A stretch of 39,848 bases of DNA from Defluviitaleaceae bacterium. GTDB lineage: Bacteria > Bacillota_I > Bacilli_A > MOL361 > Turicibacteraceae. The stretch's first letter is position 1. The number at the start of each line of letters is the position of its first letter. Under the pieces are notes generated by a model. The model was not told where the DNA came from. It ran no database searches and saw only the letters and a program-made list of their open reading frames with translations. Of the stretch, positions 1 through 39,848 are shown piece by piece. The DNA is taken from contig WRKJ01000096.1 of assembly GCA_009778135.1 (NCBI GenBank), positions 1 to 39,848 of the forward strand, read 5' to 3'. The translations under genes and the position numbers were made by a program.

Positions 1-265
1 TGTTTGCGGTAATCCCTGTTACCTTTGATTTCTCAATCATTATTTTACAGGTAAATCCACGTTCTTACAATTGTCGAGGTTCTTTTTTTGAATCCGGAAC
101 TACATATTGTACTAGCATTTTGACATATTTTCATAAATTTTAAATTATAAATGGTAACAAAAAAGTTTATTCAAGCCGTTGAATACACAATCATGCTATT
201 CTTACTTATAGCACGTTCTTAATCGAAAATCATATGTAGCCAATTACTTCGAGTAAACCAGAGAC
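1..265. other. AT-rich stretch, no intact gene
   Basis: I see no complete gene here. Downstream of the early stop of the toxin (minus strand), another frame contains a phrase reading HDCVFNGLNKLF after two stop codons. It could be the decayed C-terminal end of a RelE/ParE toxin, but the resemblance is by eye and weak. Confidence 0.3.
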
Positions 266-508
266 TTAACACATGACTAACACGCAATCATCAACTACAA
301 AATATTTCAAATCTGTATTTTTGTCAATGCGAGAAGAAACATTTGAACCACTATCAGGCATTGTTTGTAATGTTTCAAGACGAGAACGAATTTCTTCTTT
401 GAAATTTTCGATTGTTTTTTCGTAAAACCCCCACTCTCTTTCTGATGAAACAATTGTTTCTAAATCGCTTGGAAATTCAGTAGAATACTTTAACGTGTAC
501 TTTTTCAT
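266..508 (-). CDS. RelE/ParE-family toxin, probably C-terminally truncated
   Basis: The 80-residue product has the layout of RelE/ParE-type mRNA-interferase toxins: an N-terminal KYTLKYSTEF strand, a central helical hairpin with KEEIRSRLETLQTMPDSG, then LKYFVVDDCVL, which matches the usual K-Y-x-x-V-D-x-Y-x-x-F core strand. Family members normally run about 90-105 residues, and the last strands carry the catalytic basic and aromatic residues. Here the frame stops at VLVMC, so that part is missing and the toxin may be dead. Its ATG overlaps the antitoxin stop by one base (TGATG), and a GGAG sits 8 bases upstream. The family call rests on motif shape and partner gene; the loss of activity is inference. 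Confidence 0.6.
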   Translation of the reverse strand: MKKYTLKYSTEFPSDLETIVSSEREWGFYEKTIENFKEEIRSRLETLQTMPDSGSNVSSRIDKNTDLKYFVVDDCVLVMC

Positions 509-738
509 CAGACTGTCTCCAACACTTGCAAAACTTCGTCATGAGAAAGGAAGTTTCCTGATTGAATTGATTTTTCTCTTTTGTAAATTTCTTGAAAAAA
601 TTCAACTTCTGCCAATGTTTCAAAAATCGCCTTGTTTAATAGATCTTGTGTCACGAAAAAGCCCTGCTCATTATCCTGTTCAATTCGTCTTGCGCTGCGT
701 TTGATAACATTTAAAATATTGTCTGCTACTAAATCCAT
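508..738 (-). CDS. Antitoxin of a RelE/ParE-type toxin-antitoxin pair
   Basis: A 76-residue, charged, mainly helical protein ending in FLSHDEVLQVLETV. The S-H-D/E-E-V ending is typical of the toxin-binding tail of Phd/RelB-like antitoxins. Translation is coupled to the toxin gene by a one-base overlap, the usual arrangement for these pairs. A good ribosome binding site (AGGAGTG) lies 6 bases before the ATG. It would be expected to neutralise the toxin by direct binding and to repress its own promoter. I cannot tell the antitoxin subfamily from sequence alone; the DNA-binding N-terminus (MDLVADNILNVIKRSARR) is not a motif I recognise. Confidence 0.6.
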   Translation of the reverse strand: MDLVADNILNVIKRSARRIEQDNEQGFFVTQDLLNKAIFETLAEVEFFQEIYKREKSIQSGNFLSHDEVLQVLETV

Positions 739-821
739 TCTTCATCACTCCTGTTAATTTTTAAGAGGCGTTGGCTTTCATCTTTTAATACGCATAAGTT
801 TTTTTCCTCGTTGAACTATTT

Positions 822-835
822 AGTGCTCAGTGCTC
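822..835. repeat. Tandem 7-bp direct repeat upstream of the antitoxin gene
   Basis: Two back-to-back copies of AGTGCTC lie about 85-100 bp upstream of the antitoxin start in an otherwise AT-rich spacer. Such a repeat could be an operator for autoregulation of the toxin-antitoxin pair. No clear sigma-A promoter could be fixed beside it, so the role is a guess. Confidence 0.25.
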
Positions 836-1012
836 ACGTCAAATGTGGGCTAGTTATAACTCATGATGACAAAAATATGAAACAAAGTCATACATAAAAA
901 AATATTCATATCTTTGTCTTTATTTATATAAAATAGCTTATATCCTGGCTGATGCTAAAATATTGTTAGGCAACTGTTGATTCAACGTAAAATCAGTCAT
1001 TTTGCACCATTC

Positions 1013-1654
1013 CTAACCTTTATTGCTATTTAGCTGTGTCTCACGACTACGCTTTTCATCATCCAAACCATGCTTTCGAAGTTTACCACGAACTCTACAC
1101 ATTGCATTCCAAACATTTCTAACATCAAATTGATAGGCTTTGGCAATTTCTTCGTAGGTCAACCCGTTGATAAGCCCTTCCAAGCATTGTTGCTCTACTT
1201 TACCAAAAAAGTTATCCTGTAGAAGTAGCTTGTTTAACTCAGTCCGGTAGACATGTAAAACTGTGTTGTTTTCTTCTTCCAAAACGTGAGACTTCTCTAC
1301 ACTATATGTGCCACGAGATTCCATAATCAATGTGATTTCATCCATTTCAGTTGCATACTCAGTCTTAATAATCTCTTTTCGACATAAAGAAACCATCTCA
1401 TTTCGAACGCATGATAACGCATAGCTATAAAAAGTTGCATCTTCTTGTTTTTGATAAGTTAACACTGCACGATAAAAAGCGACAGCACCCACTTGGTAAA
1501 AGTCTTCTCGTTCATAACTTTGCAAATAATACCTTCTCACGACTTTATTAATAAGCGTTTTATACCTAAGGAGCAAATGTTCAAAAGCTATTTCATCTCC
1601 CTGCTTCACTTGTGCGATCAATTCAGAATCTGGTCGATCAATCATTTTTGACAT
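1013..1654 (-). CDS. sigH: SigH-like RNA polymerase sigma factor (sigma-70 family)
   Basis: 213 residues with the two-domain layout of small sigma factors. Region 2 (about 7-95) includes DSELIAQVKQGDEIAFEHLL and REDFYQVGAVAFYRAVLTY, the core-binding/-10 recognition helix. Region 4 (about 150-200) includes LINGLTYEEIAKAYQFDVRNVWNAMCRVRGKLRK, a helix-turn-helix. SigH (Spo0H) of Bacillus directs the transition to stationary phase, competence and early sporulation. The identity is supported by its position directly after mrnC-rlmB, where sigH lies in Bacillus; the rae1/yacP gene usually found between rlmB and sigH is absent. The start lies 6 bp after the rlmB stop, so the two are likely cotranscribed. 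Region 2 is fairly divergent, so a specialised SigH-like factor is possible. Confidence 0.8.
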   Translation of the reverse strand: MSKMIDRPDSELIAQVKQGDEIAFEHLLLRYKTLINKVVRRYYLQSYEREDFYQVGAVAFYRAVLTYQKQEDATFYSYALSCVRNEMVSLCRKEIIKTEYATEMDEITLIMESRGTYSVEKSHVLEEENNTVLHVYRTELNKLLLQDNFFGKVEQQCLEGLINGLTYEEIAKAYQFDVRNVWNAMCRVRGKLRKHGLDDEKRSRETQLNSNKG

Positions 1655-1660
1655 CTCTCC

Positions 1661-2422
1661 TTATGCTTTAATTCTAGGATTTCTTTGATTGTACACCTCG
1701 TACATGAGAAGGGCCGCTGCAACAGATGCATTAAGTGACGTCATTTTCCCAATCATCGGCAAATGTACTTTGAAATCACATGCTGCTTTTACAAGTCGAC
1801 TCATGCCACGACCTTCACTCCCAATGACGACACACACAGGCAGCGTCATATCCACAGCACGATAATCTTCTGATTCACCGGCATCTGTTCCAACCAACCA
1901 AATGCCAGCTTTTTTCATTCGCTCAATCGTCCGATTCAAATTGGCAACTTGAACGACAGGAACATACTCAATCGCACCAGCTGAAAGCCTTGCGACTGTT
2001 GACCCCAGACCGACCGAACCATGCTTAGGAATAATAATCGCATCAACACCCACAGCTTCAGCACTTCGCACGATTGCACCTAAATTATGAACATCTTCTA
2101 AGCCATCTAACATCACAAGAAATGCAGGTTTTTCTCTTTTCTTGACTGTTTCAAGCAGATCATCAAGTCCTAAATAGTCATATGTTGCGACTTCTGCCAC
2201 CAAACCTTGAAATTGTCCTGAAATGTTATATCTCTGATGTGCCAATTGTTTCAACTTTTTTGAATCAACCACCTCATGATCAATATTCAACGTTTGAATC
2301 AACTTTCTCATTTCTCCTTCTTTTTTAATCACTTCATGTGTGACGACTAATTTGTAAACTTGACGTCCTGCACGAAGTGCTTCAAGTACAGCATTTTTAC
2401 CATAAATAACATCTTTAGACAT
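1661..2422 (-). CDS. rlmB: 23S rRNA (guanosine-2'-O-)-methyltransferase RlmB (TrmH/SPOUT family)
   Basis: 253 residues. An N-terminal substrate-binding domain (KDVIYGKNAVLEALRAGR) is followed by the SPOUT knot. All three SpoU motifs are visible: LEDVHNLGAIVRSAEAVG, IGSEGRGMSRLV and SLNASVAAALLMYEV. The enzyme methylates the ribose of G2251 (E. coli numbering) in the 23S rRNA P-loop using SAM. I chose the ATG at 2422 because a GGAGAGG lies 9 bases upstream and the protein then begins at the conserved MSKDVIYGKN; the frame stays open to 2470 without a better site. The start overlaps the end of mrnC by 8 bp, implying translational coupling. Confidence 0.92.
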   Translation of the reverse strand: MSKDVIYGKNAVLEALRAGRQVYKLVVTHEVIKKEGEMRKLIQTLNIDHEVVDSKKLKQLAHQRYNISGQFQGLVAEVATYDYLGLDDLLETVKKREKPAFLVMLDGLEDVHNLGAIVRSAEAVGVDAIIIPKHGSVGLGSTVARLSAGAIEYVPVVQVANLNRTIERMKKAGIWLVGTDAGESEDYRAVDMTLPVCVVIGSEGRGMSRLVKAACDFKVHLPMIGKMTSLNASVAAALLMYEVYNQRNPRIKA

Positions 2423-2813
2423 GTGCTTCATCCTCTCCACGAATTTCAATACAATATAAAACAACTTCATCTAACCGAGCAAACCTTGCTGTTAAATATA
2501 AAAAGCCAATTAATGCTTCAAAGGCTGTACTTTGGCGATAGATGATAACATCTGTATTTTTAGGAACAGTACCACTTTTCACATTACGACCACGCCGAAC
2601 AATCACGAGCTCTTCATCGGTTAAATAGTCTTCATCTATTAATCGCTGCAAAATTTTTGATTGTGCTTTTGCTGATACATAAAACACAGCAGATTCATGA
2701 AATTTTTTAGACTTATTAATGCCCCTTCGAATCAACATTTCACGAATTTTCAAATCATAATAAGCATCACCTACAAAGGCAAGCATGGAACCATTCATTG
2801 CTTCAACATTCAT
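2415..2813 (-). CDS. mrnC: Mini-ribonuclease 3 (MrnC), 23S rRNA maturation
   Basis: 132 residues, a lone RNase III catalytic domain without a double-stranded RNA-binding domain, as expected for Mini-III. The signature LAFVGDAYYDLKIREML carries the catalytic acidic residues, and a second acidic motif lies in AFEALIGFLYL. In Bacillus this enzyme trims the 23S rRNA precursor ends with help of ribosomal protein L3. Bacilli usually have cysS just upstream; here a small membrane protein and a terminator are upstream instead. It is first in a mrnC-rlmB-sigH unit whose genes overlap or nearly touch. Confidence 0.9.
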   Translation of the reverse strand: MNVEAMNGSMLAFVGDAYYDLKIREMLIRRGINKSKKFHESAVFYVSAKAQSKILQRLIDEDYLTDEELVIVRRGRNVKSGTVPKNTDVIIYRQSTAFEALIGFLYLTARFARLDEVVLYCIEIRGEDEAHV

Positions 2814-2889
2814 CTTTTCAACCCTCTACTACAATTTATCAAATGACGAGATTCTTCCATCAAGCTTAAAACGCTCGTTTACATTTTTA

Positions 2890-2895
2890 ATTATA
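2890..2895 (-). promoter_or_regulatory. Possible -10 element for mrnC-rlmB-sigH
   Basis: The minus strand reads TATAAT preceded by AAGG about 77 bases before the mrnC start, after a terminator that isolates the unit. The only nearby -35 candidate (TTCGACA) is spaced too far, about 20 bp, so the promoter is tentative. Confidence 0.35.
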
Positions 2896-2969
2896 CCTTA
2901 TATTTTATCCTAAAATGTCGAAATATGTAAAATTAACCCATTTTTCCAAGAAAAAATAAAATTTAATAA

Positions 2970-2993
2970 AAATAACGCTTTCTAGCGTTATTT
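2970..2993 (-). terminator. Rho-independent terminator after the small membrane protein gene
   Basis: A 10-bp stem AAATAACGCT / AGCGTTATTT with a 4-base loop is followed on the minus strand by a T-rich tract. It lies about 60 bp after the stop of the gene ending at 3052. Confidence 0.65.
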
Positions 2994-3051
2994 AAGCTTA
3001 ATCTATTGGTATTTTTTTCCATAGGTTTATTTTTTCTTAAAAGAAAACTTT

Positions 3052-3330
3052 TTAAATTGGCAAACTTTGCAGCATGTCATGAACCCATTCTGGCAAAATG
3101 AAGAACTCTACCGAAAACAGAAAAACAACCAGACCAGAAATAATAATCAGAAATAAGAGCACCTTTGTAATCGTCTTAAAGATTAACATCGATAAAAATG
3201 CCAAAACCAAGCCAACAAACAATCCTTGTAAAATACCATTCACTGCCACAAAATTTCTAAAATGTCGATTAAGTAACCAAAGCCCCGCTACAAACACAAT
3301 ATAATACATCAAGTTAAATGCTCTTTTCAT
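3052..3330 (-). CDS. Small integral membrane protein, function unknown
   Basis: 92 residues, not recognised. Three hydrophobic segments are visible: about 8-22 (MYYIVFVAGLWLL), 34-52 (LQGLFVGLVLAFLSMLIF) and 56-76 (KVLLFLIIISGLVVFLFSV). These are separated by short basic loops. It is a single-gene unit between rsmG, about 95 bp upstream, and its own terminator. The alternating short loops suggest a three-pass inner-membrane protein; nothing indicates a substrate or partner. Confidence 0.6.
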   Translation of the reverse strand: MKRAFNLMYYIVFVAGLWLLNRHFRNFVAVNGILQGLFVGLVLAFLSMLIFKTITKVLLFLIIISGLVVFLFSVEFFILPEWVHDMLQSLPI

Positions 3331-3426
3331 CGTATCACCTTTTCCATCATTAACTTACACCTTATTAGCAGCTACGAAAAATGATACTTCATATCTAAAT
3401 AGGGGATTCGGACATCTCTACACGCC

Positions 3427-4134
3427 CTAAATCAAAGGTCGATTCTTAATTTGCCCAAACTGACGCGGATATTTCTTAGGGGTAAGCGCCATTTTTTTAA
3501 AGTAAATATTTACCCGATCCCCTATTCCTTCAATACTTGAGTCAGTGGTTTTTTCATGTGTCAAACCTAATCTACTAGGTCCTTGCTTGGCCGCTTTAAG
3601 TTCTACATGTCCAGCAGGTCCTTTTAATGTGACAAAGCACCCATCTACTTTCACAAGTGGCGCACATAATTCAACCAGCATCGATAACTTTGCCACTGCC
3701 CGTGACGTGACCAAATCAAAATATTCCCGTTTCTCCTCAGCAAATGCTTCAGCACGTATATGAATCGCTTTCACATGCGCCAGACCCAATTCTTCGATGC
3801 AAACATTCAAAAATTCAATTCTTTTACCGAGTGAATCGATCAAATCAAATTGAACCTCTGGATAAGCAATTGCCAAAGGAATACCTGGAAAACCTGCACC
3901 AGTTCCAACATCACAAACCGTTTTAATTCCCAACCATTCCATTTCTAAAAAAGGGTCAAGCGAATCATAAAAATGCTTGGCATAAACTTCCGATTCTTCT
4001 GTAATCCCCGTCAAGTTCATTCGTTCATTCCAATCGACCAACAACAGATAAAAACGATGAAATTGATCTTTTTGATCATCACTCAAAACCAACCCTCTAG
4101 ATGCTAACAACGCATAAAATTCATTACCTATCAT
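3427..4134 (-). CDS. rsmG: 16S rRNA (guanine527-N7)-methyltransferase RsmG (GidB)
   Basis: 235 residues, the normal size. The SAM-binding motif I is clear ([18 protein letters not shown]), followed by motif II acidic residues in [14 protein letters not shown] and the [14 protein letters not shown] segment. RsmG adds the m7G527 mark to 16S rRNA; its loss gives low-level streptomycin resistance in several bacteria. The ATG overlaps the mnmG stop (ATGA), and an AAGGAGG lies within the last mnmG codons, so the two are translationally coupled, as in most Firmicutes. Confidence 0.95.
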
Positions 4135-6020
4135 GATCGACGCCTCCTTGCGTCCATATAAATCATCAAAACTTGCAAATCTGCTGGATTAACACCTGAA
4201 ATCCGTGCTGCTTGTCCCATGGTTAACGGTCTAACATCCTTTAATTTTTGCACCGCTTCAAGCGCCAAATTAGGCACTTCATCATAATCAATATCAGCTG
4301 GAATCTTTCGCTCATCCATCTTCTTCATCTTTTGTGCTTGCTGGATCGCTTTGGCGATATACCCGTCGTACTTCACCATGATCTCAACCTGCTCTGCGAT
4401 CTCATCAGTCACAGTGGACACCTCGTTCATCAATGTCAACAGATGCGCATAAGTCAACTCTGGACGCTTTAACAAATCAATCGCCAACACACCATCTTTT
4501 AAAGGCGCTGACCCGACCTTTTCTAAAAAGTCGTTCACACCCGCCTTCGGCGTGATCCTGATTTCAGATAAACGTTTTTTCTCTGCTTCAATACCAGCCA
4601 GCTTCTTCGTTAACTTCGCATACTTGTCATCACTCACCAGCCCAACACGCTTTCCATATTCAGTTAACCGAACATCTGCGTTATCGTGACGTAATAACAA
4701 CCTAAACTCTGCTCTTGAAGTTAACAACCGATAAGGCTCAAGGGTTCCTTTCGTCACCAAATCATCGATCATGACACCAATGTAAGCCTCATCTCGCGCC
4801 AGTATCAAAGGGTCTTCACCACGAATTTTTAACACGGCATTAATACCAGCCATCAGTCCTTGACCCGCCGCTTCTTCATAACCACTGGTCCCGTTAATTT
4901 GACCCGCTGTATACAAGCCTGAGATCAGCTTTGTTTCTAAAGTCGGCCACAACTGAATCGGCTTAATGGCATCATATTCAATGGCATAACCATGACGGAT
5001 AATTTTCGCCTGTTCGAGTCCTTTAATGGAGTGCAACATTTCTTCTTGGACGTCTCTTGGCAAACTGGTTGAAAAGCCTTGAACATAAATTTCATCTAAA
5101 TACCGAGCTTCCGGTTCTAAAAAAATCTGATGTCGTGGCTTATCATGAAAGCGAACCAACTTATCTTCAATCGATGGACAATAACGTGGTCCAACACCTG
5201 AAACTACCCCTGAATACATGGACGATTTATCCAAATTAGCTTGGATAATCGCATGCGTTTTTTCGTTCGTATACGTCAGATAACAAGGTAATTGATCTTC
5301 AAGCGGTAAAAATGCTGTCGTATCAAAGCTAAACGCCAATGGCTGATCATCACCTGAATGCACTTCTAATCCAGTAACATCGACCGTCTTTGCATCAACA
5401 CGAGGTGGTGTTCCTGTTTTTAAACGAAACAAATCAAAGCCTAATTCACGTAAGCAGTCTGATAAAGTAGAACTGGTCGCTGATCCTTCAGGTCCAGAAG
5501 GTGTCACTTCATCACTAATCATGATTTTTGATGTCATATAAGTGCCAGTCGTTAAAATAACAGCTTTGCTATGAACCAAACGACCTGAGTCTAACCTCAC
5601 ACCACGAATTTCATGATCCTGCGTGACTAAAGCCCCGACACCATCTTCTAAAACATCTAAGTTTTCTTGAGCCAAAACGGTCTTTTGGATTTCTTCTGGA
5701 TATTTGATTTTATCTGCTTGGGCACGAAGCGCACGCACGGCTGGTCCTTTACTCGTGTTAAGCATGCGCATTTGAACATAGCTTTTGTCTGTATTGCGTG
5801 CCATCTCACCGCCTAAAGCATCAATCTCACGAACCACAATGCCTTTTGCTGGTCCACCAATCGCTGGGTTACATGGCATGAAGCCGATCTTTTTAATAGC
5901 CGTTGTGACAAGCAACGTCCGCAACCCCATACGTGCTGGTGCCAAACAAGCTTCAATTCCCGCATGTCCACCACCGACAACAATGACATCATAATTTTCA
6001 TTCATTTTATTCACACTCAT
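4131..6020 (-). CDS. mnmG: tRNA uridine-5-carboxymethylaminomethyl modification enzyme MnmG (GidA)
   Basis: 629 residues, full length for the family. An N-terminal FAD dinucleotide fold ([15 protein letters not shown]), the conserved [11 protein letters not shown] with its active cysteine, a second cysteine in [27 protein letters not shown], and the C-terminal tRNA/MnmE-binding region ending in [19 protein letters not shown] are all present. With MnmE it modifies U34 of tRNAs at C5; mnmE is not in this window. Two in-frame starts are possible (6020 and 6005). Neither has a strong Shine-Dalgarno; I kept the first. The gene follows the yebC terminator by only about 55 bp, where a poor promoter (TTGTTT, 17 bp, GATAAA) might lie. 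Confidence 0.95.
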
Positions 6021-6074
6021 TTTTTATCAAAGAATTTTTTGGTAAAAACAACGCCATCGAAAGCGACATGAAAA

Positions 6075-6092
6075 ACGCTCAAAAAAGAGCGT
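6075..6092 (-). terminator. Short terminator after yebC
   Basis: The minus strand shows ACGCTC, a six-T loop, GAGCGT and then TTTT, starting 3 bases after the yebC stop. It is a compact hairpin that probably limits read-through into mnmG. Confidence 0.6.
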
Positions 6093-6095
6093 CCA

Positions 6096-6821
6096 TTATG
6101 CTTCATCCATCAATTCAACATTATGATACACATGACTCACATCATCATCAGCGTTTAATGCGTCAATTAATTTTAAAAATTTCTCTAAATCGTCTCCTGA
6201 TAAAACATTTGTCGTTGTCGGCAACATGGTCAATTCAGCTGTTTCAAATTCAGTGATACCCATCGTTGTCAATGCTTTTTGAACAGCAGCAAATTGATCC
6301 TGATCAGCAGTAACACTAATGAACCCTTCTTCATTTTCTACATCTCGAACGTCAACCTCCGCTTCCATCAAACTTTCGATGACTACTTCTTCATCTGATC
6401 CTTCAAACACAAATAAAGCAGTCGGCTCAAACATGAAAGAAACAGCACCACTGACGCCCATATTACCACCATTTTTCTTAAACGCACTTCTAACCTCGGC
6501 GACTGTCCGATTCACATTATCAGTCAAAGCATCTACAATAATCGCTGACCCCGATGGTCCATACCCTTCATAACGAATCGGTTCATAGTTTTCATCCACA
6601 CCACTTTTGGCTTTATTAATGGCTCGGTCAATAATATCCCGTGGCACACCTGCAACTTTCGCACGATCAACAACAGCTGCTAAATTTCGATTCATTCCAA
6701 CATCAGGATCCCCATTCTTAGCTGCCATATAAATTTCTTTCCCAAAGCGTGCATAAACCTTCCCTCTAGCTGCATCCTTAGACGCTTTTCCATACTTGAT
6801 ATTATTCCATTTACGACCCAT
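6096..6821 (-). CDS. yebC: YebC/PmpR family protein (transcription/translation regulator)
   Basis: 241 residues with the three-domain YebC layout: MGRKWNNIKYGKASKDAARGK at the N-terminus, GNLAA-like motif MNRNLAAVVDRAKVAGVPRDIIDRAI, YEGYGPSGSAIIVDALTDN, NRTVAEVRSAFKKNGGNMG, and the acidic C-terminal segment. Such proteins were described as DNA-binding regulators. Recent work on the family points to help with ribosomes stalled at proline-rich motifs, so the role of this copy is open. The ATG at 6821 fits the conserved start MGRKW and has AAGGTGA upstream; the longer frame to 6875 adds non-conserved sequence. Two sigma-A-like promoters lie upstream and a terminator follows directly. Confidence 0.92.
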   Translation of the reverse strand: MGRKWNNIKYGKASKDAARGKVYARFGKEIYMAAKNGDPDVGMNRNLAAVVDRAKVAGVPRDIIDRAINKAKSGVDENYEPIRYEGYGPSGSAIIVDALTDNVNRTVAEVRSAFKKNGGNMGVSGAVSFMFEPTALFVFEGSDEEVVIESLMEAEVDVRDVENEEGFISVTADQDQFAAVQKALTTMGITEFETAELTMLPTTTNVLSGDDLEKFLKLIDALNADDDVSHVYHNVELMDEA

Positions 6822-6862
6822 TAAAATCACCTTTTTCAAATATTCAAACATTTCCTCTTTAT

Positions 6863-6891
6863 AGTATATCATCATGAGCGGATTTTCGCAA
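6863..6891 (-). promoter_or_regulatory. Sigma-A promoter P2 of yebC
   Basis: On the minus strand TTGCGA (6886-6891), a 17-bp spacer and TATACT (6863-6868) sit about 42 bp before the yebC ATG. Confidence 0.6.
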
Positions 6892-7286
6892 TCTAATTGC
6901 TTTTAAAATCGTTCAGTAATGCGTTTATTATACCAAACCGAAGCCCCGAAATTCAAAAACCAAGCTTTCTAAGGTAATCACAAGACGATCTACTTTTCTA
7001 ATGGCTTCTAATTTCATGCCAAAATCTACGTCTCCCATTTCGTTATAGAAAATTACATTTCGTTTACTTTCCTCACTTACTGTCATGTTATCACCATACT
7101 TCATCATTAATTGTTAAAACAATAGGACTTTTTTCATTGTATCGACCACATTTAAAATCATTCCATTCAGACTTGGTAACAGACGCTTATTTTTTATTAC
7201 TTTTTTATTAACTGTCATTGTTGTTCCCTACCACTGATTGACATCTCTTTGACTTTTTTGATTGCTTCTTCTGACTCCTACCTCAT
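6876..7286. other. 411-bp gap with short, possibly decayed reading frames
   Basis: Besides the yebC promoters this gap holds three short minus-strand frames. One of 59 codons (6928-7107, beginning MMKYGDNMTV) ends inside the P1 promoter and has no strong ribosome binding site; its eighth codon is another ATG with GGTGAT just upstream. One of 34 codons lies at about 7115-7219 (MTVNKKVIKNKRLLPSLNG). An open stretch reading EESEEAIKKVKEMSISGREQQ-like sequence directly follows the 177-aa gene but has no start. Their composition looks protein-like, so this may be a broken gene tract. I recognise none of them. Confidence 0.3.
6927..6956 (-). promoter_or_regulatory. Upstream sigma-A promoter P1 of yebC
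   Basis: On the minus strand TTGAAT (6951-6956), 18 bp and TATAAT (6927-6932), with an extended -10 TGG before the hexamer. It lies about 65 bp upstream of P2, giving tandem promoters. Confidence 0.55.
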
Positions 7287-7820
7287 TTAATTCAAAACAA
7301 TGGGAATTCCATACTTATTAAACCCTTGCCCGTCATTGATGAATTGCTCATATTCTATTTCAGTGAATTTCATTTTTTCAACATGGCGATAAGTTTCAAT
7401 ATATACATCTTTTACGCCAGTTAGATTTCTCATTATGTAGTTCATGACTTCATCTAGCATTTCAGGCGTGAAAATTGATTCTTGTATTGCAATTGCACAT
7501 TCAACATTCTCTTTATGATATGTTACACACCACTTGAATTTTCCCAATGCAGGATTTATCAATAGTTGGTCATAACGTTTTTTTTCATCAATTCCGCATT
7601 TATAATAATGAGAAAGAAATTTAACAGGTTGCTTCTTGTCCTTCTTAACTACTTTAACAAGAATTTCTCCAGACCCTAGCTCTTTTTCAAACAGATAATC
7701 AATCAAAAAAACTTGTTTTTTATTTTTTGAGTTATACTTATTGAATCCCTCAATTAATTCTAAAGCATTGGGCGAGGGTAAACACTGATCATTAATCACA
7801 ATTTTATTAGTATCTACCAT
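7287..7820 (-). CDS. Hypothetical protein, 177 aa, possible immunity-type or accessory protein
   Basis: I do not recognise the family. The protein is soluble, lysine-rich and without signal peptide or membrane segments. It has an apparent alpha/beta make-up: GSGEILVKVVKKDKKQPVKF, LGKFKWCVTYHKENVECAIAIQES, then helices (TPEMLDEVMNYIMRNLTG) and a final MKFTEIEYEQFINDGQGF. Its start (ATG 7820) has only a distant GAGG, but it lies 13 bp after a possible 13-codon leader ORF with a strong site. A consensus sigma-A promoter drives it after a leader of about 140 bases. The surroundings look like accessory DNA with short broken frames. Immunity protein to a lost toxin is one possibility, with no direct evidence. 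Confidence 0.55.
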   Translation of the reverse strand: MVDTNKIVINDQCLPSPNALELIEGFNKYNSKNKKQVFLIDYLFEKELGSGEILVKVVKKDKKQPVKFLSHYYKCGIDEKKRYDQLLINPALGKFKWCVTYHKENVECAIAIQESIFTPEMLDEVMNYIMRNLTGVKDVYIETYRHVEKMKFTEIEYEQFINDGQGFNKYGIPIVLN

Positions 7821-7833
7821 TGATTACCATGCC

Positions 7834-7875
7834 TCACTCGACTAATAGATGTATTAGGTGTATCAAACGCTGCAT
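7834..7875 (-). CDS. Possible 13-aa leader peptide upstream of the 177-aa gene
   Basis: The ORF reads MQRLIHLIHLLVE and stops. It has a near-perfect Shine-Dalgarno, GGAGG at 7883-7887, 7 bases before the ATG. It lies between the consensus promoter at 7968-7996 and the 177-aa gene, 13 bp before that gene's ATG. It could couple translation or act as a regulatory leader peptide. It is too short for homology to be meaningful; the ribosome binding site is the main support. Confidence 0.4.
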   Translation of the reverse strand: MQRLIHLIHLLVE

Positions 7876-7967
7876 GACGTTACCTCCATTTGTACACTTT
7901 ATATGTGCTGTCAAATTAGCTTTAAAGAATTGCAATGGGCAATGTCAGTGAAAGCCTTTCAATAGGT

Positions 7968-7996
7968 AGTATATACCAGTCTTCGTCAAATGTCAA
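7968..7996 (-). promoter_or_regulatory. Consensus sigma-A promoter for the 177-aa gene
   Basis: The minus strand reads TTGACA (7991-7996), 17 bp, TATACT (7968-7973). Transcription would start near 7961 and give an approximately 140-base 5' leader containing the short ORF at 7834-7875. Confidence 0.8.
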
Positions 7997-8079
7997 GTAT
8001 TTTTAACAGAAGCAAAAGATTTCTTGTTAATCCAACAATGATACGCCACTTGCTAGTACAGAAGTTCATAAGTATCAAA

Positions 8080-8105
8080 AAGAATCGAGTAATAACTCGA
8101 CTCTT
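8080..8105 (-). terminator. Terminator of the ABC/M50 protease operon
   Basis: An 11-bp stem (8080-8090 with 8095-8105, one G-U pair) with loop TATT on the minus strand is followed by CTTTTTGA-type T-rich sequence. It lies about 120 bp after the protease stop codon. Confidence 0.65.
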
Positions 8106-8223
8106 CCATTGATAAAGTTTAATTCCCGTCTTACATTAGCTAACTGTAATCGTTATTCATATATGACTATTTTGTGACAAGTTGCAAGGCTACAATTCTT
8201 CTCTAGTAAATAGACAGTTGTAT

Positions 8224-8676
8224 TCACGCTTTCTGGTTAATTTTTACTCTTCTCAACCATGAAATTAATAAAGTCATATCATTCTGAAAAACGATAATCG
8301 GAAAAATACTTGCAATCATTAAATAAATATTCATTCCTATAACCATGTTTTTCCAGGGAAAATAAGGTAAAAAAGAAACAATTCCCACAATCATTAAATT
8401 CGCGAAAGCACCCGCCAAAAAGAAAATAATTAACTGAACAGATGATAATTTTTCTAATTCCGAATCATTGATTTCAAGATATCCACCAATTAAAATGGGT
8501 GATACATAGAGTTTCTTAATTCGGATTTTAAGCAAATCATAGCCCAAGTGAATATGATTCACTTTTAACCGATATCTTTTAGCAATCAGATAATGACCCA
8601 GTTCGTGTAAGATAACAGATAAGATTTGAATGATATATGTACCTACCAAAAAGTTTACAATAAAATGAGTCATCAT
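8224..8676 (-). CDS. M50-family (site-2-protease-like) membrane zinc metalloprotease
   Basis: 150 residues. The first membrane segment carries the zinc motif HELGH (24-28) in IIQILSVILHELGHYLIAKR. Two more hydrophobic segments follow (about 78-103 and 112-132), and FPIIVFQNDM near 130-136 takes the place of the usual N-x-x-P-x-x-x-x-D-G motif; its Asp could be the third zinc ligand. There is no PDZ domain. Such minimal proteases cut within or beside membrane helices. The ATG overlaps the stop of the ABC gene upstream (ATGA). In Bacillus the yyd operon pairs an M50 protease (YydH) with an ABC transporter for a secreted modified peptide, so peptide maturation or cleavage of a peptide acted on by the transporter is the likely role. 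The substrate is unknown. Confidence 0.8.
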   Translation of the reverse strand: MMTHFIVNFLVGTYIIQILSVILHELGHYLIAKRYRLKVNHIHLGYDLLKIRIKKLYVSPILIGGYLEINDSELEKLSSVQLIIFFLAGAFANLMIVGIVSFLPYFPWKNMVIGMNIYLMIASIFPIIVFQNDMTLLISWLRRVKINQKA

Positions 8677-10550
8677 TTTCCTTCTCTCGCATCTTTCGTC
8701 ATTTTAATCATTAAAAATGTTAGAGACATTCCCATCACAATCAAGACATTAACCATTAATATAAAGATATTTAAATGCTGATATGAATTTAATAATTGAT
8801 TTACTTTAAGCAAAATGATTAAACAAATCACATAACTTATCCCTATTAAAAATAAATAAGCATACCTAATTTGCTTTCGATCAAGGTAATGTGCTTCAAA
8901 ATCTTTCAACAATGGAAAGAGCTGTTTTTGATTTTCCATATAAATGACAACAATAATCGCACCAATGCCAATGGAGATAAGGATATTACGAAATAAAACA
9001 CGATTTACAACTTCTTGATTGTAAGATGCCAACCAAGCATCATCAAAGGCATGAGACGAAAATCCTTGCGCTGGATACATTTTAATCAGTTCATTAAGAA
9101 CAACTTGTTCATAGCCTGGCGCTGTGACAATTAAAAGATTCATCGCTTTATAGGATTCTTCTGGGGGATTATTTAGCGTATTTTTGAAAGCAATCATATC
9201 TGAAATGAAATATTGAATGTTATTTTCATCAAATGTGTAAAAGCCATAATTTTCATCTGCATGGTAAGAAACAATGGCAACATTTGCATAGTATGTTCCA
9301 ACCACTTCATACCCTTTTCCATTAAGCAAAATAATTTCACCTAAGGGGTTTTCTATCATCTCTGGGGTAAAATCAAAATAACTTTGAAGAAGTGTCGCTG
9401 ACAAAGTAACTTCTCTTTTGTTATCTTGTGGAAATCTCCCACTTTGCAAAAATTGGGGATTTAATAGCGGGGAAATATTTCGAGCATAACTTGTCCACAA
9501 AATTTCTGGGGGATTTAAAACAAGTACGTTCTCTAAAAGCGCATCATTTGAAAATGTTCTAAAAATTTGCTCATGATCTTCAATAATTATTTTTTCAACA
9601 GGTACTAAATTAAAAATATCACTGATATCATCATAATAAATGATGCGTTCATGTTTATTTTCATCAATTCTTAAACCTACATGATTTGCGTAGCGTTCAG
9701 TGAACGCACTGACAACACCAAAATCTGGAAAGGTTAAAATAATATCTTCTAGCGGAAGCTCCCAAGATGCGATGTGTTGTTCAAAGTGATCATTATTAAA
9801 CATAGATAAAGTAGCTAATGCAAAAATAACAATAAACAAAAATAAATACATCGATTTATAGAACAATAGCTGTGTCGCAATTTTAAAAGGGTTAAACGTA
9901 GCAGTCGTTGTTTTTTTGTTATTTTTTATCTGTTCATTTAGTAAATGATTCTCTTGACTTACACCCTTTTTTTCCATCTGAATTCGATTTGCTTTTTCAA
10001 ATTTCATGCGTGGATCATGCGTAACAATAATAAAGGTGCGTTCATCAGCTAATTTTTCAATGCATGTAACGAGTTGGGAAACTGAAGAATCATCTAGATT
10101 ATTTGTAGGTTCATCTAAAAAAACATACGGTGTTTCCTTTAATAAGGCAGTAATGATACTTATTTTTACACGCTCTCCACCGCTAAGGCTTGGGAATCTA
10201 GCATTTAAAATTTTTCTATCTAAATCAAATTGCTCCAACAGTCGTATGATTTTTTGCTCATCTATCTCCTTTTGTTTTTTTATATATGCAGCCACTTTAA
10301 TATCCGGCGTCATCATATTTTGTGGAACATAAGCAATTAATTCGTGCCTTCGTGATAGATAAGCATCTTGTTGTTCATCATGAGTTAACACGATATTTTC
10401 ATTTCGCTCATAGACCAGCTTTTCAATTAATGATGTTTTCCCAACACCATTCGTACCTGTTATGACGTGAATCCCATAAGCACTCAAATCTATGTCAATA
10501 TGATCAAAGTTTAATCGATTATTTTTAAGACTAAATTGGTTTAGTATCAT
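8673..10550 (-). CDS. ABC transporter, ATPase fused to MacB-like permease (second subunit)
   Basis: 625 residues. The N-terminal ATPase (about 1-200) has Walker A GTNGVGKTS, Q-loop YVPQN, signature LSGGERVK, Walker B VFLDEPTNNLDD and switch THDPR. It is followed by one membrane segment (near 230-250, SMYLFLFIVIFALATLSMF), a large extracytoplasmic domain (about 255-515) and three C-terminal membrane segments (ILISIGIGAIIVVIYM, YAYLFLIGISYVICLIILL, IFILMVNVLIVMGMSLTFL). This NBD-TM-exterior-3TM order is that of MacB-type (type VII) mechanotransmission transporters. I chose ATG 10550, which overlaps the preceding stop (ATGA) with GGGAGG about 11 bases upstream; a GTG at 10562 is in frame but has no spaced site. 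It probably dimerises with the neighbouring fusion protein. Confidence 0.82.
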   Translation of the reverse strand: MILNQFSLKNNRLNFDHIDIDLSAYGIHVITGTNGVGKTSLIEKLVYERNENIVLTHDEQQDAYLSRRHELIAYVPQNMMTPDIKVAAYIKKQKEIDEQKIIRLLEQFDLDRKILNARFPSLSGGERVKISIITALLKETPYVFLDEPTNNLDDSSVSQLVTCIEKLADERTFIIVTHDPRMKFEKANRIQMEKKGVSQENHLLNEQIKNNKKTTTATFNPFKIATQLLFYKSMYLFLFIVIFALATLSMFNNDHFEQHIASWELPLEDIILTFPDFGVVSAFTERYANHVGLRIDENKHERIIYYDDISDIFNLVPVEKIIIEDHEQIFRTFSNDALLENVLVLNPPEILWTSYARNISPLLNPQFLQSGRFPQDNKREVTLSATLLQSYFDFTPEMIENPLGEIILLNGKGYEVVGTYYANVAIVSYHADENYGFYTFDENNIQYFISDMIAFKNTLNNPPEESYKAMNLLIVTAPGYEQVVLNELIKMYPAQGFSSHAFDDAWLASYNQEVVNRVLFRNILISIGIGAIIVVIYMENQKQLFPLLKDFEAHYLDRKQIRYAYLFLIGISYVICLIILLKVNQLLNSYQHLNIFILMVNVLIVMGMSLTFLMIKMTKDAREGK

Positions 10551-12244
10551 CTTGTATGCCACCTCCCTAGATATTTTACTTGATAACCAATGATTCTTTT
10601 ATTTAAATAATGGCTAATTAGAATTGCCAAACTAACCAGAACTGCTGGTAAATAACTAACAATATAAGATGCGATTTCATCATTTAAAATAGCAAAAATA
10701 TTGGTTAAAATAACAATTAGTGTAAAAGTTAGCGGCATCCATTTGAAATTAAATTTCTGTTTAACAGCATTGATAATTTCTCCGTGAGAAAATCCATAAT
10801 GCTGTAAGACGCTAATTCGCTTTTTGTGAACTTGCACATATAAAAAAGAATATATCGTATTAACAATAAGTACAAATACACCTAAAAACAAAGAATAGTT
10901 GCGCATTGCTGTATTTGCATCAAACACAATTGCTTGATTAATTAATTGAATTGTCTCATTAGAACGGATAAAATAATGACCTTCTGATAATTGCACAATT
11001 TGATCACTTTGTAAAAAATCCCAAAAATCAATGTCCTCATTTAAAATTAAAACAGCATATGTTAATTTCAAAGGGTCAAGAACTTCATGATAACGTTCAT
11101 AGAGCATGTTGCTCGCTTCTAAATATAACTGTTGATCTAATTGATAGATAAGCATGTCTTCCATGATATCGTCCCAAATGCCCGTAAAAATTTTGGATGT
11201 ATCAATAAAAACAGAGCCAGATTCTTGATTTAAAATATCCGTTATGTAAATTTCCAAGGGATAAAATTTAGCACGTTCACCTATTTTAAAATACTCAATA
11301 GGGTAAATGATATAATCATCACTTTCTTCAATTTCTAATGTAAATGTAAAAGCTCTACTTGAAAATGTTTCAACGTAAGCACGAATATCACGATAAGAAG
11401 GGATTGCATCATCTTTAATCAATTCAAATATGCTTAATGGTAACGCCCCTGTGATATTATCTTGGAATATTGTAAAAGGACTAAATAAATCAACCTGATG
11501 ATAGGAAATAGGCGCAATTTTATCAACATATGTTTCCTTAGCATCTTGCATCATAAAAAGGATAAAAATACTCGTTGTCATTAATAATAAAGGTGTTAGT
11601 AAATTAATTGAAAATAATTTACTAATTTGATTAGGTGCATGCTGCACTTCATTTGAAAAGGAAAACATCTCATCATGACTGGTGTGTTCTTTAACTTTTA
11701 AAAGCTGCTGGTTTTCAATGTGGTAATGATTAACAGCCAGCTTATGAAGCCGATCATCATGTGTGACAATCATAAAAGTTTTAGTTTGACAAAACTGTTC
11801 TAAAAGATCGAGCAATAAATCAACTTTATTAAAATCTAAGTCATTTGTAGGTTCATCAATTAGGATTAAAGGTGCGTCAGACAATAAGCCACGAATAAGG
11901 GATAAAATACGTTTTTCCCCACCACTTAATTTTTTCACATTAGCATCTAATAGATAAGCCATGTTAAAATGATTTAACAAAGATTTGATAACATCTAAAT
12001 TTTTTTTATTCTCAATGGTTAAGGAAATGTTTTCTAGTGGAGTCAGCGAATTGATCATTTCATCGTTACTTTGGGAAATTAATACTGTTGTGTATGCTCC
12101 AGAAGTATGTAATTGAGTAAGAAGCAATGATTTTCCAACACCATTTTTACCAGTAATCAAGTTTACACGATAAGGAACAATTGAAATTTCTCCGCCATTA
12201 ATGAGCGTTTTTTGTTTTATTTTAATCGTTGGAAATGAGAACAT
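10547..12244 (-). CDS. ABC transporter, ATPase fused to MacB/FtsX-like permease (first subunit)
   Basis: 565 residues with the same architecture as its neighbour. The ATPase has Walker A GKNGVGKS, signature LSGGEKR, Walker B LILIDEPTNDLD and switch THDD. A membrane segment (about 213-230, LLTPLLLMTTSIFILFMM) and an extracytoplasmic domain (about 235-450) follow. The last part has three membrane segments with the FtsX-like loop KKRISVLQHYGFSHGEIINAVKQKF between the first two. The two proteins are related but clearly diverged, pointing to a heterodimer. AAAGGAG lies 6 bases before the ATG. It is the first gene of a three-gene coupled unit and is preceded by an intrinsic terminator, so expression is probably conditional. 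Export or extraction of a peptide or lipid, or self-protection, are plausible; the substrate is unknown. Confidence 0.82.
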   Translation of the reverse strand: MFSFPTIKIKQKTLINGGEISIVPYRVNLITGKNGVGKSLLLTQLHTSGAYTTVLISQSNDEMINSLTPLENISLTIENKKNLDVIKSLLNHFNMAYLLDANVKKLSGGEKRILSLIRGLLSDAPLILIDEPTNDLDFNKVDLLLDLLEQFCQTKTFMIVTHDDRLHKLAVNHYHIENQQLLKVKEHTSHDEMFSFSNEVQHAPNQISKLFSINLLTPLLLMTTSIFILFMMQDAKETYVDKIAPISYHQVDLFSPFTIFQDNITGALPLSIFELIKDDAIPSYRDIRAYVETFSSRAFTFTLEIEESDDYIIYPIEYFKIGERAKFYPLEIYITDILNQESGSVFIDTSKIFTGIWDDIMEDMLIYQLDQQLYLEASNMLYERYHEVLDPLKLTYAVLILNEDIDFWDFLQSDQIVQLSEGHYFIRSNETIQLINQAIVFDANTAMRNYSLFLGVFVLIVNTIYSFLYVQVHKKRISVLQHYGFSHGEIINAVKQKFNFKWMPLTFTLIVILTNIFAILNDEIASYIVSYLPAVLVSLAILISHYLNKRIIGYQVKYLGRWHTR

Positions 12245-12266
12245 CAGATTCTCCTTTCTGAAAGTT

Positions 12267-12297
12267 AAAAAATAGGGTGTTCTGCTTCAACACCCTA
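12267..12297 (-). terminator. Intrinsic terminator inside the leader of the ABC/M50 operon (candidate attenuator)
   Basis: On the minus strand TAGGGTGTT, loop GAAGCAG, AACACCCTA and six Ts form a strong 9-bp terminator. It lies about 45 bases after the expected transcription start and ends 23 bases before the first ATG. Transcripts from the promoter at 12347-12375 must pass it to reach the genes. Confidence 0.75.
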
Positions 12298-12346
12298 CTT
12301 TTGTTTAAAATTAGCTTAACGAATGCCTACATCAGCTACAATTTTC

Positions 12347-12375
12347 ATTATACGACAAAATATACGGCTTGTCAA
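12347..12375 (-). promoter_or_regulatory. Consensus sigma-A promoter of the ABC/M50 operon
   Basis: The minus strand has TTGACA (12370-12375), exactly 17 bp, TATAAT (12347-12352). Start of transcription is expected near 12340. The early leader can fold TAGCT with AGCTA, extended by AAAAT/ATTTT around a two-base bulge, ahead of the terminator hairpin. Confidence 0.85.
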
Positions 12376-12453
12376 GGATTTTAATGTAGATATTTGACGA
12401 ATTAAAAAATAGTGGCATTGCACTTTCGTGGAAAAAGCCAAGCATCACTAGCA

Positions 12454-12483
12454 ACAGAAAATAAGCAACTACAAACAGAAAAT
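12454..12483. repeat. Two 9-bp direct repeats spaced 21 bp, upstream of the ABC promoter
   Basis: ACAGAAAAT occurs at 12454-12462 and 12475-12483, two helical turns apart, about 80-110 bp upstream of the -35 of the ABC operon promoter. The arrangement suits a dimeric activator, but the distance is large and the sequence AT-rich. Confidence 0.3.
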
Positions 12484-12553
12484 GTAACCTTCTTTTTTTT
12501 GGTCTTCAAGCATAGGATTAAATGAGATTAATTACATAAGAGAGGTGTGAGCT

Positions 12554-13165
12554 TTGATACATAAGATATGGATGATTTTGTTTATTATTGGCATCGGTTA
12601 TAGTTTTGTAACAGGACGTGTGGATTTGGTCAATCAAGCGATTTTACAAGGTGCGTCATCAGCAGTCACGTTGGTTTTCAGTTTAGCAGGGATTTTAATC
12701 TTTTGGACGGGCATTTTACAAGTTGCCAACAAAGCGAAAATGTTGGACTTGCTTGCCATTCTTTTGAGGCCTGTCACGAAGTTATTATATCCCAAGTTAG
12801 GTGCTCATCATAAAGCAATTAAGTATTTAACAGCCAATATGATCAGTAATTTGTTGGGCTTATCGAGTGTTGCTACAGGAGCGGGTATTAAAGCCATTCA
12901 GGCTTTGCAAGAGACTAATCCTGATCAGAAAAAACCGAGTTTTGAGATGTATACCTTATTGGTCGTTAACACGGCTGGCTTGGCATTCATCCCGACGACG
13001 ATCATTACGTTACGGTCGACTTTTAATGCCATTAATCCAACAGATGTGTATATGCCCATTATTTTAACAGCATCTGTCAGCCTGGTAATCGGGTTGATTT
13101 GCCATCACATTTGGAGTCGTATTAGAAAAGTGCATTCATCAGCTTCCTCACCCCAAAGGCACTAA
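12554..13165 (+). CDS. spmA: Spore maturation protein A
   Basis: 203 residues of a polytopic nucleoside-recognition (Gate) domain protein. Visible features are the first membrane helix (MILFIIGIGYSFVTG), NQAILQGASSAVTLVFSLAGILIFWTG, the conserved ANMISNLLGLSSVATGAGIKA, and later helices (LLVVNTAGLAFIPTTIITL). In Bacillus SpmA and SpmB are needed for spore core dehydration and are made in the mother cell. It starts with TTG at 12554, with AGAGGTG about 8 bases upstream. It is cotranscribed with spmB 40 bp downstream. In Bacillus dacB precedes spmA; here a DD-carboxypeptidase lies several kilobases away on the other strand. Confidence 0.9.
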   Translation: MIHKIWMILFIIGIGYSFVTGRVDLVNQAILQGASSAVTLVFSLAGILIFWTGILQVANKAKMLDLLAILLRPVTKLLYPKLGAHHKAIKYLTANMISNLLGLSSVATGAGIKAIQALQETNPDQKKPSFEMYTLLVVNTAGLAFIPTTIITLRSTFNAINPTDVYMPIILTASVSLVIGLICHHIWSRIRKVHSSASSPQRH

Positions 13166-13205
13166 GGATAGCAGTCATGCGTTATTGATGAAAGGGTTGA
13201 TTTGA

Positions 13206-13724
13206 ATGAATGTTGGTGTTTATATTGTACCTGTTTTCTTGCTCGTCGCTTTTGGGATGGCTTTTTGGAATAAAACAGCTGCTTTTGATGATTTTGTTGA
13301 CGGGGCTAAAGATGGCATTGAATCTGTGGTTTCAATCGTGCCCAATTTGGTTGGGATGATTGTTGGGACGAAGGTGTTTTTAGCGTCGGGGATTGTGGAG
13401 ACTTTAACAGAGCTGGCAGATCCTGTGTTGCGTCTTTTTAATATTGAAGCAGCGACCTTACCGCTGATGATTTTACGTCCTTTATCAGGATCGGCTTCAT
13501 TGAGTTACGCCAGTGAGTTGATTCAAGTACATGGTCCAGATTCATTGGTTGGGCGTTTAACGTCGGTTATCCAAGCAAGCAGTGACACAACCATCTATAT
13601 CATTACCATCTATTTAGCAGCAGTGGGCATTAGAAACATGCGCCATGCGTTAAAGTTGGGATTGGTTGTCGATCTTGCATCTTTTTTACTAGCCACCGTT
13701 TTCGTGAGAATTTTCTTTGCTTAG
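13206..13724 (+). CDS. spmB: Spore maturation protein B
   Basis: 172 residues, the partner of SpmA. Membrane helices include VGVYIVPVFLLVAFGMAFW-like sequence at the start, SIVPNLVGMIVGTKVFLASG, the conserved LRPLSGSASLSYASELI, TSVIQASSDTTIYIITIYL and a final helix. It is a Gate-domain membrane protein required with SpmA for spore dehydration and heat resistance. AAAGGG lies about 9 bases upstream of the ATG. The pair supports the view that the organism forms endospores. Confidence 0.9.
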   Translation: MNVGVYIVPVFLLVAFGMAFWNKTAAFDDFVDGAKDGIESVVSIVPNLVGMIVGTKVFLASGIVETLTELADPVLRLFNIEAATLPLMILRPLSGSASLSYASELIQVHGPDSLVGRLTSVIQASSDTTIYIITIYLAAVGIRNMRHALKLGLVVDLASFLLATVFVRIFFA

Positions 13725-13726
13725 GA

Positions 13727-13755
13727 TTGAAAAATTTCGTGTTTTAAGGTATACT
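13727..13755 (+). promoter_or_regulatory. Sigma-A promoter of murI
   Basis: TTGAAA (13727-13732), 17 bp, TATACT (13750-13755) lies directly after the spmB stop and about 33 bp before the murI start. It gives murI expression independent of sporulation. Confidence 0.75.
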
Positions 13756-13788
13756 GGGATTATCAAATCAAAGGCGAGAAGATGAGTC

Positions 13789-14562
13789 ATGAGAATTGGA
13801 ATAATGGATTCAGGTATTGGAGGCTTAACCGTCTTAAAAGAATGTTTAACCAGGCTACCTGAACATGAATATTTGTATTACGCAGATTCAAACAATGCAC
13901 CCTATGGTGTTAAATCTCAACAAGAAGTTTATGCGTTAACAGCGGCAGCAGTCGCATTTTTGGTTGAAAAAGAAGTGGATATGATTGTGCTGGCATGTAA
14001 CACAGCGACCAGTGCAGCAGTTAAGCAGCTCAGGCAGCAATATCAGATTCCCATTGTGGGCATGGAACCTGCCATTAAGCCAGCTTTGGCGCTTTCAAGA
14101 GGTAAGCGTGTTTTGGTTACAGCAACCGCTTTAACATTAGATCAACCGAAATTTAAAGCATTGATTGGACAGCTTGATCGTCACGGTCAAGTTGATTTTT
14201 TACCGTTAACAGAATTGGTTGCTTTTGCCGAAAATGGCGATTTTGATTTCAACACCATTTTGACTTATTTGAAAGAAAAACTGGTGCACTTAGATCTGAC
14301 ACTTTATGGAAGCGTCGTCTTAGGATGTACCCATTTCCCGCTTTTTAAAGCCTGTTTTGAAGCGATTTTCCCCAAAGGGACTGCCATTGTTGATGGCGCA
14401 GTTGGCACAACAAATCGGATCAAAGCGTTCGCTAATTTCACCAGCCCAACACCTAAAACGACCTTTTTTTTATCGGGAGAGCCATTGCTCGAAGGACCGC
14501 TTTTTAACAGCATACAAACCATTCTCACAAAGGTTGATGCATGGGAACAAAAAGAGCAATAA
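13789..14562 (+). CDS. murI: Glutamate racemase
   Basis: 257 residues, usual length. Hallmarks are IMDSGIGGLTVLKE with the substrate-binding DSG, the first catalytic cysteine in VLACNTATSAA, YYADSNNAPYG, and the second catalytic cysteine in VVLGCTHFPL. It makes D-glutamate for peptidoglycan from L-glutamate without a cofactor, so the organism has a cell wall. It has its own promoter, and GGCGAG lies about 11 bases upstream of the ATG. It is followed by a 60-aa gene and a terminator. Confidence 0.95.
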   Translation: MRIGIMDSGIGGLTVLKECLTRLPEHEYLYYADSNNAPYGVKSQQEVYALTAAAVAFLVEKEVDMIVLACNTATSAAVKQLRQQYQIPIVGMEPAIKPALALSRGKRVLVTATALTLDQPKFKALIGQLDRHGQVDFLPLTELVAFAENGDFDFNTILTYLKEKLVHLDLTLYGSVVLGCTHFPLFKACFEAIFPKGTAIVDGAVGTTNRIKAFANFTSPTPKTTFFLSGEPLLEGPLFNSIQTILTKVDAWEQKEQ

Positions 14563-14613
14563 ACTGAATATGAAAGCATCATCTGGGAAAAATAAGACCG
14601 AGGTGATTTTTTA

Positions 14614-14796
14614 ATGAAGTATTTTTCTGATAAGTGTGGTCCGAAAATGACTGTTCATCTTCACGAGGAATTCGCAGATGATTTTTTTGAAATTGAAGAT
14701 ATTTATGCGAAGACAGAGCTAGCAGGAGGTCCCATTACACAAAGCGTGATCAAGTCAAAAGATGACATGAATCCATTAAAAAACATGCCGCTTTAA
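14614..14796 (+). CDS. Small acidic hypothetical protein (60 aa)
   Basis: Not recognised. It has no membrane segment; it is acidic in the middle (HEEFADDFFEIEDIY) with a flexible C-terminus (KSKDDMNPLKNMPL). GAGGTGA lies 7 bases before the ATG, a good initiation site. The gene is 51 bp after murI, probably in the same transcript. The strong terminator that follows begins inside its last codons, so the stop codon is part of the hairpin. The clean start and placement suggest it is real; the function is unknown. Confidence 0.55.
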   Translation: MKYFSDKCGPKMTVHLHEEFADDFFEIEDIYAKTELAGGPITQSVIKSKDDMNPLKNMPL

Positions 14797-14817
14797 ATGA
14801 AAGCTAGGCATGTTTTT
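14779..14817. terminator. Bidirectional terminator between murI unit and yigZ
   Basis: AAAAACATGCC (14779-14789) pairs with GGCATGTTTTT (14807-14817), with an inner GCTTT/AAAGC stem. The arms have A- and T-tracts on both sides, so it can end the plus-strand murI unit and the convergent yigZ unit. Confidence 0.8.
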
Positions 14818-14822
14818 CTGGC

Positions 14823-15461
14823 TCAGTCGTTTTCGTGAGGTAATTCTTTAAAAGAAATGTCGCCAAGTTTAAGGACAACAGTGTCATGGGTAAAGGCGAC
14901 AACCCATTGCGTGAAAGCCTCTGTTTCAGTGACTTCGACTAAAGCTTCTAATTTAACTCGGTCACTGTATTCAATGTGCCCCACCGTATAACCTTGGCGT
15001 TTAATTTTGCTTTGTAAAGTGTCTAATAACGCATAGTTACAAGTCAACCAAATCGATTGCATGTTGATGCGTCGAACCAATCCGATGGTGGTTAGGCTTT
15101 CACTAACAGCACGTCCATAAGCTCGGATTAAACCACCCGCACCCAATTTAATGCCGCCGAAGTAGCGGGTTACAACGACCAAACAGTTTCTGATGTTTTT
15201 TCGCTGTAACACATCAAGCATGGGTGCACCAGCTGTTCCACTTGGTTCACCGTCATCGGCAGCACGTCCAAACGCATTGTGCTCACCAATTAAATAAGCA
15301 ACACAATGGTGATTAGCACGGCTGTGACGCTCGCGAATCTCATTGATGTAAGCATTGGCTTCATCAACAGTTTGGACACGGTAAACATGGCAAATGAAGC
15401 GGGATCTATCGATGATGATTTCATGGGTACCGTTCTTTGCAGGCATTAAGTAATCAGACAT
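14823..15461 (-). CDS. yigZ: YigZ/IMPACT family protein (UPF0029)
   Basis: 212 residues. The N-terminal domain has the family signature: RSRFICHVYRV, HHCVAYLIG, DDGEPSGTAGAPML and VTRYFGGIKLGAGGLIRAYG. A C-terminal DUF1949 domain follows (about 137-200, WLTCNYALLDTLQSKIKRQGY). Members resemble the eukaryotic IMPACT protein and are thought to bind nucleic acid or the translation apparatus; the role is poorly known. The gene follows the lipoprotein gene by 16 bp, probably in one transcript, and AGGTAA precedes the ATG. Confidence 0.88.
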   Translation of the reverse strand: MSDYLMPAKNGTHEIIIDRSRFICHVYRVQTVDEANAYINEIRERHSRANHHCVAYLIGEHNAFGRAADDGEPSGTAGAPMLDVLQRKNIRNCLVVVTRYFGGIKLGAGGLIRAYGRAVSESLTTIGLVRRINMQSIWLTCNYALLDTLQSKIKRQGYTVGHIEYSDRVKLEALVEVTETEAFTQWVVAFTHDTVVLKLGDISFKELPHEND

Positions 15462-15477
15462 GGCATGTTACCTGTGA

Positions 15478-16284
15478 TTAATGAATCACTGGCCCTTGCG
15501 CCAATGCTTCTGTTGCTAAAGTGATGAAAGGTTCAATCCAAAGATAAAACCCGGGAATATCTGTTGATAAACCTTGCTCATCGAATGTAAATGCCATGGG
15601 ATCTTGTGAGTTAAGTAAAGCTTCCTCAAAAAGTTCAGCTTGTCGACGCCATTCTACAATATGTTCGCCGACTGTTTCTCCTGTGAACACATCATATTTA
15701 AGGGCGTTGTCGACGTCAAACGCATTGAAATGCACAGCTTTGATATGGCCATGAACGACAAATAGATGAACAAAGTAAGTTAAGCTTTCATCAATCGCAT
15801 CGTTGATACTCATGTAAAAGCCATCTAAAAAAGGGCCTCTTTCAAGTGGGTCTGATGCGAGTGCACGGGTTGCTAAATCTGCGAAGCCCCTTGTGTCAAA
15901 ATCGACGCTTTGGTTGTCATAGGCATCTCTTAATGCTTGTGCAAGCTCAGTGTAGGAAAGGCCAACCAGTGTGCTTTCAAGCAAGTCGGCTTGCTCATAA
16001 AAGTTGTAATCTAAAATGGTTTCAAAAAACGTTAACTGCGCCGCATCACGGCGAGAGGTATTTGCCAAGATGGAAATGCTATTCAATGAGACATAGGTGA
16101 TGATGTCATCATCAACAGCAATTTTAATAAAATTTTGCCATCTGTCATCTTCAAGGTCGTCTTCTTCTATTGCAAAATAGACGATCGCGGGTGAACTGTC
16201 GTCAGTCGTTACATGTTCTTCTATCTCATTCGCACACCCTACAAGTAAGCCTGCAGCTACTAAAATAAACATCACTTTAAACAT
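15478..16284 (-). CDS. Predicted lipoprotein, distantly FMN-binding-like
   Basis: 268 residues. A short signal peptide ends in a lipobox, LLVGC with Cys17, so the protein should be lipidated and anchored outside the membrane. Two halves have similar logic: DDRWQNFIKIAVDDDIITYVSLNSI and later VHGHIKAVHFNAFDVDN, each followed by a helical stretch. The W-x-x-F-x-x-I-x-V-x-x-x-x-I-x-x-V pattern recalls extracellular FMN-binding lipoproteins such as PplA, but I see no threonine flavinylation motif (D/E-G-x-T/S-G-A-T type). It may be a flavin-less relative or another fold. GGAGG lies 10 bases before the ATG. Its promoter faces that of the EIIB-like gene. Confidence 0.6.
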   Translation of the reverse strand: MFKVMFILVAAGLLVGCANEIEEHVTTDDSSPAIVYFAIEEDDLEDDRWQNFIKIAVDDDIITYVSLNSISILANTSRRDAAQLTFFETILDYNFYEQADLLESTLVGLSYTELAQALRDAYDNQSVDFDTRGFADLATRALASDPLERGPFLDGFYMSINDAIDESLTYFVHLFVVHGHIKAVHFNAFDVDNALKYDVFTGETVGEHIVEWRRQAELFEEALLNSQDPMAFTFDEQGLSTDIPGFYLWIEPFITLATEALAQGPVIH

Positions 16285-16350
16285 AATAAATAATCCTCCA
16301 ATTAACTATGAGACTTGACGTTAGACGCCTTCGCTTTTCTTTCATTTTTA

Positions 16351-16379
16351 ATTATACCACATTTTCTTCGGGATTGAAA
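16351..16379 (-). promoter_or_regulatory. Promoter of the lipoprotein-yigZ unit, overlapping the divergent promoter
   Basis: On the minus strand TATAAT (16351-16356) with an extended -10 TGG, a 17-bp spacer and TTTCAA (16374-16379). The -35 hexamer is the exact complement of the -35 used in the other direction. Confidence 0.65.
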
Positions 16380-16401
16380 ATTTTTTAAAAAGTGGTATAA
16401 T
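16374..16401 (+). promoter_or_regulatory. Promoter of the EIIB-like gene, overlapping the divergent promoter
   Basis: TTGAAA (16374-16379), 16 bp, TATAAT (16396-16401). Together with the opposite promoter it forms a 10-bp perfect inverted repeat, ATTATACCAC at 16351-16360 and GTGGTATAAT at 16392-16401. Confidence 0.7.
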
Positions 16402-16427
16402 TTAAGTTAAGAAAGGCGGTTTTGAAA

Positions 16428-16862
16428 ATGAATAAACGAATCATGCTTCACATTGTTTGTGGGCTAATTGGTGCTCTTGTTTACTACATGCTTTTTGAAG
16501 AAACGACACCCTTACAAGCGATCTGGTTTTGCTTCCTCTATGTCGGGATCAGTGTGGTATTTGACGTTGTATTAGGTCGGATCAGGTTAAGGAACAAAAA
16601 AGGTGAAAACTTGATCACGACTGCTGATCACGAACAGGTCAAAGCTTTAATTGAAGCCATTGGTGGCACAGCTAATATTGTTTCAACGGATTTCGAATCT
16701 GCTCGGGTGAAGGTTGTGATCAAAGATGTCGATTTGCTTGATCAAGAGGAATTGAAATCTCTCTCTTTAGAAGGTGCCTACCTCTCAGGAAATCAATTGC
16801 AAGTCACAGTTGGTAAGAGTTCGAGTGATTTTTCACGACAGATTCAGGATAGCATTCAGTAA
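16428..16862 (+). CDS. Membrane-anchored EIIB-like domain protein lacking the phosphoryl cysteine
   Basis: 144 residues from the ATG at 16428, which has AAAGGCGG 8 bases upstream; a TTG two codons earlier is in frame. Two membrane segments (about 8-23 and 31-50) precede a soluble domain (about 58-135). The soluble part follows the glucose-type PTS EIIB pattern: HEQVKALIEAIGGTANIVSTD, then SARVKVVIKDVDLLDQEELKSL, then LSGNQLQVTVG. In EIIB-Glc the phosphorylated cysteine sits in D-x-C-x-T-R-L; here the aligned stretch is DFESARV (88-94), with Glu90 in place of Cys. It cannot carry phosphate in the usual way. It lies 125 bp upstream of ptsH, so a sensor or scaffold of the phosphotransferase system is likely. 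The domain match is by eye. Confidence 0.68.
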   Translation: MNKRIMLHIVCGLIGALVYYMLFEETTPLQAIWFCFLYVGISVVFDVVLGRIRLRNKKGENLITTADHEQVKALIEAIGGTANIVSTDFESARVKVVIKDVDLLDQEELKSLSLEGAYLSGNQLQVTVGKSSSDFSRQIQDSIQ

Positions 16863-16908
16863 AAGTTTAAAAATTTTTTAAAAAGTGTAGGCTAAATGAA
16901 AAAAACAG

Positions 16909-16937
16909 TTGATTTTTACCTTAAAAAGGGTTACAAT
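16909..16937 (+). promoter_or_regulatory. Sigma-A promoter of ptsH
   Basis: TTGATT (16909-16914), 17 bp, TACAAT (16932-16937), about 50 bp before the ptsH start. Confidence 0.65.
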
Positions 16938-16946
16938 AAAGGATAG

Positions 16947-16964
16947 TCGAACACTTATGTTCGA
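16947..16964 (+). promoter_or_regulatory. Hairpin in the ptsH 5' leader
   Basis: TCGAACA, loop CTTA, TGTTCGA form a 7-bp perfect stem right at the expected 5' end of the ptsH mRNA, 10 bases before the ribosome binding site TTGGAGG. It may stabilise the mRNA or be a protein or operator site. Confidence 0.45.
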
Positions 16965-16987
16965 AGTTAATATTTGGAGGCGTTAGC

Positions 16988-17254
16988 ATGGAAAAGAAGT
17001 TTACGATTATTGATGAGATGGGTCTACATGCTAGACCTGCGACAGTTTTAGTTAACACTGCTGGAAGGTTTGCGGCTGAGATCGCATTAAATTACAATGG
17101 AAAGTCTGTAAACTTAAAATCAATCATGGGTGTCATGTCCCTCGGTGTTCCTCACAACGCTGAGATTGTGATTACGGCTGAAGGAGACGATGCAGCTGAG
17201 GCATTGGCTGCACTTGAAGCATCACTTACTGTCCAAGATTTAGCAAAAGCTTAA
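16988..17254 (+). CDS. ptsH: Phosphocarrier protein HPr
   Basis: 88 residues, standard size. The active histidine (His14) lies in [13 protein letters not shown], and the regulatory serine (Ser45) in [14 protein letters not shown], which fits a substrate of HPr kinase as in other Firmicutes. HPr carries phosphate from EI to sugar permeases and, as P-Ser-HPr, acts with CcpA in carbon repression. TTGGAGG lies 8 bases before the ATG. A terminator-like hairpin separates it from ptsI, so HPr may be made in excess over EI. Confidence 0.96.
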
Positions 17255-17266
17255 TGCTCATAAACG

Positions 17267-17305
17267 AAAGTGCTAGTTGGCAGAAAAACTGACTGGTGCT
17301 TTTTT
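17267..17305 (+). terminator. Intercistronic terminator between ptsH and ptsI
   Basis: AAAGTGCTAGT (17267-17277) pairs, with three G-U pairs, with ACTGGTGCTTT (17292-17302) and is followed by more Ts. It probably gives partial termination. Confidence 0.55.
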
Positions 17306-17388
17306 ACTGTATCAGACAAGAATGTCACTTCAAACGTTGACAAACTGTTCATGATCATGTGATTTGAAGAAGGAGAGACTTATATTAT

Positions 17389-19107
17389 ATGGCGAATTTT
17401 AATGGGATTGCAGCGTCAGAAGGAATCGCAGTTGCGAAGGTATTTAAATTAGAAGAACCAAATTTAACAGTTAAATCGGATCAGGTGACAGATGTAGAAG
17501 CTGAAATCATCCAATTTGAAGCAGCCATCAAAAAAACAGTTGCTGAACTAGAAAAAATCAAAGAAAAAGCGAAGATGAGCTTAGGTGAAGCGAATGCTTT
17601 AATTTTTGATGCACATATTAACATGGTAACAGATCCCGAATTAAAAGGACAAACCATTGAGAAAATCAGAACTGATTCAATGAATGCAGCGTTTGCTTTT
17701 GATGGCGTTGCGAATCAATTTATTGCGATGTTTGAAGGGATGGACAATGCTTATTTTCGTGAGCGTGCAGCTGATATTAAAGATGTTAAGAAACGATTAT
17801 TGTCTCATTTGTTAGGCGTTGCTTTAAACGATCCAAGTCTGATTGATGAAGCGGTTATCGTCGTTGCGCATGACTTAACACCATCAGATACAGCCGGACT
17901 TAATCGTCAATTTGTCAAAGGCTTTGTCACTAATATTGGTGGGCGGACGTCTCATTCGGCGATTATGGCACGTAGTTTAGAAATTCCTGCCATCGTCGGG
18001 ATGGGTGCTATTTTAGAAGAGGCAACAGATGGTGAACAGGTTATTTTAGATGGGTTAACAGGCACTGTTATTTTGAATCCAACAGTCGAACAAATCAAAT
18101 TGTATGAAGAAAAGAGGGTTGACTTTGAAGCAATGAAAAAAGCTTTACAACAGCTAAAAGATCAACCAACGATGACTTGCGACGGACAACAGGTGGAACT
18201 GGTCGCCAATGTCGGAACACCGGAAGATGCCAAAGGTGCAGTTGCTCATGGTGCAGAAGGCATCGGGCTATACCGAACAGAATTTTTATATATGGATCGG
18301 TCAGAACTGCCAACAGAAGAAGAACAGTTTGTGGCTTATAAAGCTGTTTTAGAAGCGATGCAAGGAAAACCTGTCGTGGTGAGAACCCTTGATATCGGAG
18401 GCGATAAAGCATTGCCCTACTTGCAACTGCCGCATGAAATCAACCCTTTTTTAGGTTACCGCGCGATCCGGGTTTGCTTAGACCGTCAACCTTTATTTAA
18501 CACCCAATTGCGTGCTTTACTGCGTGCCAGCGTTTATGGAAAGCTATGTGTGATGTTTCCAATGATTGCAACATTAGATGAGTTTAAAGCAGCAAAGCAA
18601 GCTTTACTTGAAGCAAAAGCGGAACTGCTCGCTGAGGGTGTCCCAGTCGCAGATGACATTCAAATCGGCATGATGGTCGAAATTCCATCAGCAGCCATTT
18701 TTGCCGACCAGTTTGCAAAAGAAGTCGATTTCTTTTCAATTGGCACCAATGACTTAATTCAGTATGCCATGGCAGCAGATCGCATGAGTGAAAAAGTCGC
18801 TTATTTGTATCAACCCTATCACCCAAGCATTCTCAGGTTGATTAAAATGGTCATCGATGCGGCACATCAAGCAGGTAAATGGACGGGCATGTGTGGCGAA
18901 ATGGCTGGCGATGCTTTGGCAATTCCATTACTGCTAGGACTTGGTCTTGATGAGTTTTCCATGTCGGCAACGTCGATTTTAGCGGCGAGAAAGCAAATTA
19001 GCCATCTGTCGAAAAAAGAGATGGCAAACTTAGCAAATGAGGCTTTAAACATGCAGACCATGGAAGAAGTTGTCGCGCTCGTTAAAAATACAGCAACAAC
19101 CTTTTAA
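17389..19107 (+). CDS. ptsI: Phosphoenolpyruvate-protein phosphotransferase (PTS enzyme I)
   Basis: 572 residues, full length. The N-terminal HPr-binding helical domain is followed by the active-site histidine in [23 protein letters not shown]. The C-terminal PEP-binding barrel has [45 protein letters not shown] and the catalytic cysteine in GMCGEMAGD. It passes phosphate from PEP to HPr in the cytoplasm. AAGGAGAG lies upstream of the ATG. Transcription probably runs through the partial terminator after ptsH and ends at 19127-19160. Confidence 0.97.
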
Positions 19108-19126
19108 AAATGAAAGTTTGGGACAT

Positions 19127-19160
19127 ACTAAGTGTTGTGAAAAGCAGCACTTAGTTTTTT
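19127..19160 (+). terminator. Terminator after ptsI
   Basis: ACTAAGTG (19127-19134) pairs with CACTTAGT (19148-19155), with further TTG/CAG pairing inside, followed by six Ts. It lies only about 15 bp before the deacetylase start, so that gene may depend on read-through. Confidence 0.75.
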
Positions 19161-19174
19161 GTTAAGGAAGTGTC

Positions 19175-19909
19175 ATGATGTGTTTAAAGAATAAGAAAAT
19201 AAAAGGATGGTTCATGTTGGTGTTAGGTGCTTTGTTTGGCATCAGTCAACCTGTATATGCGGTCGATGTTGAGGACTTTATCCTGAAAGAAACTGATAAA
19301 ATCGCTTATTTAACTTTTGATGATGGTCCATCCATTTATACAGAAAAACTTGTAGATATTTTAAACGTCCATGGGGTTCCTGGCATCTTTTTTGTCTTAG
19401 GGAAACAGCTGGACCATATCCCTGATGCTAATCGTCTGTTAAAGCGACTGGCTGATGAAGGACATCACATTGCGCTTCATACGATGACGCATGATAAAAA
19501 TGCCCTTTACTTTTCGGAAAAGTCGCCGAGCTTATTTAAAGAGGAGATGCTGACGCTTAAAAACGAAATCAAATTGAGAACAGGGCATGAAACTAATTTA
19601 TGTCGTGCACCTTATGGGAAACATGGGCATTTTAAAATAGCGCATCATAAAGCGGTTGAAGATGCGGGTCTTTACTGTGTGGATTGGCATGTTGATTCAA
19701 AAGATTGGGCGAAGAAAAATGCCAGTCAAATTTATGATGAAGTGGCACGCCAACTAAAAGACGCAAGCGATCAGGATGAAATCGTCCTCTTGTTTCATGA
19801 ATATCAACGGACGGTCGATGCTTTACCAGCTATTATTGAGCTTTTAAAAGCGCATGGATATGGATTTGAACCTTACGTGGAAGGGAAGACTTTTAAAGGG
19901 TTGGATTAA
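19175..19909 (+). CDS. Secreted polysaccharide deacetylase (NodB domain, CE4)
   Basis: 244 residues. A signal peptide (about 1-29, hydrophobic core FMLVLGALFGI) with VYA-type cleavage leads into a NodB domain. Motif 1 is YLTFDDGPS (Asp49 and Asp50), motif 2 HIALHTMTHD, motif 3 CRAPYGKHG, motif 4 DWHVDSKDW and motif 5 LLFHEY. The metal-binding Asp-His-His triad is thus complete. It should remove acetyl groups from peptidoglycan or another surface glycan. The short proteins of this class in spore-formers include PdaA, which acts in spore cortex synthesis; this assignment is possible but not proven. The ATG is preceded by AAGGAAGTG. Confidence 0.88.
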   Translation: MMCLKNKKIKGWFMLVLGALFGISQPVYAVDVEDFILKETDKIAYLTFDDGPSIYTEKLVDILNVHGVPGIFFVLGKQLDHIPDANRLLKRLADEGHHIALHTMTHDKNALYFSEKSPSLFKEEMLTLKNEIKLRTGHETNLCRAPYGKHGHFKIAHHKAVEDAGLYCVDWHVDSKDWAKKNASQIYDEVARQLKDASDQDEIVLLFHEYQRTVDALPAIIELLKAHGYGFEPYVEGKTFKGLD

Positions 19910-19984
19910 GTGTCCTATTTTTCATTTCCTAATAAAATCTGCTTCCCTTTTCAATCATCACGACTCACTTATCAAGCAAGAAGG

Positions 19985-21088
19985 CTAAATCCCGATGATT
20001 AAATCGAGCAATCTTTGCCACCATGAGCCCGTGGGGAAGTCTTCAAAAGCATAAACGGGAAGGGTCTCAATAAGTTGGTCATTGACTAAAATTTCCAATG
20101 TCCCAACCGCATGCGCTGTCTCGTCTGTCGATAAAACAAGGTGTTTTCTCACTTGTTCATCGTTTCTTAAAAAGACGGTTTTTTCTTCACGGACGAAGAG
20201 GCGATCAAACCCAGCATGTTGGAGTAATTCTTGTTCAAGGAGTTGTAATTCACCGATGTCTGTCACTTGACGCATGTTGAAATTGTTAAAGCCATATTCA
20301 AACATCGCAATGTGATCATTCCAATCATTACCGCCTACAAGGGTGACGGCAACAAGTTCTAAATCGCCATTATTGGCTGAGGTTACCAATGTTCGCTTCG
20401 CTTGCTCGGTAAAGCCTGTTTTTCCTGAAATGGCATGTTCATAGCGACCATTTACTAAGCGATGCTTATTTTTCCATGTAAAGATTTTACCTTGCTCCGA
20501 AGTCGCTCGATGTAGGGATTCATAAGAAATATCTCGAAAAATAGGGTTATTCATGGCATAGCGTTGTGCCAATGCCATGTCTTTCGCGGTTGATAAATTA
20601 TAGGTTGTTTCATCAAGTCCGGATGGGTTTTGAAACGTCGAATTTTCCATGCCAATTTCTTTTGCTTTTTCATTCATGAGGGCAACAAATGTATCCACAT
20701 CACCGCCACCTATATGGCGTGCGATGGCCCATGCGGCATCATTTCCTGAGCGTAGCATTAATCCATAAATCAAATCTCCTAATGTCATTTGATCCCCTTC
20801 AATCAAATACAAAGCAGAACCGACTTGATGAACATCCTCATCAAGGATTTCAACCCATTCATCCAAATCACCATTTTCAATGGCGATAATTGCTGTCAAA
20901 ATCTTCGTAATACTGGCAATATACATTTTTTCATCCGCACATTTTTCAAACATCACCCGTCCTGTCAGTTGCTCCATCAAAACCCCACAATGAGAGCTAA
21001 TCCCTTCAATGGCAAATACATCATGATTTGACCCAACCTTCATAAGCAATGTTGTCATTAAAATGAAAACAGTCATCCATTTTTTCAT
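19985..21088 (-). CDS. D-alanyl-D-alanine carboxypeptidase (PBP5/DacF-like)
   Basis: 367 residues. A signal peptide (about 1-26) is followed by the serine peptidase S11 domain with the three active motifs: SITK (Ser59), SGN in MLRSGNDAAWAIA, and KTG in ISGKTGFTE. A C-terminal beta domain (about 275-350) and a final amphipathic helix (SWWQRLLDLIIGI) would attach it to the membrane. It trims the last D-Ala of peptidoglycan pentapeptides. Sporulation homologues (DacB, DacF) modify the cortex; the presence of spmA/spmB and a deacetylase in the window makes that plausible, but the vegetative DacA type cannot be excluded. GAGGTGA lies upstream of the ATG. Confidence 0.88.
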   Translation of the reverse strand: MKKWMTVFILMTTLLMKVGSNHDVFAIEGISSHCGVLMEQLTGRVMFEKCADEKMYIASITKILTAIIAIENGDLDEWVEILDEDVHQVGSALYLIEGDQMTLGDLIYGLMLRSGNDAAWAIARHIGGGDVDTFVALMNEKAKEIGMENSTFQNPSGLDETTYNLSTAKDMALAQRYAMNNPIFRDISYESLHRATSEQGKIFTWKNKHRLVNGRYEHAISGKTGFTEQAKRTLVTSANNGDLELVAVTLVGGNDWNDHIAMFEYGFNNFNMRQVTDIGELQLLEQELLQHAGFDRLFVREEKTVFLRNDEQVRKHLVLSTDETAHAVGTLEILVNDQLIETLPVYAFEDFPTGSWWQRLLDLIIGI

Positions 21089-21146
21089 TTTCGCTTCACC
21101 TCAAAAATAACCTGTTATGATCAAAATATATGTTCATCCATTAAAA

Positions 21147-21172
21147 AAAATGCCAGTGTTCACTGGCATTTT
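21147..21172 (-). terminator. Terminator of the alaS-trhP2 cluster
   Basis: An 11-bp stem AAAATGCCAGT / ACTGGCATTTT with a 4-base loop is followed on the minus strand by a T-run. The trhP2 stop codon lies within the hairpin. Confidence 0.8.
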
Positions 21173-22410
21173 CTCATCATATCAAAAGGATTGACAACGA
21201 AAGGAACTTCAACCTGTATGAGCTGTTTCGGATGGCGGGCTGCATCAAGGCGCTCTCCTTTTTCATTTGTCATCTCTTTAACAATGCATTCGCGTGTTTC
21301 AATGGTTGGGCCAAAAAATTCAACTTTTTGACCTGGCTTAAAGTGATTGCGCTGTTCAATGGTTGCGATTTTTGTTATTGGATCATATGCCATCACTAAG
21401 CCAATGAAGTCTTGCGTTGGATGCTCATCTCGGTTATCATACATCTGTTCATCACTCGCAGGAATCCCTTCAAAGAATGCAGGTGCTGTTTCACGGTTGG
21501 CACATTTTTCAAGGTCGATAAGTAAGGATTCATCAAAGACAAAATGATCGGGATCTGCACAGTAAAGGTCGATTAGCTTCCGATAAGCACTGACGACGGT
21601 CGCAACATAATGAATGGATTTCATCCGACCTTCTACTTTTAAACTGTCAATCCCTAACTCAATCATCTCTGGAACTGAACGCAACAAATTTAAATCTTTC
21701 GGACTCATGGAAAATTGGACATCAGCAGCTGTATAAACCTGTTTTTGTTCTGAAATCAAGTCATATTCCCACCGACAAGATTGACAGCACCCACCACGAT
21801 TTGAGTCTCTTGCTGTCATATGATTAGACAGTGTACAACGTCCTGAATAAGCAATGCACATGGCACCGTGGATAAATGTCTCAATTTCAACATCTGTCTT
21901 TTCCATGATTTCACGAATTTCTTCTTTCGTCGTTTCACGTGCAAGCACGACCCGATGCAAACCTTCATTTTGCCAAAATTTAACGGCTAAATGATTGAGT
22001 GTCGACTGTTGTGTCGAAAGGTGAACTTCTACATGAGGCGCCACTCGTTTACATGTTTCGATGATCAAAGGATCTGCAACAATAATGCCTGTAACGCCGA
22101 TTTCACCGAGGGCGCCTAAATAATGCGCCAGTCCTTCAATGTTTTCATTGTGTGCAATAATGTTCGTCGTTACATAAATTTTCGCACCATAACTGCGTGC
22201 AAACGTCACACCTTCTCGAATTTCTTCTAACGAAAAGTTATCGGCATTAGAGCGTAACCCAAACTCTTGACCCCCGATAAAGACAGCATCTGCACCATAT
22301 CTAACGGCTATTTTTAATTTTTCTAGTGAACCCGCTGGTGCTAACAATTCTGGCTTTTTCACAATCACTCTTTTTCCATCTACGATTTCTGAAACAATGG
22401 GTCGTGCCAT
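21160..22410 (-). CDS. trhP2: tRNA 5-hydroxyuridine synthesis protein TrhP2 (peptidase U32 family)
   Basis: 416 residues. The U32 signature is clear: KPELLAPAGSLEKLKIAVRYGADAVFIGG near the N-terminus and EIETFIHGAMCIAYSGRC with the cysteines, followed by NRGGCCQSCRWEY and a later Cys in LEKCANRETA, likely Fe-S ligands. A C-terminal beta domain follows (about 330-416). In Bacillus the TrhP1-TrhP2 pair (YrrN/YrrO) uses prephenate to make 5-hydroxyuridine at tRNA position 34. AGGAGG lies upstream of the ATG. The order mltG-trmR-trhP1-trhP2 matches Bacillus yrrL-yrrM-yrrN-yrrO except for the gene inserted before it. The udk and greA genes that follow in Bacillus are absent here. Confidence 0.92.
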   Translation of the reverse strand: MARPIVSEIVDGKRVIVKKPELLAPAGSLEKLKIAVRYGADAVFIGGQEFGLRSNADNFSLEEIREGVTFARSYGAKIYVTTNIIAHNENIEGLAHYLGALGEIGVTGIIVADPLIIETCKRVAPHVEVHLSTQQSTLNHLAVKFWQNEGLHRVVLARETTKEEIREIMEKTDVEIETFIHGAMCIAYSGRCTLSNHMTARDSNRGGCCQSCRWEYDLISEQKQVYTAADVQFSMSPKDLNLLRSVPEMIELGIDSLKVEGRMKSIHYVATVVSAYRKLIDLYCADPDHFVFDESLLIDLEKCANRETAPAFFEGIPASDEQMYDNRDEHPTQDFIGLVMAYDPITKIATIEQRNHFKPGQKVEFFGPTIETRECIVKEMTNEKGERLDAARHPKQLIQVEVPFVVNPFDMMRKCQ

Positions 22411-22471
22411 AAACGTTCCTCCTACTTACTTATCCATTCGACTCATCAGTTAAATAAGCTGTTGACTCATC

Positions 22472-23317
22472 TCATTCAAACCCAGCTACTTCTGAAATCA
22501 TCTCATCATCTGATGATGGCTTCAACTTTCGATAAAAGACAGCATAAGCAGTCCAAAGATAAGGCATCACGTACAAACCAATGCCAAGTAAATAAAGCAT
22601 ACTTAGGAAGATGAGTCCACCACTGAATAACACCATGGCATCTGATTCAGCGAGAACATTAAAAACAAGACTGAACATGCCGACTAAAGACAAGACGATC
22701 CCCGGGATGTACCAACCAATGAACGATAAGCCCAATAAAAAGAATTGCCACTTCTTTCCTTTCATCAACCTTCTGCTCTCTCTAATGATTTCCATTGCTT
22801 TCCATTCTGGATGATCTTTTAACAAGTCAACTGTCAACACATAATCAAAGACGATCACGATTAAAATAACCCCTGTAATGACGCTCACAATGAAATAAAC
22901 AAGCTCACCAAATAATGCCCCAAAAACGCCATCAATCAAACCAAATAAGCTGGTCCATAAGGCTAAAAACAAACTTTGTAACGCAAGTGTTCCCACATTT
23001 TTCCAATAGTTGTTTCTAAAAGCATCAAACAGTGCACCCATACTTTGCTTTTTACCATCAACAAAATTAAGAAACATCCAGTAAAGTCCTGTTGCTAACG
23101 GCATTAAAAACAACAAACAAATCGCAAGCATCCCAGCGATCAATAACACACCCGATAGCCATGATTGGTTAAGAAAGATTAAAGCAGTGAAAACAATAAG
23201 TGGGAAATAAATCGCTGCACCCATCATTAAACCACTTAACACTAATCCACTAATCGCCATGCCCCAATTCCCATTTAAAGCAACTTTCGCTTCTTGTCTG
23301 ATTTCTCTAAGCGTCAT
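22472..23317 (-). CDS. DUF975 family polytopic membrane protein
   Basis: 281 residues. It begins MTLREIRQEAKVALNGNWGMAI, the DUF975 hallmark, and has about six hydrophobic segments. The motif ESRRLMKGKKWQFFLLGLSFIGWY is typical of the family, as is the terminal PYLWTAYAVFYRKL. The function is unknown; some relatives accompany secretion or stress genes. It sits 13 bp after trhP1 and 61 bp before trhP2, so it splits a gene pair that is adjacent in Bacillus. It is likely expressed with them. The reason for the insertion is not evident. Confidence 0.85.
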   Translation of the reverse strand: MTLREIRQEAKVALNGNWGMAISGLVLSGLMMGAAIYFPLIVFTALIFLNQSWLSGVLLIAGMLAICLLFLMPLATGLYWMFLNFVDGKKQSMGALFDAFRNNYWKNVGTLALQSLFLALWTSLFGLIDGVFGALFGELVYFIVSVITGVILIVIVFDYVLTVDLLKDHPEWKAMEIIRESRRLMKGKKWQFFLLGLSFIGWYIPGIVLSLVGMFSLVFNVLAESDAMVLFSGGLIFLSMLYLLGIGLYVMPYLWTAYAVFYRKLKPSSDDEMISEVAGFE

Positions 23318-23330
23318 TTTTTACACATCC

Positions 23331-24296
23331 TTATTTTGAGGCAGTACCATACAACCTCGTTTGATTTTTATAAATCGTTGGTTTATAATAAAAACCACGA
23401 TCTAAGCGTCGGTTCTCCGACTGCTGTTTTTCAACTTCGGCATACAAAGCCATGCCTACTTTTTCATACTTTTTTGGCTCAACCCTTGCGAGCTCAATGG
23501 CCATTTTGTACAATTGGACCACTTTTACGAGCTGCTCAGTTTGATAGGTAAAACCTTCAATGTATAAAACATCGATCCCCGCAACCAATAAGTCCTTTAA
23601 CTCATCAATCATACACACATCATGACCACTGAAAATATGTGTCCCATGTTCATTTTCGACAATTGGGTAATATAACTGTCGTTCAGAATCAAACAAATGG
23701 TTATCCCCAGCTGAAAGCTGAATGCCTTTACCCATTCTTTTTTGAAATGTCAAATAATTGTCAACAAGCTTTCGACGAGATGTAAACATCATCACTGCAC
23801 CATGAATTAAAACTTCAGCTTTCCCTGAAATTTCCTTTTTGATGGTCAACACTTCATCTAATGTTAACTCTGGCGCCATTTTAACCCGACTAACCCCACG
23901 TGCTAACCAATAATTAATGGTTTCATAATTGGTTAACATCATCTGATCAACAAAGTGTAAAGAAGCCTGTGGCAACATGTCTTTGATCAGCATATAAGCC
24001 CCCAAGTCGGCATATCTAATCCCATCAAATGGTAAATCTCGAATTGACGTGAGGTAAACCTCAAGTTCAGCAAGCAAGCGATTCGGCAGCAGTGCATCGA
24101 CTGCTAAATAAATTTTCTTTCCCAATTGATGCACCCGTTCGACTGCTTGAACGAGTTCAACATGGTCAAAAGAGCCACGACCGCACATCATAAACTGCTC
24201 TGAGCCGACCACAAAGCCATCTGCACCTGCTTCAGCTAATGCGTTTAATTCCGCTAAATTTTGCGGTGCAACTAATAATTCAGGTTGTTTCTTCAT
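23331..24296 (-). CDS. trhP1: tRNA 5-hydroxyuridine synthesis protein TrhP1 (peptidase U32 family)
   Basis: 321 residues from the ATG at 24296, which follows AAAGGTGGAGGAA and starts with the conserved MKKQPELLVAPQNLAELNAL; the frame remains open to 24335. The U32 barrel is seen in GADGFVVGSEQF, KIYLAVDALLPNR and EVLIHGAVMMFTSRRKL. The cysteines of the partner TrhP2 are missing at the signature, as is usual for the YrrN-type subunit. It acts with TrhP2 in 5-hydroxylation of U34. The first codons overlap the end of trmR by 17 bp. Confidence 0.88.
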   Translation of the reverse strand: MKKQPELLVAPQNLAELNALAEAGADGFVVGSEQFMMCGRGSFDHVELVQAVERVHQLGKKIYLAVDALLPNRLLAELEVYLTSIRDLPFDGIRYADLGAYMLIKDMLPQASLHFVDQMMLTNYETINYWLARGVSRVKMAPELTLDEVLTIKKEISGKAEVLIHGAVMMFTSRRKLVDNYLTFQKRMGKGIQLSAGDNHLFDSERQLYYPIVENEHGTHIFSGHDVCMIDELKDLLVAGIDVLYIEGFTYQTEQLVKVVQLYKMAIELARVEPKKYEKVGMALYAEVEKQQSENRRLDRGFYYKPTIYKNQTRLYGTASK

Positions 24297-24954
24297 TTCC
24301 TCCACCTTTCCTTCGGTAACTAAACGCAAGTCCATCTCCTAAGGGTAAGAAAATGGTGTCATAATGAGGATGCCCTTCTAGCCACGCGGAATAAGTTTTG
24401 ATTTTTCGTGTTAAGTCGCGTAGGTTGCGACCAAGTGCTTGTTGATCTGTGAAGATGTGACCATGGAAAAGTAAGTTATCAGAAATCATCAGTCCATCAT
24501 GTGCTAGAAAGGGCTCGTACTTTTCGAAAAAGCGTTGATAAGCTGACTTAGCAGCATCAATGAAGATCACATCAAATACTTGGTCTTTTAAGAAAGCAAC
24601 ATCAACTGTCAACGCATCAGCGTGATAAATGTTGACTTGTTGCGCCGCACTGGATCTGGCAATGTATGAACATGCGCGTTGGTAGTTTTGGTCATCACGC
24701 TCAATCGTCACCACTTCTGCGCCTGTATGGCGGGCAACCATGGTCGACCAATAGCCGATTGCTGAACCAATTTCTAAAATTCGTTTTGGCTTTTTTAATT
24801 TCAAAAATTGTAAAATGGTCTCCAAACCACTGTCATCAATAATTGGTATTTGACACTGATCAGCAAAATGACGCATTTCTTGAGATAATTCATCATGCTC
24901 AAGCCGTCTAAATGCAGTCTCTAATAACTGATTATGTTCATAAAGTTGTTTCAT
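24280..24954 (-). CDS. trmR: tRNA 5-hydroxyuridine methyltransferase TrmR
   Basis: 224 residues of the class I O-methyltransferase type. SAM motif I is RILEIGSAIGYWSTMVARH, followed by VVTIERDDQNYQRA and the metal-binding FDVIFIDAAKSAYQRFFEKY, with DNLLFHG after it. TrmR (YrrM) turns 5-hydroxyuridine at tRNA position 34 into 5-methoxyuridine. Its overlap with trhP1, which helps make the substrate, fits that pathway. General catechol-type O-methyltransferases look similar, so context decides the name. Confidence 0.9.
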   Translation of the reverse strand: MKQLYEHNQLLETAFRRLEHDELSQEMRHFADQCQIPIIDDSGLETILQFLKLKKPKRILEIGSAIGYWSTMVARHTGAEVVTIERDDQNYQRACSYIARSSAAQQVNIYHADALTVDVAFLKDQVFDVIFIDAAKSAYQRFFEKYEPFLAHDGLMISDNLLFHGHIFTDQQALGRNLRDLTRKIKTYSAWLEGHPHYDTIFLPLGDGLAFSYRRKGGGNEETT

Positions 24955-24978
24955 TACCCAAACCTCTCTAGCAACTAG

Positions 24979-25003
24979 AAAACACCCGAAGAACGAGTGT
25001 TTT
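24979..25003. terminator. Hairpin terminator between mltG and trmR
   Basis: AAAACACCCG (24979-24988) pairs with CGAGTGTTTT (24994-25003) around a 5-base loop. On the minus strand it is followed by TTTT at the arm end, so it may partly end transcription after mltG. Confidence 0.5.
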
Positions 25004-25046
25004 TTTCACTTGAGTCGAAAGCATGCCATGATTTAAATCTTGCTTT

Positions 25047-26165
25047 TTATGGGCAGATCCCATTGTTGTTATAAGCAGGTGTTAAATAGCGATGTATGTT
25101 ATGCTCATGCTCAGCGAAAGTCACAGTAAATAACTTTTCTCCTTGCTCTCCGATACAACCAAACATGTTTGTGATGAAAAACACATACTCATGTTCAGAC
25201 GGCTCCACGACTGCAAGGATCGCTGGAATCGAAGGATTGTTCATCGGTCCGATTGGAATCCCCGGATGGTGATACGTATTAAATGGTGAATCAACAGTCA
25301 GATGTTCATAAAGGACATGTACGACACGTTCATCTAAAAGATATTGCGCACTCACATCAGATTGCCATGTCATCCCCGCCTCTAACCGATTCCAAAAGAC
25401 GCCAGCCACATCTGCCATTTGATCCGCTCTGCCTGTTTCTCCTTGAACAATCGCCGCAAAAGACAAAAGCTCATGAAAGGTTAATGCTTGATTCTCAACA
25501 TAACCTCGAATCTGATAATAGCCTAAGATGCGCTCTGTCATGTTCAAAATCGCACGTGTGATGGCGCTTAAATCTGTTTCTCCTTCAGGAATTTCATGTC
25601 TAATCGGTATAATATACCCTTCTAACGGAAATAGCAAGTCTGGATTCAAAATGTCATCTGTTAAAAACCAGTATTCGTCTATGAGTTTGACTAAGAAATC
25701 CTCATCTGCCCACAGTTCCAACAGTTCTTCATCATCAATACCCAACGTTTCTCCAAATAGTTCTGCGATTCGGGTGATCAACAAGCCTTCAGGGATAATC
25801 ACGTAAGTGACATTGGGTCTAGCCACATCTCCATCGCTAAACATATCAAACATGTCTGCAAGTGACAACCCTGCATGAACCTGGTATTCGCCGACTTGAA
25901 TACGTCCCCAACCTCGAAAGCGAACAATCAAACTGGCAATAATATCATGCCGAATTAAGTCTTCCTCGTAAAGAATATCAATGACATCTGCTGCTCTCAT
26001 CCCTGATACAATTTCTAACCTGATATAATCAGTTGGAGAAGCCGTTTCATCGCGTGGAACAAAGCTGTGCGTTTCAATGGTATGCATCACGAATAAATAA
26101 CCCCCGTAAGAAATCCCCGCAATCATCGCTAAAGTAATGACAAATCTAATAAAACTTTTTAGCAT
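25047..26165 (-). CDS. mltG: Endolytic transglycosylase MltG (YceG-like)
   Basis: 372 residues from the ATG at 26165, which has GAGGAG 9 bases upstream; the frame is open to 26207 without a better site. One N-terminal membrane helix (about 5-24) leaves the rest outside. A LysM-like domain (IRLEIVSGMRAADVIDILYEEDLI) is followed by the YceG catalytic domain with the active Glu in FAAIVQGETGRADQMADVAGVFWNRL and YHHPGIPIGPMNNPS-type substrate loop. The enzyme cuts nascent glycan strands near the membrane and sets strand length. Its place after DUF1292 matches Bacillus yrrL. Confidence 0.92.
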   Translation of the reverse strand: MLKSFIRFVITLAMIAGISYGGYLFVMHTIETHSFVPRDETASPTDYIRLEIVSGMRAADVIDILYEEDLIRHDIIASLIVRFRGWGRIQVGEYQVHAGLSLADMFDMFSDGDVARPNVTYVIIPEGLLITRIAELFGETLGIDDEELLELWADEDFLVKLIDEYWFLTDDILNPDLLFPLEGYIIPIRHEIPEGETDLSAITRAILNMTERILGYYQIRGYVENQALTFHELLSFAAIVQGETGRADQMADVAGVFWNRLEAGMTWQSDVSAQYLLDERVVHVLYEHLTVDSPFNTYHHPGIPIGPMNNPSIPAILAVVEPSEHEYVFFITNMFGCIGEQGEKLFTVTFAEHEHNIHRYLTPAYNNNGICP

Positions 26166-26333
26166 GGTAATAAACTCCTCAGTGGGGACTGTCGATTTAA
26201 AAAGCATTGGCTCAACTCATGGTGATCAATCACCACGTTTCCTTGGCACATTAAAAGCTCGTGAAGTCCCTGTTATATACAGTCTCTCCTTGCAAAAACG
26301 GACACCCATGCCCGTTTCATTGCAAGTTTACAG
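26166..26333 (-). promoter_or_regulatory. Structured leader between the DUF1292 gene and mltG
   Basis: The 168-base spacer can fold strongly. A hairpin at 26289-26326 joins CTTGCAA with TTGCAAG and has an inner AACGG/CCGTT stem. Another at 26218-26237 has a 7-bp stem around TTGA. The segment 26185-26192 just before the mltG site can pair with either 26265-26270 (GGGACT with AGTCCC) or 26279-26284 (GACTGT with ACAGTC), so two folds exclude each other. No U-tract follows, so it is not a plain terminator. It matches no riboswitch class I know. Confidence 0.4.
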
Positions 26334-26648
26334 TTACGAGACAGGCTCATCATCTGATTCTTGCTCTTCGATAAAAGCAGCGACCACTTCTTCGATCATT
26401 TCCCATTCGGCTTCATCTTCGATTGGTTCAAGCCCACCACCTTCACCATCTTCATCGGTCGTATAGGCAGAAACATGAAGTTCTGGATAACCCTCTTCAT
26501 CGACATACTCATCACCAATTGGCGTATAAACCACATAATTCTTTTTGTATTCAGGAGAATCAAACGTGAACAAAATTTCACACTCAATTTCCTGTCCTTC
26601 TTCATCAATCACTGTTAACATATTCATTTCTTGTCCGTCTTCTAACAT
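26334..26648 (-). CDS. DUF1292 family protein (YrzB-like)
   Basis: 104 residues if started at ATG 26648, where AGAGG has an 8-base spacing; ATG 26651 and GTG 26657 are also in frame. It is very acidic. The family pattern is seen in LTVIDEEGQEIECEILFTFDSPEYKKNYVVYTP, followed by an E-D-rich middle and LEPIEDEAEWEMIEEVVAAFIEE. The function is unknown, but the gene accompanies alaS-ireB-ruvX in most Firmicutes. It is 24 bp downstream of ruvX. Confidence 0.88.
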   Translation of the reverse strand: MLEDGQEMNMLTVIDEEGQEIECEILFTFDSPEYKKNYVVYTPIGDEYVDEEGYPELHVSAYTTDEDGEGGGLEPIEDEAEWEMIEEVVAAFIEEQESDDEPVS

Positions 26649-26672
26649 CATCCACACCTCTTTTTTTCAAAT

Positions 26673-27119
26673 TTAAAACGTCTTAACAAGGAACGACCGA
26701 TCATGCTGTTGGCGATCTAAATAGCTCTGTAAAATAAGTGTTGCTGCTAGCTGATCAAGGTGATCCTTTCTATTTTCTCGACGCACACCTCCGGCTATGA
26801 GCACACGATTTGCTTCCGTGGTCGTGAGTCGCTCATCCCAAAGCACAACGTTGCGTCCTGTCATAATTTCAACTTTTTTAGCAAAACGTTGGCTAATATG
26901 GGCACGTTCACCGATGGTATTATCCATGTTCTTTGGCATGCCAAGCACGATGGTAGAAATGTCTTCTTTTTTAAGAAAGTTGACAAGATACTCAAGTGCG
27001 TGCTTGTAGTGAGCTGTCTTGAAAGTAAAGGTTTCGATGCCATGAGCGACCATCCCAAGTGAATCACTCATGGCAATACCAAGGGTTTTATCTCCTAAAT
27101 CAAGTCCCAATGTTTTCAT
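26673..27119 (-). CDS. ruvX: Holliday junction resolvase-like protein RuvX/YqgF
   Basis: 148 residues of the RNase H-like fold. Catalytic acids are in GLDLGDKTLGIAMSD, a central GMPKNMDNTIGERA, and DERLTTTEANRVLIAGGVRR with the third acid in HLDQLAATLILQSYLD. Family members act on pre-16S rRNA processing in E. coli and are linked to DNA resolution; the main role in Firmicutes is not settled. The ATG overlaps the ireB stop (TAATG). Confidence 0.93.
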   Translation of the reverse strand: MKTLGLDLGDKTLGIAMSDSLGMVAHGIETFTFKTAHYKHALEYLVNFLKKEDISTIVLGMPKNMDNTIGERAHISQRFAKKVEIMTGRNVVLWDERLTTTEANRVLIAGGVRRENRKDHLDQLAATLILQSYLDRQQHDRSFLVKTF

Positions 27120-27382
27120 TATTTCACATGCTCAATAAAGCGCGTCATCAGCACCTCGATAATTTCATCACGCTCAATTTGTTGAATTTTTCCACGGGCA
27201 CCGTCATGACTTGAGATATAAGCAGGATCTCCTGAAATCAAATAGCCCACAACTTGATTAACGGGGTTATAACCTTTTGCTTCAAGTGATGTGAGTACTT
27301 CTAATAAGATTCGTTCCACATAAGCGCTTTGATCTAACTGATTTTTCAGCTGATCAAGCATCATCGTTCTGTTTTCTAGCAT
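27119..27382 (-). CDS. IreB family regulatory phosphoprotein
   Basis: 87 residues from the ATG at 27382, with AAGGTGG 9 bases upstream; a GTG three codons earlier is in frame. The DUF965 signature is plain: LTSLEAKGYNPVNQVVGYLI, SGDPAYISSHDGARGKI and IERDEIIEVLMTRFIE. In Enterococcus IreB is phosphorylated by the kinase IreK and affects cephalosporin tolerance; the kinase is not in this window. Gene order alaS-ireB-ruvX is typical of Firmicutes. Confidence 0.93.
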   Translation of the reverse strand: MLENRTMMLDQLKNQLDQSAYVERILLEVLTSLEAKGYNPVNQVVGYLISGDPAYISSHDGARGKIQQIERDEIIEVLMTRFIEHVK

Positions 27383-27434
27383 GCTGTACACCCACCTTCT
27401 TGTTCAAATAATTTATGATCAACACTATTTTACA

Positions 27435-30107
27435 CTATTTCTCTTCAAATTTAAAGTCCTTTACTTCGTTTTCTTCAATCATCGCAATAACTTTTGCAAA
27501 ACCAGCTTCAATCTTGCTCGCTTCAGATGCACCAGCAGTTGCCAAACCAGGGCGTCCACCACCGTTTCCACCGCATATCATGGCAACTTCTTTCACGATT
27601 TTACCTGCATTTAACCCGCGTTCGATATAATCAGCCGTGACACCACAGGCGAGGACGACTTTATCATCCACTGCACTGGCTAAGACGATGATCACCTCAC
27701 CTAACCGTTGCTTCAACTCGTCAATCATTGTTTTCAGCTCATTCATGGCCACACCATCAATGCGTGCTGTTAACACATGACAACCATTAATCACTTGGAT
27801 CTGATGCGCTAAGTCTGCCACTTTAGCGTTGGCCATTTGTGCTTTTAAAGACTCATTTTCACGACGAAGCTCAGATAAATCCGCAAGTAGCGTTTCAACC
27901 CGTGTCTCCAAGTTCCCAGGTTTCGTTTTCAAAACGGTCGCAATGTCGGTTAAACGGCCGAGCTGGTTATTGAGAAAATCCACTGCTGCTTGAGAGGTGA
28001 CAGCTTCAATCCGGCGGATACCTGCACCGATTCCTGATTCACTGATGATTTTGAATAAACCAATTGCTGATGTGTGCTTGACATGTGTCCCACCACAAAG
28101 TTCAATGCTAAAATGTTCCCGCTCATCGGGATCAAAAACATCCTTAATCGTGACAACACGTACATCATCTGCATCATATTTTTCACCAAATAATGCCATC
28201 GCACCGTCTGCTTTTGCTTCCGCCAAGGTCATGTGCTGAATCTGAACGGGGACTCCCCTAAATATGAAGCGATTTACGATTGCTTCAACCTGTTTAATTT
28301 CATCAGGCGTCATCGCTTTGCTGTGACTAAAATCGAAACGCAAATAGTCCGAATTAACAAGGGAGCCTGCTTGGTTGGCATGCGTTCCTAAGACATCTTT
28401 TAGCGCTTGATGTAACAAGTGCGTCGCCGTATGGTTACGTTCGATATAGCGTCTCCTCAGGGCGTCAATACAACATAATAAGTCTTGATCGCATGTTAAG
28501 GTAGCAGATGTATGGACGGTATGTAAAAATTGACCATGAGGTGCTTTAGTGACATCCTTCACTTCAATGTGCTCATCTTTTGACGTTTCCATCTTGCCAA
28601 TATCAGCGACTTGACCGCCACTTGTGGCATAAAAAGGGGTTTGATCAAGGACCAGTTGCCCTTCACCTTGAAGTGTATCAACCACCTGACCCTCTTTTAA
28701 CAGTAACATGATCCGACCTCTAAGGACTGATTGATCCATGAAAGCGGATTGTTCTTTAAAGTTAAGCAATGCTTCATTTTGCACAGCCATGCCTTCCATT
28801 TCTCCCCGGGCATGTCTTGCACGTTCTTTTTGTTTTTCCATGCAAGCTTCAAATCCATCGCGATCAACAGTTAAGCCACGTTCTTCAGCAAGTTCCACTG
28901 TCAATTCAAATGGAAAGCCATAGGTGTCGTATAACATAAAAGCATCTGTCCCACTGATTTGCTCAGCACTTGCCCCAACCATCGTGTTGAACTTTTTCTC
29001 ACCTTCTGCAAGTGTTTTTAAAAAACGATCTTCTTCGTCTTTAATGATCCCTTGAATAAAGGTCACTTTCTCCAAAACGGTTGGATAATAGTCTTTCATG
29101 ATGTTGGCAACGACTGGCACCAATTCATATAAGAAAGCACCTGTTGTGCCTAAGCCTTTCCCATGACGAACAGCACGACGTAGGAGGCGTCGAAGGACAT
29201 AGCCACGACCTTCATTTGATAAAAGCGCACCATCAGCAACGGCAAACGTCACTGTCCGAACATGATCTGCAATGATTTTAAAGGATACTTTTGTCACGCC
29301 TTCATAAGCACTTCCTGATAAGTGGGCTATTTTTTCAATGATGGGCATAAACAAATCTGTTTCAAAATTGGTTTCAACATCTTGCATGACGCAAGCCATG
29401 CGTTCAAGGCCCATGCCCGTATCAATGTTTTGGTTCGGCAGTGGTTGATACGCATGACGCTCAAGATCAGGGTCTGAATTAAATTGCGAGAAGACCACGT
29501 TCCAAATTTCAATATAACGATCGTTTTCAATGTCCTCTACCAACAGGTTGATCCCCGTATTTTCTGGATCATATGAGCTGCCACGGTCGAAAAAGATTTC
29601 TGTACAAGGTCCACATGGACCAGCACCGATTTCCCAAAAATTCTCTTCTAATTTGATGATGTGTGACGGATCAACACCTAATTTCAACCATATTTGATAA
29701 GTCGCTTCATCTGTTGGATAAACTGTGACATATAAAAGGTTTTTGTCAAAGGCAAACCATTCTGGTGACGCGAGTAATTCCCAAGCAAAAGGGATGGCCT
29801 CTTCACGGAAATAATCACCAATTGAAAAATTACCGAGCATTTCAAAAAACGTATGATGACGTGCCGTATGTCCGACATTTTCGATGTCATTGGTCCGAAT
29901 CGACTTTTGAGCATTAACAATTCTAGGATTCTTTGGCACAACACGACCATCAAAATACTTCTTAATGGCTGCAACCCCACTATTAATCCATAGCAAAGTT
30001 GGATCTTCATGTGGAATCAACGATGCACCAGGCTCAATCATATGTCCTTTCGATTCAAAGAAGTCTAAAAACATTTTTCTAATTTCAGAACCTGTCATTT
30101 TTTTCAT
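27435..30107 (-). CDS. alaS: Alanine-tRNA ligase
   Basis: 890 residues from the ATG at 30107, close to the family norm; the frame extends to a TTG at 30137 but without usable spacing to AGGAAGG. The class II core is seen in SEIRKMFLDFFESKGH, NIENVGHTARHHTFFEMLGNFSIGDYF-type motif 2, and GRGYVLRRLLRRAVRHG. The editing domain has HTATHLLHQAL and CGGTHVKHTS with zinc-binding residues. The C-terminal DHHA1 domain ends with GGNGGGRPGLATAGAS. No T-box motif was found upstream, only two small hairpins. Confidence 0.96.
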   Translation of the reverse strand: MKKMTGSEIRKMFLDFFESKGHMIEPGASLIPHEDPTLLWINSGVAAIKKYFDGRVVPKNPRIVNAQKSIRTNDIENVGHTARHHTFFEMLGNFSIGDYFREEAIPFAWELLASPEWFAFDKNLLYVTVYPTDEATYQIWLKLGVDPSHIIKLEENFWEIGAGPCGPCTEIFFDRGSSYDPENTGINLLVEDIENDRYIEIWNVVFSQFNSDPDLERHAYQPLPNQNIDTGMGLERMACVMQDVETNFETDLFMPIIEKIAHLSGSAYEGVTKVSFKIIADHVRTVTFAVADGALLSNEGRGYVLRRLLRRAVRHGKGLGTTGAFLYELVPVVANIMKDYYPTVLEKVTFIQGIIKDEEDRFLKTLAEGEKKFNTMVGASAEQISGTDAFMLYDTYGFPFELTVELAEERGLTVDRDGFEACMEKQKERARHARGEMEGMAVQNEALLNFKEQSAFMDQSVLRGRIMLLLKEGQVVDTLQGEGQLVLDQTPFYATSGGQVADIGKMETSKDEHIEVKDVTKAPHGQFLHTVHTSATLTCDQDLLCCIDALRRRYIERNHTATHLLHQALKDVLGTHANQAGSLVNSDYLRFDFSHSKAMTPDEIKQVEAIVNRFIFRGVPVQIQHMTLAEAKADGAMALFGEKYDADDVRVVTIKDVFDPDEREHFSIELCGGTHVKHTSAIGLFKIISESGIGAGIRRIEAVTSQAAVDFLNNQLGRLTDIATVLKTKPGNLETRVETLLADLSELRRENESLKAQMANAKVADLAHQIQVINGCHVLTARIDGVAMNELKTMIDELKQRLGEVIIVLASAVDDKVVLACGVTADYIERGLNAGKIVKEVAMICGGNGGGRPGLATAGASEASKIEAGFAKVIAMIEENEVKDFKFEEK

Positions 30108-30140
30108 AACACTCACAACCTTAAATTCAAGTTTCAACCT

Positions 30141-30203
30141 TCCTAAGTTAGGACATCCAAAGGGTTATCAGAAACAACCCTAAGGCTATTTTCATCAAGT
30201 ATA
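30141..30203 (-). promoter_or_regulatory. Promoter and hairpins of the alaS leader
   Basis: An extended -10 (TGGTATACT; hexamer at 30198-30203) lies about 90 bp before the alaS start with only a weak -35. Downstream are a stem AGGGTT/AACCCT (30161-30166 with 30176-30181) and an inverted repeat TCCTAACTTAGGA (30141-30153). The second includes AGGA of a possible ribosome binding site. Confidence 0.45.
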
Positions 30204-30329
30204 CCACAAAAGAGTCTAACAAGAAAGTGTGAACACATCATTAACTGGTCGCAATGTCAATAAATGAGACCATATCAATCGAAGAAAATGTTTTCTTTAA
30301 TTCATCAAAGGTTGTACCCTATCAGATAA

Positions 30330-30361
30330 AAAATCGCACATTGCTACTCGTGTGCGATTTT
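30330..30361 (-). terminator. Terminator of the glycan island
   Basis: An 11-bp stem AAAATCGCACA / TGTGCGATTTT with a 10-base loop, followed by Ts on the minus strand. It begins at the stop codon of the giant glycosyltransferase and ends the island. Confidence 0.8.
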
Positions 30362-33300
30362 TATTTTTCTTCAAACAACCATTGATCAATTTGTGCACAT
30401 AAGGTGATCCAGTTAATGGTTGTTTTGGCATGTTCTTGAACGTTAGCGGCAGTGTTTGCTAGGCGTTGTTCATCCTGACAAATGTTCAATAAGCTTTCTT
30501 CCAAAGCAAGTTGATCTTCAACTGGAATGACCGTGCCGTATTCACCGTATTTAATGAGGCCAGCAGCGCCATTAAAGTCGGTGAAAATGGGGTAACAACC
30601 ACTGCCTAATGATTCTGCTAACACATTTGAACAAGCTTCCCATCTTGAGGTGTGGCAAAAAACTTTGGCAGCTTTGAATTGGGCGCGTACGTCTTCTTTA
30701 TTCAACCGTCCGGTTAAGCTGATCTTTTCTTTCAAAGCTGGCAATTTTTGAATCCGTTGTTGAACCAACTTTTCGAATTCAGGTTCGTATTGACCGACCA
30801 TGACTAATTTCCAATCTGGCAGCTGGTCATGAATGTTGACAAAGGCATTTAAAACCAAATCTGTGTTTTTAACAAAGTCACCTGGTCTTCCCACAGTCAA
30901 AATCACATTGCTTTTTGACGCATCAGGCACCGTTTCATGTTCCCAAAAGTTGTAATAACCATTCGGGATATACTGAACCTTCGTTTGCCAATAGCACTTA
31001 ATGAGATTTTGGAGTCGTTTGCATTCGACCGTTATTAAATCGCATTGATTCAAAAAATGTTTCGTCCACCACCATTGATGTTGTGCCAGCCGCATGAGCC
31101 AAATTTCGTTCATGTCTAATTTGCAATACACTTTTCCCAACGGGTTTTTTTGTCGATAATTTTCAATAATAGGTAGGTTATGCTCATACATCCCAAAGAC
31201 AAACAAAACGTCTGCTTCGCTCAAGTGTTGGTGCAACGCTTCTTTATCTGCCACGATGGTCACTTTCATGTTTTCGGTATACTTTGCATTAGCGGGATAG
31301 CGATCTTCACCGGCTTCAGCCACAATTTCTGCGTCATAACCATGGTGTTTTTCCATGACAAAAGGGATAATGCCGGCGTCAATGGTAAAGTAACCATCGG
31401 TTAATCCTGTTAAATATAACATGAACTTCTTTTTTCTTTCTTTTTTTGTGGGATCGACGGTTGGATCATCGGCTTTCATTTGCTCATAAAAAGCATTGAT
31501 TTTTTTAACATTTGCTGCTGATATCCGAGGTGTCATAAAATTTTTAACATCTGATAAGTAGGCTAACAGATGTGATTGATAGGCTTCATAGAGATTCAAC
31601 TTTTTGAATGTTGACACTAAAAATTGATAAGACGTCATGACATCATCTAAATAATAGGCTTTTAATTGTGTCGACGTACTGGTCGGATCTGGCAAGTGGT
31701 AATACAATTGTTCATCAACGACTGCGATTTTAGGGTTGTGAATGGCGAGTAAAATCGAAACGAGGTAATCTTCGTCATAAGAAATGGCAGGTAAGTCATC
31801 GTAATCCACATGGGAAAGAAAGTCGCGTCTGATTAGTTTTGACCACATGGGTGAGTGCGCGATGTTAAATTTGTGGGGATCAATGATGGCAGGGTATTCG
31901 ATGCGTCGACCTTGATAAACGCCAACAAATCCATAATAGACCAAGTCGGCATCCTCTGCAATGGCTTTGTGATAGAGTTTTTCAAAGGTTGTCGGGTCTA
32001 ACTGGTCATCATGGTCGAGTAAAATGACATAGTCTCCTGTGATTTCTTTTAAGCCACGACCTTTCGCACGCAGGATGCCTTGATTTTCTTGGTAGACAAA
32101 ACGCATGTTTGGGTGTTGGTCACAATAGGCTTCTAAAATGGTTTGGGTCTCATCTGTCGACCCATCAATGACGACGACTAATTCGAAGTCTTGCAGTGTT
32201 TGGTTGAAGACAGAGTCAATCATCCGTTTAATATGTGCTGCACCTTGATAAGTGGGGATGACGGCACTGATTTTAGGCGGTGATAGCGATGGTTGAGGCA
32301 CTTCTGCCACGTGTTCTTTTTGAAGGTATTCTGTTAAAAAGATGTTTCGATACCTTTCATAGACGTTTCGCCAATGCAGTTTTACGCCACAGTCGTGAAA
32401 CACCCACGGTTCTTTTTGTTGAGGGACTGCGACGAAGTAGCCAGCACGGATCAATTCCATGCAGTGTGAAACATCATAAAAATGAAAGTCATCAAACAAA
32501 TCTTCACGCCAGTTGACATCATGCTGTGTCATTAAAATTAACCCATCTAACGCTTCAACTGATTCAAAGTCAGCTTCAACCGTTTGAAATTGAAGTAATT
32601 TCATGACACCTGAATGACTGTCCATCACTTGTCCATAGCAGTCGTCGGCTTCCCACCAAATGCCCTGGTCAGGCATTTTTTTTGCGCCACAAACGCCCAA
32701 CATCCCCATTTTTTCATGTTGCTTAAAAAGCGCTAGGCTGTCGAAAATGAAACGTTTATTGACGATGAAGACATCTTGGTGAAGGTAAACTTTATATTTG
32801 GCATCTGTTTGTTTCATGGCACGATTATAGCCTTCTGCCATGCTTTTGGCATCTTTGATGGCTATTTTTTCAATGTTAACGCCTTTTGGCACATCAAGCT
32901 GATGGAGGTGGTTTAAAGCTTTCTCATAATGTGCGTCGTTGTTGACACAGGTAATGAAGCAAACTTTGTTGGCATCTTGAAAGTGAGGGTCTTTTTGGAA
33001 GCGGACTGTATGGAGTGACGTCCGGTATAAATGGGCCGTTTCTTTTTTGATGAGGGCACAGAGTTGTTCAATAAAGGCATCTTCTGCTTCATTTGTCGGT
33101 TCATACCAGTGAAAGATGAGTGGGTTGATGTAGCCACAGTCGTTAAAAAGTATTTTGATGTCATTGATGGTTAAGAAGGTTCGGTTTTCTGGATTGACTG
33201 CCATTTTTTGATGTTGCCAATGTCCAGTTAGTAAGTTTTTAAGCACGCTATGATGCATGATGTTTTGAATGTTGAGGATCACATGTCCAGTTGGCTTCAA

Positions 33301-34365
33301 TTGTTTTTTAACTTGACTTAAAAATTCACGTGGGTTTTCTGCTTTTTCAAAGGTGTCACCAATGAGAATAAAGTCGAATAATTGGTCGTCAAAATCTGAA
33401 AGTGTCGGTCGGGTTGTGATGAGGTTTTGAATGACGGCTGTGTATGTGCCTTCAGGATCGATGCCGTATAAGTAAGCGTTGGGGTAACGCTGTTTAACTT
33501 CAAATAAAGTGGCACCTAAGCGACAGTCGATATGTAAAACATGGATGTCCGCTTGTTGGTCAGCTTCTAATAGCCTGAGCAGTTGGTGATCGTGTTGACT
33601 TTTGTCCCATGCATGAAAGCCCCATTTGGCAATAAATTTTTGCGCATTGGTTTCAATGAGTTGCCAATAGGTTGATTCATCTTTTCGAAACGATTGACTC
33701 CCGAAGTGATGAATGAAACAGTCGTAACAATGAAGCAAGTAATAACCTGCCGCCAGAATCCGAAAGGAAAGATCATCATCTTCAAAATTTCCGGGACTGA
33801 ACGTTTCGTCAAGTAAGCCAACTTGATCTAAGACATGGCGTTTGATCAACAGACAATATCCTGTTAAAAAGTTGGTGTACTTCCAACGACTTGGATCAGA
33901 TGTATTGTTTTTAACAGCAAATTGATGAATGGGACTTGTGTCTCGTAAATGGAGGAAGGGGATGACTTCGCCGTCGTCATTTTTTGCACCATGGAATCGA
34001 TAGGCGTCTAAGCCTTGTACGGCACCGATGGTCGAATCACTGTAAAGGGCGATTTGAAGGTTCTCAAGCCAGTTGTGGGTCACTTCAATGTCGTTATTTA
34101 ATAATAAAATGTCGTTACCTGCTTCGGCATGAGAAATCCCCATGTTACAACCTTTAGGAAAGCCGACATTTTCATCATTAAAAATGACTTTGACACCTGT
34201 TGGTTCTTGTTCCTGTAACCATTCTCTCGTTCCATCGGTTGAGGCGTTATCGACCATAATCACTTCATAAGTTTCAGGCTTGGTATAGGTTCGAATGGTT
34301 TTCAGGACGCCTTTGTTGTAAGCCAAATTGTTATACGTTAAAATGATAATGGATGTTTTAGGCAT
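30361..34365 (-). CDS. Giant multi-domain glycosyltransferase (GT2 - methyltransferase-like - GT2-like - GT2 - GT4)
   Basis: 1,334 residues without membrane segments. Domain 1 (about 1-260) is a GT2: SIIILTYNNLAYN, VDNASTDGTREWL, and LLLNNDIEV as DxD region. Domain 2 (about 270-430) looks like a SAM methyltransferase (LHIDCRLGATLFEVK, YGIDPEG, FDFILIGDTFEKAENP). Domain 3 (about 465-690) resembles a GT-A cap domain (CFITCVNNDAHYEKAL, KVYLHQDVFIVNKRFI). Domain 4 (about 697-930) is a second GT2 (ISAVIPTYQGAAHIKRMIDS, ILLDHDDQLDP). Domain 5 (about 980-1334) is a GT4 (ILTVGRPGDFVKNTDL, and EACSNVLAE as the E-x7-E motif). It should assemble a branched or repeating glycan in the cytoplasm. AAGGGAGA lies before the ATG, and the same frame continues upstream through one TAA into a 26-codon ORF. 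Confidence 0.85.
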   Translation of the reverse strand: MPKTSIIILTYNNLAYNKGVLKTIRTYTKPETYEVIMVDNASTDGTREWLQEQEPTGVKVIFNDENVGFPKGCNMGISHAEAGNDILLLNNDIEVTHNWLENLQIALYSDSTIGAVQGLDAYRFHGAKNDDGEVIPFLHLRDTSPIHQFAVKNNTSDPSRWKYTNFLTGYCLLIKRHVLDQVGLLDETFSPGNFEDDDLSFRILAAGYYLLHCYDCFIHHFGSQSFRKDESTYWQLIETNAQKFIAKWGFHAWDKSQHDHQLLRLLEADQQADIHVLHIDCRLGATLFEVKQRYPNAYLYGIDPEGTYTAVIQNLITTRPTLSDFDDQLFDFILIGDTFEKAENPREFLSQVKKQLKPTGHVILNIQNIMHHSVLKNLLTGHWQHQKMAVNPENRTFLTINDIKILFNDCGYINPLIFHWYEPTNEAEDAFIEQLCALIKKETAHLYRTSLHTVRFQKDPHFQDANKVCFITCVNNDAHYEKALNHLHQLDVPKGVNIEKIAIKDAKSMAEGYNRAMKQTDAKYKVYLHQDVFIVNKRFIFDSLALFKQHEKMGMLGVCGAKKMPDQGIWWEADDCYGQVMDSHSGVMKLLQFQTVEADFESVEALDGLILMTQHDVNWREDLFDDFHFYDVSHCMELIRAGYFVAVPQQKEPWVFHDCGVKLHWRNVYERYRNIFLTEYLQKEHVAEVPQPSLSPPKISAVIPTYQGAAHIKRMIDSVFNQTLQDFELVVVIDGSTDETQTILEAYCDQHPNMRFVYQENQGILRAKGRGLKEITGDYVILLDHDDQLDPTTFEKLYHKAIAEDADLVYYGFVGVYQGRRIEYPAIIDPHKFNIAHSPMWSKLIRRDFLSHVDYDDLPAISYDEDYLVSILLAIHNPKIAVVDEQLYYHLPDPTSTSTQLKAYYLDDVMTSYQFLVSTFKKLNLYEAYQSHLLAYLSDVKNFMTPRISAANVKKINAFYEQMKADDPTVDPTKKERKKKFMLYLTGLTDGYFTIDAGIIPFVMEKHHGYDAEIVAEAGEDRYPANAKYTENMKVTIVADKEALHQHLSEADVLFVFGMYEHNLPIIENYRQKNPLGKVYCKLDMNEIWLMRLAQHQWWWTKHFLNQCDLITVECKRLQNLIKCYWQTKVQYIPNGYYNFWEHETVPDASKSNVILTVGRPGDFVKNTDLVLNAFVNIHDQLPDWKLVMVGQYEPEFEKLVQQRIQKLPALKEKISLTGRLNKEDVRAQFKAAKVFCHTSRWEACSNVLAESLGSGCYPIFTDFNGAAGLIKYGEYGTVIPVEDQLALEESLLNICQDEQRLANTAANVQEHAKTTINWITLCAQIDQWLFEEK

Positions 34366-34446
34366 TTAAAGTCTCCCTTCATATAAGTGTTGAATGCCTG
34401 CTTGATCCAATTCAAAGGTTGGGTCATGTTTTTGCCAGTTTTTCAT
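34366..34446 (-). CDS. 26-codon ORF directly before and in frame with the giant glycosyltransferase
   Basis: The ATG at 34446 has a near-ideal site, GGAGG 7 bases upstream. The product begins MKNWQKHDPTFELDQ and ends in HLYEGRL. Its TAA is immediately followed, in frame, by the ATG of the glycosyltransferase. It overlaps the last 23 bp of rmlD. It may be a coupling leader peptide, or the former N-terminus of the glycosyltransferase cut off by a nonsense change. The residues look like real protein rather than random translation, but no family is recognised. Confidence 0.5.
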   Translation of the reverse strand: MKNWQKHDPTFELDQAGIQHLYEGRL

Positions 34447-35284
34447 AGGCAATCCTCCAATTTTTCAAAGCTTCTTGCCAAGGTGGCAGCGGGATAAAGC
34501 CTGCTTTGATTAAGTGATCTTGATTCATTTGACTGTTCATCGGTCGTTTTGCTCGTGTTGGGAAATCAGCTGATGAAATGGGGTTTAGCTTGATCTCAAT
34601 GTCAAACTGATCAAAAATTTCTTTGGCAAAATCGAACCAGCTGCAAAAGCCTTCATTGGTCACATGATAAAGGCCATACTTGTCTGATTCAAGCATGTTG
34701 ACGAGTAAAGGGGCTAAATCAGCAGTTGCTGTTGGCGCACCCACTTGATCAGCAACGATACTGAGTTCATCATGGGTTTCACTCAGGCGTAGCATCGATT
34801 TAATGAAGTTATGACCATTTAGACCAAAGACCCAAGAAATGCGAACGATAAAGTATTGGGTGAGTAATTGGCTGACATGCTGTTCCCCTTTTAATTTGGT
34901 CGCACCGTAGATGTTGATGGGATTGGGCACGTCTGTTTCAACGTAGGCGCCTTCCTTCGTCCCATCAAACACATAATCTGTGCTGATGTAAACAAAAGGA
35001 ATCTGTTGCGCTTTTGCATAAGTGGCCAGTATTTTTGTCGCCGTGGCATTGATTTGGTAGCAGATGTCGTGTTCAATTTCTGCTTGATCAACGGCAGTAT
35101 AAGCACCACAGTGAATAATTGCATCTGGTTTTGATCGCATTAAAAACGTTCTGATTGCATCGTTGTTGGTCAAGTCCATTTGGTGACGACTTGGTGCAAT
35201 GGGTTGATAATGCTTTTCTTTTAACGCTTTGATGACATCATGACCCAATTGCCCCGTCGAACCCGTTACTAAAACGTGTTTCAT
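34424..35284 (-). CDS. rmlD: dTDP-4-dehydrorhamnose reductase
   Basis: 286 residues from the ATG at 35284, which overlaps the rmlB stop (ATGA) and follows GGAAGG; the longer frame lacks conservation. NADPH-binding GSTGQLGHDV at the start, FVYISTDYVFDG, the catalytic YGATKLKGE (Y-x-x-x-K) and RISWVFGLNGHNF mark the RmlD family. It makes the last step to dTDP-L-rhamnose. All four rml genes lie here in the order rmlA-C-B-D. Confidence 0.94.
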   Translation of the reverse strand: MKHVLVTGSTGQLGHDVIKALKEKHYQPIAPSRHQMDLTNNDAIRTFLMRSKPDAIIHCGAYTAVDQAEIEHDICYQINATATKILATYAKAQQIPFVYISTDYVFDGTKEGAYVETDVPNPINIYGATKLKGEQHVSQLLTQYFIVRISWVFGLNGHNFIKSMLRLSETHDELSIVADQVGAPTATADLAPLLVNMLESDKYGLYHVTNEGFCSWFDFAKEIFDQFDIEIKLNPISSADFPTRAKRPMNSQMNQDHLIKAGFIPLPPWQEALKNWRIAYEKLAKT

Positions 35285-36282
35285 GTGATATTCCTTCCCA
35301 TTTTCAACACATTTTCCCACCATTCGCGATTGTCTAAATACCACTTAACGGTTTGTTCCATACCGGATTCAAAGTGGTAGCGTGGTTTCCAACCCAATTC
35401 ATTTTCTAATTTGGTCGCGTCAATGGCATAACGCAAATCATGTCCGGGGCGATCTGTCACATAGGTAATCAATGTTTTTGGCTTATCCAACAGGGTTAAA
35501 AGGGTCGTCACGACTTCTAAATTGGTGCGCTCATTGCGACCACCGATGTTATAAACGTCGCCGACTTTTCCTTCATGTAAAATCAAATCGATGGCTGTAC
35601 AGTGATCAAAAACATGTAACCAATCTCGCACATTTTTCCCATTGCCATAAAGGGGTAAAGGCAGATCATGTAAAGCTTTGACAATCATTAACGGAATTAA
35701 TTTTTCAGGGAAATGATAAGGACCGTAGTTGTTAGAGCAGCGTGAGATGGTGACAGGCAAATCAAATGTTCGGTAATAAGCCAGCGCAAGTAAGTCTGCT
35801 GCTGCTTTTGAAGCTGAGTAAGGGCTAGATGCATCAAGTGGACACGTTTCACTGAAAAGTAAGTCAGGGCGATCAAGTGGTAACTCGCCATATACTTCAT
35901 CAGTGGACACTTGATGGTACCGTTTAACACCAAACTTGCGCGCAGCATCCATTAAAACTTGTGTGCCCAGTACATTGGCTTTAATAAAGATTTCAGGATC
36001 AATGACAGAACGGTCCACATGTGATTCGGCAGCAAAATTAACGACCCAATCAAATTGCTCTTTTTCGAACAACTCATTCATCAACTGTCGATCAGTAATA
36101 TCCCCTTTTACAAATTTGTAGTTGTGATTGCGTTGAAGAGGCCGGCATGTTTCTAAATGACCCGCGTAAGTTAAGGCATCTAAGTTGACCATTTGATAGT
36201 CGGGATATTGATCCATCATGTATTGAATGAAATTCCCACCGATGAACCCAGCGCCGCCGGTTATTAATATTTTTTTACTCAT
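35281..36282 (-). CDS. rmlB: dTDP-glucose 4,6-dehydratase
   Basis: 333 residues, the family norm. The NAD-binding ITGGAGFIGGNFIQ, the catalytic region STDEVYGELP, YSASKAAADLLALAYYRTF with Tyr and Lys, and CSNNYGPYHFPEKLIPLMI are all present. It converts dTDP-glucose to dTDP-4-keto-6-deoxyglucose. Its start overlaps the end of rmlC by 8 bp, and an AGGAGG lies within the last codons of rmlC. Confidence 0.96.
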   Translation of the reverse strand: MSKKILITGGAGFIGGNFIQYMMDQYPDYQMVNLDALTYAGHLETCRPLQRNHNYKFVKGDITDRQLMNELFEKEQFDWVVNFAAESHVDRSVIDPEIFIKANVLGTQVLMDAARKFGVKRYHQVSTDEVYGELPLDRPDLLFSETCPLDASSPYSASKAAADLLALAYYRTFDLPVTISRCSNNYGPYHFPEKLIPLMIVKALHDLPLPLYGNGKNVRDWLHVFDHCTAIDLILHEGKVGDVYNIGGRNERTNLEVVTTLLTLLDKPKTLITYVTDRPGHDLRYAIDATKLENELGWKPRYHFESGMEQTVKWYLDNREWWENVLKMGRNIT

Positions 36283-36847
36283 CGTCTGTTTCCTCCTTGT
36301 AAATAAAATTAAGTTTTGCTTCGGATAATGTGGGCTGCTGTGTATCTTTTTGAGAGAGAATGGGATGCGTTGTTGGCCAGTCGATCTTTAATTCAGGGTC
36401 GTTCCAAAGAATCCCACTGTCACATTCAGGATCGTAATAAGCATCGACTTTATACGAAACGACGGTATTTGGAACAAGGGTGCAAAAGCCATGAGCAAAC
36501 CCTTTTGGGACAACGAGTTGGCGATGATTATATTCGCTTAATAAGACACCTGTCCATTTTTTATAGGTGGGCGAACCGACCCGAAGATCGACGACCACAT
36601 CATAAATACTTCCTGATAAACAGCGGACCCATTTGGTTTGCGCTTTTGGATTGAGCTGAAAGTGAAGCCCTCTGATGGTACCTGCCAATGTAGAAAGCGA
36701 TTGATTATCTTGAATAAAATCCATGTTTAACCCGACATCAGCAGCTGTTTTTTTATTATAACTTTCCATAAAATAGCCCCGTTTATCTTCGAATAGCTGC
36801 GGTTCTAGTAGCAAAACGTCTTTCAGGCTTGTTGGTACGACTTTCAT
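36275..36847 (-). CDS. rmlC: dTDP-4-dehydrorhamnose 3,5-epimerase
   Basis: 190 residues. The cupin fold is marked by [39 protein letters not shown] with the catalytic His, and [12 protein letters not shown]. It epimerises C3 and C5 of the keto sugar. The ATG overlaps the rmlA stop (ATGA), and a GGAGG lies 14 bp upstream. Confidence 0.95.
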
Positions 36848-37731
36848 GACTTTTTTCCTCCATTTTGACGATTGGCGACATTTAGCAAATACTTCCCGTA
36901 TTGATTTTTCTTTAACGGCTGTGCCAATTCAATGAGCTGTGCTTTGGAAATATAGCCCATCATAAAGGCAATTTCTTCGAGACAGGCAATTTTTAACGTT
37001 TGACGTTTCTCAACAGTTTCGATAAATTGTGACGCTGCTAATAAGGATTCGTGCGTCCCAGTATCTAGCCATGCAAAGCCGCGTCCCAGTAATTCGACGT
37101 GCAAGTCGCCACGTTCTAAATACGCCTTATTGACATCTGTAATTTCTAGCTCACCGCGTTGAGAAGGTTGAATGCTTTTAGCGATGTTGATCACGCGATT
37201 GTCGTAAAAATATAAACCTGTGACGGCGAAGTTGGATTTAGGATGGGCAGGTTTTTCTTCAATGGAGATGGCTTTTTGTTGGGCATCAAATTCGACGACA
37301 CCAAATCGTTCTGGGTCGGTGACATCGTAACCAAACACGGTAGCCCCTGATGAGCGGGTTGCAGCCTGGCGTAATTTTGAAGTGAGGCCATGACCATAGA
37401 AAATATTATCCCCTAAAATGAGCGCAACTGGATCAGTTCCGATAAAAGATTCACCAATGAGAAAGGCTTGGGCTAACCCACCTGGTGTGGGTTGTACTTT
37501 GTAAGAAAGCTGAATGCCGAATTTTGATCCATCACCTAAAATTTGTTCGAACCTTGGTGTATCATCAGGTGTCGAAATAATGAGGATGTCTTTGATGCCG
37601 GCAAGCATTAAGGTGGCGAGGGGATAATAAATCATCGGTTTATCATAAACAGGTAGTAATTGCTTTGAGACGACAGTTGTTAATGGGTAAAGCCGCGTCC
37701 CACTACCGCCTGCAAGAATAATCCCTTTCAA
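36844..37731 (-). CDS. rmlA: Glucose-1-phosphate thymidylyltransferase
   Basis: 295 residues if started at TTG 37731, where AGGAGG has a 9-base spacing and the protein begins directly with [17 protein letters not shown], the nucleotide-binding loop. The frame stays open to 37932 but that region is coding for the preceding glycosyltransferase. Other marks are [30 protein letters not shown] and [21 protein letters not shown]. It makes dTDP-glucose, the first step toward dTDP-rhamnose. The use of TTG and the single base after the upstream stop point to translational coupling. Confidence 0.94.
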
Positions 37732-37732
37732 T

Positions 37733-38833
37733 TTAGGATTCCTCCTCTGTCGCAAGGCTTTCTGCTTGAATGAAGCCTTTCTTTTTAAAGTAAGCTGCAT
37801 TGTAAGCCACTGCGCTCGAACTTGGTTTATAACGGGCAGATAATTGATGATAATGGAATGATTTTTGGAAGTCGCCCACTTGTGCATAGCATGCGCAAAG
37901 TTCGATGGCAGGAATGTAGTCCCAATAATCATTGAGGATAAATCCTTTTGAGTTTTTAACCAGTTTTAAAGCCAGTTCAAACCAAAAAATGGCTTTGTGA
38001 TAATCTTTTAATTCTTTGTAATAATAGCCAATTTCACAGCATATTTCTGCTCTTGGTGTGTCGTATTCAAAGCTTTTGAACAAAATGGGCAGTATTTGAT
38101 CTCTTTGTCCCAACTGTTTGTGGCAACGACATAAATTAAAGCAGGTGGCAATGTTGTCTTCAAACCATCCGAGTCCACCTTCTAAAAATGTGGTGAACTG
38201 TTGGATCGCTGCTTCACTTTGACCGTGATCCATGAGTTCTCTGGCGTAGTAGTAGGTTTCCCTCGGCGAAAATGCTTTTCCTGATTCGACCATACTGGTG
38301 TATATTTTTAAATTTCGATCGCCTGAGGAGCCGATTTTTTTGTGAGAGATCGCAATGTCTGAATGGACGATCTGACCTGACATTAAGATGTATTCATGGA
38401 TGGCATCGTTCCATTTAAAGTTTTTCGCTCTTTTAAAAAGTCGCTCTCTTGTAGCGGTAAGTGTTGGATTTCCTGCCGCATCAAAATGGGTGTGGTATTT
38501 AAATGAGACCACATCTGTATTTGGATCGAGGGTCTTTTTAAGTGCTAATATTTTTTCACATTCTTCTTCAGTGATGATATCATCGGCATCTAGCCACATT
38601 TGATAATCTTTGGTGGCTTTGCTAAATGAGAAATTTCTTGCTTTTCCAAAGTGATTCACCCATTCAAAATCATAAACTTTATCGGTGAATGTTTTGGCAA
38701 TTTCTTTGGTTTTATCTGTAGAACCTGTGTCAACGATGATGATTTCATCAACGATGTCTTTGACGGATTCTAAGCATCTTGCAATCACGTCTTCTTCATT
38801 TTTGACGATCATACAAAGACTGATGGTTATCAT
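37733..38833 (-). CDS. GT2 glycosyltransferase with C-terminal TPR repeats (SunS-like)
   Basis: 366 residues. The GT2 domain (about 1-185) has [34 protein letters not shown] and [10 protein letters not shown] with the metal-binding Asp residues. Then come TPR-like helical repeats (about 190-350: [64 protein letters not shown]). This arrangement occurs in protein glycosyltransferases such as SunS and in enzymes near collagen-like spore proteins. It lies between a BclB-like gene and rmlA, so it may start a rhamnose-containing chain on that protein. The target is inference. Confidence 0.85.
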
Positions 38834-38854
38834 AAATTCAACCCCTTTAAAATC

Positions 38855-38878
38855 AGCTGCCTTGAAATCAAGGCAGCT
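38855..38878. terminator. Strong hairpin before the GT2-TPR gene
   Basis: A perfect 10-bp stem AGCTGCCTTG / CAAGGCAGCT with a 4-base loop. Minus-strand sequence after it is TGATTTT. It lies 21 bp upstream of the GT2-TPR start, in the leader or at the end of the BclB-like transcript. Confidence 0.6.
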
Positions 38879-39008
38879 TCTTTTCTTTTCAGTGTCCAGT
38901 TTGAGCGCTAACCCTTTGAAGTTATCATGGGTAGATCCTTTTTTCTTTCGGTTAAAAGTTTCACTTTATATGAGATTCACCGGAGTCAAGTGGTCTGGTT
39001 CACTGTTA

Positions 39009-39017
39009 TAATATATG
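39009..39017 (-). promoter_or_regulatory. Possible sigma-K-type -10 element
   Basis: The minus strand reads CATATATTA, which fits the sigma-K -10 form CATAnnnTA, 26 bp after the stop of the BclB-like gene. No matching -35 was clear, so it is a weak candidate for mother-cell expression of the glycan genes. Confidence 0.2.
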
Positions 39018-39042
39018 TTTTTACTTTTTTAATGATGATGAT

Positions 39043-39848
39043 TTATGATGAGATTGAAAGACCCGCATTTGCATAACCTTCAATCAAACCTACAGGGACG
39101 GACACCCCGCCATTGCTAGTAGCACCAAATACAAGTAGTACTTGATCACCTTGATTGACTGAAATGCCAAGGCCACTCTTACTACCAGATAATAATTGCC
39201 CTGCCGTCACAGTTACAACACCAGGACTAAGTGTTAGTAATGAGGATGGATCAGGGATAAAGACATTGCTGCCAGCAGGTGCGACATAAACTTGTGCTTG
39301 AACATGGGTTTCTCCAACTCCGAGGGAAACGCCTACTGTCGTGGTAAAGTTTGCTGAAAGGTCTGTAAGTGTGCCTGAACGTGGCATCGTAAAAGCGAAG
39401 TTGGATGCCCCTGTCGCCTTTGAAAAGTCGATAGGGATACCAAATGTAGTAAGTGAAACACCTGAGTAACCAAATCCAATATAAGCAGAGGTGCCAGCAA
39501 GACCACCTGCTAGAATATTTAATACGACAATTCCTGCGGAAGCGTAAGGAATAATGGCACTAGAATCAATCCCGTCTATATTGATAACAGCAGACCCTGT
39601 TGCCGTTGATAGCGTGAGAACTTCTGGTGTGTTGGTCGTGAAAACCAATTCATCTCCAACGCTAACTGGTACGAGTGCGCCAGTTGGACCGCCACTAACA
39701 GTAAACAAGGCGGTGCCCGTATCAAACGCACCTGTTGCACCCGTTGCGCCAGTTGCTCCCATCATGGAGAATTGTGTATAATCTGGGGAACTTCCGGGCG
39801 TTCCAGTCGGGTTGTCAACATTTACAACGTAAACTTCTCCCTCGTGAT
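39043..39848 (-). CDS. BclB-like spore-surface (exosporium) glycoprotein, C-terminal part
   Basis: Partial: the frame stays open to the window edge, so the start lies outside. At least 267 residues. Upstream of the first methionine in the window it reads VYVVNVDNPTGTPGSS, a style common in the N-terminal part of such proteins. A short collagen-like run of G-A-T triplets (GATGATGATG) follows, then a beta-rich C-terminal domain with SSAIIPYASAGIVVLNILAG, GLAGTSAYIGFGYSG, NFAFTMPRSGTLTDLSANF and a final VGLIEGYANAGLSI. This matches the C-terminal domain of exosporium glycoprotein BclB and relatives. Gly-x-Thr repeats are typical O-glycosylation sites. The neighbouring rml genes and glycosyltransferases support this being their target. 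Confidence 0.85.
   Translation of the reverse strand, partial: HEGEVYVVNVDNPTGTPGSSPDYTQFSMMGATGATGATGAFDTGTALFTVSGGPTGALVPVSVGDELVFTTNTPEVLTLSTATGSAVINIDGIDSSAIIPYASAGIVVLNILAGGLAGTSAYIGFGYSGVSLTTFGIPIDFSKATGASNFAFTMPRSGTLTDLSANFTTTVGVSLGVGETHVQAQVYVAPAGSNVFIPDPSSLLTLSPGVVTVTAGQLLSGSKSGLGISVNQGDQVLLVFGATSNGGVSVPVGLIEGYANAGLSISS

Follow-up and report, generated by a model that had tools for sequence, protein, structure and literature searches.

The three-gene operon described here codes for two diverged ATPase-permease fusions of the MacB type (ABC1 and ABC2) and a minimal membrane metalloprotease, and it looks like a module from which the gene for a small membrane-anchored protein has been left out. 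It lies in a 39,848-nucleotide contig of a Defluviitaleaceae bacterium (WRKJ01000096.1), the whole of which we call the window. In the reading that we favor, and that we regard as evenly poised between right and wrong, the operon is an orphan (toxin-less) immunity or resistance copy, whose ABC pair would dislodge an anchored toxin while the protease would cut its helix.

ABC1, ABC2 and the protease gene form a real operon (Table 1), coupled by ATGA overlaps at 10550-10547 and 8676-8673. Coordinates, Pfam matches and overlaps agree with the first-pass annotation of this DNA, which had described two MacB-like fusions joined in this way to a HELGH protease. For ABC2 we took as start the ATG served by the ribosome-binding site GGGAGGTGG; a GTG 12 nt upstream of it is the start offered in the ORF list. 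Ahead of ABC1, a promoter whose -10 box ends ~103 nt before the start codon is followed by ~50 bases without a gene and then by a hairpin (leader z = -3.5 versus shuffles). No known riboswitch or attenuator family was matched upstream of ABC1 in Rfam at E values up to 1, and no regulator or sensor kinase was recognized adjoining the operon. A ten-codon ORF at the promoter (MKIVADVGIR) was considered as a precursor peptide and rejected, because its ATG overlaps the -10 box and the ORF should therefore lie upstream of the transcript start. The operon has a G+C content of 31% and its flanks 38–41%, which fits horizontal gain and equally a generally A+T-rich family. In a same-site comparison, spmA of a same-genus genome had other neighbors, and no clean empty site for the operon could be shown. 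Downstream of the operon (7287-7820) is a 177 aa orphan ORF with no family match and an operon-like G+C content of 30.5%.

Table 1. Features of the operon and its leader (window positions)
Feature	Position	Strand	Description
ABC1	12244-10547	minus	565 aa; N-terminal ATPase fused to MacB-topology permease
ABC2	10550-8673	minus	625 aa; N-terminal ATPase fused to MacB-topology permease
M50/site-2-type membrane metalloprotease	8676-8224	minus	150 aa; HELGH + distal P..D
Sigma-70 promoter	12347..12375	minus	TTGACA-17-TATAAT, 12/12 match
Terminator-like hairpin	12273..12297	minus	9 bp stem, 7 nt loop, then TTTTTT

Both ABC chains matched ABC_tran in Pfam (6e-17 for ABC1, 2e-12 for ABC2), and the Walker A, signature, Walker B glutamate and H-loop motifs are intact in both. 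MacB_PCD gave a weak match to ABC2, below the Pfam cut-off (E = 0.001). Hydropathy bore out the topology proposed at first pass for each chain, i.e., an ATPase, one helix, a large exterior domain (220–265 residues) and three helices. This is the architecture of MacB and other type VII ABC proteins, with an N-terminal ATPase, a four-helix permease and a large exterior domain after helix 1. The seven best Foldseek matches of an AlphaFold model of ABC2 (mean pLDDT 64.5) were PDB entries of MacB. The exterior domains of ABC1 and ABC2 matched neither LolCDE nor FtsEX, the kinds of lipoprotein-release and cell-division system that the first-pass annotation had set against a peptide-handling role. 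MacB itself shares the N-terminal ATPase, the 1+3 helices and the exterior domain; however, it is a homodimer that works with MacA and TolC, whereas in the window the two chains have diverged from each other and the operon is not accompanied by an adaptor ORF. The first-pass annotation had called the fusion of both halves unusual. It is indeed uncommon, yet a Haloplasmataceae genome has a second tandem pair of fused ABC-FtsX proteins (locus L102), so that the arrangement is not unique. That pair (L102:95-5115) and a fused ATPase-permease of another relative (L030:166-2712) are each preceded by a small, possibly secreted protein of different sequence. According to the part of a MacB review drawn on here, MacB-type transporters perform their work outside the membrane, and the MacB-family system YknXYZ gives protection from a peptide toxin (PMC5985334). 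If our reading is true, the MacB superfamily gains a further permutation, a heterodimer of fused chains, which is not singled out in that part of the review (PMC5985334).

The third protein matched Peptidase_M50 (PF02163, 9e-14), and a profile search of the PDB matched it to RseP, MjS2P and SpoIVFB. It has the HExxH motif in a membrane helix and the distal Asp/Pro of the S2P/M50 class. Homologs of the ABC pair do not consistently lack such a protease: it is present in the window, at two Lachnospiraceae loci (A and B) and in Listeria, and thus in three distant lineages, and absent from a Turicibacter MAG and from three other loci of the window's own genome (contigs C21, C71 and C91), i.e., found at four of the eight loci that can be judged, a Haloplasmataceae MAG being left out of the count as its contig ends there. 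No M50 remnants were seen downstream of the copies that lack the protease. All four module M50s retain HELGH and the distal P...D pair typical of site-2 proteases, with H24, E25, H28, P126 and D133 invariant. The window M50 is most closely related to the two Lachnospiraceae module proteases (85 and 70 bits), and other M50s examined from its own class reached at most 46 bits; the best matches of the Listeria M50 are likewise module M50s. Given its presence at four loci and these relationships, the M50 is a recurrent, optional part of the module rather than a chance neighbor. At C71, the position of the M50 in other loci is taken by an uncharacterized 140 aa protein (L049:9291-9713).

ABC1-type and ABC2-type fusions stand side by side at nine loci, namely the window, C21, C71, C91, the Turicibacter MAG, the Haloplasmataceae MAG, Lachnospiraceae A and B, and Listeria. 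The three further pairs of the window's own genome have ABC1 paralogs of 34–44% identity and the gene order ABC2-ABC1 in two cases, and the four same-genome copies group apart from the others in a tree of concatenated ABC1 and ABC2 (100%). Among 392 genomes of the phylum, a strong match was obtained only in G002 and G036, apart from the window's own genome. Scanning 84,980 species genomes with a motif yielded four contigs, those of the Turicibacter MAG, the Haloplasmataceae MAG and two rumen Lachnospiraceae MAGs, and tblastn added one Listeria monocytogenes record. This productive scan relied on a DNA motif taken from around Walker B of ABC1 that misses divergent members such as that of Listeria, so that the locus count is a minimum; conserved-motif family searches of genome contigs (permease) and of viral contigs gave nothing. 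In plasmid and phage collections, the protein was covered by the Listeria locus only. Two unannotated records labeled Listeria phages (OR846786 and OR848104) carry the Listeria module ABC2 in two pieces, at 99.3% identity. The module is rare and apparently undescribed. PADLOC gave partial ATPase matches only (mad3, AriA and others) and nothing for the M50; these matches are generic and were rejected as identifying a known anti-phage defense system.

The first-pass annotation had proposed that neighborhoods of homologs be compared for small ORFs, and this comparison revealed a fourth gene adjoining the ABC pair at seven of the nine loci (C91, C71, the Turicibacter and Haloplasmataceae MAGs, both Lachnospiraceae and Listeria). 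Where complete, its product has 137–162 residues, with one N-terminal hydrophobic helix followed by a basic domain that is probably beta-rich; in the Haloplasmataceae MAG the gene is cut by the contig end. When profiles were built from six members and searched against 1442 ORFs from all loci, the left-out seventh was recovered at E values of 7.5e-14 to 5e-4, with the next unrelated ORFs at 0.12 or worse. On this profile evidence the seven proteins belong to a single family. No Pfam or NCBIfam family covers them at a meaningful score, and no recognized toxin family was matched. An AlphaFold model of a Lachnospiraceae member shows one helix and then seven strands at low confidence (pLDDT 57.5), with no significant match in the PDB, and a fold assignment was dropped. 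In Listeria, a run of A interrupts the reading frame (L053:5484-5955), and the second, downstream frame still matches the family; the broken frame lies near the internalin gene inlC2. The small-protein profiles found nothing in the window and nothing at C21, which has a 12/12 promoter ~100 nt upstream, no obvious terminator hairpin and no M50. The window copy has thus lost, or never had, its small protein. These data support well the initial view of a peptide-handling or defense module. The accompanying idea, that the operon acts on a membrane peptide made elsewhere, may be literally true, as the gene common among homologs is absent here.

Four loci (C91, C71, the Turicibacter MAG and Lachnospiraceae B) have a terminator-like hairpin 3' of the small-protein gene and ahead of the first ABC gene (z of -2.7 to -5.4); the gap before the ABC gene has none in Listeria or the Haloplasmataceae MAG. 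The window hairpin corresponds in position to this hairpin 3' of the small-protein gene. The same succession of small gene, hairpin and ABC genes was seen at five of five DUF1430/lactococcin-972-type loci examined (z of -2.1 to -7.6), three in the window's genome and two in related genomes. One small protein of these five loci matches PF09683 just under the cut-off (E = 7e-4).

Lactococcin 972-type loci, which consist of a PF09683 precursor, a DUF1430 (PF07242) permease and a TIGR03608-like ATPase, are similar in that a small exported beta-rich protein is followed by a hairpin and then by a large ABC system that is regarded as conferring immunity (PMC4055356); lactococcin-972-like proteins have a beta-sandwich fold and interact with lipid II (PMC11796350). 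However, these loci have one 730 aa permease and a separate ATPase where the module has two ATPase-permease fusions, their precursor (PF09683/TIGR01653) is of a different family from the module small proteins, none of which matched PF09683, and an M50 accompanies the module at some loci. ABC1 and ABC2 did not match PF07242, and the profile similarity of their permeases to DUF1430 was not significant, with hhalign probabilities of 0.9% and 16%. The link to lactococcin 972 is therefore one of layout and not of demonstrated homology.

The TMcin cluster (TmcA, TmcP, TmcBC, TmcD and TmcE) likewise combines a membrane-anchored small protein, a minimal S2P-clan protease and an ABC transporter (PMC13252029). 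There, the protease cleaves the leader off a membrane-anchored bacteriocin with a transmembrane helix, and secretion requires the transporter (PMC13252029). However, TmcP is a DUF3267 protein, TmcBC is described as a type V ABC transporter with a 12-helix permease, and DsbA-like and escort proteins complete the cluster; none of these was found here, where a PF02163 protease goes with a MacB-type ABC pair. A resemblance to the epipeptide operon yydFGHIJ, suggested at first pass, holds only as an analogy, in that an S2P-type membrane protease and an ABC transporter occur together. The ABC1 ATPase matched the YydI model at 2e-16, below its cut-off, and the best YydH matches were far below theirs (E = 0.0016 for one relative, 0.044 for the window). 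The yyd operon also has a radical SAM epimerase, a 17-residue peptide and separate ATPase and permease genes, and neither such an epimerase nor a short precursor peptide was recognized among ORFs around the window operon, as had been noted before. In B. subtilis, YydIJ is only a minor resistance determinant (PMC7026026).

We propose that a complete module would have four parts: the small membrane-anchored beta protein, two MacB-type chains probably acting as a heterodimer, and the S2P/M50 protease. The hairpin between the small-protein and transporter genes may serve as a partial terminator, and partial read-through would then leave the small protein in excess. Exported via its N-terminal helix, this protein might attack the envelope of neighbors; "toxin" is our provisional word for it, prompted by its size, charge, anchoring, layout and neighbors. 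The producer would be protected by mechanotransmission, with ATP-driven movement of the exterior domains detaching the small protein from the membrane or from its target, and its transmembrane segment presumably being cleaved by the protease. Having a perfect promoter but lacking a toxin gene, the window copy could provide standing immunity or resistance to small proteins of kin or of the cell's other modules. This reading is suggested by the prevalence of the small protein among homologous loci while the window keeps promoter and hairpin only, by the strong promoter of the second orphan, C21, in the same genome, by the relationship of the window M50 to module M50s, and by precedents in which YknXYZ protects against toxins, the lactococcin 972 ABC pair is taken to give immunity and an S2P protease and ABC transporter handle TMcin. 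One caveat is that, if the protease serves immunity only, its absence from half of the judged loci needs explaining. Also weighing against the reading are the small protein's lack of a toxin-family or fold match, its low-confidence model, the layout-only tie to lactococcin 972 and the two loci without a hairpin.

The main rival, which we consider unlikely although well short of negligible, is maturation and export in trans, in which the window M50 and ABC pair would process and release the small proteins of C71 and C91, as TmcP and TmcBC do for TMcin. These two loci have a small protein with an N-terminal helix and no M50, and a search of the genome with the window M50 found only the window's own; leader removal and ABC-dependent secretion in TMcin are a precedent. 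However, C71 and C91 each possess an ABC pair already, a related module in the Turicibacter MAG has no M50 at its locus, and the window operon has a strong promoter of its own and shares its contig with none of the other modules. It is also conceivable, though improbable in our judgment, that the operon serves general peptide-antibiotic detoxification or sensing in the manner of BceAB or MacB, with no dedicated partner and with the protease as an unrelated addition. The MacB-type fold, the strong promoter and the missing small protein would all fit; against this stand the lack of a recognized regulator or sensor kinase next to the operon, the dedicated small protein of the nearest paralogs and an M50 of the module's own kind. 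A housekeeping envelope function of the LolCDE or FtsEX type shares the superfamily topology but is very hard to credit, as the full-length Foldseek matches of ABC2 are MacB, one genome holds four diverged copies, and the extremely sporadic spread largely excludes it.

Beyond the orphan immunity copy, the loci may represent a new family of interbacterial toxins with a membrane anchor and a basic beta domain, handled by a fused MacB-type heterodimer and a minimal site-2 protease. The family would be thinly distributed over Erysipelotrichia-like Bacillota, Lachnospiraceae and Listeria, and orphans would act as stand-alone immunity. This we put forward tentatively, at somewhat less than an even chance; if true, it would be a bacteriocin-like family new to Pfam and NCBIfam. 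The window's genome offers a natural experiment, with four paralogous modules, of which two have the putative toxin, two lack it and one carries the protease, so that immunity and maturation roles of the transporter and protease are directly testable. The same genome contains six DUF1430 permeases (contigs C54, C58, C59 and C73; loci L081-L084), including two pairs in tandem, and three of these loci have small secreted proteins. This lactococcin-972-type set is an unusually dense set of bacteriocin-like loci.
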